Under the pieces are notes generated by a model that searched no databases, was not told the DNA's origin, and was given only the letters and a program-made list of their open reading frames with translations. Positions 1-64,000 of a stretch of 64,000 bases of DNA are shown piece after piece (the stretch's first letter is position 1; each line of letters opens with the position of its first letter). The position numbers and the translations under genes are program-made. Source of the DNA: Sialis fuliginosa (lineage: Eukaryota > Arthropoda > Insecta > Megaloptera > Sialidae); contig OY540809.1 of assembly GCA_961205875.1 (NCBI GenBank), positions 9,808,267 through 9,872,266 on the forward strand, read 5' to 3'.

Positions 1-589
1 ATAACTTTCTTTTGTTCTTAGTTTTGAGCACGTGCCGCTAATGTCAAAATCTGTACCTTGCACATAATTTTTTAAACATCATCATATTTGTAATAAATCT
101 ATTTTATCCATAAAATGAATACTTTAAAATGATATCTAACTTATTTCCAGTTTTTACTACTAAAATATATAAACTAATAAAAAGTTATATCAAAATTATA
201 CAATGGACAGAAATAAGACTTATTCGTGTTGGCATTTGAACAGGTATTCCAACCTACTTAATCTGCGGACGGTTTGCGTCAAGTCAAGCGCTTTTATCCT
301 TTACTTCTATCCCCACATAATTATGTGTGATCCCGTAAGATGTGCGATGCTCATATTGAACCAACAGGCCGCGATGATTCCGGAAACACCGGAGTCCCGG
401 AAGGCTCTCTCGCATACACAACGCGTCACGGTCTTTGTTTTTACTCAATGGTAAAGTATACAAGAAAGATTTCTATTGATAATAGAGTTCTTCGTTTAAT
501 TTCGTTTGCACCCGTGGTGGTATTGTTATAGATTAGAACAGAGGTTGGAAAAATGTTTTTGAATTCACATATGATTTTATATATTCGTG

Positions 590-742
590 TTTGTAACCTT
601 TTCACGGCAGAACAGCTGAACCGATCTTGATGAAATTTGGCAGGGAGATAGATTGCATCCCGAGGAAGGACACGGGCTATTTTGTATCGCAAAAATTTTC
701 CAGAAAAAAAATCTACACGGACGAAATCGCGGGTAACAACTA
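590..742 (-). repeat. REP-2 SINE-like interspersed repeat, partial
   Basis: Read on the minus strand this begins ACTAGTTGTTACCCGCGATT and ends in a segment reading TGAAATTTGGCAGG (plus-strand reading GAACCGATCTTGATGAAATT). The same block recurs at 18367-18690 and 27490-27775 on the plus strand. The sequence directly shows three related copies. A retroposon tail of the type common in Lepidoptera is an inference. There is no coding capacity. Confidence 0.6.
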
Positions 743-856
743 GTTTGACATATAAGTGTTTTCTAAAAAAGATAGGAAAGTAGATAAGGTCTGACTGGAA
801 AACTTTTAAAAACACTTTTTGATGTATAACTATGTCTTCATCGACACTCGGTACTT

Positions 857-878
857 GGGGGGGGGGGGGGGGGGGGGG
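857..878 (+). repeat. Homopolymer of 22 G
   Basis: An unbroken run of 22 G in otherwise AT-rich sequence. Shorter G or C runs occur near 12054, 22090 and 37502. It could form G-quadruplexes, but the length may also be affected by assembly or polymerase slippage. Confidence 0.9.
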
Positions 879-3800
879 TAACCTCGAAATAACGAATAAA
901 ACGAAAATATGTCACCCTTTGAAATCTTATATCTCTGGAACTAATAATCATAGAGCAATAAATAAAACATTAATATACAGTTTATATGGATAGTTCAATT
1001 TATATATAAATGAGTTTTAACCTTCCATCCCTCAACCCTTAAATACATTATACAGTATCATTAAAAGTGACAATATACGGAATTCTACGTTATTAGTTGC
1101 TACTAATATACAATTAAAATATTTAAATTAATTTAATAAAGAGAAAAAGTTTGTTTGTTTATTAATGCTAATTTAAAAAAATGACTGAACCGATTTGGAT
1201 GAAAATTTTATCTAATGATTAATATAGAATATGTAACATCAAACTCAGTAAAGAAAAATGTGATGTAAACTGGAGAAAAAATCGTTTAGATGACATATAT
1301 CAAAATTATACATTTGGTAACTTCGTTTCACATAATCTTAATAACATTTAAATCAATATGGTGACATTCTGGCATTTAATCGGATACATACTCTCATTTA
1401 GTATAAATAACAAAAACATAATAATCACTAATGTGATTTGTGAGTCACTGGTTGAGAATTTCTGATCGAAACTATAAATGGAATAACAAATAACGATTGC
1501 ATACAATAAAATATACACCTATCAATAAATTAAAGCCTCAAGGGAGACGCAATGAATGTTCCTGCCAATTGAGGTTCGCAAACATACGAGAACTTATCTA
1601 CATATCGACTTAAAAGTTGCATGCCAACTTTTAAATAAAATATAAAGTTCACGAAAACTCTCAATGATGAATTGGAAATACACGTATTCTATGGTACTTA
1701 CGAAAACCGATGCGCTTTCGAGACTAATTTAATTTATTCGATTCACTATGTATATACAATTTGCAAAATTAACAAACCACATCAAAATGTAATTATACTT
1801 CGTTACTATGCATAGAAATATTCAAAAGTTTTAAATGTTGTTAAACTTTCAAGTCATATTTACTATAAACTGAAACTTATATAAATGACTGAAGATACGT
1901 ATGAATACAAAATATGTATGATACATATAGATATGCATATTACCAAATATATATATATATATATATATACTAACATAAAATGTAATACAGAAATATGTCA
2001 TATATGAAATGCCTGCACAGATTTTCGGGAAAACTTTTTATATGAGAAGGGCTGTCATGGAATACTAAGAATATGATTTGTTTTTTGTACAAATTTAAAA
2101 GTTTTTGATAGTGAAATTGTGTTTCGGTTTTGTTGAAATTACTGTTTAGTTTAGTTGTAGCAGCTGAATATTATATTTTTGTATTCTATACTCGCTTATA
2201 TGTACATATGTATGTATTATACATATACATATTTATATATACTATGTTCGAATTGTTTCGGAGAGTTGACTTTTTTTATTATTAAATATTTATATACAAG
2301 CATGCGGGTTTTGTTTTAAATAGCATATATTGAAAAATACATACACAAAAACGCAAAACATACGATTCTCTATTACTAAACTACAGTCTCTTTCATTTAA
2401 GATTGCAGCGGTATATAGCTAATATATACATGCTGATTGGGCAAAACACCAGGCAGATTCACAACAACACAATTTTCACTGACTTGGAAATACATGCAAT
2501 TAAATTCAAACTGTCAGATTAGTTATTCTAAAAAAGTGTATTATATTATCGACAATAGGATATTAGAAAACTAATATTCATAATACACACGTGAGTTTTA
2601 TTTTTGACAAATTCTATTACAATTTAACGTGCAAATAACATGGAGTATCGCTTCTTACTATCTTTATTCTGTGGTTTAATCTAGTGCGAGAATAGTGCCT
2701 GTGTGAATCGTACCGTCTAATCTACGCCCACCACTACAATCTTAAATGAAACATACTATAGATGCGAATAGAATGAAAAATTCACTGAAGTTAAGAGAGA
2801 AATAGAGTTAACAATTATTTTCTTCATAAATATATTAAAAATTATGCTGTTATTATTCTACACATGGCATGCATCTTTTGATTTTGTTAAATTATCAAAT
2901 TTGATTCACATAAATTGTTATGGATTGTTATTAGATTTTAATATAGTTATGACTGAAAAATCTCTAATATTCAATCATGAAACTTATCACTGTTTTAAGC
3001 TAAAGTTATTATTACATAACATAGAACAAAGTTACGATCAGTCGTCGCCAAATTCATGACACTAACGTGGTTTATTACATACTTACATAATATACTGTAA
3101 GATTGCTATGCAAGAAACTGTCTGTAGCTGAAAATAGAGTTAATATCGACGGTAGAAAGCTGAAACCAAACAAGCTACATTTCGGCCGATATTGAGTTAT
3201 AAATATAAATATATACCATTAAAATCAGCATTTCAAGCCGCACCGAATGGTGTATTAATTGATTATAGCTTTACTATAAAAAAAACACGCTGCCTATATA
3301 TATTACAGTTAAACGACTGATTTTGACTAAATTCAAAGAAAAATCTTACATTATTTCATTAAATAAATAAAGCTCAAAAAATATCTAACATAATTAATTT
3401 TAGTAGATAAAAGAAATTAAAAAAATCTGACAAAAAAATGAACAAAATATTAATTTTTCGTCCTACTGTATAGTTTGTCTTTGCTCGTATATAACTTTGA
3501 ACTAAATTACTTACTTCGTACTTATCTTTTTTCATTAAATGTATGGCTTTAATACGCCATTCAGAAAAAAACCATAAAAATATTAATAAATGATCTCGTA
3601 GACATAAATGGGTTTTATATTCAATGAAAAAAATATAAATTATTAAAACGTAATAAAAAAAACATAATAACTTATTGAAAATCAATTGTCACGTATAAGA
3701 GATAACATTTCTTTGTATTTTATCAGTAACAAACAGATATAACAACCCTGTTATTTACATCTGTAGTACTATACACACACCTTTTCTGCCCTTGCGTAAG

Positions 3801-4150
3801 GATATAGGGCAGGACGAAGGAGATATGAATTGAATACACAATAACCCATGGTTCAAGTACTTCACATTCTGAAAATTTTATTAGATTTTTTTCGCTCGAT
3901 ATCACAAAATGCTGATAGGTATGAGGTTTCTTTGTGCGGCCTGCTGCAAATCAGGGCAGCCAACAAAACAAAACGTTACTATTTTTAGGAAATACTGTCT
4001 CCATTTGAAAAATGAATCTTTTCATATTTCGGGTATGTTTGATGATATATATTTTTATGTACATATGTAACAGTGGTTATGTTTTATTTAAAAAGTTTTT
4101 GTTTTATTTTTAAAAGGTTACATATTTTTATCAGTAAAGTATAATAAATA
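879..4150. other. AT-rich stretch with no gene seen
   Basis: No open frame here has recognisable protein features. The longest (2844-3059 and 3374-3685 minus) are AT-rich chance frames. A short AT dinucleotide microsatellite lies at about 1949-1969. I see no mobile-element ends. Confidence 0.6.
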
Positions 4151-4268
4151 CAGTGGAACCTCGTTAGTACGTACAAATGAAATAGTTTAACATAGAGTCT
4201 TATGAAAGAATGTCGGAACTTAAAAAAAAACGTATTATGTCGAAAAACGTACTAACGAGGTTCTACTG
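4151..4268. mobile_element. 118-bp pogo/Tigger-like MITE
   Basis: The ends are inverted repeats of about 22 bp with one mismatch: left CAGTGGAACCTCGTTAG, right read inward CAGTAGAACCTCGTTAG. TA dinucleotides flank both sides (4149-4150 and 4269-4270). CAGT ends with TA target sites are typical of the Tc1/mariner/pogo superfamily. The element is too short to encode anything. Confidence 0.8.
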
Positions 4269-5077
4269 TATTTAATAAAATGAGTGACTGACACATCAAC
4301 TACTAGAAACGTGAAATTTTACCTTTACGATGTGTGCACCCATTAAGAAGTAATTTTCCAAAGTTAGGGGGTAAAGGATGTTATAATATTATAAATGTTA
4401 TATAAATTATACTATATAAATGTTTATAAAAATTTAAATAACGCAGGTGAAGCTGCGGACAGATCAGTATTTTATAATAGTTTCCAGAACTTTTTTTTAA
4501 GTATTAATAAACTAAGGCAAATGAGTTTACGGATTTTGAACTCAAATTGTTTGAGCGTTGTAGAACCTGAGCCAGAAAACGAACCGAAATTTATATATTG
4601 AATCTGAACCGAACCTGAATCATAAATTAATTTAAGTTCAGGTTCCTGCTTATAAAAAACGACAGTTTGCAGATATAACAAACTTTGCGTAGTAATAAAT
4701 ATATTTTATAATTCTTCATTTACAAGAATACCCTCCACAGCAAAAGTAATTAAATCTATAATAAATCATCAAACGTCAATTACGGATAATGTTTATTTTT
4801 GGATAATAAATTATATTTATAGTAAATATTCATTATGCAAGAACATTGTGATAAACAATGTTAATTCCCAAAACTATAATTTACCGCCTTCCTCCATCAT
4901 TTATCGTAGATAGACTGTAGTATGTGTGCATTATTTATAGATATGAGGTACAATGTCACCTCATAAATTATGAGTCCGAAATATTAGCGATTCTTACATT
5001 AGTGTTAATTGGGAAAACGAAGTAGTCTCAAATATTTGCCATGTGCATATTAAAACGGGCATTTAAATATTCATGTA

Positions 5078-5812
5078 AGGTACTGGCACCAGCTAAGGCC
5101 GCTATAAGAGCAAGGTTTACTGTTTTTGTGATTGACGGGCTTCTTTTATGTATTTATCATGAACTCATGTTACAAATAAAACAAGTAAATCTTTATGGAT
5201 CTTGGCTTCTGGGTGTAAGCCGCGTCGGTTTGGTCGTGTTATCGGCCAACGTTTCGTCACACATTGCAGTGGACATCTTCAGGGCTCTTCTAAAAGTGCC
5301 CTGAAGATGTCCACAGTAAAAGTGCACTTTTAGAAGAGCCCTGAAGATGTTCACTGCAATGTGTGACGAAACGATGACCGATAACACGACCAAACCGACG
5401 CGGCTTACACCCAGAAGCCAAGATACATATCAAGATCACCGCAGAAGCCTCAAGACTTGTAAGTAACTCTTTATTTAATCAATTTAAAGTCCGCAAGTAT
5501 AGTTTTTTTTAATTATAGCTTTTTATTTTGTTTATGTTTTTTCTCCAGTAATGGATAAAATAAAACCGGTAATGAGCACGCAGTGATGGACAGACATTTG
5601 CTAATGATTACAAAATGATAAGTACTACGACACAAAAGTTATACATCAATTGACCGATTGTCATCAAATCACGCTGTAAGACATAGTTAAATGTATACAT
5701 ATTTATATTCAGAAATGGTAGTAATCAAATATCAACAAATATTTCTAATTTAGTACATTTAATTAAAAATTTGCCATTACTGGGGTCATATTTAAGACTG
5801 GTGTTAGAACCT
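5078..5812 (+). mobile_element. MITE-1 copy 1, interrupted by FB-1
   Basis: Starts AGGTACTGGCACCAG after TA and ends in a decayed inverse (GTTAGAACCT) before TA. The body carries the family landmarks GATTGACGGGCTTC, AACTCATGTTAC, GTAATGAGCACGCAGTGATG and TCATCAAATCACGCTGTAAG. It is split by the FB-1 foldback at 5197-5460, so MITE-1 was here first. Other copies are at 7184, 15845, 23165, 28437, 42383, 60954 and 62623. No protein is encoded. Confidence 0.85.
5197..5460 (+). mobile_element. FB-1 foldback element, dimeric inverted arms, copy 1
   Basis: Two arms of roughly 100 bp are inverted copies of each other: ATCTTGGCTTCTGGGTGTAA on the left, the reverse complement on the right. An approximately 36-bp tail ending CAAGACTTGT follows. 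The element is flanked by a 14-bp near-exact duplication of MITE-1 sequence (5183-5196 and 5461-5474, 13 of 14 identical). The right arm contains CTGAAGA, a short hairpin, then CGAAAC, the layout of hammerhead motifs in Penelope-like terminal repeats. The duplication and foldback are seen directly; the retroelement class is inference. Confidence 0.75.
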
Positions 5813-6250
5813 TATATGTATTATACATATATTGATTAGAAAATTTAGTTATGGGATACCGATTAATATTGAAATATTTATTATTATAATTTAGAATTCA
5901 AATAACATTATTCATAGATATAATCAGTGAAGAAGAATTTTTAATAAAATAATTGATTAGTTAATTAATTAGTTGATAATAATTAATATCACAGGTTTTA
6001 ACCACAACAGCTATGAAATAATACATTCTACATATTTCAAAATTAAACATATTTATTCGCATCTATTATTGAATAGGTACTCCATTATTGTAGACGCTAA
6101 TAAATCTGTCAGATCATCCCTGGATGAGACTTTTATCAGTTTCAAAACGAGATCGAAACCGGGATTGACATGACCAGATGCCACTTGAAAAAAAAATTGT
6201 TAAACATGAAAAAAATAATTTAGAAATAATAAATATCAGCTCTGTCAGTC

Positions 6251-6785
6251 AATAGGCATGATGCCAGTAACAAAGTATCACTGAAATTATGATTTTAAAT
6301 AATGAAATAAGTTAAAAAGATTATATTAAAGATATATTAAAAGCGAGATTAATATGATTTTTGTTAAAATAAAAACGCAAAATACAGTAATCCGCCATGT
6401 TTGATAAAACACCAGTCAGATTGAATGACGTCACGGCTACGTAAACGTAATTTTTGTTTAATTAATATCTGCACTGTTTATAAATTATTTTGGGGTTTTA
6501 AATTATCAATTTGTTCAGTTTTGTGTTACCAAAAGTAAAACCAAGAAACATTAGCGATGGAACAAGGATTTATTATAGTTGAAAAGGAGTGTTTACATAG
6601 GTGTGACGTCAAAAATGCGCCATGACACTTGCGAGCGTTTTGGCGTCAAAATCAAAATTAGTTTTAAAAGGGTCATTTTTTGTGATTAAACCTTTATTTT
6701 CTGCAGAAATAAGCATTTTTTTGGAAATAAGAGACACGTAAGATCATCATAACATAGTTTTTAAAAATTAGGCATCATGCCTATT
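6251..6785. mobile_element. 535-bp non-autonomous DNA transposon with perfect 15-bp ends
   Basis: The termini are AATAGGCATGATGCC and its exact reverse complement. The interior holds two TGACGTCA-type palindromes (near 6427 and 6604) and a 22-codon open frame starting at about 6557 that I do not recognise. No target duplication is obvious. No second copy was found in the window, so the class is undetermined. Confidence 0.65.
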
Positions 6786-7183
6786 CATATCCAAGTGCAC
6801 CCACTTCTGGGTTAAGATCCACCCACTCACACATAGGTTACGTTAGACACCCGCCTTGACCATGACCAGTCCCATGAGGTAGCTTTAGAACTGCCAGTTA
6901 GTCAACGATGATTTATAGATGACGCAGAGCACTTGTTGAGGAGTCCCATTGCGTGTAATTATGCGCTACGAATAGCTCCTGCACATATGTAATAACGAGG
7001 GAGAAGGGGGTGTGATCTATATGTATGTGCGTGTTCCATATATACTAATTGGTGTACAATGTCGTGTCCTTGGTTTAATGTATTTAGATATCATTTACAG
7101 TCATGCATATGTGGTTGGTTGCAGGTTTGGATTTTCGAAATCGAATTGAAATTATTTGAGTTTATATTTAAGATAAATAACTA

Positions 7184-7714
7184 AGGTACTGAATCATACC
7201 CCAGTGTTAGATTCTCGTTTAATTAGAAGTACTAAATTAGAAATATTTGTTGATATTTGATTACTGCCATTACTATGTAAAACAGTTTCATTTGATGACT
7301 ATCGGCCAATTGGTATCAAAATGGTGGATATTAAATCTAATTATTATTAAAGTAGGTAATCTATTTATTAATTATTATATTATCATAGCATTTGCTTTAC
7401 ATTGTTTCAAATTTTAAGATTCTTTATTTTATAACTTTTGTATTGTAGATACTATCATTTTGTAATCATTAGCAAGTGTCCATCACTGGGTGCACATTAC
7501 TGGTTTTACTTTATCCATTAATGGAGAAAATCATAAACATAATAAAAGGCTATAATTGAAAAAACAAACCATATTTGGTAATTAAATTGATTTAATAAAG
7601 AGGTAGGTACTTATTTTTCTAGTAACATGAGTTCATGAGAGTTAAAAAAAGAAGCCCATCAATCCCTTGTAATCTACCTTGCTCTTAAAGCGGCCAAGAC
7701 TGGTGCCAGTATCT
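7184..7714 (-). mobile_element. MITE-1 copy 2, near full length
   Basis: Inverted orientation. The left end AGGTACTGAATCATACC and right end CTGGTGCCAGTATCT are both bounded by TA. The internal landmarks of the family are present in reverse (CATGAGTTCATGAG, GAAGCCCATCAATC). At 531 bp this is close to the uninterrupted length of the family. Confidence 0.85.
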
Positions 7715-9450
7715 TATATTAGTTTGTGATGTGATTTTTTTTGATATAGAGTACCAAAACATAATTTTTTTTCGCGCTAATTACACGGGACCACTGCACA
7801 GTGATCCCAATTTGAATTTTAACTGGACAAAAGTATTTAAATGAAGAAATGACCTCAGTGAGCACGCGGTACTATATTAACGGTTTTTTTGTACAAAAAA
7901 TGAATTTTGGGTAATAATTTTATATACTGATGCCTTTAATAAACAAAATATAAGGTTATTGAGGACTAAAAAAGTGATGTGTGCCCCATCCACATAAGCA
8001 CTCGGTTCCGGTTGAAGTGAAATTTCTTTTGTTTTCATTAACCATGCGAATTAAACAAATAAAGTAAACGATTGTTAAATTAACAAACGTAAACTGTACG
8101 TAGGTATTCATCCATCTTTCACTTATACATTTACTCATGTCTATCATACGCATAACCGACGTAAAGTGACATCTTTCTCTTATACATCTCACGCATATGC
8201 ACACTCTTCAAAATCTGCCAATTGTAAAATCCTTTGAAGTCATTCCAATTCACTATTCAATCAAGTACTGAGTACATTAATGAAAAAGTATATAAAATAT
8301 ATAATATAAATAATGTAAAAATAAACCACAACCTCTTGAAATTTGCATGTAAAGTTATTGTTTGCAGAACAAAGTTTTTTAACCGACCCAAAAACTTGTC
8401 ACTCGCTAAATTTAATTTTGCTTGTTCCGTTCTTTATAGAAATAGTCTATTTTTAAAATACAAAAAGTTCATGTCCAATATCTTACTTATTTAGCTGTTG
8501 AATAGATATATTTTTGTAGCTATTTAATTTCTGTTATTACGACCTTTTGTCTAGTGGAGCACCCAGAAAAAAATTGGGGTGGGTTTTAATTTTTGTTGTT
8601 GTAATTGTATATACTTTTAATTCTTTATATATCACAATTGTTAAATTAAATAATGTATATTGATAAATTCAGAGGGGGGGAGGGTTAACCTCTACCTTCC
8701 ACCCCTTAATTAAACGATACTACTGTGCGTTGTGCGAAACAAACAATATTGTGGTCATTTACATTTACAGTAACTATAATTACTGTAGGTATTATAATAT
8801 ATTATTATAATACTATACTTTGGATGAATAAATTGTGCATATTATACAGACGAATTTGTCTTATTGTAGATAATTTTTTTATATTACAGCCAACTTCACT
8901 GTTATATTCACCAAGTAATAATATTAGCATATTTTTTTAAGTTTTTCTGAGTGAAAAGTTTTTTTTATTAACATTCTTAGTTCTTCCAAATATGTTAATA
9001 TGAGAAAACTCACACATACATATATAATGAGATGCAAACGATACATTTACTACAAGTAAAAATAACAAAAGAAAAGAATTAACATAAAAATTAGAAACTA
9101 TCTCAAAACCCAGAGGTGAGAAAATAGCGGTGTAGACGAAAAACGAGAAAAGCGAATTGGCAACATTTTTCATGCAAATATCTTAATATTTCTGTAGTCT
9201 GACTGCTCCACAGTTCAGGTGAAGGCAGCATGCAAACCACTTAATCATAAGATGTCTACATAAAATACTTTTATACGAAACAATAAGTATGTTACGATTA
9301 ATATTCTTGCTAACAGTATTTCTTTTTTAAGAAAATAAATGATAGAGTATGTAATTAGTTTTAAGTGTGGTTAAGCGACACTTAAGGTCCCGTGATGGCC
9401 CAGAGTGAGATATTTACAGGAATTTTAACTACTTATTAATACTAGCTATG
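7715..9450. other. Stretch with no gene seen
   Basis: AT-rich and without recognisable exons. Open frames at 7956-8204 (-), 8234-8494 (+), 8725-8940 (+) and 8937-9173 (-) have no domain features. A short piece near 9385-9410 (CCCGTGATGGCCCAGAG) resembles the start of tRNA-derived SINEs of moths, but is too short to call. Confidence 0.5.
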
Positions 9451-9805
9451 CCCGCGGTTTCGCTCGCGTGGACTATATACGGAATTATTGTTTAGGGTTT
9501 TTGAATATAGTTGAATTAAATACAAACACGATTAGTTATTCTTTTAATAAAACAAAAACGAATCAGAACAAAAAGTACAAATAATTTTTGTTGTTTAAAT
9601 TTAAAAGTTTATATTTAACGGTTTAGGTAGCGTATTGCAGAAGAGCGCGTTGGCGGTAAACTTTTTTCCGACTTGATTTACTGTTATCGTCACTTTATGT
9701 TACCTAACGTAATAAAAAATATCTTATAACCTGGCCAGAGAACTTATCTATGAATTAAAAAAAAACATCGGATAAGTGGTTCTCGAGTTACTAACGGACA
9801 GACAG
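9451..9805 (+). repeat. REP-5 interspersed repeat, copy 1
   Basis: Starts ACTAGCTATGCCCGCGGTTT and runs through CCGACTTGATTTACTG and CCTGGCCAGAGAACTT to TAAGTGGTTCTCGAGTTACT, ending in ACGGACAGACAGAG. A longer relative occupies about 10795-11960, where extra DNA is inserted between the same landmarks. It is probably the 3' part of a retroposon (inference). Confidence 0.65.
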
Positions 9806-9811
9806 AGTGGT

Positions 9812-9905
9812 TTTCACATTTTTACAAAAAATTCCCTGATATTTCCCTGTCTAGCAAAGTTCCCTGACTTTTCCCGGTTTTCCAGAAACAAGTGTCAAGC
9901 TTTTT
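9812..9905. repeat. CCCTGATATTTCCCTG-type repeat fragment
   Basis: A short block with repeated TTCCCTGAC-like units in an interspersed-repeat context. No matching inverted end was found, so only a fragment is claimed. Confidence 0.35.
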
Positions 9906-10794
9906 ACTAAAAAAATATATTTAAATATTATTTAAATTAAATTTAAAACAGTTTTTCTTATGTCACGAAAAAAAGGTGTCGGAACGCCGTTCCACTGTGA
10001 GTTACATTAAAAAAAACCCTGGGTAGATGGATAAATAAAAGTTTAAAAAATGCTGGGACTAATCAAGCGTAAGTCAGTGCGAAAACATGTGTCTCCTAAT
10101 TAATATGAAAAAAAGTCTTTTCATTGTGTTTATTTAAAAAAAATAACATGTTCATTATTATTAGTTCTTGAATTTTTGTAATTTTTATTGTAAATTTTTT
10201 TACTTTTGTATAAATAATGTTCATTTTTGAAATAAGTAAAAACCCTTTGTCATTAAGGCAGGAGCTAAAATTCCTAGTTATGCCACTGAAGAAAGTTTGT
10301 AAGTTTCTTATATTTTCGATTTTTTGTTTTATTATTTTTTAACGATAACATAAAGTTTTGGGGTTATCGAAATGTTTTATTATCAAATTCATTTTCAGAG
10401 TCCTAAAACAGGTAAAAAATAGCTTGGTTTAGAGTACAAGGCCTTTTTGTGGGCTTGTGCAATCAATAAAAATATAACGTTCTTTGATACAGTCTAAATA
10501 AATATAAAACAAAATCAGTGCACGTCCAGCTCAATCCCAATCCGATGGATCTTAGCTTTACCTAGTGAATAACAGCAAAGCCGTCGTCTTCTCGACTTTC
10601 TGTATGAATGGGTGGCAAATCTAAGCATCTGCGAAAACGGGGATTAGTGATTGCATTCAGTTCTACAGTGAGGGTTTGTGTGTATGTTTGTATAACAGAT
10701 ATTGATACAAAAGAATCTAATTATAAACCGACCGCGCAAGATTATCCGATACAAGATGATATTGTTTATATATAGTATACCGTTCAAGATGCTA

Positions 10795-11960
10795 TTTTAT
10801 ATATTATACTTCACTCGCGTGGATTACGGAATTATTGTTCAGATGAATTAAGTACAAACACGATTAGTTTTTATTGTAATAATAACTAATATACACCTAA
10901 ATTACCTAACAAAAACGAATCAGAACAAAAAGAACAAATAATTTGAATTCTGTTTAAATTTAAATGTTAATTATTGAAAATAAAATAAACTCAGATGATC
11001 AAAAAAGACGACCGAGCGCACGCGAATCGCAATCTCCTGTTCCCCGCTCTTACGCGGCATTTCTTCTTTAGTTCGCGTGTTGTTTAATATGTTGCCGTTT
11101 ATTTTATTTCAAGATATTTTCTTAACTATACGACCAAATTAGATGCCATAAAGGATAAATTATATCTACATTAAGTACTTATGACGATGAAATCATTTAT
11201 TTCGATAACGATTAATGTTTGCAGGTCGTAAGTCCACGGAAACAGAACCCAAACAGTTTTAATTTTCTTTGTAACATAAAAACAGTCATTGTGACTTAAA
11301 TACAAAATTGAGATATATAATATCGCGGACTTTATTTTAGATCTTTTGATCCTACACAATTTTTTATTACATTATATTGTTCAATATTTAACGCTTTAGT
11401 CAGCGTATTGCAAAAGAACGCGCTGGCGACAAACATTTTTCCGACTTGATTTACTACATTTACAAAAAAATTTTAGTCTGTAGGATCGCGCCAAGCTGAG
11501 ATATTAACTATTCAATTTACTTCTTTGTTAGCTTATGAGTTTTAATTTGTTTTTAAAAAGGGAAGGAGGTCGCGATGGTACTTAAGTGCGTAATACGCTT
11601 AAAGATAATAGTGTAAGCTACATTTAAAAAAAAAATTTGAGTCTGTAGGATCGCGCCAAGCTGAGATATTAACTATTCAATTTACTTCTTTGTTAGCTTA
11701 TGAGTTTTAATTTGTTTTTAAAAAGGGAAGGAGGTCGCGAGAGTCTTTAAGTGCGTGATACGCTTAATGATAATAGTGTAAGCTACATTTTAAAAAATAT
11801 TTGAGTCTGCATTATCATCACTGCTAATTCCTTATTTTACATAACGTAATAAAATATATCCTATAACCTGACCAGATAACATATTATCTTTTAATAAAAA
11901 AAACCCACGTAAATCGGATAAGTGGTTCTCGAGTTAGAAGCGCACTAACGGACAGAGAGA
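10795..11960 (+). repeat. REP-5 copy 2, expanded and containing tandem repeats
   Basis: The order of landmarks follows the copy at 9451: TCGCGTGGA, GAATCAGAACAAAAAG, CAGCGTATTGCAAAAGAACG, CCGACTTGATTTAC, CCTATAACCTGACCAGATAA, AAGTGGTTCTCGAGTTAG, ACGGACAGAGAG. Two insertions lengthen it. One is a GC-rich block near 11010-11070; the other is the 165-bp tandem repeat at about 11476-11819. No open reading frame of note. Confidence 0.6.
11476..11819 (+). repeat. TR-165 tandem repeat, two copies plus a partial third
   Basis: The unit begins GTCTGTAGGATCGCGCC, passes through TGAGATATTAACTATTC and AAAAAGGGAAGGAGGTCGCG, and ends GATAATAGTGTAAGCTACAT. Starts at 11476 and 11641 give a 165-bp period. 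A third start near 11815 is cut short. A dispersed copy lies at 36705-36842. Confidence 0.85.
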
Positions 11961-13130
11961 CGTTGAGCTTGGCTTTATATACATATATTAATGATTAAGG
12001 ATTATGTAATATACACTATACATACTACATAGTGGTACATCTAGTGTGTGTGTGGGGGGGGGGGGATAAAAGTTAATTCATTTTAAATAATTAACATTAT
12101 GTTTTGTATTTATTTTTATATATATATTTATGTTTATATTTTTGTTGATATTTTATTTATTCTTGTTACAAAACTTAATTAAAATTAATTTAGCGAGCTG
12201 TTATGTAGTGTGTGGATTTTTTGCAATTTCGTTTCCACACAGACCAAAATCCATGAAAAACGTAACACAATTTGGTATCCGTAAAAAACTATTCGTTAGT
12301 TTTTAATATACCGGGAACCAATAAAAAAGAATGCTCTTAATATTCGCTCATAAAGCGGTCTGGAACTTAATAATTAGTTGATCGATAAGTACATAATAAA
12401 ATAGAACAGTAAAAAGTTATTGGAATATTTGGAAAATATTATGAATAATTTAAAAAAAGTAACTACTTACAAGGAAATATTTATATTTATTTAGTTCAAA
12501 TTCTTTTTATTTTCAGAAACGTATTTTTTTGTACGTGCCTGCATATTTTTGACAAGGCAATACAAAATGTGTGAGCAGTTGAAATTTCATGCTCTGTTTA
12601 ATATTTTTTATGAGGTGCTATTTCATGACAAAAAGAAAAATGTTTTACAACCTTATTTTTTATATGTGGGTATTGTGTATATTTTGAGTTAAGATACAAT
12701 CGTAGACAAGAGTAACTGAAATTAATATTTTTATTTATTTCAACAAAACTTTTCATTAACTTTTTACCAATTTTTCATTACTGTTTTTTCAGTACTGTTT
12801 TTCAGAAACTAGAATGATGGATTAAACGACCCCTGTTTTTTTTGCTATTGCATCAACAATATTTACATTTTCCACACGAACACTTATAAAATATAGTGCT
12901 CGGCAAAACTCAGTTAACCGATTTGCATACAGAACAAAAAGAAAAGAAGAGCATACAGAAACATTGTTTATTAATTGGTAATTTAAATACAAAAGTATAT
13001 ATAATGACGGATTAAATGTTACATCTTTAGTGCATCTTATACGGGCTGCCATAGCGTACTTTGCAGACAGTGTTGCCAAGTCCGCACAGTTTTGTTTTCT
13101 GAATTATTCCGGGCCCTGTATATCTAGTAC
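11961..13130. other. Stretch with no gene seen, including a GT/poly-G tract
   Basis: A GTGTGTG run grades into a poly-G tract at about 12044-12065. The rest is AT-rich. The minus-strand open frame 12822-13079 has no recognisable motif. Confidence 0.5.
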
Positions 13131-13635
13131 AGCGGTTCTTAAACTAGGTGCTAGTATAATATAATTCCTCGATTTTCAAGCCATGAGCTTTTTTCAGAGG
13201 TCCGCCTGAACTTTTGCCGGGGGTCTGTGAAACATGTTTGGCATAAATTAAAGTACTTTTACATATTTACCAATGATTAATTACTATCTAACGATCTTCT
13301 TTGTTTTTCTGTCAGGGAGGCAGGGGTTATTTTAGTGTGTAGTTATTTCTGCAGTTGTAAAAGCTAAGTGTAGTGCAAAAAATTGAAAAAATGTATAATA
13401 TATAAATAAAATAATAAAATGTAATGTAAGAAATGTAGAGCAAAAAATAGGTCATTGCAGTTGTAAAAGAAAAAATATAAGAAATGTCATGCAAAAATCA
13501 AAGGTCATTGCAGTTGAAAAGCAAAAAAATTGTAAGTATGTACCAAAAAAAAAGGTTGTAAAATTTTCTTAAAATAACCCCTGAAAAAAAATTATTCAAA
13601 AGGGGGTCCCTAGACCTCATAAGTTTGAATGCAGG
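13131..13635. mobile_element. Degenerate hAT-like element
   Basis: The left end CAGCGGTTCTTAAACTAGG matches the hAT MITE at 18967. The right end carries the matching AAAAGGGGGTCCCTAGACC and ATAAGTTT block at about 13597-13626, with a decayed tip. The interior holds imperfect tandem units at about 13345-13530 (GGTCATTGCAGTTG type). Target duplication is not recognisable. Confidence 0.5.
13345..13530 (+). repeat. Imperfect tandem units around GCAGTTGTAAAAG
   Basis: Three spaced copies of a CATTGCAGTTG(T)AAAAG core with ATGTAGAGCAAAAAAT-like spacers, roughly 65 bp apart where regular. They sit inside the degenerate hAT-like element. Confidence 0.5.
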
Positions 13636-14774
13636 TACTTTGGACTGTACAAAAAGAAGGAACTAGTATATGTGTGTATTATATCTCTAATAGAAATAAC
13701 AACTTCTTAAACTAAAAAAGCAAAAAACAATGAAAATAGATAGCGAATTTCAATATATTTAATGTATTACATTTTATCTGACTGAAACGCATTTATAGAA
13801 ATTGGAATAAGAAGAAAACGAGCAATTGCAAAGTTTAAATTGAGGGCATGAGTAAGTACAAAACATAGAAGATATGGCGTGGAAAGAAGTGATCATTTGT
13901 AAAACAGAACTTTTTCAATATGTTGTGAAGTTTATGTTAAAGAATCGATAAGATAATGTTTGCTCTTATTGAAATTTCAAGAAGAGGTAAGTGCTATTAG
14001 AAAATGAAGTCATCAAATATTGAAACTTTAAAAGAATATACATTATTATTTATCTATGTATTATAAATATGATACAAAGTTCTCAAAGATAATGGATATA
14101 AAAGAGTGGTTATGACGTTTTTCTTTGAAACTACGAGTATAAAAGTAGATCAAAAAGTTCTACATTTTATAACTTAAAAAAACCTTTAATTTAATTTAAG
14201 TTGATTTGAAGCCAAAGGAAGTTAATTCACTTTCTTTTAGTTTGATACTAATATGACAAAATAAAATAACTTTTTTATTTTATTCGTCGTTAATTAAGTT
14301 TCTTTAATGAAAATTTAAACAACCTATAGGGTTCTAGTTTTGGCAGTATATGTATGTATATTAACATATATGAAATTAATTTTAGAGAAGTGTGACAACG
14401 TCTGTTCTATAAAACTTATTAATTTTTAAAACATCTTGTTTATTATAACACTAGCGCATTGGACCTGGTGTTACCCGGGTAAATATCAACAAAATTATAA
14501 TGACCTAAAATATTCAACAGGCCTACTCAACATGCCCACAACACACGGTTCACTGCGAATTGTTTTTTTTTTCCGAATTTACACAAAAAATCCACAAATT
14601 ATTCACCTAAATCTAACCTCAATTTCCATATTTTTTGGAAGTGAAATGTTTCTTTATATTTCAATTGTCAATCAATATATTTCAAAATATTGAATCATCC
14701 AATTGTTCGACAAAATATTTGAAATTAATAAAATATTGAAACCGTAAATTCTTGAAAATTGTAGAATTCTTTAT
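13636..14774. other. Stretch with no gene seen
   Basis: AT-rich. The open frame 14436-14693 (+) has no recognisable domain and ordinary local composition. I treat it as chance. Confidence 0.5.
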
Positions 14775-15006
14775 TCCATGGCATGACAGTTGTATGCTGT
14801 AACATCATGGAAACAAATCACGACTTGATAAAGATTTTTTAGTCTTTTGATGTTAAATCTTAGGTTTTTATAAAATATTAATAGCCATGAACATGCACAG
14901 AAAAATTATCGAGTTATTAGTGAAAACCGCATTGAAATCGGTTCAATAATTCCCGATTCTATAAGCCTAGCTCATACAAACGAACATTCATTTTTATATA
15001 TATAGA
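14775..15006 (-). repeat. REP-3 interspersed repeat, minus copy
   Basis: Read on the minus strand: CTCTATATATATAAAAATGA, GTTCGTTTGTATGAGCTAGG, ATTGAACCGATTTCAATGCG, then AAAGACTAAAAAATCTTTAT, CAAGTCGTGATTTGTTTCC and a TGACAGTT-type segment. Plus-strand copies of the same block are at 29560-29805 and 31500-31660. Confidence 0.75.
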
Positions 15007-15559
15007 GATTATAATAGAATTTTTATTAAATTAGTTATAAATACAGAATAAAATTACAGATATAATTTTTTATTTCATAAAAAGTGAAGTAGTATTTTTT
15101 ATACCTACTTATATGTTATGAAACTTTATCAAAATTAACTGGTTTGGCTTTATCTTACATCTTTTATCTCATAATATATTTCACAGAATAATGAACTTAA
15201 TTAAAATAAATTCATAAAACAATGCATCAAAACGTTAAAATTGTACATAAATATATAAAGACAGATAACGGCACTAAATTGTTATGATATCAGTAAGACG
15301 TCAAAAAATAAATGAAGGAGAAATGCAACGATGATTCGCGCGAAGAAGGAAAGTGAAATAAGTATTCGAGACAGTGGCGCATCGAACTTAAACATTTACG
15401 GGATGTTTTGCAAACAATTTTATTTATTATCAAATGAATACACATATTATAATATTATTAATATAAACGAATATAAAATTTACGATTAAATAATATACAG
15501 GTTGATTCAAGATAAGCGTGACAAACATCAATAATAAGCCAAGAATGCTATATATTTAA

Positions 15560-15694
15560 ACGCGGTGATCTTGAGATGGATCTTGTTTTCTGGGTATAAG
15601 CTGCGTCTTTTGAAATATAAGTTTTTAAAATGGTGTGACGAAACGTTGGCTGATAGAACAATAAAATCGACGCGGATTGTACCCAGAAGCCAAG
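15560..15694 (-). mobile_element. FB-1 copy, degraded
   Basis: Arms GATCTTGTTTTCTGGGTATA and its decayed inverse CCCAGAAGCCAAGATC are preserved. The tail of the family is on the left (GCGGTGATCTTGA), so orientation is reversed. The GACGAAACGTTGGC block remains, but most of one arm is lost. Flanking duplication is not evident. Confidence 0.6.
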
Positions 15695-15844
15695 ATCAAA
15701 ATTTTTTTTGCAAATATTTGTCTGTAATTCGTATATAAATATCATTTTGTTAATTTGTCATAGGATCAACAGTTTACGAGGAATGTGATGTAAAAGATAG
15801 TAATGCAGAGTTTAACTCAATTCAAGTATTTTAATGTACATACT

Positions 15845-16361
15845 ATTTTTAAATTAAATGTACTGAATTAGAAATATTTGTTGATATTTGATTACTACCA
15901 TTTCTGAATATTAATCTATATACATTTATCTGTCTTACAGTGTGATTTGATGACAATCGGCCAGTAGGTGTCAAAATGGTGGAAATTTAAACTAATTATT
16001 AGTATTATTAATTATTATATTATCATAGCAATTGCTTTACAATGTTTTAAATTTGACGATTCTTTCTTTTATATATGTTGTGCCGTAGTAATTATCATTT
16101 TGTAATCATTAGCAAGTGTCCATCACTACGTGCTCATTACTAATTTTACTTTATCCATTACTGGAGAAAAAACATAAACAAAATAAAAGGTTATAATTTA
16201 ATAAACAAACTATATTTGCGGGCTGTGGTAATTAAATTGATTAAATAAAGAATTACTTGTTTATTAGTAACATGAGTTCATGAGAATAACAAAAAAGAAG
16301 CCCGTTAATCACAAAAACAGTAAACCTTCTCTTATAGCGGTCATAACTGGTGCCAGTACCT
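15845..16361 (-). mobile_element. MITE-1 copy 3, one end truncated
   Basis: The right boundary is CTGGTGCCAGTACCT followed by TA. All internal family landmarks are present in reverse order. The opposite terminal repeat is missing, the sequence entering the family near ATGTACTGAATTAGAAA. Confidence 0.8.
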
Positions 16362-16429
16362 TATATAGATAACAGCAAAAACCCGGATAGAAAAAACTTA
16401 AAAATTTAAACTAAAATAAATTCTTATTT

Positions 16430-16640
16430 CTGCGAGGAGGTGTTGCAGTCCTGCAGAGTCTTTGGACGCGCTCGGTTGGAGATTTCTTTGTGAAATAAGG
16501 AGAACGCATCCGGTAATTAATTATAAATTAAAAGTTGCCTCCGCGGACGTCAGCGAGTTTTAAAAAATAATTAAAGTTTTAACTCGTTAGATAACAGACA
16601 GTTACAGCACGCGGGAGGAGTAGCATAATCAGATTAGGCA
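16430..16640. other. GC-richer unassigned block
   Basis: Composition rises locally (GCGAGGAGGTGTTGCAG, CTCCGCGGACGTCAGCG). A plus-strand frame of about 24 codons ends near 16490, but I do not recognise it. It may be a relic of a retroelement or a decayed exon; nothing firm can be said. Confidence 0.3.
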
Positions 16641-16809
16641 CTGTATATTTACAGGACAGTACTTAGGTCATTTGGCCCACGGGGACAATAACACTTATAC
16701 GCTTAATAAATTATTTTATGAAGTCCATTTTTTTGTTATTTATGTACTATCTAAATCTCCTAACCGATTAATGTTTATTACGTTGAAGAATTATTTTTTA
16801 ACAGAATGG

Positions 16810-17046
16810 CCTCGGGTCGCATAAAGCAAAATTAAGCACAATTAGTTAATCAGTTGTTTTTAAACCATGACTAATGTTAATTCTAAACTTAATCCCAATT
16901 TGTAAATGAAAAATTCACTAAATATGATAATTGTTTACCTTATAAAATATATCATAACCGTGATTGTTTTTTAGAATTGGCGTAATAATGGTTTTAAAAC
17001 AACTGATTAATTAATTGTGATTCATTTTGCTTTGTGCAACCCAAGG
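16810..17046. mobile_element. MITE-2 copy 1, 237 bp with 3-bp duplication
   Basis: The long inverted ends of about 75 bp start CCTCGGGTCGCATAAAGC and end TTGTGCAACCCAAGG (reverse). The flanks carry TGG on both sides (16807-16809 and 17047-17049). The copy at 35539-35775 has exactly the same length. A 3-bp duplication suggests PIF/Harbinger (inference). Confidence 0.85.
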
Positions 17047-17249
17047 TGGGTGAAGTATTTTTACCTTTTACGAGTATTTTTTTTAACAAACAAAAAATTC
17101 TATGGAATTTAATTATTGATAATATAATTTATTACCCTTATGTATATGTCTTCTTCATAATATTTCAAGTTGTAATACTAGATATCAAAATAAAGTAAAT
17201 AAGTAACCCTAATTATACGTATTTTTTTATAAACGCGAAAGTCTTCTAG

Positions 17250-17340
17250 TTTATAATTTTTGGCTTCTAGGTGTAAGTCAAGTCAATTTGGTTTATATTA
17301 AGGCTCAAAGCTAGTTCTTATTTTGTTATCCATTTAAAAA
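17250..17340 (+). repeat. FB-1 arm fragment
   Basis: TTGGCTTCTAGGTGTAAG followed by a decayed GTCAATTTGGTTTAT matches the outer part of one FB-1 arm. Only a short remnant survives. Confidence 0.5.
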
Positions 17341-18366
17341 AATCAATATAGGTAAGTTTTTTTTAAAGTATCGTAATAGTCAAAAAAAATATTCTTCTGT
17401 CAGAAAAATGTATAAAAAATTGGAAAATGATCGAGGAATATCTTTATGCACGTGCAAGTTGAAAAAAAAACTGAATTTTTTTCGTAGTTTATATTCCAAT
17501 CAGCTTATAAAAATATTTATGTTTAATTAAAGTGTTTTGAAAGTGAAAATTTAGTGTAAAATATTAAGCTTAATTCAAATTTATTTGTAAATATTTTACG
17601 ATAAAAAACAACACTTTTAGGGCAGTGACTTTTTGGATATAATATAACTTCATTTGATAAAATAAAATCTGATATTGTACCCACATTAGTATACGTGATT
17701 TCAGATATTGTTATTAACACATTCACATAAATGAGATGTCTAAATGTATATTGTTTGTATATACCTAAACAAACTGATGAAATTATTGATTCCTTTGTGA
17801 CATTTAGTTCGGTTCTGTTTATTTCTGGTTGTTTTTTATTCACAAACTCCTAATTAATTCTATAACTTTTGGTGATGTAGATTCGTTCGGCCGATCGTTA
17901 ATATATTTGCCGATTTTTTTGTTGTTATCCGCTTGAGTTATTAGCACTTTTCATTTGCACTCGTAAAAAATATATTAATTTTTCAACTGCAAATGATTTT
18001 TTCAAAGATTCTACTTTAAGAATTATTTCTTAAATACATAATTAAAGAAGTTATTCCAGGAATAGAACTCCTTGGAAAAGTGTTTTGTCTGTGTCATCTT
18101 TCTTATAGCGAGGGTTTAAATTTAAAGTTTTGTATAAATTAAAGAGAAATGAGTTATTGTCACTTTCCTTTTCTTTTTAAATTAGTTATTCTTTGATAAA
18201 CTATGTCATCCATTGTATTAAAATATCTATATTTGAACTATTACTAATTGTAAGTTTGAGTTGTACTGACTTGTGTTCAAAAACTATTGATATATTTACA
18301 AAATAAATTAATAAATATTATTTAAAAATAGAAAACAATGATAAAAATAAATATGTTTATTTATCA

Positions 18367-18690
18367 CTAGCTGTTACCCGCGACTTCGTTCGCATGAAAT
18401 TTAGATTAGGTAATACAGATTTCTATAATAGGTTTTGGTTTCGCATTTGCACGCTAGATGTCTACGCTAAAAAAGTATAACCTATTGTGCGTACAAATGT
18501 CACACCTGTCACACACTCATATTTTATCTTATACATTTTTCAGGATACAAAGTAGCCTATGTCCTTCCTCAGTAAGCTATTTCCCTGCCGAATTTCATCA
18601 TGATCGGTTCAATGGCTTGACCGTGAAAAGGTTACAAACAAACAGACAGACAGAGAGACAGAGATTGTCGTATTTATAATATTAGTATGG
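18367..18690 (+). repeat. REP-2 SINE-like repeat, full-looking copy
   Basis: Begins CTAGCTGTTACCCGCGACTT, continues with AAAGTATAACCTATTG, AAGTAGCCTATGTCCTTCC and TGACCGTGAAAAGGTTAC. It ends in a GACAGACAGAGAGACAGAG run and TTTATAATATTAGTATGGA. This is the best preserved of three copies. Such tails are widespread in moth genomes; here they are non-coding. Confidence 0.75.
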
Positions 18691-18844
18691 ATTTAATATA
18701 ATGAGTTTTCTTTTTTGAATATTTTCATTAATCCAGCTTTTAAAAGCTTTCAGAGCAGAGTGCGAAAATATTAAGATAAATAATCGAGGAAATTCTGTAA
18801 TAGCTGAGTAAGTCATATTATTTGTTCATGCACTCACCTATTTA

Positions 18845-18890
18845 AGGTGCTAGTATAATTCCCCGATTTTCAAGCCATGAGCTTTTTCTG
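18845..18890 (+). repeat. Short dispersed repeat, also at 13147-13193
   Basis: The block GGTGCTAGTATAATTCCCCG followed by ATTTTCAAGCCATGAGC occurs twice in the window. In both places it sits next to a hAT end of the CAGYGGTTCTTAAACT type. Confidence 0.7.
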
Positions 18891-18966
18891 TAATGTTGTA
18901 AATTTACTTCGAATGAAACAGTATTAATAACCCAAAAATATATATTTGGGGGTTGATACATTAATG

Positions 18967-19081
18967 CAGTGGTTCTTAAACTAGGGTCCGCTGAAATTGT
19001 TTTTATATCCGGGAGAGGGGGTCCATGAAAAATAATTGTTCAAAAGGGGGTCCCAAGACCATATAAGTTTAAGAACCGCTG
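18967..19081. mobile_element. hAT-type MITE, 115 bp
   Basis: Ends CAGTGGTTCTTAAACT and AGTTTAAGAACCGCTG are inverted with one mismatch. Flanking 8-bp duplications CATTAATG and CATTAGTG differ at one base. CAGTGG-like ends and 8-bp duplications are diagnostic of hAT. The copy also shares AAAAGGGGGTCCC with the degenerate element at 13131. Confidence 0.85.
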
Positions 19082-19089
19082 CATTAGTG

Positions 19090-21778
19090 CATATCATATT
19101 AAAAATTGAGAGACAAATAATTAATTATAGTATTAAAAAGGGAAATTTGAATAAAATTAATAAACATGTAAGTTATTATAAATAACTGAAAATAGTTTCA
19201 ATAGTTTAAAAGTAAACATATGTATATTATGAACACATATTAATACGTATACTATTGAAGTTATTTGTAAGAATATACGGACAAAAAGTTTTAAAGCGTA
19301 TATGCATTGGAAGCAAAACATTTAAGAGGGTAATATTAGCTGAACAATCAAAATAAGTTTTTCTTGCATGGACTTTTGCAAAAGAGAACTTGCTGTATCA
19401 ACATTTTGATATCTATGCAATCAATAAATCAATGAGGATAACTTTTTTTCACTGTACTTTATCTCTATTTACTATTTATATGTGTAATAATAAAATGTCA
19501 CATTAGTCAAGTTGATAATAAATAGGGAGTCGATAAATGTGAAATATGATGATTTTATCTATTCGCTATAGGTTTCATATCTGCAAAAATTTCAACACAT
19601 TTCTTGTACTAATTTATAAAAGATGCCTACTTATTTAAGATATATATTTTAATTATTAATTTATTAAAACAACAATTTAAGAACTGTCATATAGGTTTGA
19701 TACCTCATTTGAAAGTGTTTATTAGTTAACAAAAGTTCCTGTTTTTTTATAATACCAAACAATAGAAAAAATAATATGTACTCTAAATTAAATATAAACT
19801 AATCTATTTGGAAAACAATAAACATCAAATTCAAAAACACGTACATCATAATATAATTGCATTACAATGTTAGGTATATCAATTTAATATATAACTTTTG
19901 AAATCATAAACTGTTAATTAAATATAACATATACCAACCTATAAGTTGTATTTTGTACTCTCCTACGTATAATTGATTTAATTATGTATGTATAAACTAC
20001 GTTTTAATCAAAATAATTAATTAACCATTGTTGAATGTATTTATAATACATTCTCATTTAATATAAATTACTGAATATAGTTTAAATGCGAAATCATTCA
20101 TATAATGTAAACCTTTATTATTGAATTATAATTTACAATATTATAATATGTAGTAATAAAATTTGCGACACAAAATATTTTACATTGATAAAATTAACAT
20201 TATATCTTAAATTTCTTTAGTAACCCACTTAAAAATTTATATTTTCTGAAAGAGAACATTACAGACTCCATATTTACTTAATTTAATATCGTTTGGTTTT
20301 AATTTTTTGTCATAAAAATATAAACATTCAATTTGGTCCATTTTTACCTATTTTTACACGACGGCAACACGCTACAGGTCGCAAAACGTAATAAATTAAC
20401 AACATTCTTTTTTAATCCACTTCATCTATTTGCAGAATAGAACCCTATTAAAACTCAACCAAATCAGATAACTAGAAATAAGGAAATTTGTAGTTTATTT
20501 AAGATTTTTTTTTATTTTTGAAAAATTTAATCGTAAAATATACATAATTAGCATGGTGAAAAGATACATATATATTTGTATCATTGATAATTAGGTACTT
20601 TGGAAGTTCCATAAATATCCGTTTAAACGCACTACAAATACTACAATAGTTACAACTATCATATTATTATAATATGCATGTATTTTATTTATGTCATTCA
20701 AATATATATTTAAATATTTATTTTATTTATTCTCTTAGGATGGATCGATTTAAGAAAATACAATTATTAATAAGTGGGGTTATGTCATTCATTTTATTAT
20801 GTTTTCAAATGAACTTAAATAATCACTTTTTATGCAAAAATATAAGAGAAAAATTTTGAAAATTACCCTAACTTTTTGTTAATTAATTTTGTCTTATTAA
20901 TTAATACATTTTAAAAAGATTAAGGGGTGTGCATTTTATGGCCAAGCCATGTTATTTTAAAATTGGATTCAATCAATTTAGTTTAAGAAACCAATGGAGT
21001 TAGAATACTTGCAATTTTTGCTACAGTAAAATAACAAAAACTGTATTAAATTGAAATCAAAATTATTTTCATTATACTGTTCCAATAAATTCAATTGGCA
21101 CATAAGTTACACAATAAACCGCATGTTATTCTAAACTCCCCCAAACAAAAAAACACATATTATTCAAATAGATACAAAATACTTGACATACATTAAATAC
21201 AAGAGTGTGTTTCTCTTAGAGGAACATTGATAGGTATTGAAATACCGTAACGGGTTTTCTAACAAATTCCAATTGGAATAAAACAGTTTGTGAAATGCCA
21301 GTTGCGTTATCCGTATCTATTCTTGTCGAATCCACTATTATGTGTAAAATTGCGTATCTGCATCCACCAGACACCTTTCCAGTATAGGAATTTGATTTGA
21401 ATATGTAATGCAGTGGATACTGAATTTTTTCAACAGTTTCTTTTTATAGGCTCTGTTTTATTCAGTGTAAATATTTTACTAGAAATAACCACATTTCCCA
21501 TGGACTCGGATTGGAACGCAGAGATACGAAAAATTCAATTTCTCGAATCAAATTGATGGGAATGTTTGTGAAAAGTGTCACATAAAAATAAGTAATACTG
21601 TAATAGCTATCAGAGTAGTATATGAATAGGTACATATGTATATCTTGTGTTGATTTGATAAATGTTCTGTATCTAAAAATTTAAACACTTATGTAGACGG
21701 TGTACTGTATTAATTGTAAGTAATCAAAAGCAGATACAATAAAATACCTACTATTAAACTACACAGGTACAAACACTG
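19090..21778. other. Long AT-rich stretch with no gene seen
   Basis: No exon-like composition. A MITE-4 remnant is recognisable at about 19683-19770 (AACTGTCATATAGGTTTGAT, TTTATAATACC). The 20674-20859 open frame is a chance AT-rich frame. Confidence 0.5.
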
Positions 21779-21978
21779 ACTCGGGCTAAGAAGTCCTTGT
21801 TTTATATATAACGAAAACAATATTTTTCTAACATAAGAATATACTCTATATTATTGTTTTCGTTCGACAATATTGCTTTTTAAAGAGAAACAATAATATA
21901 GTTTGATTAAGAGGATATTCTTATATTAAGAAAATATTGTTTTCGTTATAAATAAAACAAGGATTTCTTGGCCCAAGT
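21779..21978. mobile_element. 200-bp inverted-repeat MITE with nested palindromes
   Basis: Arms of about 75 bp: CTCGGGCTAAGAAGTCCTTG on the left, and CTTGGGCCAAGAAATCCTTG when the right end is read inward. Within the arms the block AACGAAAACAATAT and its complement occur four times, so the left half can also fold on itself. Flanking duplication is unresolved. Confidence 0.7.
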
Positions 21979-22034
21979 TAATTTTTTATCTCTATATATA
22001 TATATAAATAATGTGAAAATGATTTTTAATGGCT

Positions 22035-22300
22035 AAGTAGTGGTGCGTTATACAGTAGGCACTACGCAATTGCCTAGAACCTCACGATGAAGGGAGGGGG
22101 GGGGGGGGTGAATAATATAAGGTAAATAAATACCTTTTTATTTTATTTTTTAAACCAAAACCAAAATAATTTGAAGAGAAAAAAGTTCTGATGAAATTTT
22201 TTTCAATGTTCGTAAAAATTTTGAGATTTTCTTTATTCCACGGGTGGAGAGGCGAATATTTATTCTGCTTGAAGCCCCCGAATATCATAAAGCGCCACTG
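22035..22300. mobile_element. Possible degenerate hAT element with G run
   Basis: TAGTGGTGCGTTATACAG at the left and AAAGCGCCACTGGG at the right look like decayed CAGTGGCG-type hAT ends. The interior holds GAAGGGAGGG running into about ten more G. No matching 8-bp duplication, so this is only suggestive. Confidence 0.35.
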
Positions 22301-22309
22301 GGTCTATGC

Positions 22310-23164
22310 ATAACTGGTAAATTCACATTTTTAGGTAATATTGGTACCTGTGCCTATAAATGAATATTAAAACATAGTTTTCCTTAAAAATAAACAAAAA
22401 CTTATTAATTTAAATAATTTTTAAAAGATGATATAATTAAATATCATCAAGTTTTTAAGCATCTAAATTATATGATATCTTTTATAAAAAAATCAAATAT
22501 ATAGGATTCTTTATATTAGTGCACTAAAGTATCGTCAAATTTAAATTTTCACAACACATTTTTTAACTTATCTACGGATATGGTACTCTGTTGAAAAATC
22601 ATTAATCTAGATTTTAATTGGCTTTAATATACATCACAATTTATCTGTTAAAAATAATTGTTCATATGTATAAGTACACATTTTCTAAATGTCTTGTTGA
22701 TAGAATTAATCAGTAATTTGTCATGCAGAATTTTTGTTTATTTATAATTACATTTCAAATTCTAATCTTATTTGTGCTGTGAGGCAGAATATAATTTGAT
22801 TTCATGCTGAATAATTGAGAGATAATCAAGACACATGTATAAACGTAATTAGACTTTGTGTTGTATGGTATATTGATTAACTTTAAGTAAAATTGAGCAA
22901 TTTAATATTATAATCTATTCATGAAATAAAGTAAATTGGTAACATTGAATATAATTTAAATACATTGAGTTTTAATGAATATAAGCCTTGCTTACCTATA
23001 TTATGTCAGAACATTGAAAAGATTGGTACTAAATAACTTTACTCAGAATTAAAATTGTATTCCCCAAGCAGTGAATGCGTATAACAAGGTATTTCTGAAA
23101 ACGAATCACTAATATAATGTTAATGAACTGCGATAATAAACGAACAAAATATCAAAAATATATA
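22310..23164. other. Stretch with no gene seen
   Basis: Uniformly AT-rich with no recognisable repeat ends or coding signals. Confidence 0.5.
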
Positions 23165-23685
23165 AGGTATAAGAGAAAGTTTTCGGTTTTTTGGATTAAT
23201 GGGCTTGTTTTTTGTAATTCTCATGAACTCATGTTACTAATAAAACAAGTAACTCTTTATTTAATCAATTTAATTACCAAAGTCACCAAATATAGTTTTA
23301 TTTTGTTCATGTTTTTCTCCAGGTAAAACCAGTAATGAGTACGCAGTGATGGATACTTGCTAATGATTACAAAATGATAAGTATCATACTACAACACAAA
23401 AGATATAAAAAAAAGAATCGTCAAATTTGAAACAATGTAAAGCAGTTGCTATGATAATATAATAATTAATAAATAAATTATACTAATAATTAGTTTAAAT
23501 GTCTACCATTTTGACATCTATTGGCCGATTGTCATCAAATCACGCTGTAAGACAGTTAAATGTATGTATATGGATTAATATTCAGAAATGGTAGTAATCA
23601 AATATTAACATATATTTCTAATTCAGTATATTTAATTTAAAAATAGCCATTACTGGGATCATATCTAAGACTGGTGCCAGTACCT
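23165..23685 (+). mobile_element. MITE-1 copy 4
   Basis: The left end follows TA (AGGTATAAGAGAAAG) with an internal loss of about 30 bp near the tip. The right end CTGGTGCCAGTACCT precedes TA. The body landmarks AACTCATGTTACTAAT and CCAGTAATGAGTACGCAGTG are present. Confidence 0.85.
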
Positions 23686-24138
23686 TATTTTAAGACCGTA
23701 TGCTTCTTTTCGATTTAATACTTACCAATGAAAATTAGATTAACTTATTATTGGAAAGAATTTGTATATGTACAAACAGATATCGTTTGATGTTATTAAT
23801 ACAGCTTTGAAGGACCACGCAGTTTTTTTGAAAACGGTTTACCTTTAAGTGGTACTCAATAGGTCCAGCAACATTTTTTTAAATTGCATTCTATTACTTT
23901 TTATACATAGTTTTATGCTGAACACACTGTCTTAATTAAATTTAAATCGAGCTATTCAAATTGAAGATATTTTATCTTGGAAGTTAGGAACTATAACCGA
24001 TGATAGATATTGCTAGGTAAATTGGTGTTCTTAATTATCTTAAACAAGATATAGGATTTATAACACGCTTCCTAGCATTGTTACCATTGTTCTCCACAAA
24101 CATCGCTCCATGTAGTTATCGGCGTATAACATCCTGTA

Positions 24139-24694
24139 TAGTAAAAGCTCCTTATTCGCGCTTCCTTCATTCGCGTTTTCACTATTCGCGAATTAAAAAA
24201 ATGCGACCCAATTCCTATATTCGCGGCTAAAGATTTCTTTATTCGCGGATCTAATCAGTACACACATAATAATAAAAAGGATTCCAATAGGTATCCAACC
24301 CAATATCTTAGTGAAGGTTTAAGAATGGCAAATGAGCTTTGTGATTTCTTTATGAAAATTGATCCTTCTATGGAACGAAGTCTTATTTTTAAGAGGCAAA
24401 TTGCTAATGCCACTGCTGAATATCAATCTGAATTGAAGGAGCTTTTAAAAACTGCCAAGCAAGAAAAAATTAGAAAATTCTTTAAGCCATTGCCTAAGCC
24501 TGAAGATAATAATTAATCAATATGGTCAAAAACTTCAATTAAATTGATTTTTTTATATTGTATTTGTTTATTTATTTTGTCACCTAAGAACGTATCCCCT
24601 ATAATCCCATATAAATTACCATTCCGTATTCACGATTTCTGTATTCGCGGCATATTTATGGAACATATACCCCGCGAATAAAGAGCTTTTACTG
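24139..24694 (+). mobile_element. Tigger/pogo-type element, internally deleted (556 bp)
   Basis: Terminal inverted repeats: left TAGTAAAAGCTCCTTATTCG, right read inward CAGTAAAAGCTCTTTATTCG, flanked by TA (24137-24138, 24695-24696). ATTCGCG is repeated many times in the subterminal regions. The interior retains a C-terminal transposase fragment. Ends plus TA target site plus the fragment together support the pogo branch of Tc1/mariner. Confidence 0.85.
24250..24516 (+). pseudogene. C-terminal remnant of a Tigger/pogo-like transposase
   Basis: The frame is open from about 24250 and ends at a stop at 24514-24516; an ATG at 24325 gives 63 residues. It reads LSEGLRMANELCDFFMKID, then ERSLIFKRQIANA, and ends KIRKFFKPLPKPED. 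A hydrophobic and acidic tail closing in a K-x-x-x-FFK motif is typical of Tigger/jerky transposase C-termini, where it follows the DDE domain. The DNA-binding and catalytic parts are absent, so the product cannot catalyse transposition. The assignment rests on motif memory plus the pogo-like ends around it. Confidence 0.65.
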
Positions 24695-25130
24695 TATATA
24701 GCTTTTATATAACGAACTGTTTCTATATTAATTAAAACCCTCTGTCTGAACATTAGAAATCAGATTTGATTTGTGAGCGACTTCGAACCCGCTAAATGTA
24801 TTGTTACGTAGTGAAGCTGTATGTTTTAAACATTTAATTTATAAATGATTCAGATACAATATGTACGAGACACATCTCGCTCATTAGGTATTCCTATGGT
24901 AATGTATGCGTTCACCCCAACGTTTGTGTTTACAAAATTATTATTAAATTAGTTAGGTGTACGGTTCCTGAAAACTATATTATTAAAAAGACTAGCATAT
25001 AATTAAACTTCAAGTAAGATTTCTTAATTATATTGATTCAAATTAATTAGGTTATAATTTAAAGTCAAGCAGTTTTAATTTTGGTATCTACAATTAACTA
25101 TTAAATAGTAATAAAATAGAAACAGTGATG

Positions 25131-25310
25131 TCTGGTATTATAAAGGAGCTAACAAATTTGCTAGCTAGCAAGTAATTTCAAATGGGGTATTAATTCTGTA
25201 CAAAATAATTTTCATAGTATCACCACTGTTTTAATACCGTTGATGTTTACATACCACGCGTGCGCGAAAACTGTCAACACTTCATGAAACTTAAAGAGAA
25301 CTGTCAGATA
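25131..25310. mobile_element. MITE-4 copy, decayed
   Basis: GATGTCTGGTATTATAAAGG and CTAACAAATTTGCTAG match the end of the copy at 41396, and ACGCGTGCGCGAAAACTGTC matches its interior. The far side is interrupted or cut by the FB-1 insertion at 25311. Confidence 0.65.
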
Positions 25311-25523
25311 GGGATCTTGACTTCTGGGTGTAAGCCGCGTCGATTTGGTCGAATTATTCCAACGTTTCATCATACATTGCAGTGGACATCTTCAGGTCTG
25401 TTCTAAAAGTGAAGAAAAGCTCTGAAGATGTCCACTGCAATGTGAGACCGAAACGTTGGCCGATAACACGACCAAATCGACGCGGCATATATTCAGAAGC
25501 CCAGATCCATACAAGACTTGTAT
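25311..25523 (+). mobile_element. FB-1 foldback, copy with exact 12-bp duplication
   Basis: Inverted arms GATCTTGACTTCTGGGTGTA and the reverse complement of a close variant flank a short spacer near 25400-25420. The tail CATACAAGACTTGT follows. AACTGTCAGATA is present on both sides (25299-25310, 25524-25535). CTGAAGATGTCCACTGCAAT and CCGAAACGTTGG give the hammerhead-like layout. A 12-14-bp duplication of variable sequence is expected for target-primed retroelement insertion, not for most DNA transposons. Confidence 0.8.
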
Positions 25524-26289
25524 AACTGTCAGATATGTAGGTATATATGTTTGAAACTTCTTTTGGTAGCTCATTTATAATTATGGATATGAAATATTTA
25601 AAAAAATATACAAAAAATACAGATCGTTTTAAAAAGGGGTGATTCAAGAATTCAGGAGGGAGTATTCTGACTCATAACCCCCCATGAGTGCGCCACTGTA
25701 CTTGCCATTTAAAGTTAATAGATTTAAAAAAATAGGTTAATGCTCTATAAAAACCAAAGTTCTCTCTATCAAATTCAAACTATAAACTTAGACCCATATA
25801 AAGTATATTAAAATGAAAAATAGCACAAGCAATTACAACAGTAACAAAACAGACATCTCCAGGGTTAAGGAAGAACAAAAACAATCGCAATGCGGAGACC
25901 ACCACTGGCTCACTTGATGTGGACATTATTTACAAACCAAGCCAAGCCGTCTTTGCATGTGAAGTAGGAAACGCTACAGATATTTACGTTATAGAGATAT
26001 AAGCACACTGCTTGTGCTTGCGAGCCACTTGATCTAGAGTTCCGTGATACATGTTACTAGATATTTTAAACTGGTGGTGTGGTTCAGATACTGAATTGCT
26101 TCATTGTCTTTGATTTGATATTGATTAATTTCGGTATTATCAGGGTTTGAGGTTATTTTGACATCTTTGTTGGTTCTTCAGCTGATACAATATACATATT
26201 TTGTTTCTTTGCAATATCGAAGCTTTGAAACTTTGTGATCATTTTAGAATGAGACAAAAAAATGTTCTCCGATTTCAAAATTTTAAATT

Positions 26290-26480
26290 GATATTTCCGT
26301 TTCATGACAAGACAAACACTTTTCGTTCCGTGTCTGTCTGTCCAACTGTGTGTCTATCTCCTGAATCCTTGTCACATGCATAACACATGAACCACTGAAC
26401 CAATATTAATGAAATTTGCTTGGATGGTTGGGTCTAGCTTGAGGACGATCTCATTTCAAAATCATCTAAATCGTGTGTAA
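26290..26480 (+). repeat. Retroposon-like tail with CTGTCTGTCC run
   Basis: CGTTCCGTGTCTGTCTGTCC, then ACTGAACCAATATTAATGAA and ATTTGCTTGGATGG, has the shape of arthropod retroposon 3' segments. No second copy was aligned in the window. Confidence 0.4.
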
Positions 26481-27033
26481 GGGGGAGGGGTGAGATCCCA
26501 AAATATTAATTTTTTCAAGATATCACAAGAACGACACATTTTATAGAATCTTTTTTCTTAACCAATGCTAGGCAATTTATCTGAACAGTTTATCAGCTTT
26601 TATTTAAATAGTTCAATAATTAACTACCTTTGGTGAGTTTAGCACGAAGAAGCACTGCGCATTTACATGGCAGATGTTTTTTTTAACCTGATCGATGTTT
26701 TAGCACGTATTAATATGACTATGTATTATTATGTAAGTTCAATTTAACCCTTTAGAAGACGATTATGTGTGGGAGGTCGGTGAAATGAATAAGTAGAATA
26801 ATTTTCTAAAACATAAAATAATAATTATTTGAGTGCTATTTCGGACTCCTTTTTTCCTTCATACGGGTAGTTAATTAATTTATTATTGGCTGTTTATTAT
26901 CGGGAGAGTCAATATTGAATTTTTTTTTTTTTTTGATAACCCGAGTAACGAGCCTAGGCTCATCTGGGCAAAATAAATAAATATCTATATCTATTGTTTC
27001 TAATTCATTTTTCTTATTTCGCATTCAGGTTTA

Positions 27034-27239
27034 GGGTCGATCCAGACTATCGTTCCGGTCTCGGTCCGGTCTATCGTTCAAGTCAAATATTCAGTATAGT
27101 AATACTGTATCGGAGCGTGATTGGACCGAAACCGGTACGATACCTATACTGCGAATGATTTCATTGTTTATTGTATATTTATATTTGATTGGAGCGAGAC
27201 CGGACTGAGACCAAACCGGGACCGGTCTGGATCAACCCC
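27034..27239. mobile_element. 206-bp inverted-repeat MITE (GGTCCGG-rich)
   Basis: GGGTCGATCCAGAC on the left is matched by GTCTGGATCAACCC on the right, and the arms continue with CGGTCTCGGTCCGGTCT-like sequence inward. Target duplication is unresolved. The CGGTCCGG-rich arms contrast with the AT-rich surroundings. Confidence 0.65.
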
Positions 27240-27489
27240 TTACGGTCTTCAAATATGACTATTATTGATTTCAATTTGTTTGAATTAAGTAATTGAAAAT
27301 TTAAAATAAAAATAGACACAAGTTCTATCCTGCTGACATTATTAAAAACCAGAACCTGTACAAATTGTAAGTTCCATAGAAAACAAATAATTCTTGCAGA
27401 GTACGTTTGAACAGTTGAATAAATATTTTAAGCTCTATAAGAAAGTGAATGTTATACTAAGAAAATTATTAGATGTATAATTAATAAAA

Positions 27490-27775
27490 ACTAGCTGTTA
27501 CTCACGCTTCATCCGCGTGGTAATACAGATTTCTGTTATGATAGTCGATAAAACCGGTTTTGATATAGTTTCGTATCTGCACGATAGATACATATGCCAA
27601 AAAAGTATAACCTATCATGCGTACAAAAGTACACATACCTATTTTTAAAATCTGATCAGTTTTTCGGGATACAATGTAGCCTATGTCTTTCTTCAGGATG
27701 CAAGCTATTTCCTTGCCAAATTTCATCAAGATCGGTTCAGCCGTGAAAAGGTAACAGATAGAGTTGTATGGATTT
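27490..27775 (+). repeat. REP-2 SINE-like repeat, third copy
   Basis: ACTAGCTGTTACTCACGCTT, AAAAGTATAACCTATCATGC and GATACAATGTAGCCTATG align with 18367-18690. The tail is shortened, ending soon after GCCGTGAAAAGGTAAC. Confidence 0.7.
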
Positions 27776-28124
27776 TAGGTTTGAATATGTGTAAGTATGT
27801 TTTTCCAACTAAAACCCCAAACGTACCACTTGCCTATTTTCTATTATCGTATTTCCAAACACATTGGAAAGTACATACTGCAAGCACACACATTAACTAT
27901 ACCACGTGCGAATCAATCTGACCACTTTGTGGAACTTTACTTATTTGCATATAACATTGCGCGGTTACCTGACGCACGCGGCGACTCCGCAGTCTGCAGC
28001 CTTTGAACTGTGACCTTATTAACGAGTCACGCACATTAGTTACATGTACAAACTATCCATTTATACGGAAAATGTGCACACAAACTCAGTAGCGTAAGAA
28101 TTGAATTCTCAAACTGAATGTCGT

Positions 28125-28436
28125 TTTTTTACTTTCTTATACCATGTATATGAAATAAACAATAGTATAAGCAAGTATAGTGAAGCCGATTTTTTTCGAA
28201 ATCCGAATTTTGATTTTGAGTTTCCCAGAATCCATTCTGATTATTTTCGCTATGATGTCTGTGTGTATGTCTGTCTGTAAGCGCTGTAACTCAAGTATGA
28301 CAAATCATAAAAGGGTGAAATTTCATAATTAAGATTAATTTTTGTCTGGGAAGAAAACGTCCTATTTTTGAAAACGATCTTTCAACCGGATACGCATGTT
28401 TACTAATCTTGATTTTTGAATTTTTCGAATTACTTT
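28125..28436 (+). repeat. REP-1 interspersed repeat, copy joined to MITE-1
   Basis: Landmarks: ACTTTCTTATACCATG, GTCTGTGTGTATGTCTGTCT, GTAAGCGCTGTAACTCAAG, GTCTGGGAAGAAAACG, CAACCGGATACGCATG, TTTTTCGAATTACTTTGA. Related copies are at about 39680, 44038 and 59690. The end runs directly into MITE-1 at 28437. Confidence 0.75.
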
Positions 28437-28719
28437 GATAAGTACTACGACACAAAAGATATAAAAGAAAAAATCGTCAAATTTGAAACAATGTAAAGCA
28501 GTTGCTGTGATAATATAATAATCAATAAATAAATTATATTACTAATTAGTTTAAATGTCCACCATTTTGATACCTATGGCCAATAGATATCAAATCGGCC
28601 AGATTGTCATCAAATCACTCTGTAAGACAGTTAAATGTATATAGATTAAATGATTAATATTAATTTAATTAAAAAAATAGTCATTACTGGGGTCATATCC
28701 AAGACTGGTGCCAGTACCT
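28437..28719 (+). mobile_element. MITE-1 copy 5, left half missing
   Basis: Enters the family at TAAGTACTACGACACAAAAG and runs to CTGGTGCCAGTACCT before TA. The left end abuts REP-1 with only a couple of shared bases, suggesting a deletion or recombination junction. Confidence 0.8.
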
Positions 28720-29249
28720 TACTTCAGAAAAGACAGTCCACGTCACGTAGATACTCAATATTTATTTATCTTATTATTTATGATTAACGCTGGCTTACAT
28801 GGCTCACTTAGTCTATGTATGTATACAATGTCTTTGATGCAGAAATGCATCTGACAGTTTGTTATTAGAGTAATTGCATACTTTTTACAGCTATTACATT
28901 TAATTATCGAACGAGTTTTACACATTACATATATATGTACATACTCCACAACAATTTGTTTTTAACATAAAATCTATTTCGAACATATATCCACTGTTGT
29001 AAATTCAATTCTACCGACTGTCGATTTGCAAGATAAAGTTTCGATTTACAATAAAATTATTTTACCGTTCGTGAAAGTATTTTTTTTATAGAAAAATAGA
29101 AATATACTTTTTGTTTTTGTTTTTAGTGATCATTTCTGAAAGCAAAAACAAATACTTTTCGTTCAAAATCACACTTAAACTAAACAAAATTTTTTAATCT
29201 AACAGTTTGAAACTACAAATGGCTCGAAAATAATATTTATACATAGTAT

Positions 29250-29520
29250 AAAACAAAATCCCTCACCGCGTCTGTCTGTCTGTGTACGATTTTCTCAGTA
29301 ACTACTAAACGGATTTTATTCCGGTTATCACTAATAGATAGAGTGTTTCACGAAGAAAGTTTAGGTGTATAATTTGTGTAAATATGAAGTCGGAAAAAAA
29401 CAATTATCGGAGAGATATCTTTGCGTGTGCTGCGTAAATTAATAGTGATAAACGAAAACAATATTTAATAGTTTACAGATTAAATTTACATCCCCGGGTA
29501 ACATAGGGTTTAATGCGTTA
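29250..29520 (+). repeat. REP-4 interspersed repeat, longest copy
   Basis: ACATAGTATAAAACAAAATC, GTCTGTCTGTCTGTGTACG, CAGTAACTACTAAACGGATT, CACTAATAGATAGAGTG and a 3' end CCCCGGGTAACATAGGG. Pieces of the same family lie at 31905-32095, 34785-34885 and 36562-36690. The CCCGGGTAACA...GGG-type ending is common in arthropod interspersed repeats. Confidence 0.7.
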
Positions 29521-29559
29521 GTTCTACTATAAAATTAATCTATGAAAATCACTGTTCGA

Positions 29560-29805
29560 ACTCCTATCTCTATATATGTATGAATATAAAAGTGAGTGTT
29601 CGTTTGTATAAGGCTTATAGACTCGAGAGTTACTGAACCGATTTCAATGCAGTTTTCACCAATAGTTAGACAATTTTTCTGCGCAGTATCGTGGCTATTA
29701 ATATTTTATGAAAATGTACGAATTAACATCAAAAGACTAAAAAAAATCTTTATCAAGTCGTGTTTTGTTTTCGTGATGTCACAAGATACAACTGTCATTT
29801 AGGTA
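29560..29805 (+). repeat. REP-3 interspersed repeat, plus copy
   Basis: CTCTATATATGTATGAATAT, GTTCGTTTGTATAAGGC, GAGTTACTGAACCGATTTCA, AAAGACTAAAAAAAATC, CAAGTCGTGTTTTGTTTTCG and ACTGTCATTTAGG. It lies directly after a REP-4 copy, and a REP-3/REP-4 pair recurs at 31500-32095. Confidence 0.75.
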
Positions 29806-30578
29806 TATAAAAACTGATTTTGTAGATATTAATCCAGATGACACTTGGTCCAAGTTACATATAAATTTTCTAGATACGCTAATGCTTTTTGTGTCTGTGT
29901 TTGTATACTATAGGATGCCACAAATACTGTTCATAAACAAAAAGTGAATGTTGTGTTACTGGTAGTGTAATGGGTATAGAATATCGGATGTACCGTTGAT
30001 TGGGACATTTATCCTGATATATGTATGAGAAAATATCTTACCTAATTGAAAAAAGTGAATTGCGTTATAAAGCTGAAATCGATGTCACGATAAGTAATAT
30101 TTATTAATTGAGTGTCCATATCGGCGATAACAAGTAAATTTCTGCTCTTTTATTTATTATTTTATTGTTTTTTTTTTCTGTTAAATTGTTTGGAATAGGC
30201 AGGAGAAATCAGTACATTGTGTATTATTGGATAAAAATTAAAAAAAAAAGATTATTTTGTATTCCAGTTTTTTTTGAGGGAATAGCTTTTTTAAATAAAT
30301 TACAAAAGTTGTATTTTTTTGTTATTAAATGGAATACTCTTCAAAAAAAATTTATATCTACAATTTTTACGTAACATGCACCATTCTCGATATATTTTTG
30401 AAAAGGGACGATTTTGGGATATCACCTTAACCTGGTTTTGACATTTATATGGAACAATCTATTAGTCAGATCCAACTAACAAACCAAGTTTCGTTAAAAT
30501 CCGTTCAGTAGATCATAATTTATGTGTTATTATGTAAATAGGCAAATACGGAAGGAAAATGGAAATTAAAATCGGAGA

Positions 30579-30718
30579 CAGTAGACGTTTCTTACTGTAT
30601 AAATGTTTATACTGTGAATGGCACTGGCACAATCAATTGTGACTGTAGGGGCTTCCGAGGACTTCACAGTCAGGAAGACACCGTGCCTAACCGGGTTCAA
30701 AGTATAGAACGTCTACTG
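30579..30718. mobile_element. 140-bp CAGTAGACGT-ended MITE
   Basis: Ends CAGTAGACGTTTC and its near inverse GAACGTCTACTG; TA follows the right end only. The interior is GC-richer and carries a GGGTTCAAA block resembling a tRNA B box, but no tRNA fold. Confidence 0.6.
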
Positions 30719-31499
30719 TATCCTTTGAATATGGCGAGGAAGCAAAATAGTATTAAATATAATTGTTAATAAGAAATAACTATACGTAAATCAATAATAC
30801 CATTATAACTAATTATTTTATATAATAACATAAACAAAGTTATAGTATTTGGGAAGTAGTTACATATACAGTATACATATTTCTATATGTTTTGTAATTT
30901 AACTTGTAAATTATTATTATTGTAACTGTACAGTACATTTAACAAGACTGTATTAGCTGTTGCCAAGTAAAAATCTTGTACGCCAAACTATAACAAAAGA
31001 TAGTATATCTATAATTCCTATATGTATGGGATCATGAGTGCTATAAAATGAGTTTGTTTAAGACAAGTGACTATCGTCGTTGTTGTTGCTTTTGATCGCG
31101 TAAAACGAGACGTTATGTACTGCGTTGTTTTGTATTTGTTATGTAAAATCGTTATTCACTTTACATGCATATTAAACGGTTTAGTACATAGTTTGAATTC
31201 TGAATTGCAAATTTGTGGGTAAATATTAGTTTCAAGTATTTACTTTTTTTTAATGAAAGTTTATTTATTCACGGTTTGAGGTTTCTGTAGTGATTTTTGT
31301 TTATACACGTTGATTTATACCGAGTATAAATTTGTTTTACTGTGAAACTACTTCTTACAATTATATATGCTCATTTCGAATTTGATTAAAGATTTAAAGC
31401 AAATAAACTTGGTTAACTATTGCTCTTGAGTTTTGGAAAAAGAAATTTCGTCTCGAAACTAACTGATTTTGTCAATAGTGTTTTGTTTTTAATCTTAAT

Positions 31500-31660
31500 C
31501 TCTATATATAAAATTAATGTTCGTTTGTCTTACAGACTCGGGAATTACTGAATCGATTTAATGCGGTTTTCACATTTTACATTAAAAGACTAAAAAAATC
31601 TTATCAAGTCGTGTTTTGTTTCCATGACGTCACAGCGTATAACTGTCATTTATATAAAAA
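31500..31660 (+). repeat. REP-3 interspersed repeat, shorter copy
   Basis: CTCTATATATAAAATTAATG, GAATTACTGAATCGATTTAA, AAAAGACTAAAAAAATCTTA and TCAAGTCGTGTTTTGTTTCC align with the copies at 14775 and 29560. An internal block of about 50 bp is deleted. Confidence 0.75.
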
Positions 31661-31904
31661 CCACATAATAAATAAAAATAAAGTAGCCATTGATTAAAGA
31701 ATTATATAATTACGGTTTGCGTATTTTATTAATTTAGGTTATATTTTAGAACAAATAGATGATTTTTGACACATGTTAATAATTAAATATTTTGTAATAT
31801 ATTGATTGAAAATTTAAATATAAAACAACATTCCACTTGTTCAGAATTGATTATGATTGTTGCGAACCTATTTTTTATGTTTAAAATAATGGATAGGTTA
31901 GGTT

Positions 31905-32095
31905 TAAGTGTATAATTTGTGGATATTTTCTGTAAATTTCAGTCGGAAAAAACAATTCGCAGTTAACCGAGTGTTGTGAGCATATTGGGCGAGTATGTTG
32001 GGTAAGAATGTTGGGTGGGTATGTTGAATATTTTAGGTCGCTATGATTTTGTGAATATTAACCCAGGCAACACCGGGTTCAATGCGATGAGTTAA
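31905..32095 (+). repeat. REP-4 3' part
   Basis: TTTAAGTGTATAATTTGTGG, AGTCGGAAAAAACAATTCGC, a run of GTTGGGTGGGTATGTTG-like units, and CAGGCAACACCGGGTTCAAT at the end match REP-4. Confidence 0.65.
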
Positions 32096-32355
32096 TAATA
32101 AAAACATGCTAGATTAAATTATAGTAATATTTTTGGTGGTATTATATCCCTCAATCGCAAGGCATGCGATTTAGCAGCCCGATTAAATCTCATGACATGC
32201 TATTATAATACACAACAGAGTGTGTATAGACAAATACGATTGAATCGCTACGATTGGTCGTAGGAACAAACTGCTGCACACGCGATAGCGCGGCTAAATC
32301 ACCAATGTGTATAGCTATGACAATTTACACGAAAGTCGCTAATGTGTAAGGGATC

Positions 32356-32500
32356 TTAAGGCCTTTATACATCACCCAATCTGCAGGGGCAATCTGCAGG
32401 ATCCCTGCACACTACTTACTATAACATTACCCGATTTACTCCCACTCTACCCCCCCTATAAATCGGCCCTTTAGATTGGGTGGTGTATAGAGGCCGTTAA
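32356..32500. mobile_element. TTAA-flanked MITE, copy 1
   Basis: TTAA on both sides (32356-32359 and 32497-32500). The ends GGCCTTTATACATCACCCAA and (read inward) CGGCCTCTATACACCACCCA are inverted repeats. A TTAA duplication is the signature of piggyBac-type transposition. A related copy is at about 47283-47424. Confidence 0.8.
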
Positions 32501-32966
32501 AGTAATTTAATTTTACAGTTTATTTCGAAGCGTCATGGGCATTTCCAAATGTATTAATTATACGTTGATATTTTTGTACTACCACACTTCTAATTCACAC
32601 CTAACGTTCAATTTCTTGCAATTCCTTTTCAAGTAATAGTCTATCTATCCAAACACTTAAGTATATTAAAGTAATTGTTCTGAAGCAAAATGTTATTGAG
32701 AAAAAATAATTGCACAAAAACCATTGCACACTGCAATGTTCATAACGCGAGCCAACAACAAAATACCGTCGAAACCATCTAGAAACATGTTTTGTTTCTT
32801 ATACAAAACTCACAAGAACAAATAAGTTCTGTGCAGGTATTCCGCACAAAATACCCCTTCACACACACACGTGTAACATATATACGTAATATGAATAATC
32901 ATTCGTGTGTGTGTACGTTTATATGTATGTATGCGTTTAACAAGAATGTGATAAACCTCGCTTTAA

Positions 32967-33255
32967 TATAAAAGTGTGTCAGCGGTGGAACATTCCGCGG
33001 ATTCCTACATAGACAAACCACTGGGTGTCCCCTTCCCGTTCTCTTATTCCACGTCAGCACGGCACCCGCGGTGAAAATCCCTGCTCGAGTTTTTCCGCGG
33101 TTTTCTCCGACATAACCGTCCGGAGATTGTCACGTCCTTTCGTGTAATCTAGTTAATTCGGCGCTCCTTGGTTTTCAAATGTCTGCTTGAATCGTGTTGA
33201 TGTGTGTGTGTGCGTATGAGTGTGTGTCGCAGTGAGAGAAAATGCGGAAAATAAG
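32967..33255 (+). promoter_or_regulatory. Candidate TATA promoter and GC-rich leader
   Basis: TATAAAAG at 32967-32974 is followed by about 270 bp of raised GC content (CCGCGGATTCC, GTCCGGAGATTGTCACG). Beyond that, an ATG at 33241 opens MRKIRLIVSSVF and stops after 31 codons; AAG/GTTAAT nearby could be a donor site. A 5' exon of an unidentified plus-strand gene is possible, but no downstream exon was found. Confidence 0.3.
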
Positions 33256-33919
33256 GTTAATTGTTTCAAGTGTTTTTGTATTCAGAAAAGCTGTGGTGAA
33301 ATGGGTACTTTATTTCACTTTAGTTTGTCCTAGATAGTTTTTCATTTAAAAAATATAATTACTTGAAAATTGTTACTTTAGCAATTAAAATATGTAAAAA
33401 CTTTGCAGTTGTTAAAATTCCTTGTGATCAATACAACATTATGAATTTAATGCAGTATATTACGTAAATTAACTTGATTTTCTTAACTTTTGTTCGTTTA
33501 TTACGTCGTTATCGACAAACACTTAAACTGGAAACCATATGTAGATTTACTATCCTGCAAAATATCTAAATACTCTTATATGCTAAAATTTATGTCAAAT
33601 AAGGTACCAATGGAAAATTTAATTGACAATATACTATGGCTATATTTATTCTAATATATCTTATGCCCTTGTATTTTATCCACAGCATCGGAACTTTTTT
33701 TTTAATACAAAAGAGGTGTATAAGATTTTTTTGTAACGTTGAGCTATGTCGTAAACTATTCAAGAAACTAGGCATTTTGACCTTATTTGATATGATCATA
33801 TATGAGTGTTGAATAAATATTATTATTATTGTAATAAAAATTAGTAAATAAACATTTTTTTAAACCACATTTTTCTAAAAATGCAATAAAAAGGAAAATA
33901 TATATTTTTACCAGATATT

Positions 33920-34171
33920 TCAGCTAACGTAACATTTTCAGTCTTAGATTGTTTCAGTCATCCCAATGCTTTCAGGTTCATGTCACTTATAATAAAAGCG
34001 TTGGGTGTTAATAAGAATTACTTTTAATCTTATGTGATTTATGGTTTTTTCAATGGAGAATCCGTAAATGGTAAAAGTTTACTCCCTATTTGATTTTATT
34101 TTTAGTGGCATGAATCTGAGCGTTGTGATGATTGAAACAGTCTAATTTTTAGAAAAGCGTGGTTTAACTGA
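33920..34171. mobile_element. Long imperfect inverted repeat, MITE-like
   Basis: About 80-bp arms: TCAGCTAACG to TTGTTTCAGTCATCCCAATG on the left, and TCAGTTAAACCACGC to CTGTTTCAATCATCACAACG when the right arm is read inward. Arm identity is visibly high but with many changes, so it is old. Confidence 0.65.
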
Positions 34172-34784
34172 AAAATATTTATATTAATTTTATTATTTAT
34201 AAATATTAAAGTGTAATTTTAGTAAGGTTAAGTTTCATTTAAAATATTAATTTGTTAAAACTGATTAATCAATTGTTTAATTAATTTTGGAAATTGATTC
34301 TTGTATTGTCATCGAGGACATTGGGAAGTGGGTGAAAAGTGATTACAAAATTTGATTCAAACTAACTGTTTGACAGATAACAGAAAAATAAAGTTAAGAA
34401 AAATGCAGTAAAAATTTTTGATGCGATTAACATGATCCGAGAACAATATTTTGTTTGTTAACTCTATAACTTTGAGTTCAAACCAATATATAAAACCTCG
34501 TAAAAAACGATACAGATGTTCTTACATATGGGACATTTTTATAATGGTAGTTAGTTTAGTAAATCCGTATCTACGAGCATAATAACTTTTCGTTTTTCGT
34601 ATCACCGAACGAATCATAAAATAAATTGATTTAATAGAACATACAGTACAATTCATATGTACAGATATGGCAATTTAAATTGTGTTTTATTTTGATTTAT
34701 TTTTTGTAAAAAAATGATACATAATCAGAGCTATAAATATTTATGTAATGTTTAAATTGCATATTTAAAACTACATCTATACAT

Positions 34785-34885
34785 AGTATAAAACAAAGCC
34801 CCCCCCCTGTGTCTGTCTGTTTTGTGCACGATTTTCTCAGTAACTACTGAACGGATTTTATTCCGGTTTTCACTAACTGATAGAG
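34785..34885 (+). repeat. REP-4 5' part
   Basis: ACATAGTATAAAACAAAGCC, a run of seven C, GTGTCTGTCTG and CAGTAACTACTGAACGGATT match the copy at 29250; the rest of the family is missing here. Confidence 0.7.
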
Positions 34886-34939
34886 CGTTCATTCGGTTAA
34901 GTTATTACGTTCAAAAAATTCATTTGATACATAATGTGG

Positions 34940-35060
34940 AGAATAATATTATCTATAGTTTATGTCCCATTTATTTTATTCTATATTTTATTAATTTGTC
35001 AGAAATATTACGTATAAGAAAGTCCGTGGCTCTCATGGCAGATATATTTTATAAAAATTT
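34940..35060 (+). repeat. Two-copy dispersed segment
   Basis: CTATAGTTTATGTCCCATT, TTGTCAGAAATATTACGTAT, and GTGGCTCTCATGGCAGATAT recur at about 60060-60205, where an extra 40 bp interrupts the block. Class unknown. Confidence 0.65.
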
Positions 35061-35538
35061 GATCTTTTTTATACAGGAAGATTTTTTGACAGATATTAAA
35101 AATCTACAATGAATTATAAAAAAATGAATATTGTCACAAATTGTCCATGAGTTATATGTCATATAATAAAAGGACTGTTGCAAGCTGCACGTGTACTTAA
35201 GCACTCGTACTAAAAGTGCACTCTAACGTTAACCACCTCCCCACGTCTTTGATATATTCAATAAGAGAAGCACAACTTACACGCCAGCGCTATTTGTAAG
35301 TATGTAAGATTTTGAAAAAGGCAACGACGACATTTACGCGGTTTATATTCTCGGCAATACGTCAAGTACGAATTTTATGCATCTAATTTCGTATGTTGTC
35401 AACGTATGCAGTAACGGCCAGTATGTTGAAGGCAAGACATGTTCAGAGCGGTGACAAAATGATTTATGATAATTTCTACATGAGTGTAGATCAGAGCTCA
35501 ATGAAGAATCGTTATAAGTACCAATTATTACAGACTAA

Positions 35539-35775
35539 CCCTGGGTTGCATAAAAGCAAAATTAACAACGATTAGTTAATCAGTTGTTTTCAAACCATGA
35601 TTAATGTTAATTCTAAACTTATTTTCGATTTGTAAATGTACAATTCACTAAATATGATCATTTTTTATCTTATAAAATTTATCATAACTGTGATTGTTTT
35701 TTAGAATTAACGTAATAATGGTTTTAAAACAACTGATTAACTAATCGTGATTAATTTTTTTTATGCAACACGAGG
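35539..35775. mobile_element. MITE-2 copy 2, 237 bp with TAA duplication
   Basis: Ends CCCTGGGTTGCATAAAAGC and its inverse ATGCAACACGAGG, with TAA on each side (35536-35538, 35776-35778). The inner arms TTAGTTAATCAGTTGTTTTC and GTTTTAAAACAACTGATTAA are inverted. Length is identical to the copy at 16810. Confidence 0.85.
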
Positions 35776-35844
35776 TAAGGCTCACATACGAGCCACTGCC
35801 AATCACTTTTTAGTGGCTGGAAGTGACTGTGCAGTAGGGATGAG

Positions 35845-35985
35845 TTCTGAATTTAGCTTGACCTGAATTTCGGATCGGACTGGAATAGGCTTAATTCTTG
35901 TTTGCAACGTTTGGACCAGGTCAGATTGGACCGGTCCGGACCTTGGTATACATCATACCGGACTGGTTCGAAATTTACGAATAAA
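35845..35985 (+). repeat. GGATCGGAT-type repeat, copy 1
   Basis: GAATTTCGGATCGGACTGG, CTTAATTCTTGTTTGCAACG and TTGGACCGGTCCGGACC. The second copy at 36435-36560 has the same order of blocks. Confidence 0.65.
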
Positions 35986-36167
35986 TAAAAATATTATTTT
36001 CATAAAATAAAACTTTAACTTTTAATAGTTGTTAAATTAATAACAATTCATAATTATTAACACAATTATAATTTATAATGGTCGTGTGAAAAAATAAGGG
36101 CGTCCACTGTTTCTGGGTTAAAACGTGTCCTTCTTTCTTCGAGAGTTCTCCCGGCAGTACCGGAACT

Positions 36168-36426
36168 CAGTGGCGTAGATAGGGGGGTGATTGAGATGAT
36201 CAATCACCCCTTATGAGTTTAGTTAGAGAAAATTTAAAGATTTTTATTTTTAAACTTCCTAAGTATGAACAAAATAGTAGAAATAAATGGGAAAAATTTG
36301 GTAAGTTGAGAGTAAAAAAAAGGTCATTCAATTTTACATTAATAATTTTTTTTCGCATATTTAAAAAAAACCTCAGTTACCACTTATCATATCGCCCCCC
36401 ATCGTAAAAAGCTATCTACGCCACTG
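36168..36426. mobile_element. hAT-type MITE with exact 8-bp duplication
   Basis: Ends CAGTGGCGTAGATAG and CTATCTACGCCACTG are perfect inverted repeats, and CCGGAACT flanks both sides (36160-36167, 36427-36434). The open frame inside (36213-36407) is a by-product of AT-rich filler. Confidence 0.95.
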
Positions 36427-36434
36427 CCGGAACT

Positions 36435-36560
36435 AGCCGAATTTAGCCCGATCCGAATTTCGGATCGGATCGGATTGGGCTTAATTCTTGTTTGTAATGT
36501 TTGGATCGGGTCGGATCCGACCTTAATATAAATTGGTCTGGGCTGTGTCCTGACCTTAAA
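36435..36560 (+). repeat. GGATCGGAT-type repeat, copy 2
   Basis: CCCGATCCGAATTTCGGATC, CTTAATTCTTGTTTGTAATG and GGGTCGGATCCGACC parallel the copy at 35845. The hAT MITE inserted at its left margin. Confidence 0.65.
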
Positions 36561-36561
36561 A

Positions 36562-36690
36562 TGAATCGGAAGTCGAAAAAAAAAACAGTTCGCGGTGAAT
36601 CGTGCGTTGTGGGCATGTTCGGTGGGCATAATTAGTTTATGTTTGATTGAATTAATATCCCCGAGTAATACTGGGTCCAATGATATAAAA
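36562..36690 (+). repeat. REP-4 3' part
   Basis: AGTCGAAAAAAAAAACAGTT, CGTGCGTTGTGGGCATG and CCCGAGTAATACTGGGTCCA match the 3' end seen at 31905-32095. Confidence 0.6.
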
Positions 36691-36704
36691 AATGAATGAT
36701 ATTA

Positions 36705-36842
36705 ACTATTAAAGATAATAGTGTAAGCTACATTTAAAAAAAAATTGAGTCTGTAGGATCGCTCCAAGCTGAGATATTAACTATTCAATTTACTTCTTTG
36801 TTAGTTTATGAGTTTTAATTTGTTTTTAAAAAGGGAAGGTAA
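36705..36842 (+). repeat. TR-165 dispersed copy
   Basis: TAATAGTGTAAGCTACATTT, GTCTGTAGGATCGCTCC, TGAGATATTAACTATTC and AAAAAGGGAAGG match the tandem array at 11476, about 25 kb away. Here there is one unit, starting at the other end of the unit. Confidence 0.8.
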
Positions 36843-37744
36843 AAATGGAACTATGTTTAGTTTGTATTGTGAGTGTGGTATACATTGAACGTTAACTGTC
36901 CGATACTAGACGTAAATGGGAATTTTACTTTTTATTTGTAATTGTTTTTTACTTTTTATTATTTTCTTATATATATTTTGCCTGCATCTCATTCAAACGT
37001 TGATTTTTTTAGATAGAAAATGTTACTATCGATAATGCATGTATCTGAATTAAAATACACTAATCTCCAAAGAGAGAACAATAAGTTTCCTCTTATATAA
37101 AACCACTGAGTTCGCGATTACCCCTCGTTCGTGATTACCCCACTCTCCCTTACAAACATATAACTATGTATATATTACTTCGCTACGTTTCGCTAGGTTT
37201 GTCGCGTGTATAGCTATTAGATTTGTGTATGCATGTATTCATACGTAAGCGGTTGTAATACAGCGTTGATGCGGAACAAGGCTTTTGTGTGAGACGTGTC
37301 GTCGAAAGATTGCAAAATGTTTTTTTAAATTTTATATTTAATATTTACTATTCTTGACTATGTATAACAATTTTCTAAGATTGTGAAATTGCATTCTGAC
37401 GTCTGTCGCAAGTTTGTTTTGTTTTTTATTTCATGATGGACGAATTATTAGATTGAGATTTAAAGTGGTAAAATGTATTGTGAACTAAAAAATCATAACG
37501 ACCCCCCCCCCCCCACCTCACCTCGCCTATCAAAATTATTAAGAGCTTAAGTGGCTGTTTTTTTGGTATATAACAGATCTCTAAATATTGTAATATCCTG
37601 TAACTTATACCCGATTTTTCTGAAAAAAATATATAATGTGCTATTGTTATGTTCAAATGTGCTGAAAAATTAATTATCTCCAATAAAAAATAAAAAATAT
37701 GGTCATGTTCTACTAATTGAGATGTACATTTTGACATCCCACAT

Positions 37745-38108
37745 GCCTAGATATGAAAATTAAAATTAAAAATTCTATTACACCCCTCCCTATTATTCCA
37801 AAATTTAAAATTATATTGTTGACTTTAGTATTTGTTGTTGGTAGTCCCACCAAATATGTTTGGTTATACATTTTAACGTGCCACATGCCTTGGTATAATT
37901 TTTTTTTAAAGAGCTCCTTATTGCCTCCCCTGAAAAATTATTTATTCAATTTTGTACATATTTTACTAGAGGGTGACATTTTACATGTTCAGTAAAAATT
38001 TCAAGTCTCCAGCTTATATACATAGTTTACGAGCTATTTAGCTTTGAGTGAAAAGGACGGACGGACAACAAAGTGAGATTAATAGGGTTTCTTCGGAACC
38101 CTAAAAAT
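37745..38108 (+). repeat. Interspersed repeat ending CTTCGGAACCCTAAAAA
   Basis: A run of CACCCCTCCC, ACATGTTCAGTAAAAATTTC, AAGGACGGACGGACAAC and AGGGTTTCTTCGGAACCCTA. The CGGACGGAC...GGAACCCTAAAAA ending is a very common arthropod repeat terminus. The open frame 37753-37995 is within it and is not claimed as a gene. Confidence 0.55.
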
Positions 38109-39600
38109 GAATGACTGGTTTGTTTTTTAATCAAAAGTTAGCACCGTCATTTTTACTCACAATTTATAGCTCCGTTTTGATGTATTCGCAAAGCTATTTA
38201 TAACATTTTTAGAAAAAATAGGGGAGTTAAGTTATTGGACATTAAATTGTGTCCTAAGTTAACCATACATATTTTAATAATATAAAGAAAGAAGTTCCAA
38301 AGTCCTCCGTGACTGACTCATCAATGCTCAGCCCAAATCCTTCGACCTTAAAACGTGCAATTCTAGACGTATTTAGGCAAAAGAAATTAAATATAATGAA
38401 TAGAGTCCTATAATATATTTGACGCAATATATTATATGTAAATGTATTTATTGATTTAAATAAAATACAATCCTCTTATCAGGGTTGTTTAAAGTACGTT
38501 TATCTGAATAACTGATTATATATACATATAATAAAACTGTTAATGAAAATTCTTTGATTTCAAATAAATGGTTTTTATAGACATACATATGTATGTATGT
38601 ATAGGTACAAACATATTTGAAAGCTATTCGAGATTAATTAAAAAAGTTTTAACATAACTTTTCTACTAGAAGTACAAAAATTTGTCTATATAGTTGAAAA
38701 GTTAATGCGTCGTATAATTTTCAATGATAATTTTCAAACACAAGTTTTATATACAGGGTGTTTGGTTCGGCGATACGAATATTTTGAAGGAAGGTAGAAT
38801 GCGTTATTTGGAAGTAATTTAAGCAAATATACCTATATACAAAGTGCAAAAATTAAATATTGTATGTCCACGATTGCGCTTGTAAATATTAATTAATTGA
38901 ATTGAAAAAAACAATAACAATATATTAGAATATATTCTGTACGACCTAACGTTTTTAATATTTTTATTAAAGTTTGTTAAATTGAATAAAAAAATAAAAA
39001 GTAAATTTCATATTTCCACAATTTTGTTTGTAAATATTAATTAATTGTTTCTATGTTCGTACAAATCATAAGAAATAACTATATTATACAATACTAGTCT
39101 GAATTTTATTTAACCCCATGATACGTATTCACGCCAATCCCTCGACTGTGCATCCCGACACAGTCACACCCATTTTTTATAACGTTGTTAGTAATTATTG
39201 ATAAGTTTTCATTTTATGCTTCAATTAAATATTATAACAACCTACAAAATATATGTAAAATACATAAAAATCCCTGAAATCGGCTCAAAGTAATATTTAA
39301 TTCATGGAACGACCCTTCATGTATGTATAAAAAGGTAAATATAGACATATATGCATATTTGTACTTGGATTTGCTTTTGGTAATGTAAGTACATAAAATG
39401 TTATTTTAATAAACGAATATGAAAAACTTTATATGTAATATTTTTCAGTAAAAATGTCAAGTAGTTTTTTCCTATAAATACATACACGTTCAACATCAAA
39501 GATCGAAAATACGTACATACCAGTAGGTACATTTTAAAGGGAATAATTTGATTGAATTTTTTGTACAAATGTTTTCTCATTGCATACACATACATATAGA
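38109..39600. other. AT-rich stretch with no gene seen
   Basis: ACAGGGTGTTTGGTTCGGCG at about 38754 looks like the start of an arthropod repeat, with no clear end. Nothing else is recognisable. Confidence 0.45.
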
Positions 39601-40250
39601 GGGGAAGAGTGGAATGAAAGAGCCACTTTCATTTGTACGATAATTACCGACTGAGTATTACGCGCGCATTTTTTACTTTTTTATACATACATACATGAAA
39701 TGTACTGTATAATAAAGTAAAGTGATCATGAAAAAATTAGAACTCGAGATTTCAACGGTATTACACGTTTTGAGGATCCCTGAATCACGTACGACCATTA
39801 TCTTAATAACGTCTGTGTGTGTGTCTGTCTGTGAACGCTCTACAGCCAAAACGGTGAGACTTAAAGACAATAAATTTCAAACTTAAGGTTCTTGTATACT
39901 CTAGATGTGCACCTCCTATTTTTGAAAACCATCACTTAACCAGAAAAGCGTGAAAGACCAAAAAAATCTGCAATATAATAAGCAGTTAATGAAATCGAAA
40001 ATAATAGAGGGTGAAAATATATAAAATATAAATAAAACAAAATAATTGTTTCTGTTAATTTGTAGTAAAACTTTTGGTGGCTCTTTCAATGCCTCTATGT
40101 TATGAAAGAATCAAATTTCATTTTTTTTATAAATAGATAGAAATTTATTTATCTTGTTAACTTATGTATAACTGTCTATAAAAAAATATTTATTTATTTG
40201 TAATTTTTTTTGTCCTTTTTAAAACTGTCTTTTTCTTGCCACTCTTCCCC
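39601..40250. mobile_element. MITE-3 copy 1 carrying a REP-1 insert
   Basis: Ends GGGGAAGAGTGG and CCACTCTTCCCC are exact inverted repeats. Subterminal blocks GAATGAAAGAGCCACTTTC and TTGGTGGCTCTTTCAATGCC are shared with 55853-56490. REP-1 sequence (about 39685-39940, with CTCGAGATTTCAACGG and GTCTGTCTGTGAACGC) interrupts the middle. TA follows the right end; the left flank is less clear. Confidence 0.75.
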
Positions 40251-40295
40251 TACAGTATGTAAAACGAAAACAACTTCAGAATGATGCCATGGTAA

Positions 40296-40565
40296 GTATT
40301 AGTAAAACAAATAAAAGCAAAGTTCGAAGTCTCAAGACGGAGCGTAGTTTTCTTTTTGTCTCTTTGTTTGGTAACATACAGAACGCATATTATGTTAACT
40401 TTATTATCAAATTGTTCCATACAAGGTGGCAGAGCTACAACAAAGCGTTCTTGTCATGGGTGTTTCGAAAAATATTATCCAAAAATAAAACAAAACGCAG
40501 AAAAAGAATTTGTATGTTTTGGCTGCAGTAATAAACAGTGTTGTATCTGTGTGAGAGAATATTGA
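40296..40565 (+). pseudogene. Cysteine-rich C-terminus resembling a piggyBac transposase
   Basis: The frame is open from 40296 to a stop at 40563-40565. Its last part reads GGRATTKRSCHGC, then about 18 residues, then FVCFGCSNKQCCIC. The CxxC-x18-CxxC-x4-C-x2-C pattern with a conserved basic run before it resembles the zinc-binding tail of piggyBac-family transposases. No ATG near the start and no DDD catalytic domain is recognisable, so it is at most a fragment. It begins about 45 bp beyond MITE-3, which may be chance. Any other short zinc-ribbon protein would also fit. Confidence 0.4.
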
Positions 40566-40604
40566 ACTTTTAAAAACAATCAATATGGATTATATTATTG
40601 TTAT

Positions 40605-40960
40605 TTGCAAGTCGAGCCCCGCGTATTAGTGTCTCGTACCGTATAGTTTTAATTTAGTTTGATTTTAGCAAAGTAAAGAATTGATGTAATAATTATATTA
40701 AATAGTTTGTCTATTAGAAAACAAATGGCTCCAAATGTAATATCATTAACTGAAAATTCGTAAGTGCGATGAATACTGATAATTTTCTTCTGATTAGGGA
40801 TTAATTCCCATTTTTAGGTTTCCGTAGAAAACTAGGAAATCTTATAGTTTCGCCATGTCCGTCCGTCCTCAAAAATTATAAGCCGATTAAGATGAAATTT
40901 GGTATACGGGTGAATACTGTTAACCTAATAACAGAAATGATAAGATTTTTGAAAAAAGTC
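40605..40960 (+). repeat. Composite CAAGTCGAGCCCCGCG-type repeat
   Basis: GCAAGTCGAGCCCCGCGTAT and GTGTCTCGTACCGTATAG, then TTTAGGTTTCCGTAGAAAAC, TTCGCCATGTCCGTCCGTCC and AATTTGGTATACGGGTGAAT. A related 5' block is at 45270-45390. The style is typical of moth and other insect interspersed repeats. Confidence 0.55.
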
Positions 40961-41395
40961 CAAAAAGTATATTAAAACAAAATTCACTTAATCTATTAAG
41001 TAGGGTGTCTTTAGATGGGTTTTTTAAAATTCAATAAAAAATATCATATGACTTTTTGATGTTAACCCTTCATTCACGATATATTTGCGTTCAAAATCGT
41101 TATCAGAGCGCTCCCCCCTTTTACTTTCTAAACTATCGATGCAAATAATCTAAGAAAATTATAACGAACACTGTAGCTAGAATAGTTTATAAAAAAGTTG
41201 AAATAACTTGTTTATAAATCGTAATGACTACGAAAACCTATCATGTGCGTGCCCAACACGCATTTGGTCGTTTTATTTAAGATTTTTTTTCACTATTAAT
41301 TTCGGCGATATTAATTTAATAATTAAAAAACATTTTTTGGTAACCCATTTGCCCTCCTTAAAAGAGGCGAAAAACTTAAATTTTTTTAAATCTTA

Positions 41396-41554
41396 ATGTC
41401 CGGTATTATAAAGGAGCTAGTAAAATACAACGCGTGCGCGAAACTTGTCAAAGTCATCAACAAACTCCAAAAGAACTGTCATATAAGTTTGATATCTCAG
41501 TTGAAAGTGCTTGCTAACTAGCAAATTTGCTAGGTCCTTTATAATACCGGACAT
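41396..41554. mobile_element. MITE-4, 159 bp, best copy
   Basis: ATGTCCGGTATTATAAAGGA on the left and its reverse complement on the right, extending to 25 bp with one mismatch. The interior has ACGCGTGCGCGAAACTTGTC and CTTGCTAACTAGCAAATTTG. Relatives at 25131 and 19683. Target duplication is ambiguous. Confidence 0.8.
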
Positions 41555-41739
41555 AAGTCTATTATTATGCTAAATCTCAGATTTCGAGGTCAAACGGTTC
41601 AGAAGGATGTGACAGACAGACATACAGACAGAACAGTGTCGATTCACACTAAAAAATAAAAATACCTTATACTCAAAAAAAAAACTATGGTATGTAAGTA
41701 CTTAAAGTCATCTTTCTCTTTTTATGTGTACATGTATGT

Positions 41740-41965
41740 TATAGATAGATAGTTGTAACGGGACAGACAGACGAGTCGCTACTGGTTTGTGCGCTTTTGC
41801 ACACATACACATAGACAAAAAGCATCGCTAAAAAATTACTGCGGGTCGCTGAAGCGGAAGATTGTTTTGTGCGACGACGGGGTGCGCGCTGCATAGATTG
41901 TAGCAAAATTATAAACGCGATTTGTATGTGCACTGTGTCCCCGCCGCTTCCGATCGTGCGTGAAC
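41740..41965 (+). other. GC-rich island ending in a donor-like site
   Basis: Unusually GC-rich for the window (GCGACGACGGGGTGCGCGCT, CCCCGCCGCTTCCGATCG). It ends at CGTGAACAG/GTAAATGC, which fits a plus-strand splice donor. Neither strand encodes a protein I recognise. A non-coding first exon or an unknown repeat are both possible. Confidence 0.3.
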
Positions 41966-42382
41966 AGGTAAATGCACACCTTGTTTCTTTACGCGCTACG
42001 TCAGCGCTTTAATCAGTTCAAAAATGAATTCAAGAGATACAATTAATTGCAGTTAACAGTAAAGGATTTATCATTGTTTCAGGAACAAACCACTCATGCA
42101 ACAAGGTTATTTGAACAGAAACAGTAGTTGACCGGTTGTCCTCACTCTGATGGGATAGTTTCAGCTATACTCGTAGAATGTTTCGTTTTATTTCTATTAT
42201 TGATGTTTACTGATTCAAATAGAAAGAAGTAACAACGTGCAATTCTTGCTTTTACTATTATACTATCAACAAGGAGTAACGTAGTGAAGCGCACACAGTG
42301 GTGGACTAAGGAAAATTGGGTCCTATGCAGATTGTAAATAATGCCCCCTCCCATTCCCTTAACGATGGCATGTTATAACATA

Positions 42383-42775
42383 AGGCACTGGCATCAGTTA
42401 TTACCGCAAAGCAAGGTTTATTGTTTTTGTGATTGACGGGCTTCTTTTTTGTAATTTTCATGAACTCATGTTACTAATAAAACATCATTAAATCAATTTA
42501 ATTATCAAATATAGTTTGTTTTTTAAATTATAGCCTTTTATTTTGTTTATGTTTTTCTCTAGTGATGGATAAAGTAAAAGCAATTTGAAACAATGTAAAG
42601 CAGTAGCTATGATAATATAATAATAATTAGTTTAAATGTCCACCATTTTGACAACTATTGACCGATTGTCATCAATTACACTGTAAGTTAAATATATATA
42701 GATTTAGAAATGGTAGTAATCAAATATCAACAAATATTTCAGTACATATAATTTAAAAATAACCATTACTGGGGC
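42383..42775 (+). mobile_element. MITE-1 copy 6, right end missing
   Basis: AGGCACTGGCATCAG after TA starts the copy, followed by GATTGACGGGCTTC and AACTCATGTTACTAAT. Several internal deletions shorten it, and it stops at CCATTACTGGGGC. Confidence 0.8.
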
Positions 42776-42957
42776 AAACATTTTTTTTAGCAGCTTTAAT
42801 TAACAAATTACCTGTGTAACATCTAAATATGTACTTTTTTTGCTTCCGCTTCTGTCTATTGGCCTTTTTTTTGCTCTTCAACTACTTTAGAAGCTTCTTT
42901 CTTTGCAAATCTGGCGCCATGTGGTAAGGGGTGAAAAACTCCGCCAATGATTTATTC

Positions 42958-43366
42958 CAGGGCTTCGAACCGGAACTGAACCAAAAACCGAAAACCGAAA
43001 ACCGGAAAAACCGTTATTTTTTGCTGGAACGAAAACCGGAACAGAACAGAAATAAAAATATCAGTTTTAACGGTTCAGTACATGTTAAAATAAAAAATAA
43101 AATATAATATAAAATAAATAAAAATATTTCCCACTTGTCGTTCGAACTACCATACAAGTACCATAAAATGTTCTAAATTATGGTAGAAATTTTTTTTTTA
43201 ATACAAATATTTTTTTTTAAATTTATCACTCGGAGCTGAACCGAAAACCGAAAAAACTGGAAAACCCGTTATTTTTTGCGGAAGGAAAACCGGAACCGAA
43301 CCTAAATATATTTTTTTACTCGAACCGGAACGAAAACCGAAACGAAAAAAATGGTTCGAAGCCCTG
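42958..43366. mobile_element. hAT-type MITE with exact 8-bp duplication and GAACCGAAAACCG units
   Basis: Ends CAGGGCTTCGAACC and GGTTCGAAGCCCTG are perfect inverted repeats. ATTTATTC flanks both (42950-42957, 43367-43374). The subterminal regions are made of repeated AACCGAAAACCG-like units in both halves, with CCGTTATTTTTTGC twice. Confidence 0.95.
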
Positions 43367-44037
43367 ATTTATTCAGCCATGTATCTTTATTGTGTCTTTT
43401 TGGAATACTTATAAAGTAATAATTTTTATTCTTAAAAACTAAATTTTAAAAATAAACTTAAGAAAATCGATACCTTTTCATCACCACGGTTACAAAACAG
43501 GTAGGTACGCGTTTACCATTAAAGGCAAATTAAAAGTAACAACGCAAACACAAAAAAACAGGAACCAAACAAAAGAGGAAACAAATTAATTATGAACGCA
43601 TCAGTTGTATGGGAGACGCAAAGGGGAAATGAAAGAACAAATAAAGAATTGGTAGGGAAGAGGTGGACCCCGTGACAAATGTGACAGAATCCTCCTTGCC
43701 GACCACTCGGTTGTAGGATTTAGGGCACTTTTATTGCTGAATTCTTACAGGACAAAGGTGAAACGGCGCCTCTCCTCTTCACGGCTTTTTCCTTTTTCCA
43801 GTCACATAAACGTACTGTCTATTTGTTTTATAAGACTCGCTGGTTTTATATTTTTAACTTAGAATGTATGGGGTTTTAAATTATTATTGAATTCAATTTG
43901 AAGTGAATACTATGTAGTCGCGAAGAAAATGTACTTACAATATTCACAGTGTATGTATTGTATGTCTTAAAAAATATTTTGTGAATGTCTAAAGTCTAAA
44001 TAATTAAAGATTAAGAAATTAGGTACATACATTTTTT

Positions 44038-44360
44038 AACTTTCTTATACGATCAAATGTATGAAATAGTATAAGTAAGTATTGTAAAACCAATTTATTT
44101 TGATCGTAGAAGGGTGACATTTTATATTTAGTATTAATTTTCGTCTGGGAAGCAAAACCTGTATATCCATTCTTTCGTGATGATATTTGTCTGTCTGTCT
44201 GCCTTTCGATCTGTAGATATTATAATTCAAAAATGACATAGAAAGGTGAAATTTTATATTTAAGTTTAATTTTCATCTGGAAAAAAACAAACAACCGAAA
44301 ACGGATGTTTATTCATCCCAATTTTGGAATTTTTCGAATTATTTTTGAAACAGAGCGAAT
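44038..44360 (+). repeat. REP-1 copy
   Basis: AACTTTCTTATACGATC, GTCTGGGAAGCAAAACC, GTCTGTCTGTCTGCC, CCGAAAACGGATGTTTATTC and TTTTTCGAATTATTTTTGAA. Blocks are partly duplicated relative to other copies: the TTTTCATCTGG/TTTTCGTCTGGG segment appears twice. Confidence 0.7.
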
Positions 44361-45117
44361 AAGAAAACTATTTAAGATATACATATTACATATGTCTATA
44401 CTCATCTCATTCACAAGAAAGTTCTATGACTCCAATGGCAGCTTTTTTATAATTATTATTATTATAAAAAAATTATGTAAATATAAAACCGGAAAAAATA
44501 TTGAATTAACAGTTTGTACAAGTTAAAAAATTACAAATTCTATTTACATAGCGTTTCATTTTGAATTTAATACATAAATACATAATATAATACCTACATT
44601 CATTTATATATATGTATGTAAAATCTGTGGTTTAAAATACATATGTATTATGGATTTACATAACTGAAAACAGAACTATAAAATCGTTGAGAGCGAATTT
44701 CAATTTTTAGTTTATATTTCGTTTAAGCTTTTCAGTCTCGCGCGGTGCATTTACGCCACTGAAGTCGTAACTTTTCTAATGCAGTCAATACCGTGGCATT
44801 TTGTGGCTCTTGTCTGAAGAGGATTCTTGAAAACTTTATCTTTCATTTCTTTTTATTTTAACAACTGCTTTGTTAAATTTGTGTTCATACATATTTGTAT
44901 AAAGAAGAAATAATGGCAAAGTTAAATGGAATGTAGAAAATCGATACATACACTAAGATATTTGTGATAATTGTGATGACTATAGATCGAAATTGGTCTT
45001 GGAATAAGCAGAAAAATATTGATAGAAAAAAACATTAATATAATTTAATCATACTGAGTTGTTAATAAATTCTAACAATTATTGATGGAATAAGCTTCTC
45101 AAATTTAGATGAAAGAT

Positions 45118-45231
45118 GGATCTTGGCTTCTAGGTGTAAGCCGCGTCGGTTTGGTCGTGTTATCGGCCAATATTTCGTCACAAATTACAGTGGACATCTA
45201 CATATCAAGATCACCGCGGAAGTCTGAAGAC
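45118..45231 (+). mobile_element. FB-1 single-arm copy with 13-bp duplication
   Basis: One arm only (ATCTTGGCTTCTAGGTGTAA to ATTACAGTGGACATCT), followed directly by the family tail ACATATCAAGATCACCGCGG. TTAGATGAAAGAT at 45105-45117 and TTAGATGTAAGAT at 45232-45244 flank it (12 of 13 identical). This is the simplest form of the family and shows that the tail end is constant. Confidence 0.8.
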
Positions 45232-45269
45232 TTAGATGTAAGATCTTAAATACAAAACACACAAAAAAT

Positions 45270-45390
45270 TGTCAAGTGCGAGTCGAGTCTCGCGAATAAG
45301 TGTCTTGTACCGTAGATTAAAACCTTTAGCAAATTTCAAAACCAATTTAGCTTTGTTTCTATATTACCTATCGAAAAAGTGGCAGCAGAA
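45270..45390 (+). repeat. CAAGTGCGAGTCGAGTCTCG-type repeat
   Basis: GTCAAGTGCGAGTCGAGTCT, AAGTGTCTTGTACCGTAG and CTTTAGCAAATTTCAAAACC. The first two blocks are shared with 40605. This is a familiar insect repeat start. Confidence 0.55.
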
Positions 45391-46489
45391 CAAAAATTAA
45401 TATTTTTAAATTATTTTAAAAACGGTAGTTCTGTATTAATTCTGGGATTTTGGGTTCATTATAGTGAAAATTCCATCCAAGCTGTTTGAGTAGTATTCTA
45501 TGTATATTATGTTCCATATTTAACTGGAAATAGACATTATATTCTAATATTCGCCATTTGTTGTTACCTTTGTAAAAATTACTGCATAATTTATATTAAA
45601 AGAATATAATATGTCATATCAGTAATTTCTAATTAATGAATAAACAAAGAAAGGCTTTCTAAATGGCCGACATTGATAATGTCCACAAGTTTCTCTGAAT
45701 CTTTTACGAATAATGTTGGTTGTAATTTTCGTCGCGTGTCTTGAATAAAATTAACTTGTTATGAAAATGTACTTAGTTGTTTTAGATGATAACGTTTTGT
45801 ATTATTACCGTCTCAAAAAAGATATACGGACAAGTTTATTATGTCGTAAAGTTTTTGTAAGTATTCATTATTTTTGACATAAATGACATTTATTTAATTA
45901 ATTCAAAAGTAATTACAAAACGACAAATAGCATTTGGAATGATAGTTATGTTTCATAAATTAGTTTTTATGATTTAATATCATTGTCAATTCTGTAAACA
46001 AATAACATAATTACATATTAACATAATACAAATATATTTGGCGATAAATAAGCTTTTAAAACAGTGTTTTTATTATTTGTTTTTTTTTCTATTGACATTA
46101 TTTGATTTTATGAACGCAATATTATGCAGTTACTGTATGGTGTTTTAATTAATTTAAAATCCATAGACTACATAATGCAACTTTCAAATACAAATCATTA
46201 CCGTCTTTTGAAACTATATGAACCATATGAGGCGAGATAAGACGACAATTAGGCATGTCTCGTTTAGGAATTGTAGCTGACAGTGTCGTTTAGAGAAAAT
46301 CTAAATCGATCAAGTCTTGATTTCTTTTGAATTATTATTTTCATAATTGAGTTAAAATAATATAATATACTAATTACACATGCCCACAAAAATATGCCTT
46401 GTACTTTTAACCGGACTATAATTTTTTTATGTACCTATTTTGGGGCACTGACACGAATTTGATAATAAAAAAGTTCGCTCACTCCCAAC

Positions 46490-46820
46490 TTTTTTATTAT
46501 GAAAAAATGTACATTAATTTTGGGAGCTTTCACAGACCCTGATAAATTTCTTTGACCAAATCTAATGAATGATCTTTGTAGATTAGACTTCCTTTTTCAA
46601 TTTGCATGGTTTTAGTATCAGTATAAAAATCACATTTTTAACTTGGAACGCCAGATTTGGAAATCCGAAAGTTTTTGCTTCATAATTTAGTCAAAAATGG
46701 TCGCATAATGATACAAAAAAAACAAATTTAAGAGAAAATTCTGATCTACAAAAGTCATTAGTTAGATTTGTTAAAAAAAATAATTTATACCGGCCCGTGG
46801 AAGCTGTAAAAAATTTCGAA
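46490..46820. mobile_element. MITE-5 inverted repeat, copy 1
   Basis: TTTGGGAGCTTTCACAGACC and TCTTTGACCAAATCTAATGA on the left are mirrored by TTAGTTAGATTTGTTAAAAA and GGCCCGTGGAAGCTG on the right. Between them lies GCCAGATTTGGAAATCCG. A related copy is at 58985-59300. Confidence 0.65.
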
Positions 46821-46905
46821 AAATATCTTTTAATTTAAGGTATCTTTCTTGATTTATTTGCTTGTCTTAAAATAAAATAAATAAAAATGTCAAATATGAA
46901 CTTAC

Positions 46906-47246
46906 ATCGCATTTCGAGTATCCGGTATCTCCCTATTCGACGGCAATCCATCACTCGCATCCTGGTTGAACCTATTTCTGACGTATGGGTCTTCTCCGGG
47001 CCTGAGGCGGCCACGCGCCACATAATTCGTCTCGTCGAAGTAGTTCCACGAAAGTCTGCGGTCGCCACCGCCGAACGTCCGACTGGACGAATGCGCCTCT
47101 CCGCCGCCTCCTAGAGCTAATAGAGCTGCAGCTGCAGGAGCACCGCCGCTGGCGAGGTCGTCCGTGGCACCGCCCCCGGTACCGCTCGTCAGTTGCGTCA
47201 GTGATGTCGCGCTTTCTTTGAGCCGTAATGCTCTGTTTTCGACACC
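46906..47246 (-). CDS. pgant: Polypeptide N-acetylgalactosaminyltransferase, one internal exon
   Basis: One exon of a GT27 glycosyltransferase, a Golgi type II membrane enzyme that starts mucin-type O-glycosylation by moving GalNAc from UDP-GalNAc to Ser/Thr. It encodes 113 codons plus two bases. Residues 1-20 are charged; about 21-64 form a Gly/Ala/Ser-rich stem ([20 protein letters not shown]). From about 65 it reads [15 protein letters not shown], then [20 protein letters not shown], then EIPDTRNA. The DPYxRNxFNQ..SD.L..(N/D)R.IPDTR pattern is the GALNT2-like lead-in to the catalytic domain. The acceptor TTATTTCCAG precedes 47246 and the donor GTAAGT follows 46906, both on the minus strand. 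Upstream exons (membrane anchor) and the catalytic and lectin exons were not found; long AT-rich introns would fit. It is much GC-richer than its surroundings. The exact paralog is uncertain. Confidence 0.85.
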
Positions 47247-47282
47247 CTGGAAATAATATAAAAATATGAAGATAACATATAT

Positions 47283-47424
47283 CTGCAGGGCCGATTTGTC
47301 GGGAGATAGAGTCGCGGAATAATCGGCCCGATTTACCTATACACGACCCAATCTGCAGTTTTCACACTCTACTTCCCGACAAATCGACCCTGCAGATTGG
47401 GTGATGTATAGAGGCCTTAATGCT
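47283..47424. mobile_element. TTAA-type MITE, rearranged copy
   Basis: The right end GATTGGGTGATGTATAGAGG followed by CCTTAA matches the MITE at 32356. The left part is an inverted piece (CTGCAGGGCCGATTTGTCGG), and TATACACGACCCAATCTGC sits internally. The outer left end is absent. It lies about 40 bp upstream of the pgant exon, within the intron. Confidence 0.65.
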
Positions 47425-49187
47425 CTTGAGCAAAAATTAAATTTAAATAACAGTTCAGTGAAAGTTGTAGGCGCGCTAAGTAGAAATCAGCAATCTAAAA
47501 GGAGTGGTGATAGGTGGACACAATAGAATGTATAGCAGCTTTACATTTTGTGTATTTAGTACCACTGCTCAAAAATCTCGAGCAAACTTATAACGATTTG
47601 ACATCTTACAGAAAGCGTATGTGATATTGTTTTTTTTTATGATTAAGATTGACAGTGAACATTTACATTCCATAGGGTTCTTCTAAAATGTATTCGAATG
47701 AATTATTTGTCAAGATGCCAAATAAAACGCAACAGAAACTCTGATAACGGTATTGTATAAACACAATAAATTTTAAATATGGAAAAATACTACATTTTAA
47801 CGATTTGGCGTTAGGTTACTACATTTTAAAATAACCTAACCTAACTTATACATATACTATCTGATCCGATAAACGTTGTTCTGCCCAAAAATAATTTGTT
47901 TAAAAATCTGACCATAAATACACATTTTCGTAAATATCTCGATTCTAACGCCACCTACCATTTTTTGTAAAAATATTTCTTTTCACGTAACCAAGACGTA
48001 TTCTGAATATGAGCCAAATCGGAAGATAAATACAATTTATCAAAATATCTCGACCCACCTACCGGGTCCAAAAAAAGATAAACTTATCGGAACACCAAAC
48101 GAACATATGGTGTGAATATGGCTCCGATATGGGCAGTGGTTTAGGCCTGATGACGTTCAAATACATAAGATTTATTATATGAATGTAATAAGTAAAAAAA
48201 ATTGGTTTCTTGACCTTAACTAAAAAAAGTATTATCTTTAATACTTTTTTTAATTGTATTATTTATATATAAATTATTATATACAATGTATTAACAATTT
48301 ATAGTTTAATTTATAAAATAGAACAAAATTGCTGATGAACAAACAAGCAGTCGTAATATTGGATGAAATATGCAGTGTCATAGAAATAGTCTAGTAAATA
48401 ACATATTAGAAGCTAGACAACATAAAAGAAACAGCATTGTGTACACGAAATCCCTTGTGTTCTCAGCAGGTGTTTCGTGGAGAAAATAAATGAGGAGCGA
48501 CATAATATAAAACTAGTCGAATCTAGAGAAAATGGCGTACAATATTCAGCGAACACATTCTCAAAGGATTTTAGTTGATTACTATGATAATAGCTTCTAT
48601 TTTATGCATATTGCCGATAATTATTTGTCTTTTACATTAGAGAAAAGTTTGTTTTAATAAAAATATTAAAAGTAACCCAAATACTATCTGGGGAGTGTTC
48701 AATTCAAATATTTATTTTAAATCTAAATCAGCGATCTAAAAGTAGTGGTGATTGAAGTACATCTTAGAAAGGACAGTAGTTTACATTATTACATAATCAT
48801 TACCAACATTTTGGACTCGACCATTTTTTTTATAATAAATAACTTTTTTTGATGCCGTTCACAAATGACGCAATTAGCGCAATTCATTCGCCAAACAAGT
48901 GATTTTCCAAGAGCTGATGATGTATTTTTCTGTTTCATCTTAGACTCATGAAAAACGTTTATTCATGTTTATACATCATGAAAAATATAGCCTCAACCCC
49001 CACACTCTGGGTTGTAATCTCTTAATAAATAAGTAAAGAAAAAAAAAACATCTTTATATCTTTGGTATTAACTATTGCATCGATGGTATCAAATATGTTT
49101 TCTCAATATGAACAAATCATTATGTGATTTACTTATTACTGGAAAAACGGAGAAACTGTGGTTTCTTAGTCACTTAAACTAAAAATA
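47425..49187. other. Probable intron or intergenic DNA, no exon seen
   Basis: A short two-copy block (AATCAGCAATCTAAAAGGAG and AATCAGCGATCTAAAAGTAG) occurs at about 47484 and 48726. AT-rich otherwise, with a repeat-like piece at 47930-48130 (CGACCCACCTACCGGGTCC). Confidence 0.45.
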
Positions 49188-49214
49188 ACACCTTAACCAC
49201 AATAAAACAATGTC

Positions 49215-49258
49215 ACTCGACACGTGTTTCGACTTCACAAGAAGTTCTCATCAGGAGA
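49215..49258 (-). ncRNA. Second hammerhead-like motif (minus-strand arm of FB-2), weaker
   Basis: The mirror arm reads CUGAUGA, G, AACUU, CUUGUG, AAGUC, GAAAC, ACGU, GUC on the minus strand. Core bases are intact. Stem II has an A-C mismatch at its base and stem I is only three pairs, so cleavage would be less likely than for the plus-strand copy. Confidence 0.45.
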
Positions 49259-49275
49259 CAGTCTGGAACTGTTAG

Positions 49276-49319
49276 GCTCCTGATGAGGACTTTTTGTGAA
49301 GTCGAAACACGTGTCGAGT
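49276..49319 (+). ncRNA. Predicted hammerhead ribozyme (plus-strand arm of FB-2)
   Basis: Stem I pairs GCUC (49276-49279) with GAGU (49316-49319), including one G-U pair. The core CUGAUGA is at 49280-49286. One unpaired G follows. Stem II is GACUU/AAGUC (49288-49292 with 49299-49303) with loop UUUGUG. GAA at 49304-49306 follows. Stem III is the minimal AC/GU (49307-49308 with 49313-49314) with loop ACGU. The cleavable position is C at 49315. All invariant bases of the hammerhead consensus are present. An extra base before stem II and a tiny stem III are, from memory, also seen in Penelope-associated hammerheads. Activity is untested. Confidence 0.65.
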
Positions 49320-49346
49320 GACATTGTTTTATTGTGGTTAAGGTGT

Positions 49347-51920
49347 ATATTTATTTACTTATGTTAAGTACCATTTGGTCAAAATTTTTAAATTCATAAA
49401 AATTAGACGATGAAGTTTTTGCTAGATCTATTATGATTTCTGCCCAATGCTCAGATGGGAAAGAAAAATATGTCACCAGCTCTTGGACTATGACTTTATA
49501 AGTATGTACTCATCTGTATTTTTATCAATTTTTAAATTGATGTATTTTCACACTAATGTACACTAAAGTACAAAAACATAATTTACAATTCCTTATATTT
49601 TTTCTATCCCCTTATAGATTTCTATATTTATGATATTTTTCAAAAAAAAAACAGACAAACGTATTTAATATTTATAAATACATATAATTGAAAATTGAAA
49701 AATATCCGAATCGTTAAAATAATAATAATTTAAATACCTATTGATCAAATATTTGTTTTCTCTATCTATACATATTTACATACATAATGTACAAATGTTT
49801 GTATACATACATACATATATATATATATGTGTACACACGTATTCTCGACATAAGAAGGGTAGTCGAAGCAGGGTTGATAAATTGACCTATGATAGACCTA
49901 TTAGACCCTAAACGTGAAGCAACTGTATCAGCTGTCTCACAATCCTTGATGGCCCCATTTAATATCCCTGCTCGCGTGTAACGACTGGCTAAATTTATTT
50001 GAATTTATACATCAAATAAAATATGTTATTATTTGTTTTATGTTTTATTTGAACACCACGTGTATTTAATTATTAACATTTAGCTTCGGTGAATAAATAA
50101 ATAAGTAAATATGTGTGCATATTTGAACATGTGTTGTGTATTTATACAAATAAAAAAAACAAAATTATCTTTGCAATTATCGTTCATTTTAGGACTGTTC
50201 ATACATTTTGTGATGTTTTATTTGTTGTCTTATGGAGAATTTAATAAAATTAAAAATGTATGGTATTTTTTAAACTAATTTTAAATTGATTGATCTTTAT
50301 TTCTAGATTTTTTTTATAAAGTGTACAGATTCTGATATAAAACTAAAATTACAATTTGATTATCAAGTTTCATTAAAATCACTAATTGTAAGTTTAAAAC
50401 ATTGATTAACCCAATCGTGCCCAGCGTTAAATATAGTAATAGAGTGATTTTGTTAAGATTTTGCGTTGATGTAAGATTATTTTAATTCGAATGGGTTTGA
50501 AATCATATTTTCGAATATTGAACTGAATACATCAACAATGCTATTACCAACGTTCTGGAGTTTTAGTATACTTAGATAGGTATGAATTGATGACAGAAAA
50601 ATCAGCAATATCGGTAACAAAAAAAACCTCGGCCACGATTGGGTTAAAGCACATGCTATTCAAAGCAATGTTTTATAAATGTTGTAAATAGATATTTATA
50701 TGTATTTATAGATCTATTAATAACGTATAAATAAATAATATAAAATTGTTTTGATAAAGTTATGAAGTCAATTCCTGTTTATTTGCTACAAATAAGTGTT
50801 AAAACAGTGAGTTGATAAATCAAAAAGCTTTCTCTACATTTAATTGTAAAATTTGAAAAGCGTGTGACGACGAATATATTAAAAGTTTTTCATGAAGTTT
50901 AAATTTTCCTCTTGAAATAAATTAAGAACTTTTATTTTGAATTGATAAAAATGTTAATATTATAAGGACATTACAAACCATTAAAATAATTAGTTTCTTT
51001 ACGTTAAAGACCAACATCTATTATAAACTTTATACATATTTCAATATTTGAAATAGCAATAATAAAATAACTATTCATATCACACTTTTCTCGATTGTAT
51101 TAAATTCGAACAAATTGAGGTTAAAACGAGATTAACTTATTTCGGACGAGACGCGAGAGTCTTGGTTTTAAAAATGTATTATTATATATATATTTATATT
51201 ATCAATACTTAAATAAGAATTGAAAAATATTTTTAATAAAAAAATACACTCGAGACTATATTCTAATATTCGAGATAGCTTCAATTTTCATGAGACGAGA
51301 CTGTCAATTACGAGAGACCGAGAAGAGACTTCAGTTCTAAAACCCGAGACGAGACACCGATGGTTTAGTGTTAAGATAAAATGAAGTATTATGTAAAGAA
51401 AACAACACATATATCGTAAACCAGAAGACCACGGTAAAATAAATATATAAAATTAATATAACTCAATTTCATTGTTACTCGCATTGTTCTAAACACACAT
51501 TGAACATGCAAACTCCATAATCCTAGTAATAATAATTTATATTTAATATCAGTTTATCCCAAATGTAGAACTCCGAACCGTTGGCTATTCCAATTTCCAT
51601 CAAAACTAATGTCTGTTATACAGTAGAACACATTATTATGATTCGTAAGTAACATTATGTTAATTAACAATACACGATATGTGTAATTAGTGTATAAGTG
51701 CTGCTACATTCAGATGGATACATTACAACAACTCTTAATACAGCGTACATTTCACTGTAGTTGAGAATGTTACGTAGTTTTGATAGCGATGCTGTTTGTG
51801 TATTTGTATTTATAGTTATTAGCTTTGTTAATCTAACTATGTTCACTTTAATATGACGATTTATGTAGGTTATAGAATTAAAACGAGCTTAGAAAAGATA
51901 AATGTGTACATTTAGATATA
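49347..51920. other. AT-rich stretch with no gene seen
   Basis: Short CATA/TACA microsatellites lie at about 49803-49830. A low-complexity region of CGAGACGAGA-like words (51125-51360) may be an old inverted-repeat element (ACGAGACGCGAGAG at one side, GAGACGAGACACCGA at the other). No exon signals. Confidence 0.45.
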
Positions 51921-52211
51921 CAGCCACGTGCAAAAGTATTAGGCACCCCTAAAATTTGTCACTGTCTCAACAATTAGTGATCAGATAAGGGTTTTGTGGT
52001 TTTACTGTTGCATCGGCGGTATTTTATGACAGAAATAAAACAAAAACAAATATTTATGACACCCAGATATGTTTTAAGACAGTATTTCTTCGAATTTGCT
52101 ATTTTACGTTTTAGAGTTTTAGTGTGTTGCCAGTGCTTGTAGTGAGCATACACGTGTTGTATGCAATTGTTGCTACCATATTCCTAAAGACTAACATTTA
52201 TCGCCTTAATC

Positions 52212-53371
52212 ATGCCTAAAAAAACTGAACTTAGTGCAGAACAGCGCCAAAAAATTAAGATTTTACATGAACAAGGCATGTCTCATGTGAAAATTGCCCA
52301 GGAAGTGAAGTACTCGCGTTGTGTAGTGCAATATGCACTAAATCGTTTCAAAGAGACCGGTTACCATGAAAATAGACCAAGAACAGGCAGAAGAAAAATA
52401 ATTACAGAGCGTGAAGACCGATTTTTGCTTAGGAAGTCTCTACAGGATCGCAAAAAAACTGCTGTACACCTCGCTGCAGTTTTATCTGAAGCAAAAAGGA
52501 AATCAGTGAGTGTCTATACTGTGAGAAGAAGGCTTCTTAAAACTGGATTTAAAGGCTGCAAGGCAAGAAAAAATTCGTGGCTGTCGGAGCACAATAAGAA
52601 AAATCGGTCGGAGTGGGCCCTCAAATATAGAGATTGGACAGTGGAAGATTGGTCCAATGTACTGTGGTCAGACGAATCTAACTTTGAGGTATTGTTATTA
52701 ACTTTATGTATTACATTAAAACAAGTCAACATCTTTGAAATTACGTTCTGCAAGGAAAATAATTAAATCTTAAAATAAATATATTTTTTTCTTTTTGCAT
52801 AGGTATTTGTAACACCCGGTGTGACTTATGTCAGGCGAAGGGTGGGCGAAAAATTCAACCCAGAATGTGTGGTGCCCACTGTTAAATACGGTGGAGGCTC
52901 AATCATGATCTGGGGTTGTATGGCTACCACTGGAGTAGGCGAAATGGTGTTATGTGAGGGGCGAATGAACAGTGCGAATTACACTAAAGTTCTTGAAACA
53001 GCTCTAGTGCCGTCGATAACGCAAATTTTCGGCGATACAAACACCGACGGAGTAAAATTTCATCAATACAATGCTCCTTGTCACAAATTAGCGCACACCA
53101 TGACGTGGATGGCTCAAAACAGAATTAATCCTTTGGACTGGCCGCTACAATCACCAGACTTAATCCAATTGAAAACATTTAGTCCATTTTGAAGAAAAAC
53201 ATCCGAAGACACTCTATAAGTAATAAGCAATTGCTACTAGCCGCGTTAAAGCATGAGTGGAAACAGATATCCCAAGAAGAATGTTTTAAGCTGGTAGGGT
53301 CAATGACGAAAAGGGTGGCTGCTGTCATTAAATCGAAAGGTGGACCGACAAAATATGAATTATTTTATTAA
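52212..53371 (+). pseudogene. Tc1-like DD34E transposase, split by an intron-like segment and inactivated
   Basis: A cut-and-paste transposase that would bind the 28-bp ends and cut at TA. Residues 6-50 form a first helix-turn-helix (KIAQEVKYSRCVVQYALNRF), RPRTGRRK at 55-62 is the basic linker, and 63-112 a second helix-turn-helix. The first catalytic Asp is residue 154 in LWSDES. The frame joins cleanly across 52689-52802, giving about 348 codons, normal for Tc1. GGGSIMIWGCM follows as expected. The second catalytic Asp is replaced by Tyr in HQYNAPCH (codon 53067-53069). After SPDL (to 53162) one base is missing, shifting frame just before the final catalytic Glu. In the downstream frame a Trp position is TAG (53180-53182). 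ATG at 52212 has standard family N-terminal spacing. This copy cannot make active enzyme. Confidence 0.9.
52689..52802 (+). other. 114-bp GT-AG intron-like segment in the transposase
   Basis: Begins GTATTG after GAG and ends in a T-rich tract TTTTTTTCTTTTTGCATAG. Removing it joins NFE to VFVTPG in phase 0, as the family requires. Without removal the frame stops in AT-rich sequence after 25 codons. This fits a true intron; a small insertion that happens to be in phase is the alternative. Confidence 0.75.
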
Positions 53372-53584
53372 AATAAATCATAATAATCATATATTCAGTT
53401 TTATTTACATTTCCTATTCGAAATCACTTTAAAACTGGCAATACTGTAGGGTGCCTAATACTTTTGCACGTGGCTGTAGGTCGCGCTTTTTGGTTATCAA
53501 AATTAACCTTTCGGTAATCGTCGTAGTCCCAATAGACATTATGCATAACAATTATTTTTAAATATACTAAAATAACTAAGGCTG

Positions 53585-53886
53585 ATACGGAGAGTATGGG
53601 TGCCCTGACGTCACAACTGTCAAAACACGTATGTAGTTATTCAGAATAGAGTTGATACTTTAATAATATACACTTTAACTGTCCTTGGTTAGGACAATAT
53701 ACTGGGGCAAAAATATAGTTTAAAAACGGGGATTCAATCTCCGCCGCAACGAACTGTTTTTATTAAATAATTGTGAAATAAAAATTCCTACATGTTACAA
53801 TAGATACAGCACATTCTACTCTATTCTAACACATCAACACGTGATTTTTGATAGTAGTGACGTCAGGACACCCATATTCTCCGTAT
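53585..53886. mobile_element. 302-bp MITE with TGACGTCA in both ends
   Basis: About 45-bp inverted ends: ATACGGAGAGTATGGGTGCC and, read inward from the right, ATACGGAGAATATGGGTGTC, each followed by CTGACGTCAC. If the ends are taken as CGGAG, TA flanks both sides. It sits about 110 bp from the Tc1 element. Confidence 0.75.
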
Positions 53887-54245
53887 TAACTATAATTAAT
53901 TATTGTCTTAAGATCTGGCTTGTAAATTGCATTTTGATTTGCTTTGCAACGCCCGTGCTGCGTCGCCCATTATATAAATGTATGACCCAAAGCTTGTAGT
54001 TGATTTTAAAAGAAAAAAGAATATATTGTTTTATCTTATTTTAGATTTTAGTAAAATGTTTGAAAACATATTAAGTTCCTGAATCTACACTGAGAAAATT
54101 GTATATGGTCTTTATACTATCAGAAACATGATTTTATACTCCCTCTAGAAATAATGATGTGACTACCTTATTTTGTTTCTGATAATCAGAAAATATTACT
54201 ATAATAATATTTTCATATAGCTTTGAGAGATATGTATATTATGTC

Positions 54246-54498
54246 TAGGGTGACAAGGTCTCAGGTTTTGACCCGGAGTCTCAGGGTTTGCATACTGATT
54301 CTCCGGGCTCAGGGTTTCTGTACAATTTCTCCAGGTGTTGCAAAAAAATTATGACAACTAAAAAAAAAGGTCGTAAAAATTAGCAAAAGTGCAGATTAGG
54401 GTAGTAAATTTTTTTATATATTTTAGAGAATAAAATAAAAATAAAAAGGATGAAATAAAATAAAAAGGGTTTACAAAAACTAAAATCTGGTCACCCTA
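54246..54498. mobile_element. hAT-type MITE, 253 bp
   Basis: Ends TAGGGTGACAAGG and its near inverse CTGGTCACCCTA. ATTATGTC and ATTATATC (7 of 8) flank the element. TAGGGTGACC-type ends with 8-bp duplications are a common hAT design. The left half has repeated CTCAGGGTTT words. Confidence 0.8.
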
Positions 54499-55852
54499 AT
54501 TATATCTCACCATAATTTCGAATCATAATAAATGACTCGGACAACAATTCAATCATACTATAAGATTTCTTGTTCTTATGTTTACAATAATAAACCTATA
54601 TAACTGACCGCGCTGTAGTTGTATTCACGCTGTATTTGTGTGACGCGTGCAATTTACAATTATAATCTTTTATTAATTATAGTTATAAAGTTATTGATGA
54701 TTTTGTTATAAATAAACTAAAAGAGTGGAAATTTCATGAATACATTGATGTATTCACAACTAAGTAGCATTTTCTCTGGTTTTACTTTTTGCTAGAATGT
54801 TTCTGACGAACGTTAATGAAATTTTAAATAACATAACCTATCATGTTTCATAATTATTCTGTGGTTTGCAGAGCACTATGACTATCTTCATGTTAAACTA
54901 AATTAAATTATATCTCCTACAGTCACAATCACTTAATCATATTCATATAGTGATTGTAGACCATACATATGACTGGGGCGAAAGTAGTCATGACCTTAGT
55001 TATAACTGTGCCCGCCATAATTTTTTTTCAGTGTACGTAGATATTTTATTTATTAAAAATTATATCATAAGAAGCACGAAAAGTAATAAAATGAAATCAA
55101 GTAAGTAAAGAAATAACTGTTTTTGACAATTTTTTTTTGCCTGTCTGGAAAATGCAGACTTTTTCTTTGTAAAAATCCTAACTTCATTAAAATTTGTATG
55201 AACACCGATACATAAAAATGTATATTCGTTGTATATTTACATTCCATTTATTGTATTTTGAAAAGAAAATTAATCTTGTGTTTCCATCCACGCACGGATT
55301 TGCATTTTTTTGCCTCTAGTTATTTACGTGAATGTCACGTACTTCAAATAGCATTTGTATAAATATAATTTGATTGCTTAATTACAAATTCGCAAAGGAA
55401 GAATAATTATAACGTAATGAAAAGTATGTGTGTATTTAAATGTATTTTATTAAATACAAAATTAAATAACTCTTTTCCGCGTCCAAAAAATACTAAACAT
55501 TTTTGAATCTCAACAAACTCGTTGATGAACATTTTTAGATTATACACAATTGAATTAGCTTAAAATATAGTAATTATTATAATATTAATAATCTTCCAAC
55601 GTAAGTAGATTAAATAATAAATGTACCTTTTAGATTTTTTCAACCAATCGTTTCTGAGACCATTAGAAAAGGATGCGAACAATATCAGTTTATTATCAAA
55701 CATATATTTACGGTAGGACTAAAATAGTAAAGGATTTTTTTTCTGGGCTAATATAAGAAATAAATCTTACAAATTAAAATTTTCTTATACAGAAGATTCT
55801 GAGATCATTTGGCTAGTTTATCGAACAAACAGACTGGCATTTTTCGGATCTA
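54499..55852. other. AT-rich stretch with no gene seen
   Basis: No exon or repeat end recognised. The minus-strand open frame 55065-55247 is AT-rich and featureless. Confidence 0.45.
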
Positions 55853-56490
55853 GGGGAAGGGTGATATGAAAGAGCAACTTTCATTTGTTCGACAATTACC
55901 TACTGAGTATTATGCGCGCATTTTTTTTTACTTATTGTTAGTAACGTTCGTCCACAAAAATTTGATAATCAACTGTAAACAACTGACGCCGGTACAACTT
56001 ACGAAAGATTTCGTCTCAGAAAGTAAATTTTTAATGTCATTTTGTTTGGTTTTTGGAATAATCGTTTCTGATATGCTTTGAAAGAGCCAAGCTATAATGT
56101 TATGAAAAAGCTTGACTTTACTTATCAAAACGACGAAAGCCTGTTTCAAAAAGCGTGAAACCAAAAACATCTGCAATAGGGCCAATCGATAAATAAAACG
56201 GTTATTGCTTATAAAATATCAAAATAAAACAAAATAAATGTTTTTGTTAACTAATAGTAAAACCTCAATTTCACGAACTCGGCTTTTTCATAACTTTTGG
56301 TGGCTCTTTCAATGCCTTTGGTATGTTATAAAAGAGTCAAATTTCAATAAATAAATAGAAATTTATTTAGCTTTTTAATTTATCCATGAAATTACGTTCA
56401 ATAATAATATAAAAACAATAACTATCTATAATAAAATTATTTGTTATTATTTTTTTGGGTCATTTTTAAAACTGGCTCTTTATTCATGAA
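55853..56490. mobile_element. MITE-3 copy 2
   Basis: GGGGAAGGGTGATATGAAAG follows TA. The order ACTGAGTATTATGCGCGCAT, AAAGCGTGAAACC, TTTTGGTGGCTCTTTCAATG, TTTTTAAAACTGGCTCTTT matches 39601-40250. The outer right tip is lost. It lacks the REP-1 insert, and shows about 200 bp of original interior missing from copy 1. The two open frames inside are shadows. Confidence 0.75.
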
Positions 56491-56639
56491 ACGTTTTTAT
56501 ATCAAAATCAAACTAACGTGATGAAATTTGAAAATATCCAAAGCCCACTATGTTACACTTTATATTCACAAATCAACATGCCTTAAGTATATAAAACCAG
56601 CACCAAACCACAACATAAGAAGCTACAGAAGTCAACAGA

Positions 56640-56980
56640 AGTATAACTTATATCAACAGCGAGCGTTCCCTGGGGTGGTTGCATCAGAGACCCTCTGCAC
56701 GACACGTGTCCGCGTACGTTATTTATACTCGTGTCTACTTGCGGGCGATATGGCCACCACCGCTACGGGAAGGGGGGTCAGATAGATGTTATACATGTCG
56801 TGACGTTTATTCAATTTACCCGCGTCTCGATGATAAGTCAATGTAGGTGGCGCTATTTGACGTGGAACACATTGTTTACTACCGCCTCTACCCTACAGAC
56901 CGCAATTGAAAATGTCACCGTTTTCAGTTTCACCTTTGATCGTTTACGCCAGATGGTGGTGTGTTTTTCGGTAAATGTAC
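56640..56980 (-). promoter_or_regulatory. Candidate promoter island on the minus strand
   Basis: GTATAAATA on the minus strand (TATA at 56720-56727) is embedded in raised GC content (CGTACGCGGACACGTGTCG, GGGAACGCTCGCTG). An ATG about 50 bp downstream opens a 33-codon frame starting MQPPQGTLAVD with a hydrophobic end and no known match. It points toward the pgant exon 9.4 kb away, so it could be an alternative first exon, but nothing links the two directly. Confidence 0.25.
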
Positions 56981-56999
56981 GTAAATATTTTATGTGTGG

Positions 57000-58099
57000 T
57001 GTTAATATATTGAAATTTATTTAATTAAAATTTTGTAATTCAAAATTGTAATCAGTAATTACACATAGCCACAATAATTAAAGATAAATTTTATACCAGA
57101 TGATTTGATATTAAGATATTTAAAATATACGTAGGTAATATTCGTTTGCAATTCTCAAATTTGTTATACAGGTGTCCTTAAAGTCTCTTCACAGTAAAAA
57201 AAATAATTAAAAAGGCAATAAAGTGGTTATCAAAGTTCTTAATCACATTTAATTTGTGTATTTTAACCAATAATTGAAATATCTAGTGTCATTGCTGGTG
57301 TTCTCGTAAATATCCAGTTTTACAAAATATCTAAAAAATAAAATACCTAACAATATTCTGGACTGTTTATTTTAGCTTCTTAACAACTGATTTAATTATC
57401 AAATTATGTAGGTATTTAAATAAATTAACACTGAGAAAAATCCGGAGCCAAATTATTATTATTTTTGTAATGTGGGGGGGAGAGTATATTTTATCAATAC
57501 CAATATAACTCATGCTCAGAAAAAATGTCAACATCAATGACAGTGTTGCTCACAACGAAATAAAAATTTACCAAAACGTACATGCAGAAAATATTATGTA
57601 TATTAAAATTTACAATGTTCTTTTTTTAGCTTCATATAGATTTTTCTGAGATTACTAACATATTTTGTATTTTATTTAAAATTTCAAGAATGAAACTATT
57701 TTCAAAATATGCATCCAAAAAATTTTCAATTAACCATAAAATATTTTTTACTCACGTTATAATTTACGTAACGAGAATTTCGGGAGGGGAACGACAAAAC
57801 CTCCTCGCACCCCTAAAAATCTCTAAAATACTTAAATTTAATTTTTTTTATACGAAAAATAGTTTAATTGAAATTTAGTAAAAGCAAAAAAAAATATCGG
57901 TATGTAGAACCATATATGACTTCCATGTTCTTTCTATCTTTTTAAATAATTTTTAATATATGAGAAATTTCAATGGGATTTGTCAGAAATAAAACTCACC
58001 TTTGTATTATAAATATTAGTTTTCCAAGGCAACATGAATTAATGACGTATTAATAAGTATTTAAAATTCAAATTTTGAGGGTGGTTTTCAGCCCTTTAA
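57000..58099. other. AT-rich stretch with no gene seen
   Basis: Includes a G run near 57474 and GAGGGGAACGACAAAACCTC near 57784. No exon or element ends. Confidence 0.45.
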
Positions 58100-58440
58100 T
58101 GAAAAATTAGTGAAATAATACTCGCAACGTTCCCTTTTTAGACGATAATAGGTATAAAATTTCGAATATTTCTAAAACCCCTAATCCGATTAGCACCAAC
58201 ATCAATAAGTCTGGAGTACTCACTGACACAAACATTTTCCCGAAAAATAATTCAGATCGGTGCATTTTTACAGTAGTATCGTGAACGAAAGAAAATTTTA
58301 CATCCAGACACACATACAGACACCATGCGGAAATCAACTTTTCTTTAAGTTTTGAAGGTAGTACAATCAGAATCTACTATTATCTCGGACACGATTTTTC
58401 GACGGTATTACAAGTAAGTAAAAACAATATAAGACATCCA
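58100..58440 (-). repeat. Retroposon-like repeat, minus orientation
   Basis: On the minus strand: TTTTTACTTACTTGTAATAC, CGTCGAAAAATCGTGTCCG, GCATGGTGTCTGTATGTGTG, GATGTTGGTGCTAATCGGAT, TAGGGGTTTTAGAAATATTC. This is a common arthropod repeat layout. The open frame at 58107-58337 is a shadow of it. Confidence 0.5.
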
Positions 58441-58984
58441 AATTAAAAACGTCTTGGATTAAAAATCAATATATACTTTAACAAACAAGTACATCACTCA
58501 CAACCGCAACACAGACGATGTTGTTGTCGAGGTGACATTGTAACGAGGCTCTAGCTCTCGCTAACTTCACCTGCCAGCGCTTGTTCTATAGCTGATTCAA
58601 TTTATTTAGAATTTACATCAACCTCGCTATGATAATATAAACCGTAAATTTGTGTAACAACTCTTCAAGCGTGTCTAGTTAATTATAATGTGTAGCAAAA
58701 TGGGTAAAAAGACGTTCAATATTGCAATATATGTATGAGTATGAACAATATACATACGTAGGATGTTTTAAAAGTTTCTGAAAAATATGAATACATTTTC
58801 TAAATCACTTTCAGACCTATACCAAAATAAAATATAAAAATTATTTATAAACTGTTTTTTTTCCACTAGATATTTTTTTAATTCTTAAAAATATATCAGA
58901 TTAAACTTAGCTGGATCAGTAAAACATGAATTTTACTACCAAATTTTGCCCAAAAAAAAGGTCTTGGACATTTACGTATTTTTG

Positions 58985-59300
58985 CACACTAAAAACGAAT
59001 TTGATAATAAAAAAATCTCACTCAATTTTGAGAGTTTCCACGGCTCGCGATAAATTTTTTTGACCATTTTTGACATTAAACGCGTTTAACTATGAAATAT
59101 AGGTATACAAAATTCCAAGTGCAGATTTGGAAAGATGACATAATTTTCTTCATAATTCGGTCAAAAATGGGCATAGGTACAGCAATACAAAAAAAGTTAA
59201 TTGAAGAGGAAAATCTGATCTCTAAAAGCCAGTCATTAGATTTGATCAATAAAATTATCATGACTCGTGCAGGGTCTTAAAAAATTTATGATTTTTTGCA
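58985..59300. mobile_element. MITE-5 inverted repeat, copy 2
   Basis: TTTTGAGAGTTTCCACGGCT and CGATAAATTTTTTTGACCA on the left are mirrored by TTAGATTTGATCAATAAAAT and ATGACTCGTGCAGGG on the right. It corresponds block for block to 46490-46820, including GCAGATTTGGAAAGA in the middle. Confidence 0.6.
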
Positions 59301-59689
59301 ATTTTTTGACGATGGTAAAATAGCTATTTTTTAAAAATAATAAATTCATTTTTTGCGCTCGAAAATACAAAAGAAAAATATAGTCTGGTTAAGAGGTTAT
59401 AATTTCCATGATTTTTTGTGGGTCTGCGTTATTGATGCTTCCATATTTGCAGGTTTATAGGTATAATATTTCAAAAATACACCATAAATATATGAATGGA
59501 TTATCCGATCTACTAAAGGGTTATACCATCAATCTCAATTATGGAACAAAACATTGAATCTGTCCGTTCTCTAATTGAAACTGGTCGTTGGATAACTGTC
59601 CAAATAATAACCCAAACGTTTTTCTCGAAATAAAAAAGGGTTAACATCCGCTCTTCAGTAATCAATTAAAGTATTTAAAATATTTTTAC

Positions 59690-59950
59690 TTTTTTATACC
59701 ATTTTGACCTTCACTGAATTCATTCTGACTATTTTTGCCATGATGTCTGTATGTCTGTCTGTCGGTCTGTAAGCACTGTAACTCAAATACGAGAAATCGT
59801 AGAAGGGTGAAATTTTATATTTAAGATTAATTTTTGTCTGGGAAGAAAACCTCTTATTTTTGAAAACGATCTTTTAACCGGATACGGATGTTTACTGACG
59901 TCAATTTTTAAATTTTTCGAATTACTTTGAAACAGTGCGAATTAGAGAAA
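59690..59950 (+). repeat. REP-1 copy
   Basis: ACTTTTTTATACCATTTTGA, GCCATGATGTCTGTATGTCT, GTAAGCACTGTAACTCAAAT, GTCTGGGAAGAAAACCTC, AACCGGATACGGATGTTTAC and TTACTTTGAAACAGTGCGAA. This is the most regular copy in the window. Confidence 0.75.
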
Positions 59951-60059
59951 AATGGTCAAGTTAAAAATTGTAAGTAATGTTATTATCTATAATTTATATT
60001 CTATTCATTTTTTTCGAAAAAAAAATAATTATAATTCAAATGGTTCATAAGAAAGAAAT

Positions 60060-60205
60060 CTATAGTTTATGTCCCATTCAATTTATTCGATCTTTTATTA
60101 GATTGTCAGAAATATGTTTTAATAAAATAAGAATCACGCACACTGTTCACTGTTAGGATTACGTATAAGAAAATCCCGTGGCTCCCATGGCAGATATTTT
60201 CTATA
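60060..60205 (+). repeat. Two-copy dispersed segment, second copy
   Basis: Shares CTATAGTTTATGTCCCATT, GATTGTCAGAAATAT, TTACGTATAAGAAA and GTGGCTCCCATGGCAGATAT with 34940-35060. It carries an extra block around AATCACGCACACTGTTCACT. Confidence 0.65.
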
Positions 60206-60537
60206 TTATATTTCTGCAAATGATGAGTTGAGTGAGGGTTCTTAGAGTTAAACATTAGGCTAGTCCAACCATTCTATAGTTACAAACCCCTGTAACGAAT
60301 AATACTATAAAGAATCTGTAAATAAAATCGATTTAGAAACTTTCAGGCACCGAAACAACATTTCAACAAAATGAAAACGTTAGCGAGAGTTCAAACTAGC
60401 AACGTACAAAGACTATAGTAAACATTCCTAGTTTACACTAGGAGGGTTAAATAATGATGTTTTTGTAACCCGTTAGCTAGTTCATAAACACCATGTCCGT
60501 TTGAGTTCCGCAAACGTCAACATCCGGTCTGCAACGA

Positions 60538-60597
60538 TCCTGCCGGAAGTGAGCTGGCCGGCAGGACAAAACGTCACTGTATCCTGTAGACAGGATA
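60538..60597. other. Two adjacent hairpins
   Basis: TCCTGCCGG (60538-60546) pairs perfectly with CCGGCAGGA (60558-60566) across an 11-base loop. Then TATCCTGTAGACAGGATA (60580-60597) is a perfect palindrome apart from a two-base centre. The GC content is well above the neighbourhood. Function unknown. Confidence 0.6.
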
Positions 60598-60953
60598 ATG
60601 TCCTATTGTGGAGGCAGTAAATGGCAATCCTTGAAACCTACTGCAATGGAGTATCTCAGATATATGTAAAATGATCTATACATATGTAGTTCTAGTAGAC
60701 ATTTTTTATTTTATTTAATTTGCATACATTGTCAGTTTTTTTGCTCGCGTTACATACATTAGAAAGATCAGGAAATTGAATTATTTATTTCAAGAGTTAT
60801 TTTATTTTCTTGAAACGTATTTTAACCAATGGCGTATAAATAAGAAGACAAGTTATGGATTTTTTATTTTTGTTTGTTTGTTTTTATGTATGGTACTTTT
60901 ATTGTCTAACTTTTCTTGCATTTTTTTCGAAATAAAATCCTCATTTTTATATA

Positions 60954-61478
60954 AGGTACTGACACCAGTTATGGCCGCTATAAAAGCAAGGTTTACTGTT
61001 TTTGTGATTGACGGGCTTCTTTTTTGTGATTCTCGTGAACTCATGTTACTTATAAAACAAGTAACTCTTTATTTAATCAATTTAACTACCAAAGTCCGCA
61101 AAAATAGTTTTTTTTTTAATTATAGCCTTTTATTTTGTTTATATTTTTGCTCCAGTAATGGATAAAGTAAAACCAGTAATGAGCACGCAGTGATGGACAC
61201 TTGTTAATGATTACAAAATGATAAGTACTACGACACAAAAGGTATAAAAGAAAGAATCGTCAGATTTGAAACAATGTAATGCAGTTGCTATGATAATATA
61301 GTAGTTAATAAATAAATTATACTAATAATTAGTTTAAATGTCCACCATTTTGGCCGATTGTCATCAAATCACGCTGTAAGACAGTTAAATGTATATAGAT
61401 TAATAATTCAGAAATGGTAGTAATTAAATAACAAATATTTCTAATTCAGTACATTTAATTAAAAAATAGCCATTCCTG
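60954..61478 (+). mobile_element. MITE-1 copy 7, right tip missing
   Basis: AGGTACTGACACCAG after TA, then GCTATAAAAGCAAGGTTTAC, GATTGACGGGCTTC, CCAGTAATGAGCACGCAGTG and TCATCAAATCACGCTGTAAG. It ends at GCCATTCCTGTCATA. The 129-codon open frame across its left end (60776-61165) is a chance frame. Confidence 0.85.
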
Positions 61479-61839
61479 TCATATGAGTTTTTTTTCGAAG
61501 CGAGGAACCCCGGGGTTCCGTGAAACACAGTTTACAGATAAACTATAAATTCCAAAACTTTTTATCTTCCTACTCCTACGCTACTGAACTTATACAATCT
61601 CATATGTTATATTTAGTTATTTTTGTTTGTCATTATGATTGTAATATGTAAACAGTGTTGCTAACTTTTATGTGTAGGTACCTACACAATTAAAAACAGA
61701 TAACATAAACTTGTACTCATACAGATATGAGAATCATATTATGTGTACGCTAGAAGTTCAGAATTATGTTGCGGCTATGCAGCTATGTTACATAATATTA
61801 ATGAAATTGTGTTAGATTTTTTTTACGTATGTATACTAG

Positions 61840-62035
61840 GGTGTTTTTAAAAAAATTTTTTAGTTTTATTTTTTCGGTCCTATTGGCCTATATTTTAGCT
61901 TTGGATCAAAAATTAACTGTCCCAAAATTTCAGACTCATAGATGAAACCTCTGGACGGCGCAAACCGAGTCTTTTTCCCATTTGATTAACATAGGAAAAA
62001 TTACTTTTTTACTTACGCGTATAAGAAAGTAAAAA
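61840..62035 (+). repeat. TAGGGTGTTTTTAAA-type repeat fragment
   Basis: ACTAGGGTGTTTTTAAAAA, TTTTCGGTCCTATTGGCC, TGAAACCTCTGGACGGCGC and a TACGCGTATAAGAAAGTAAA end. The last block resembles the start of REP-1 in reverse. Confidence 0.4.
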
Positions 62036-62339
62036 TAATTGAAATATTGATATCAATCTAGTAAATTGGGGCGTTTGTTTAAAATTTTAAAACCTGATTG
62101 TATAACAAATATTTAAAAACCATTCTCTAGTTTCTATGATTTATAACTTCAGAGTTTTCTGTCACCAAACAGGAAACGTTTTTATTTATTTACCTTGCAA
62201 AAGCTCTTGCCACATCTTATGTTTTTCAACTAAGAAACTGTGAACCTAAAAATACTTACTAGGAGAACAGCAAGCGGATATTATATTTTTAACAATACCC
62301 ATTCACAAGCATGTTTGTGTACATAAAGTGTATTTAATT

Positions 62340-62485
62340 AACTTATCTCTGGTTGAGTCGCGCCCCCCTTTACGTCCGTCGACTAGCAATCAAGTTCTAC
62401 ACACGCGTAGCGGTGTCATTATCGGCTCTACGCTCACGCTCCGTATTCGCGAGACTTTCTGGCGACACGTATTTATACAATATAC
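62340..62485 (-). promoter_or_regulatory. Candidate promoter island on the minus strand
   Basis: GTATAAATA on the minus strand (TATA at 62470-62477) is followed by GC-rich sequence: GTCGCCAGAAAGTCTCGCGA, GTGAGCGTAGAGCC, GACGGACGTAAAGGGG. Its TATA context resembles the island at 56720. Same strand as the pgant exon, 15 kb upstream. No coding match. Weak evidence. Confidence 0.25.
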
Positions 62486-62622
62486 ACATATCTATGAATG
62501 TACCTACATACAATATACATGTATATTATTGTACATTAATGTGTATACATTTGTAATTGCAGGAAAATTATTTAATAAAATATGTATTTATGGAAATAAT
62601 ATATGATTTATCAAATAATATA

Positions 62623-63460
62623 AGTTACTGGCAGGTATACTGTCTTTTGGGATTGATGGGCTTGTTTTTTTGTTGTAATTATCATGAACTCTTGTTACTT
62701 ATAAATATACTGAAGTCCGCAAATATAATTTTTTTTTTTAAATAATGGCCTTTTATTTTGTTTATATTTTTTCTACAGTAATGGATAAAGTAAATTGCAC
62801 CCACTGATGGACCCTTGCTAATGATTACAAAGTGATAAGTACTGCGACACAAAAGTTATAAAATAAATAATCGAAACTTTGAAATAATATAAAGCACCCA
62901 TTGGCCGATTGTCATCAAACTAAGCTGTTTTACAGTAAAGTGTTTATGGATTATGATTGAGTAATGGCCAGGCCCGGATTTAGAAATTTGGCGCCCCTAG
63001 GCAGTTGCGAAAATTGCCGCCCCCCCTCGAAACTAACAGTTTAAGTCATAAATGTCAAAATATAAAACTCAGGATTTTTTTTTTTGGTTGCGTCAGTTTC
63101 AAATTTTATAAATTTTTATGAAGTTACATTAGGGAACATAAAAACTGAATACCCTTTTTTTTAGTCATGCTTGAGTTACATGTATAGAGAAATTATTGCT
63201 TATGGGTTGAAATTTTTACGTCTCGATTTTCGGATGGCAAACTCATCGATAATGGAATCAAAATCAAATTCAATTCCCACGAATATAACAAGTTTTCAAA
63301 GTTTCCAGTTGCCTACTCTGCCTGCATGGTAAATCCGGGCCTGGTAATGGCAGTATATATAATCAAATATCAACAAATATTTCTAATTTAGTAAATTTAA
63401 TTGATCATCATATCCCAGAGTCCAACACTGGAACATGATCCAAGATTACTGCCAGTACCG
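62623..63460 (+). mobile_element. MITE-1 copy 8, interrupted by a hAT MITE
   Basis: AGTTACTGGCAGGTATAC after TA, the GGATTGATGGGCTTG and AATGATTACAAAGTGATAAG blocks, then the hAT insertion at 62969. It resumes at GGCAGTATATATAATC and ends TACTGCCAGTACCG before TA. Confidence 0.8.
62969..63343. mobile_element. hAT-type MITE nested in MITE-1, exact 8-bp duplication
   Basis: Ends CAGGCCCGGATTTA and TAAATCCGGGCCTG are perfect 14-bp inverted repeats. GTAATGGC is duplicated on both sides (62961-62968, 63344-63351). At 375 bp it is non-coding. Confidence 0.95.
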
Positions 63461-64000
63461 TATATATAATTAACAGTTACAGCCAAAAATATAACAACCG
63501 TCGTAAATTTTACTTGTATACATATATTGTAAAATTATGAACGAAGTAAAAAATAGTAACAATATAAATCTGGAGACATTTCTTGCAACTAGTATTGTAT
63601 CTTGATGAAGGTTAGTTATGTTTGTATTGTGTTTTATAAGGAAACTTGGAGCATACGAATAAAGTTTATTGTGTAGTTTGAAGAGTGGCCGCAGAGCGTC
63701 GACTGTGTATCACTTTACTATTGTTATTTATTACTTTTATACACACTACCCGTTGTAAAACTTTCTATGAGATATATCATAATAGACCATAGGAATGTAG
63801 ATACGTCACTTCTATGAGTTATTACAAACTTTGATTGATAACATCTTTAATTTATTATATTTTATTAAATTGAATTAATTTTCATTAAGTGGCAATAAAA
63901 GTATGTTAATATTTAAAATGATAATCGATTATTATTTGCTTGATTAATTTGTTAAAAAATTTAAGAACTATTTCAAAAATATATATCTACGTATATACAA
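63461..64000. other. AT-rich end of window, no gene seen
   Basis: No element ends, exons or RNA genes recognised. Confidence 0.5.

Follow-up and report, generated by a model that had tools for sequence, protein, structure and literature searches.

The foldback element analysed here lies in a 64,000-nucleotide stretch of Sialis fuliginosa DNA (the window), and it is very probably a non-coding insertion of a Penelope-like element (PLE) that arose by two-ended priming of reverse transcription on one source RNA. It consists of a 140-nt unit, U, present twice in head-to-head orientation, the minus-strand arm being tailed and the plus-strand arm untailed (Table 1). The original prediction had described an inverted dimer of about 160 bp: the inverted dimer is borne out, but its extent is not, in that the real element includes a left-arm tail and occupies 216 bp (49137-49352), exceeding the 159-nt hairpin first described. 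The 36-bp tail is confined to the left arm, and an exact 10-bp target duplication flanks the 216 bp on the left and on the right.

Table 1. Features of the foldback insertion, in positions of the window
Feature	Position	Strand	Basis
Left target-site duplication, ATTTACTTAT	49127..49136		Exact 10-bp repeat at both sides
Tailed arm, with U138 at its outer end and U18 at its inner end (5' truncated)	49137..49257	-	Alignment to U 18-138
Tail, between two putative reverse-transcription start sites; stem-loop AGAAAC-CACA-GUUUCU	49137..49172	-	Position of TTTAAG / CTCCGTTTTTCCAGTA
Minus-strand hammerhead copy, first stem II pair broken (A-C)	49219..49254	-	RF00163 23.6 bits, below gathering score of 34
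Head-to-head junction	49258..49259		Two bases separating arms
Untailed arm, unit U from U1 (putative transcription start) to U93	49260..49352	+	Alignment to U
Type I hammerhead; stem II 49288-49293/49298-49303; predicted cut 49315/49316	49280..49315	+	RF00163 18.9 bits, below gathering score of 34
Right target-site duplication, ATTTACTTAT	49353..49362		Exact 10-bp repeat

The inverted arms (49188-49257 and 49277-49346) are 70 nt each and 97% complementary across a 19-nt spacer, and the 159 nt that they delimit fold as RNA at -129.3 kcal/mol, against a mean of -38.6 for shuffled sequences (z = -22.6). No listed ORF of at least 100 aa overlaps the 216-bp element; this copy is a derivative and not an autonomous PLE. 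Matches of the hairpin to miRNA families (up to 31.4 bits, all below their own gathering scores) were taken as a side effect of its length.

We delineated unit U by eye in an alignment of copies, with its boundaries drawn from 38 similar loci. It begins AGTCTGGAACTG, holds the hammerhead at U21-56 and TTTAAG at U98-103, and closes with a 37-nt tail (U104-140) ending CTCCGTTTTTCCAGTAGT. Across the genome (392 Mb in 20 contigs) the exact core pattern CTGATGAN{8,30}GTCGAAACACGTGTCG was matched 933 times (448 + 485), compared with no matches for the reversed control, and because this figure counts both arms of some copies, the insertions, though they number in the hundreds, are fewer than 933. An exact 30-base core of the tail alone was matched 144 + 159 times, again with none for the control. 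Unit U had no match in viral contigs (exact 25-base pattern) or in phage records, and no significant match at five other PLE places in this genome (L107-L111).

On the strength of its sequence and neighbourhood, we identify U as a PLE terminal repeat (pLTR), with a type I hammerhead and a PLE-like tail, the parent element being related to one of the Penelope families of this genome (family B); the original prediction had named Penelope-like terminal repeats with hammerheads, which is the right family. At two loci (L161 and L145) a Penelope-type ORF end, ...SESLKRDKPF*, stops 31 nt before U1, and upstream of the first of these is a locus (L167) with a match to the reverse transcriptase domain RVT_1 (PF00078, 2.6e-12). 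The reverse transcriptase (RT) of L167 is 59% identical over 263 aa to that of family B, and a second piece, which no Pfam family matches directly, shares 51% identity over 91 aa with the family B GIY-YIG region, a region that itself passes the PF01541 cut-off in one search (L102, 23.5 bits) and not in another (20.5 bits). The RT and the GIY-YIG-like sequence of L167 lie in broken, frame-shifted frames, and no intact copy of the PLE to which U belongs was seen among the loci examined. A loose search of the genome for GIY-YIG (PF01541, E up to 0.1, 150 of 160 candidates scored) yielded 89 matches, several of them in long Penelope-type ORFs. Hammerhead-like motifs lie close to the 3' ends of three PLE families (A, B and C), and some of the PLE stretches examined have none.

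The gap from the stop codon to U1 in L161 and L145 contains a TATA box and the initiator-like sequence TCAGTC, TCAGTY being the arthropod initiator consensus, and of the ten upstream stretches listed, five have a TATAWA that starts at -31. Because these promoter-like sequences occur in the copies that run further upstream, we infer that transcription starts at U1.

To characterise the architecture of the insertions, we drew an unselected sample from the first-listed core-pattern matches on contig C1, which came to 89 loci after the removal of duplicates (L055 and L065, the same places as L026 and L066). Because each sampled locus was required to have one intact hammerhead core, the starts of main arms are biased, whereas those of second arms are unbiased. 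A second arm in head-to-head (5'-to-5') orientation is present at 64 of the 89 loci, and no second arm was recognised at the remaining 25. The outer ends of the arms cluster mostly at U101-106 (untailed) and U138-140 (tailed), and automatic classing of these ends assigned 53 pairs, 52 of which are tailed/untailed, one untailed/untailed and none tailed/tailed; 11 pairs were left unclassed. We read 13 odd loci individually. One (L134) is tailed/untailed with its short arm tailed, its automatic class having come from a chance match picked as the second arm, and another (L146, automatically unclassed) is untailed/untailed and is the one real exception among those read. Two other PLE families behave similarly: four of their five inverted pairs (L084, L089, L096, L098) were classed automatically as mixed, and reading showed the fifth (L086) to be mixed as well, an AT run having mimicked a tail on both sides in the automatic classing.

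Flanking repeats of at least 7 bp occur at 57 of the 89 loci, against 884 of 7,832 mismatched flank pairs; their commonest lengths are 12 and 13, and the other 32 loci have no such repeat. A short palindromic repeat at many places with target duplications is also what one would expect of a DNA transposon MITE with long terminal inverted repeats, whose likeness to a hammerhead would then be incidental. Unfortunately for this hypothesis, the duplications vary in length, the two ends are unlike, copies are 5' truncated to varying degrees, and a PLE ORF lies next to the unit, such that we consider it barely credible. Nor do we give much more than nominal credence to the proposal that these are metazoan retrozymes, non-LTR elements that pass through circular RNA. 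Like the foldbacks, retrozymes are short, non-coding, AT-rich and abundant, bear a type I hammerhead, are flanked by duplications longer than 4 bp, and have PLEs as their suspected helpers, according to the part of PMC7229834 available to us; but they are arranged as head-to-tail tandems, whereas the arms here are head-to-head, and no two same-strand matches to U of at least 60 nt occur together in the stretches of the 89 loci.

If both arms of a foldback were copied from the same RNA, they should have rare variants in common. Among the 64 dimers, minor alleles at U58-102 are common to both arms in 39 cases, compared with a shuffled mean of 5.8 and a maximum of 18 in 2,000 shuffles, and in a second set of 40 best-match dimers the corresponding values are 34, 8.9 and 20 (1,000 shuffles). 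Minor alleles confined to one arm outnumber the shared ones in this second set (113 vs. 34) and are taken as changes that followed insertion; gene conversion between the palindromic arms could have contributed to the sharing.

Between the arms, an identical end-to-end junction at U1/U2 occurs in 6 of 38 best-match dimers (L015, L027, L030, L031, L039, L045), and most other junctions vary from copy to copy, with microhomology at some. These best-match dimer analyses leave out one locus aligned in three pieces (L032) and the second copy in L041. The latter locus (C4:19527987-19529076) has two foldback copies, whose starts are separated by about 320 bp, and an identical flank repeated, which suggests a local tandem duplication of the insert together with its flank.

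Head-to-head palindromes, microhomology at some junctions and rare alleles common to the arms could all result from snap-back self-priming, in which the end of a strand turns back and primes a copy of that same strand, as was suggested for rotifer Penelope, where an antisense template was envisaged (PMC3846280). However, a self-copied arm would be expected to end at the start of the first arm or to enter the flank, and not to end at about U101-106 opposite an arm that ends at about U138-140, as occurs in 52 of 53 classed pairs, and we therefore think snap-back unlikely. Taken together, the mixed ends and the shared arm alleles favour two-ended priming from a single RNA over self-priming.

Under two-ended priming, the PLE RNA would start at U1, and the PLE protein would cut the target in staggered fashion. 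Each 3' end of the break would then serve as a primer at an internal site of the RNA, with reverse transcription starting short of the tail (about U101-106) from one of them and beyond the tail (about U138-140) from the other. Copied from the same source RNA, the resulting cDNAs would extend toward the 5' end of that RNA and be joined at or before it, often after 5' truncation. The product would be an inverted dimer in 5'-to-5' order, tailed at one outer end but not at the other and flanked by a target duplication that is usually 12-13 bp (10 in the window copy). The templates of new insertions would be full-length Penelope RNAs.

One protein dimer seated on one stem-loop might enforce this split of start sites, although the candidate stem-loop in the tail is weak (-5.8 kcal/mol, with an equally good fold in 19 of 200 shuffles). 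Taken further, every Penelope insertion might obligatorily use both internal start sites of one RNA, one for each DNA end, with two RT subunits flanking a single tail stem-loop and each extending one end of the break, a proposal that we advance tentatively and would not yet back over its negation. If it were true, the head-to-head, one-tailed structure would be the normal product of Penelope integration, and this family of pLTR hairpins would constitute a genome-wide record of integration, the pattern being matched in two other PLE families by the few inverted pairs seen there.

The foldback carries a hammerhead whose invariant core, CUGANGA...GAAA...UH, is present in order, as in type I ribozymes. 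The inverted arms and the plus-arm bases are as the original prediction had them, with CUGAUGA at 49280-49286, followed by GAAAC and the cut site. It had also proposed a 5-bp stem II, GACUU/AAGUC, which is better read as 6 bp (GACUUU/GAAGUC, the last pair U-G) closed by a UUGU loop. There is indeed a second copy in the mirror arm, on the minus strand and with an A-C mismatch at the first pair of stem II, yet it is not the weaker of the two by Rfam, which scores it above the plus copy. Minimal type I hammerheads with a very short stem III are reportedly found inside PLE pLTRs, as ascribed to Cervera and de la Pena in 2014 and to Lunse et al. in 2017. Compared with such small PLE hammerheads, those here form an inverted pair, each strand having only one sense copy.

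A search of the Rfam hammerhead models, as originally suggested, returned nothing above threshold, one of the two outcomes that the original prediction had named as refuting it: there were no matches at any gathering score in the whole window, and at a lowered threshold RF00163 (Hammerhead_1) matched the minus and plus copies with E values of 0.0017 and 0.058 in 351 nt. Taken alone these matches would be marginal, and it is the genome-wide count of core matches that is decisive. A consensus-like copy of U (L057) scored 17.7 bits, so that scores ranged from 17.7 to 23.6 bits against a gathering score of 34. Rfam also gave no match at E up to 1 in the stretches of two other Penelope hammerheads of this genome (family B L102 and family A L085) and no gathering-level match among 20 Penelope loci. 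The two missing matches and the low score of the U copy speak against a real ribozyme in the lineage. Because of these misses, we gave conservation of the stems and core more weight than the Rfam result.

Evidence on conservation comes from 13 folded hammerheads, from which seven sequences were chosen for a count of covariation that was then repeated with all 13. Among the seven, 92.9% of stem II cells are paired, eight cells are altered on both sides and the covariation score is 0.88, against 0.29 when shuffled; none of 500 shuffles was as high for either measure, the cells not being independent because several rows come from one family. With all 13, one of which (L107) is visibly misaligned at GAA, 93.5% of cells are paired, 11 cells have both-side changes (3.1 shuffled) and the covariation score is 0.61 (0.22 shuffled), again with none of 500 shuffles as high, whereas neither the number of pairs nor that of pair types exceeds the shuffles (187 and 172 of 500). 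The original prediction had staked itself on related copies conserving the stems and core, and stem II does covary among Penelope hammerheads, which supports the existence of a real ribozyme in the PLE lineage. The hammerhead reading of the window arms is right.

Since the plus arm holds a complete hammerhead, the opposite arm lacks little of one and matches in the genome are many, the foldback might itself be a self-cleaving parasite, autonomous or helper-dependent, whose transcript cleaves itself before the whole is copied again as a unit, and the common U1/U2 junction in 6 of the 38 best-match dimers might seem to mark such a unit. If this were the case, we would expect the core to be preserved in inserted copies and cDNA ends to accumulate at the cut site. 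Instead, substitutions in the invariant core (10/282) are as frequent as those outside the ribozyme (106/2663; p = 0.87), so there is no extra conservation of the core, and there is no clear enrichment of ends at the cut site, U57 being the start of only 2 of 64 second arms and U50-U62 of 5 of 64. This lack of a cluster gives no sign that most templates were cleaved there. Moreover, most junctions other than U1/U2 differ, and a pair of full-length cDNAs would be expected to produce the shared one; the window copy begins at +1, without an upstream promoter, and its transcript would fold into a single long hairpin.

A self-cleaving foldback is thus highly unlikely, and the original prediction of a minimal self-cleaving parasite is not supported, the insertions looking as if they had been templated by full-length Penelope RNA. 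With initiation so near the 5' end, any single-pLTR transcript would yield only a promoterless hairpin of about 0.2 kb, and such copies would be dead on arrival. The absence of a cut-site cluster, core substitutions at the same level as elsewhere and a transcript that would fold end to end lead us to view the foldback as best explained as a spent by-product, and under two-ended priming the hammerhead would belong to the life cycle of the PLE and not to the foldback. A plentiful hammerhead repeat would thereby be accounted for as a by-product, with the warning that not every genomic hammerhead hairpin is an active ribozyme parasite.

Two accounts of PLE integration compete, self-priming having been proposed for rotifer Penelope on an antisense template (PMC3846280) and extension on both strands of the target having been observed with a purified protein (PMC11167929). 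The latter protein, from an Anolis carolinensis PLE (PAc, of the Penelope/Poseidon clade), cuts and extends both target strands, and its reverse transcription begins at two adjacent internal sites bounding the tail of genomic copies; its hammerhead is dispensable for insertion in vitro, where the main substrate is unprocessed RNA. PAc resembles the PLE considered here in its RT body, with GIY-YIG (here a GIY-YIG-like piece similar to that region of family B), in its 5' hammerhead, and in the two tail-bounding internal start sites and the extension of both cut strands that two-ended priming would entail here. Reverse transcription of PAc starts 111-118 into its ORF, with the hammerhead cut at 26, and, counting from an ATG inside the hammerhead of U, the tail ends at +117 and the predicted cut lies at +33. 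Unlike PAc, however, the window copy has no ORF, and the frame of the hammerhead ATG in U stops after 12 codons. Furthermore, the accessible account of PAc in vitro reports no strand difference in start site, whereas here the two sites are split between the ends of the insertion.

In the available part of PMC3846280, the Penelope of Adineta vaga is described as having inverted, head-to-head pLTRs, a 31-bp tail optionally at one pLTR, and target duplications of 9-10 bp. An inverted pLTR, a one-sided tail and a TATA box and initiator in the pLTR are common to that element and to U. The Adineta vaga examples carry ORFs or host genes, and several are solo pLTRs, whereas many of the present insertions are dimers of the pLTR only; and in contrast to an optional tail, nearly all classed pairs here have a tail at one end and one end only, which disfavours self-priming. 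One-tailed inverted pLTRs and hammerheads in PLEs are thus already in print (PMC3846280 and PMC11167929, from the parts available), and the literature searched contained no account of many pLTR-only head-to-head insertions or of a one-tailed count, which is weak evidence that none exists. The numerous tiny insertions, each readable in full, provide an unusually clear record, from which the two models of integration can be told apart by sequence alone.

Several other features of the PLEs and of the window were noted. The family A Penelope copies that we saw (L083-L089) terminate in (AT)n runs, which would fit a preference for microsatellites as targets, and three family B copies (L102, L103, L104) are clustered at C9:1293410-1298541, two in the same direction and one inverted. 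Within the window, remains of a Tc1/mariner-type transposase lie on the plus strand at 52212-52766 and 52821-53192, the first ORF matching HTH_Tnp_Tc3_2 (1.5e-16) and the second having no Pfam match, and a tandem repeat of 165 bp (2.2 copies, 93% match) occupies 11454-11809.
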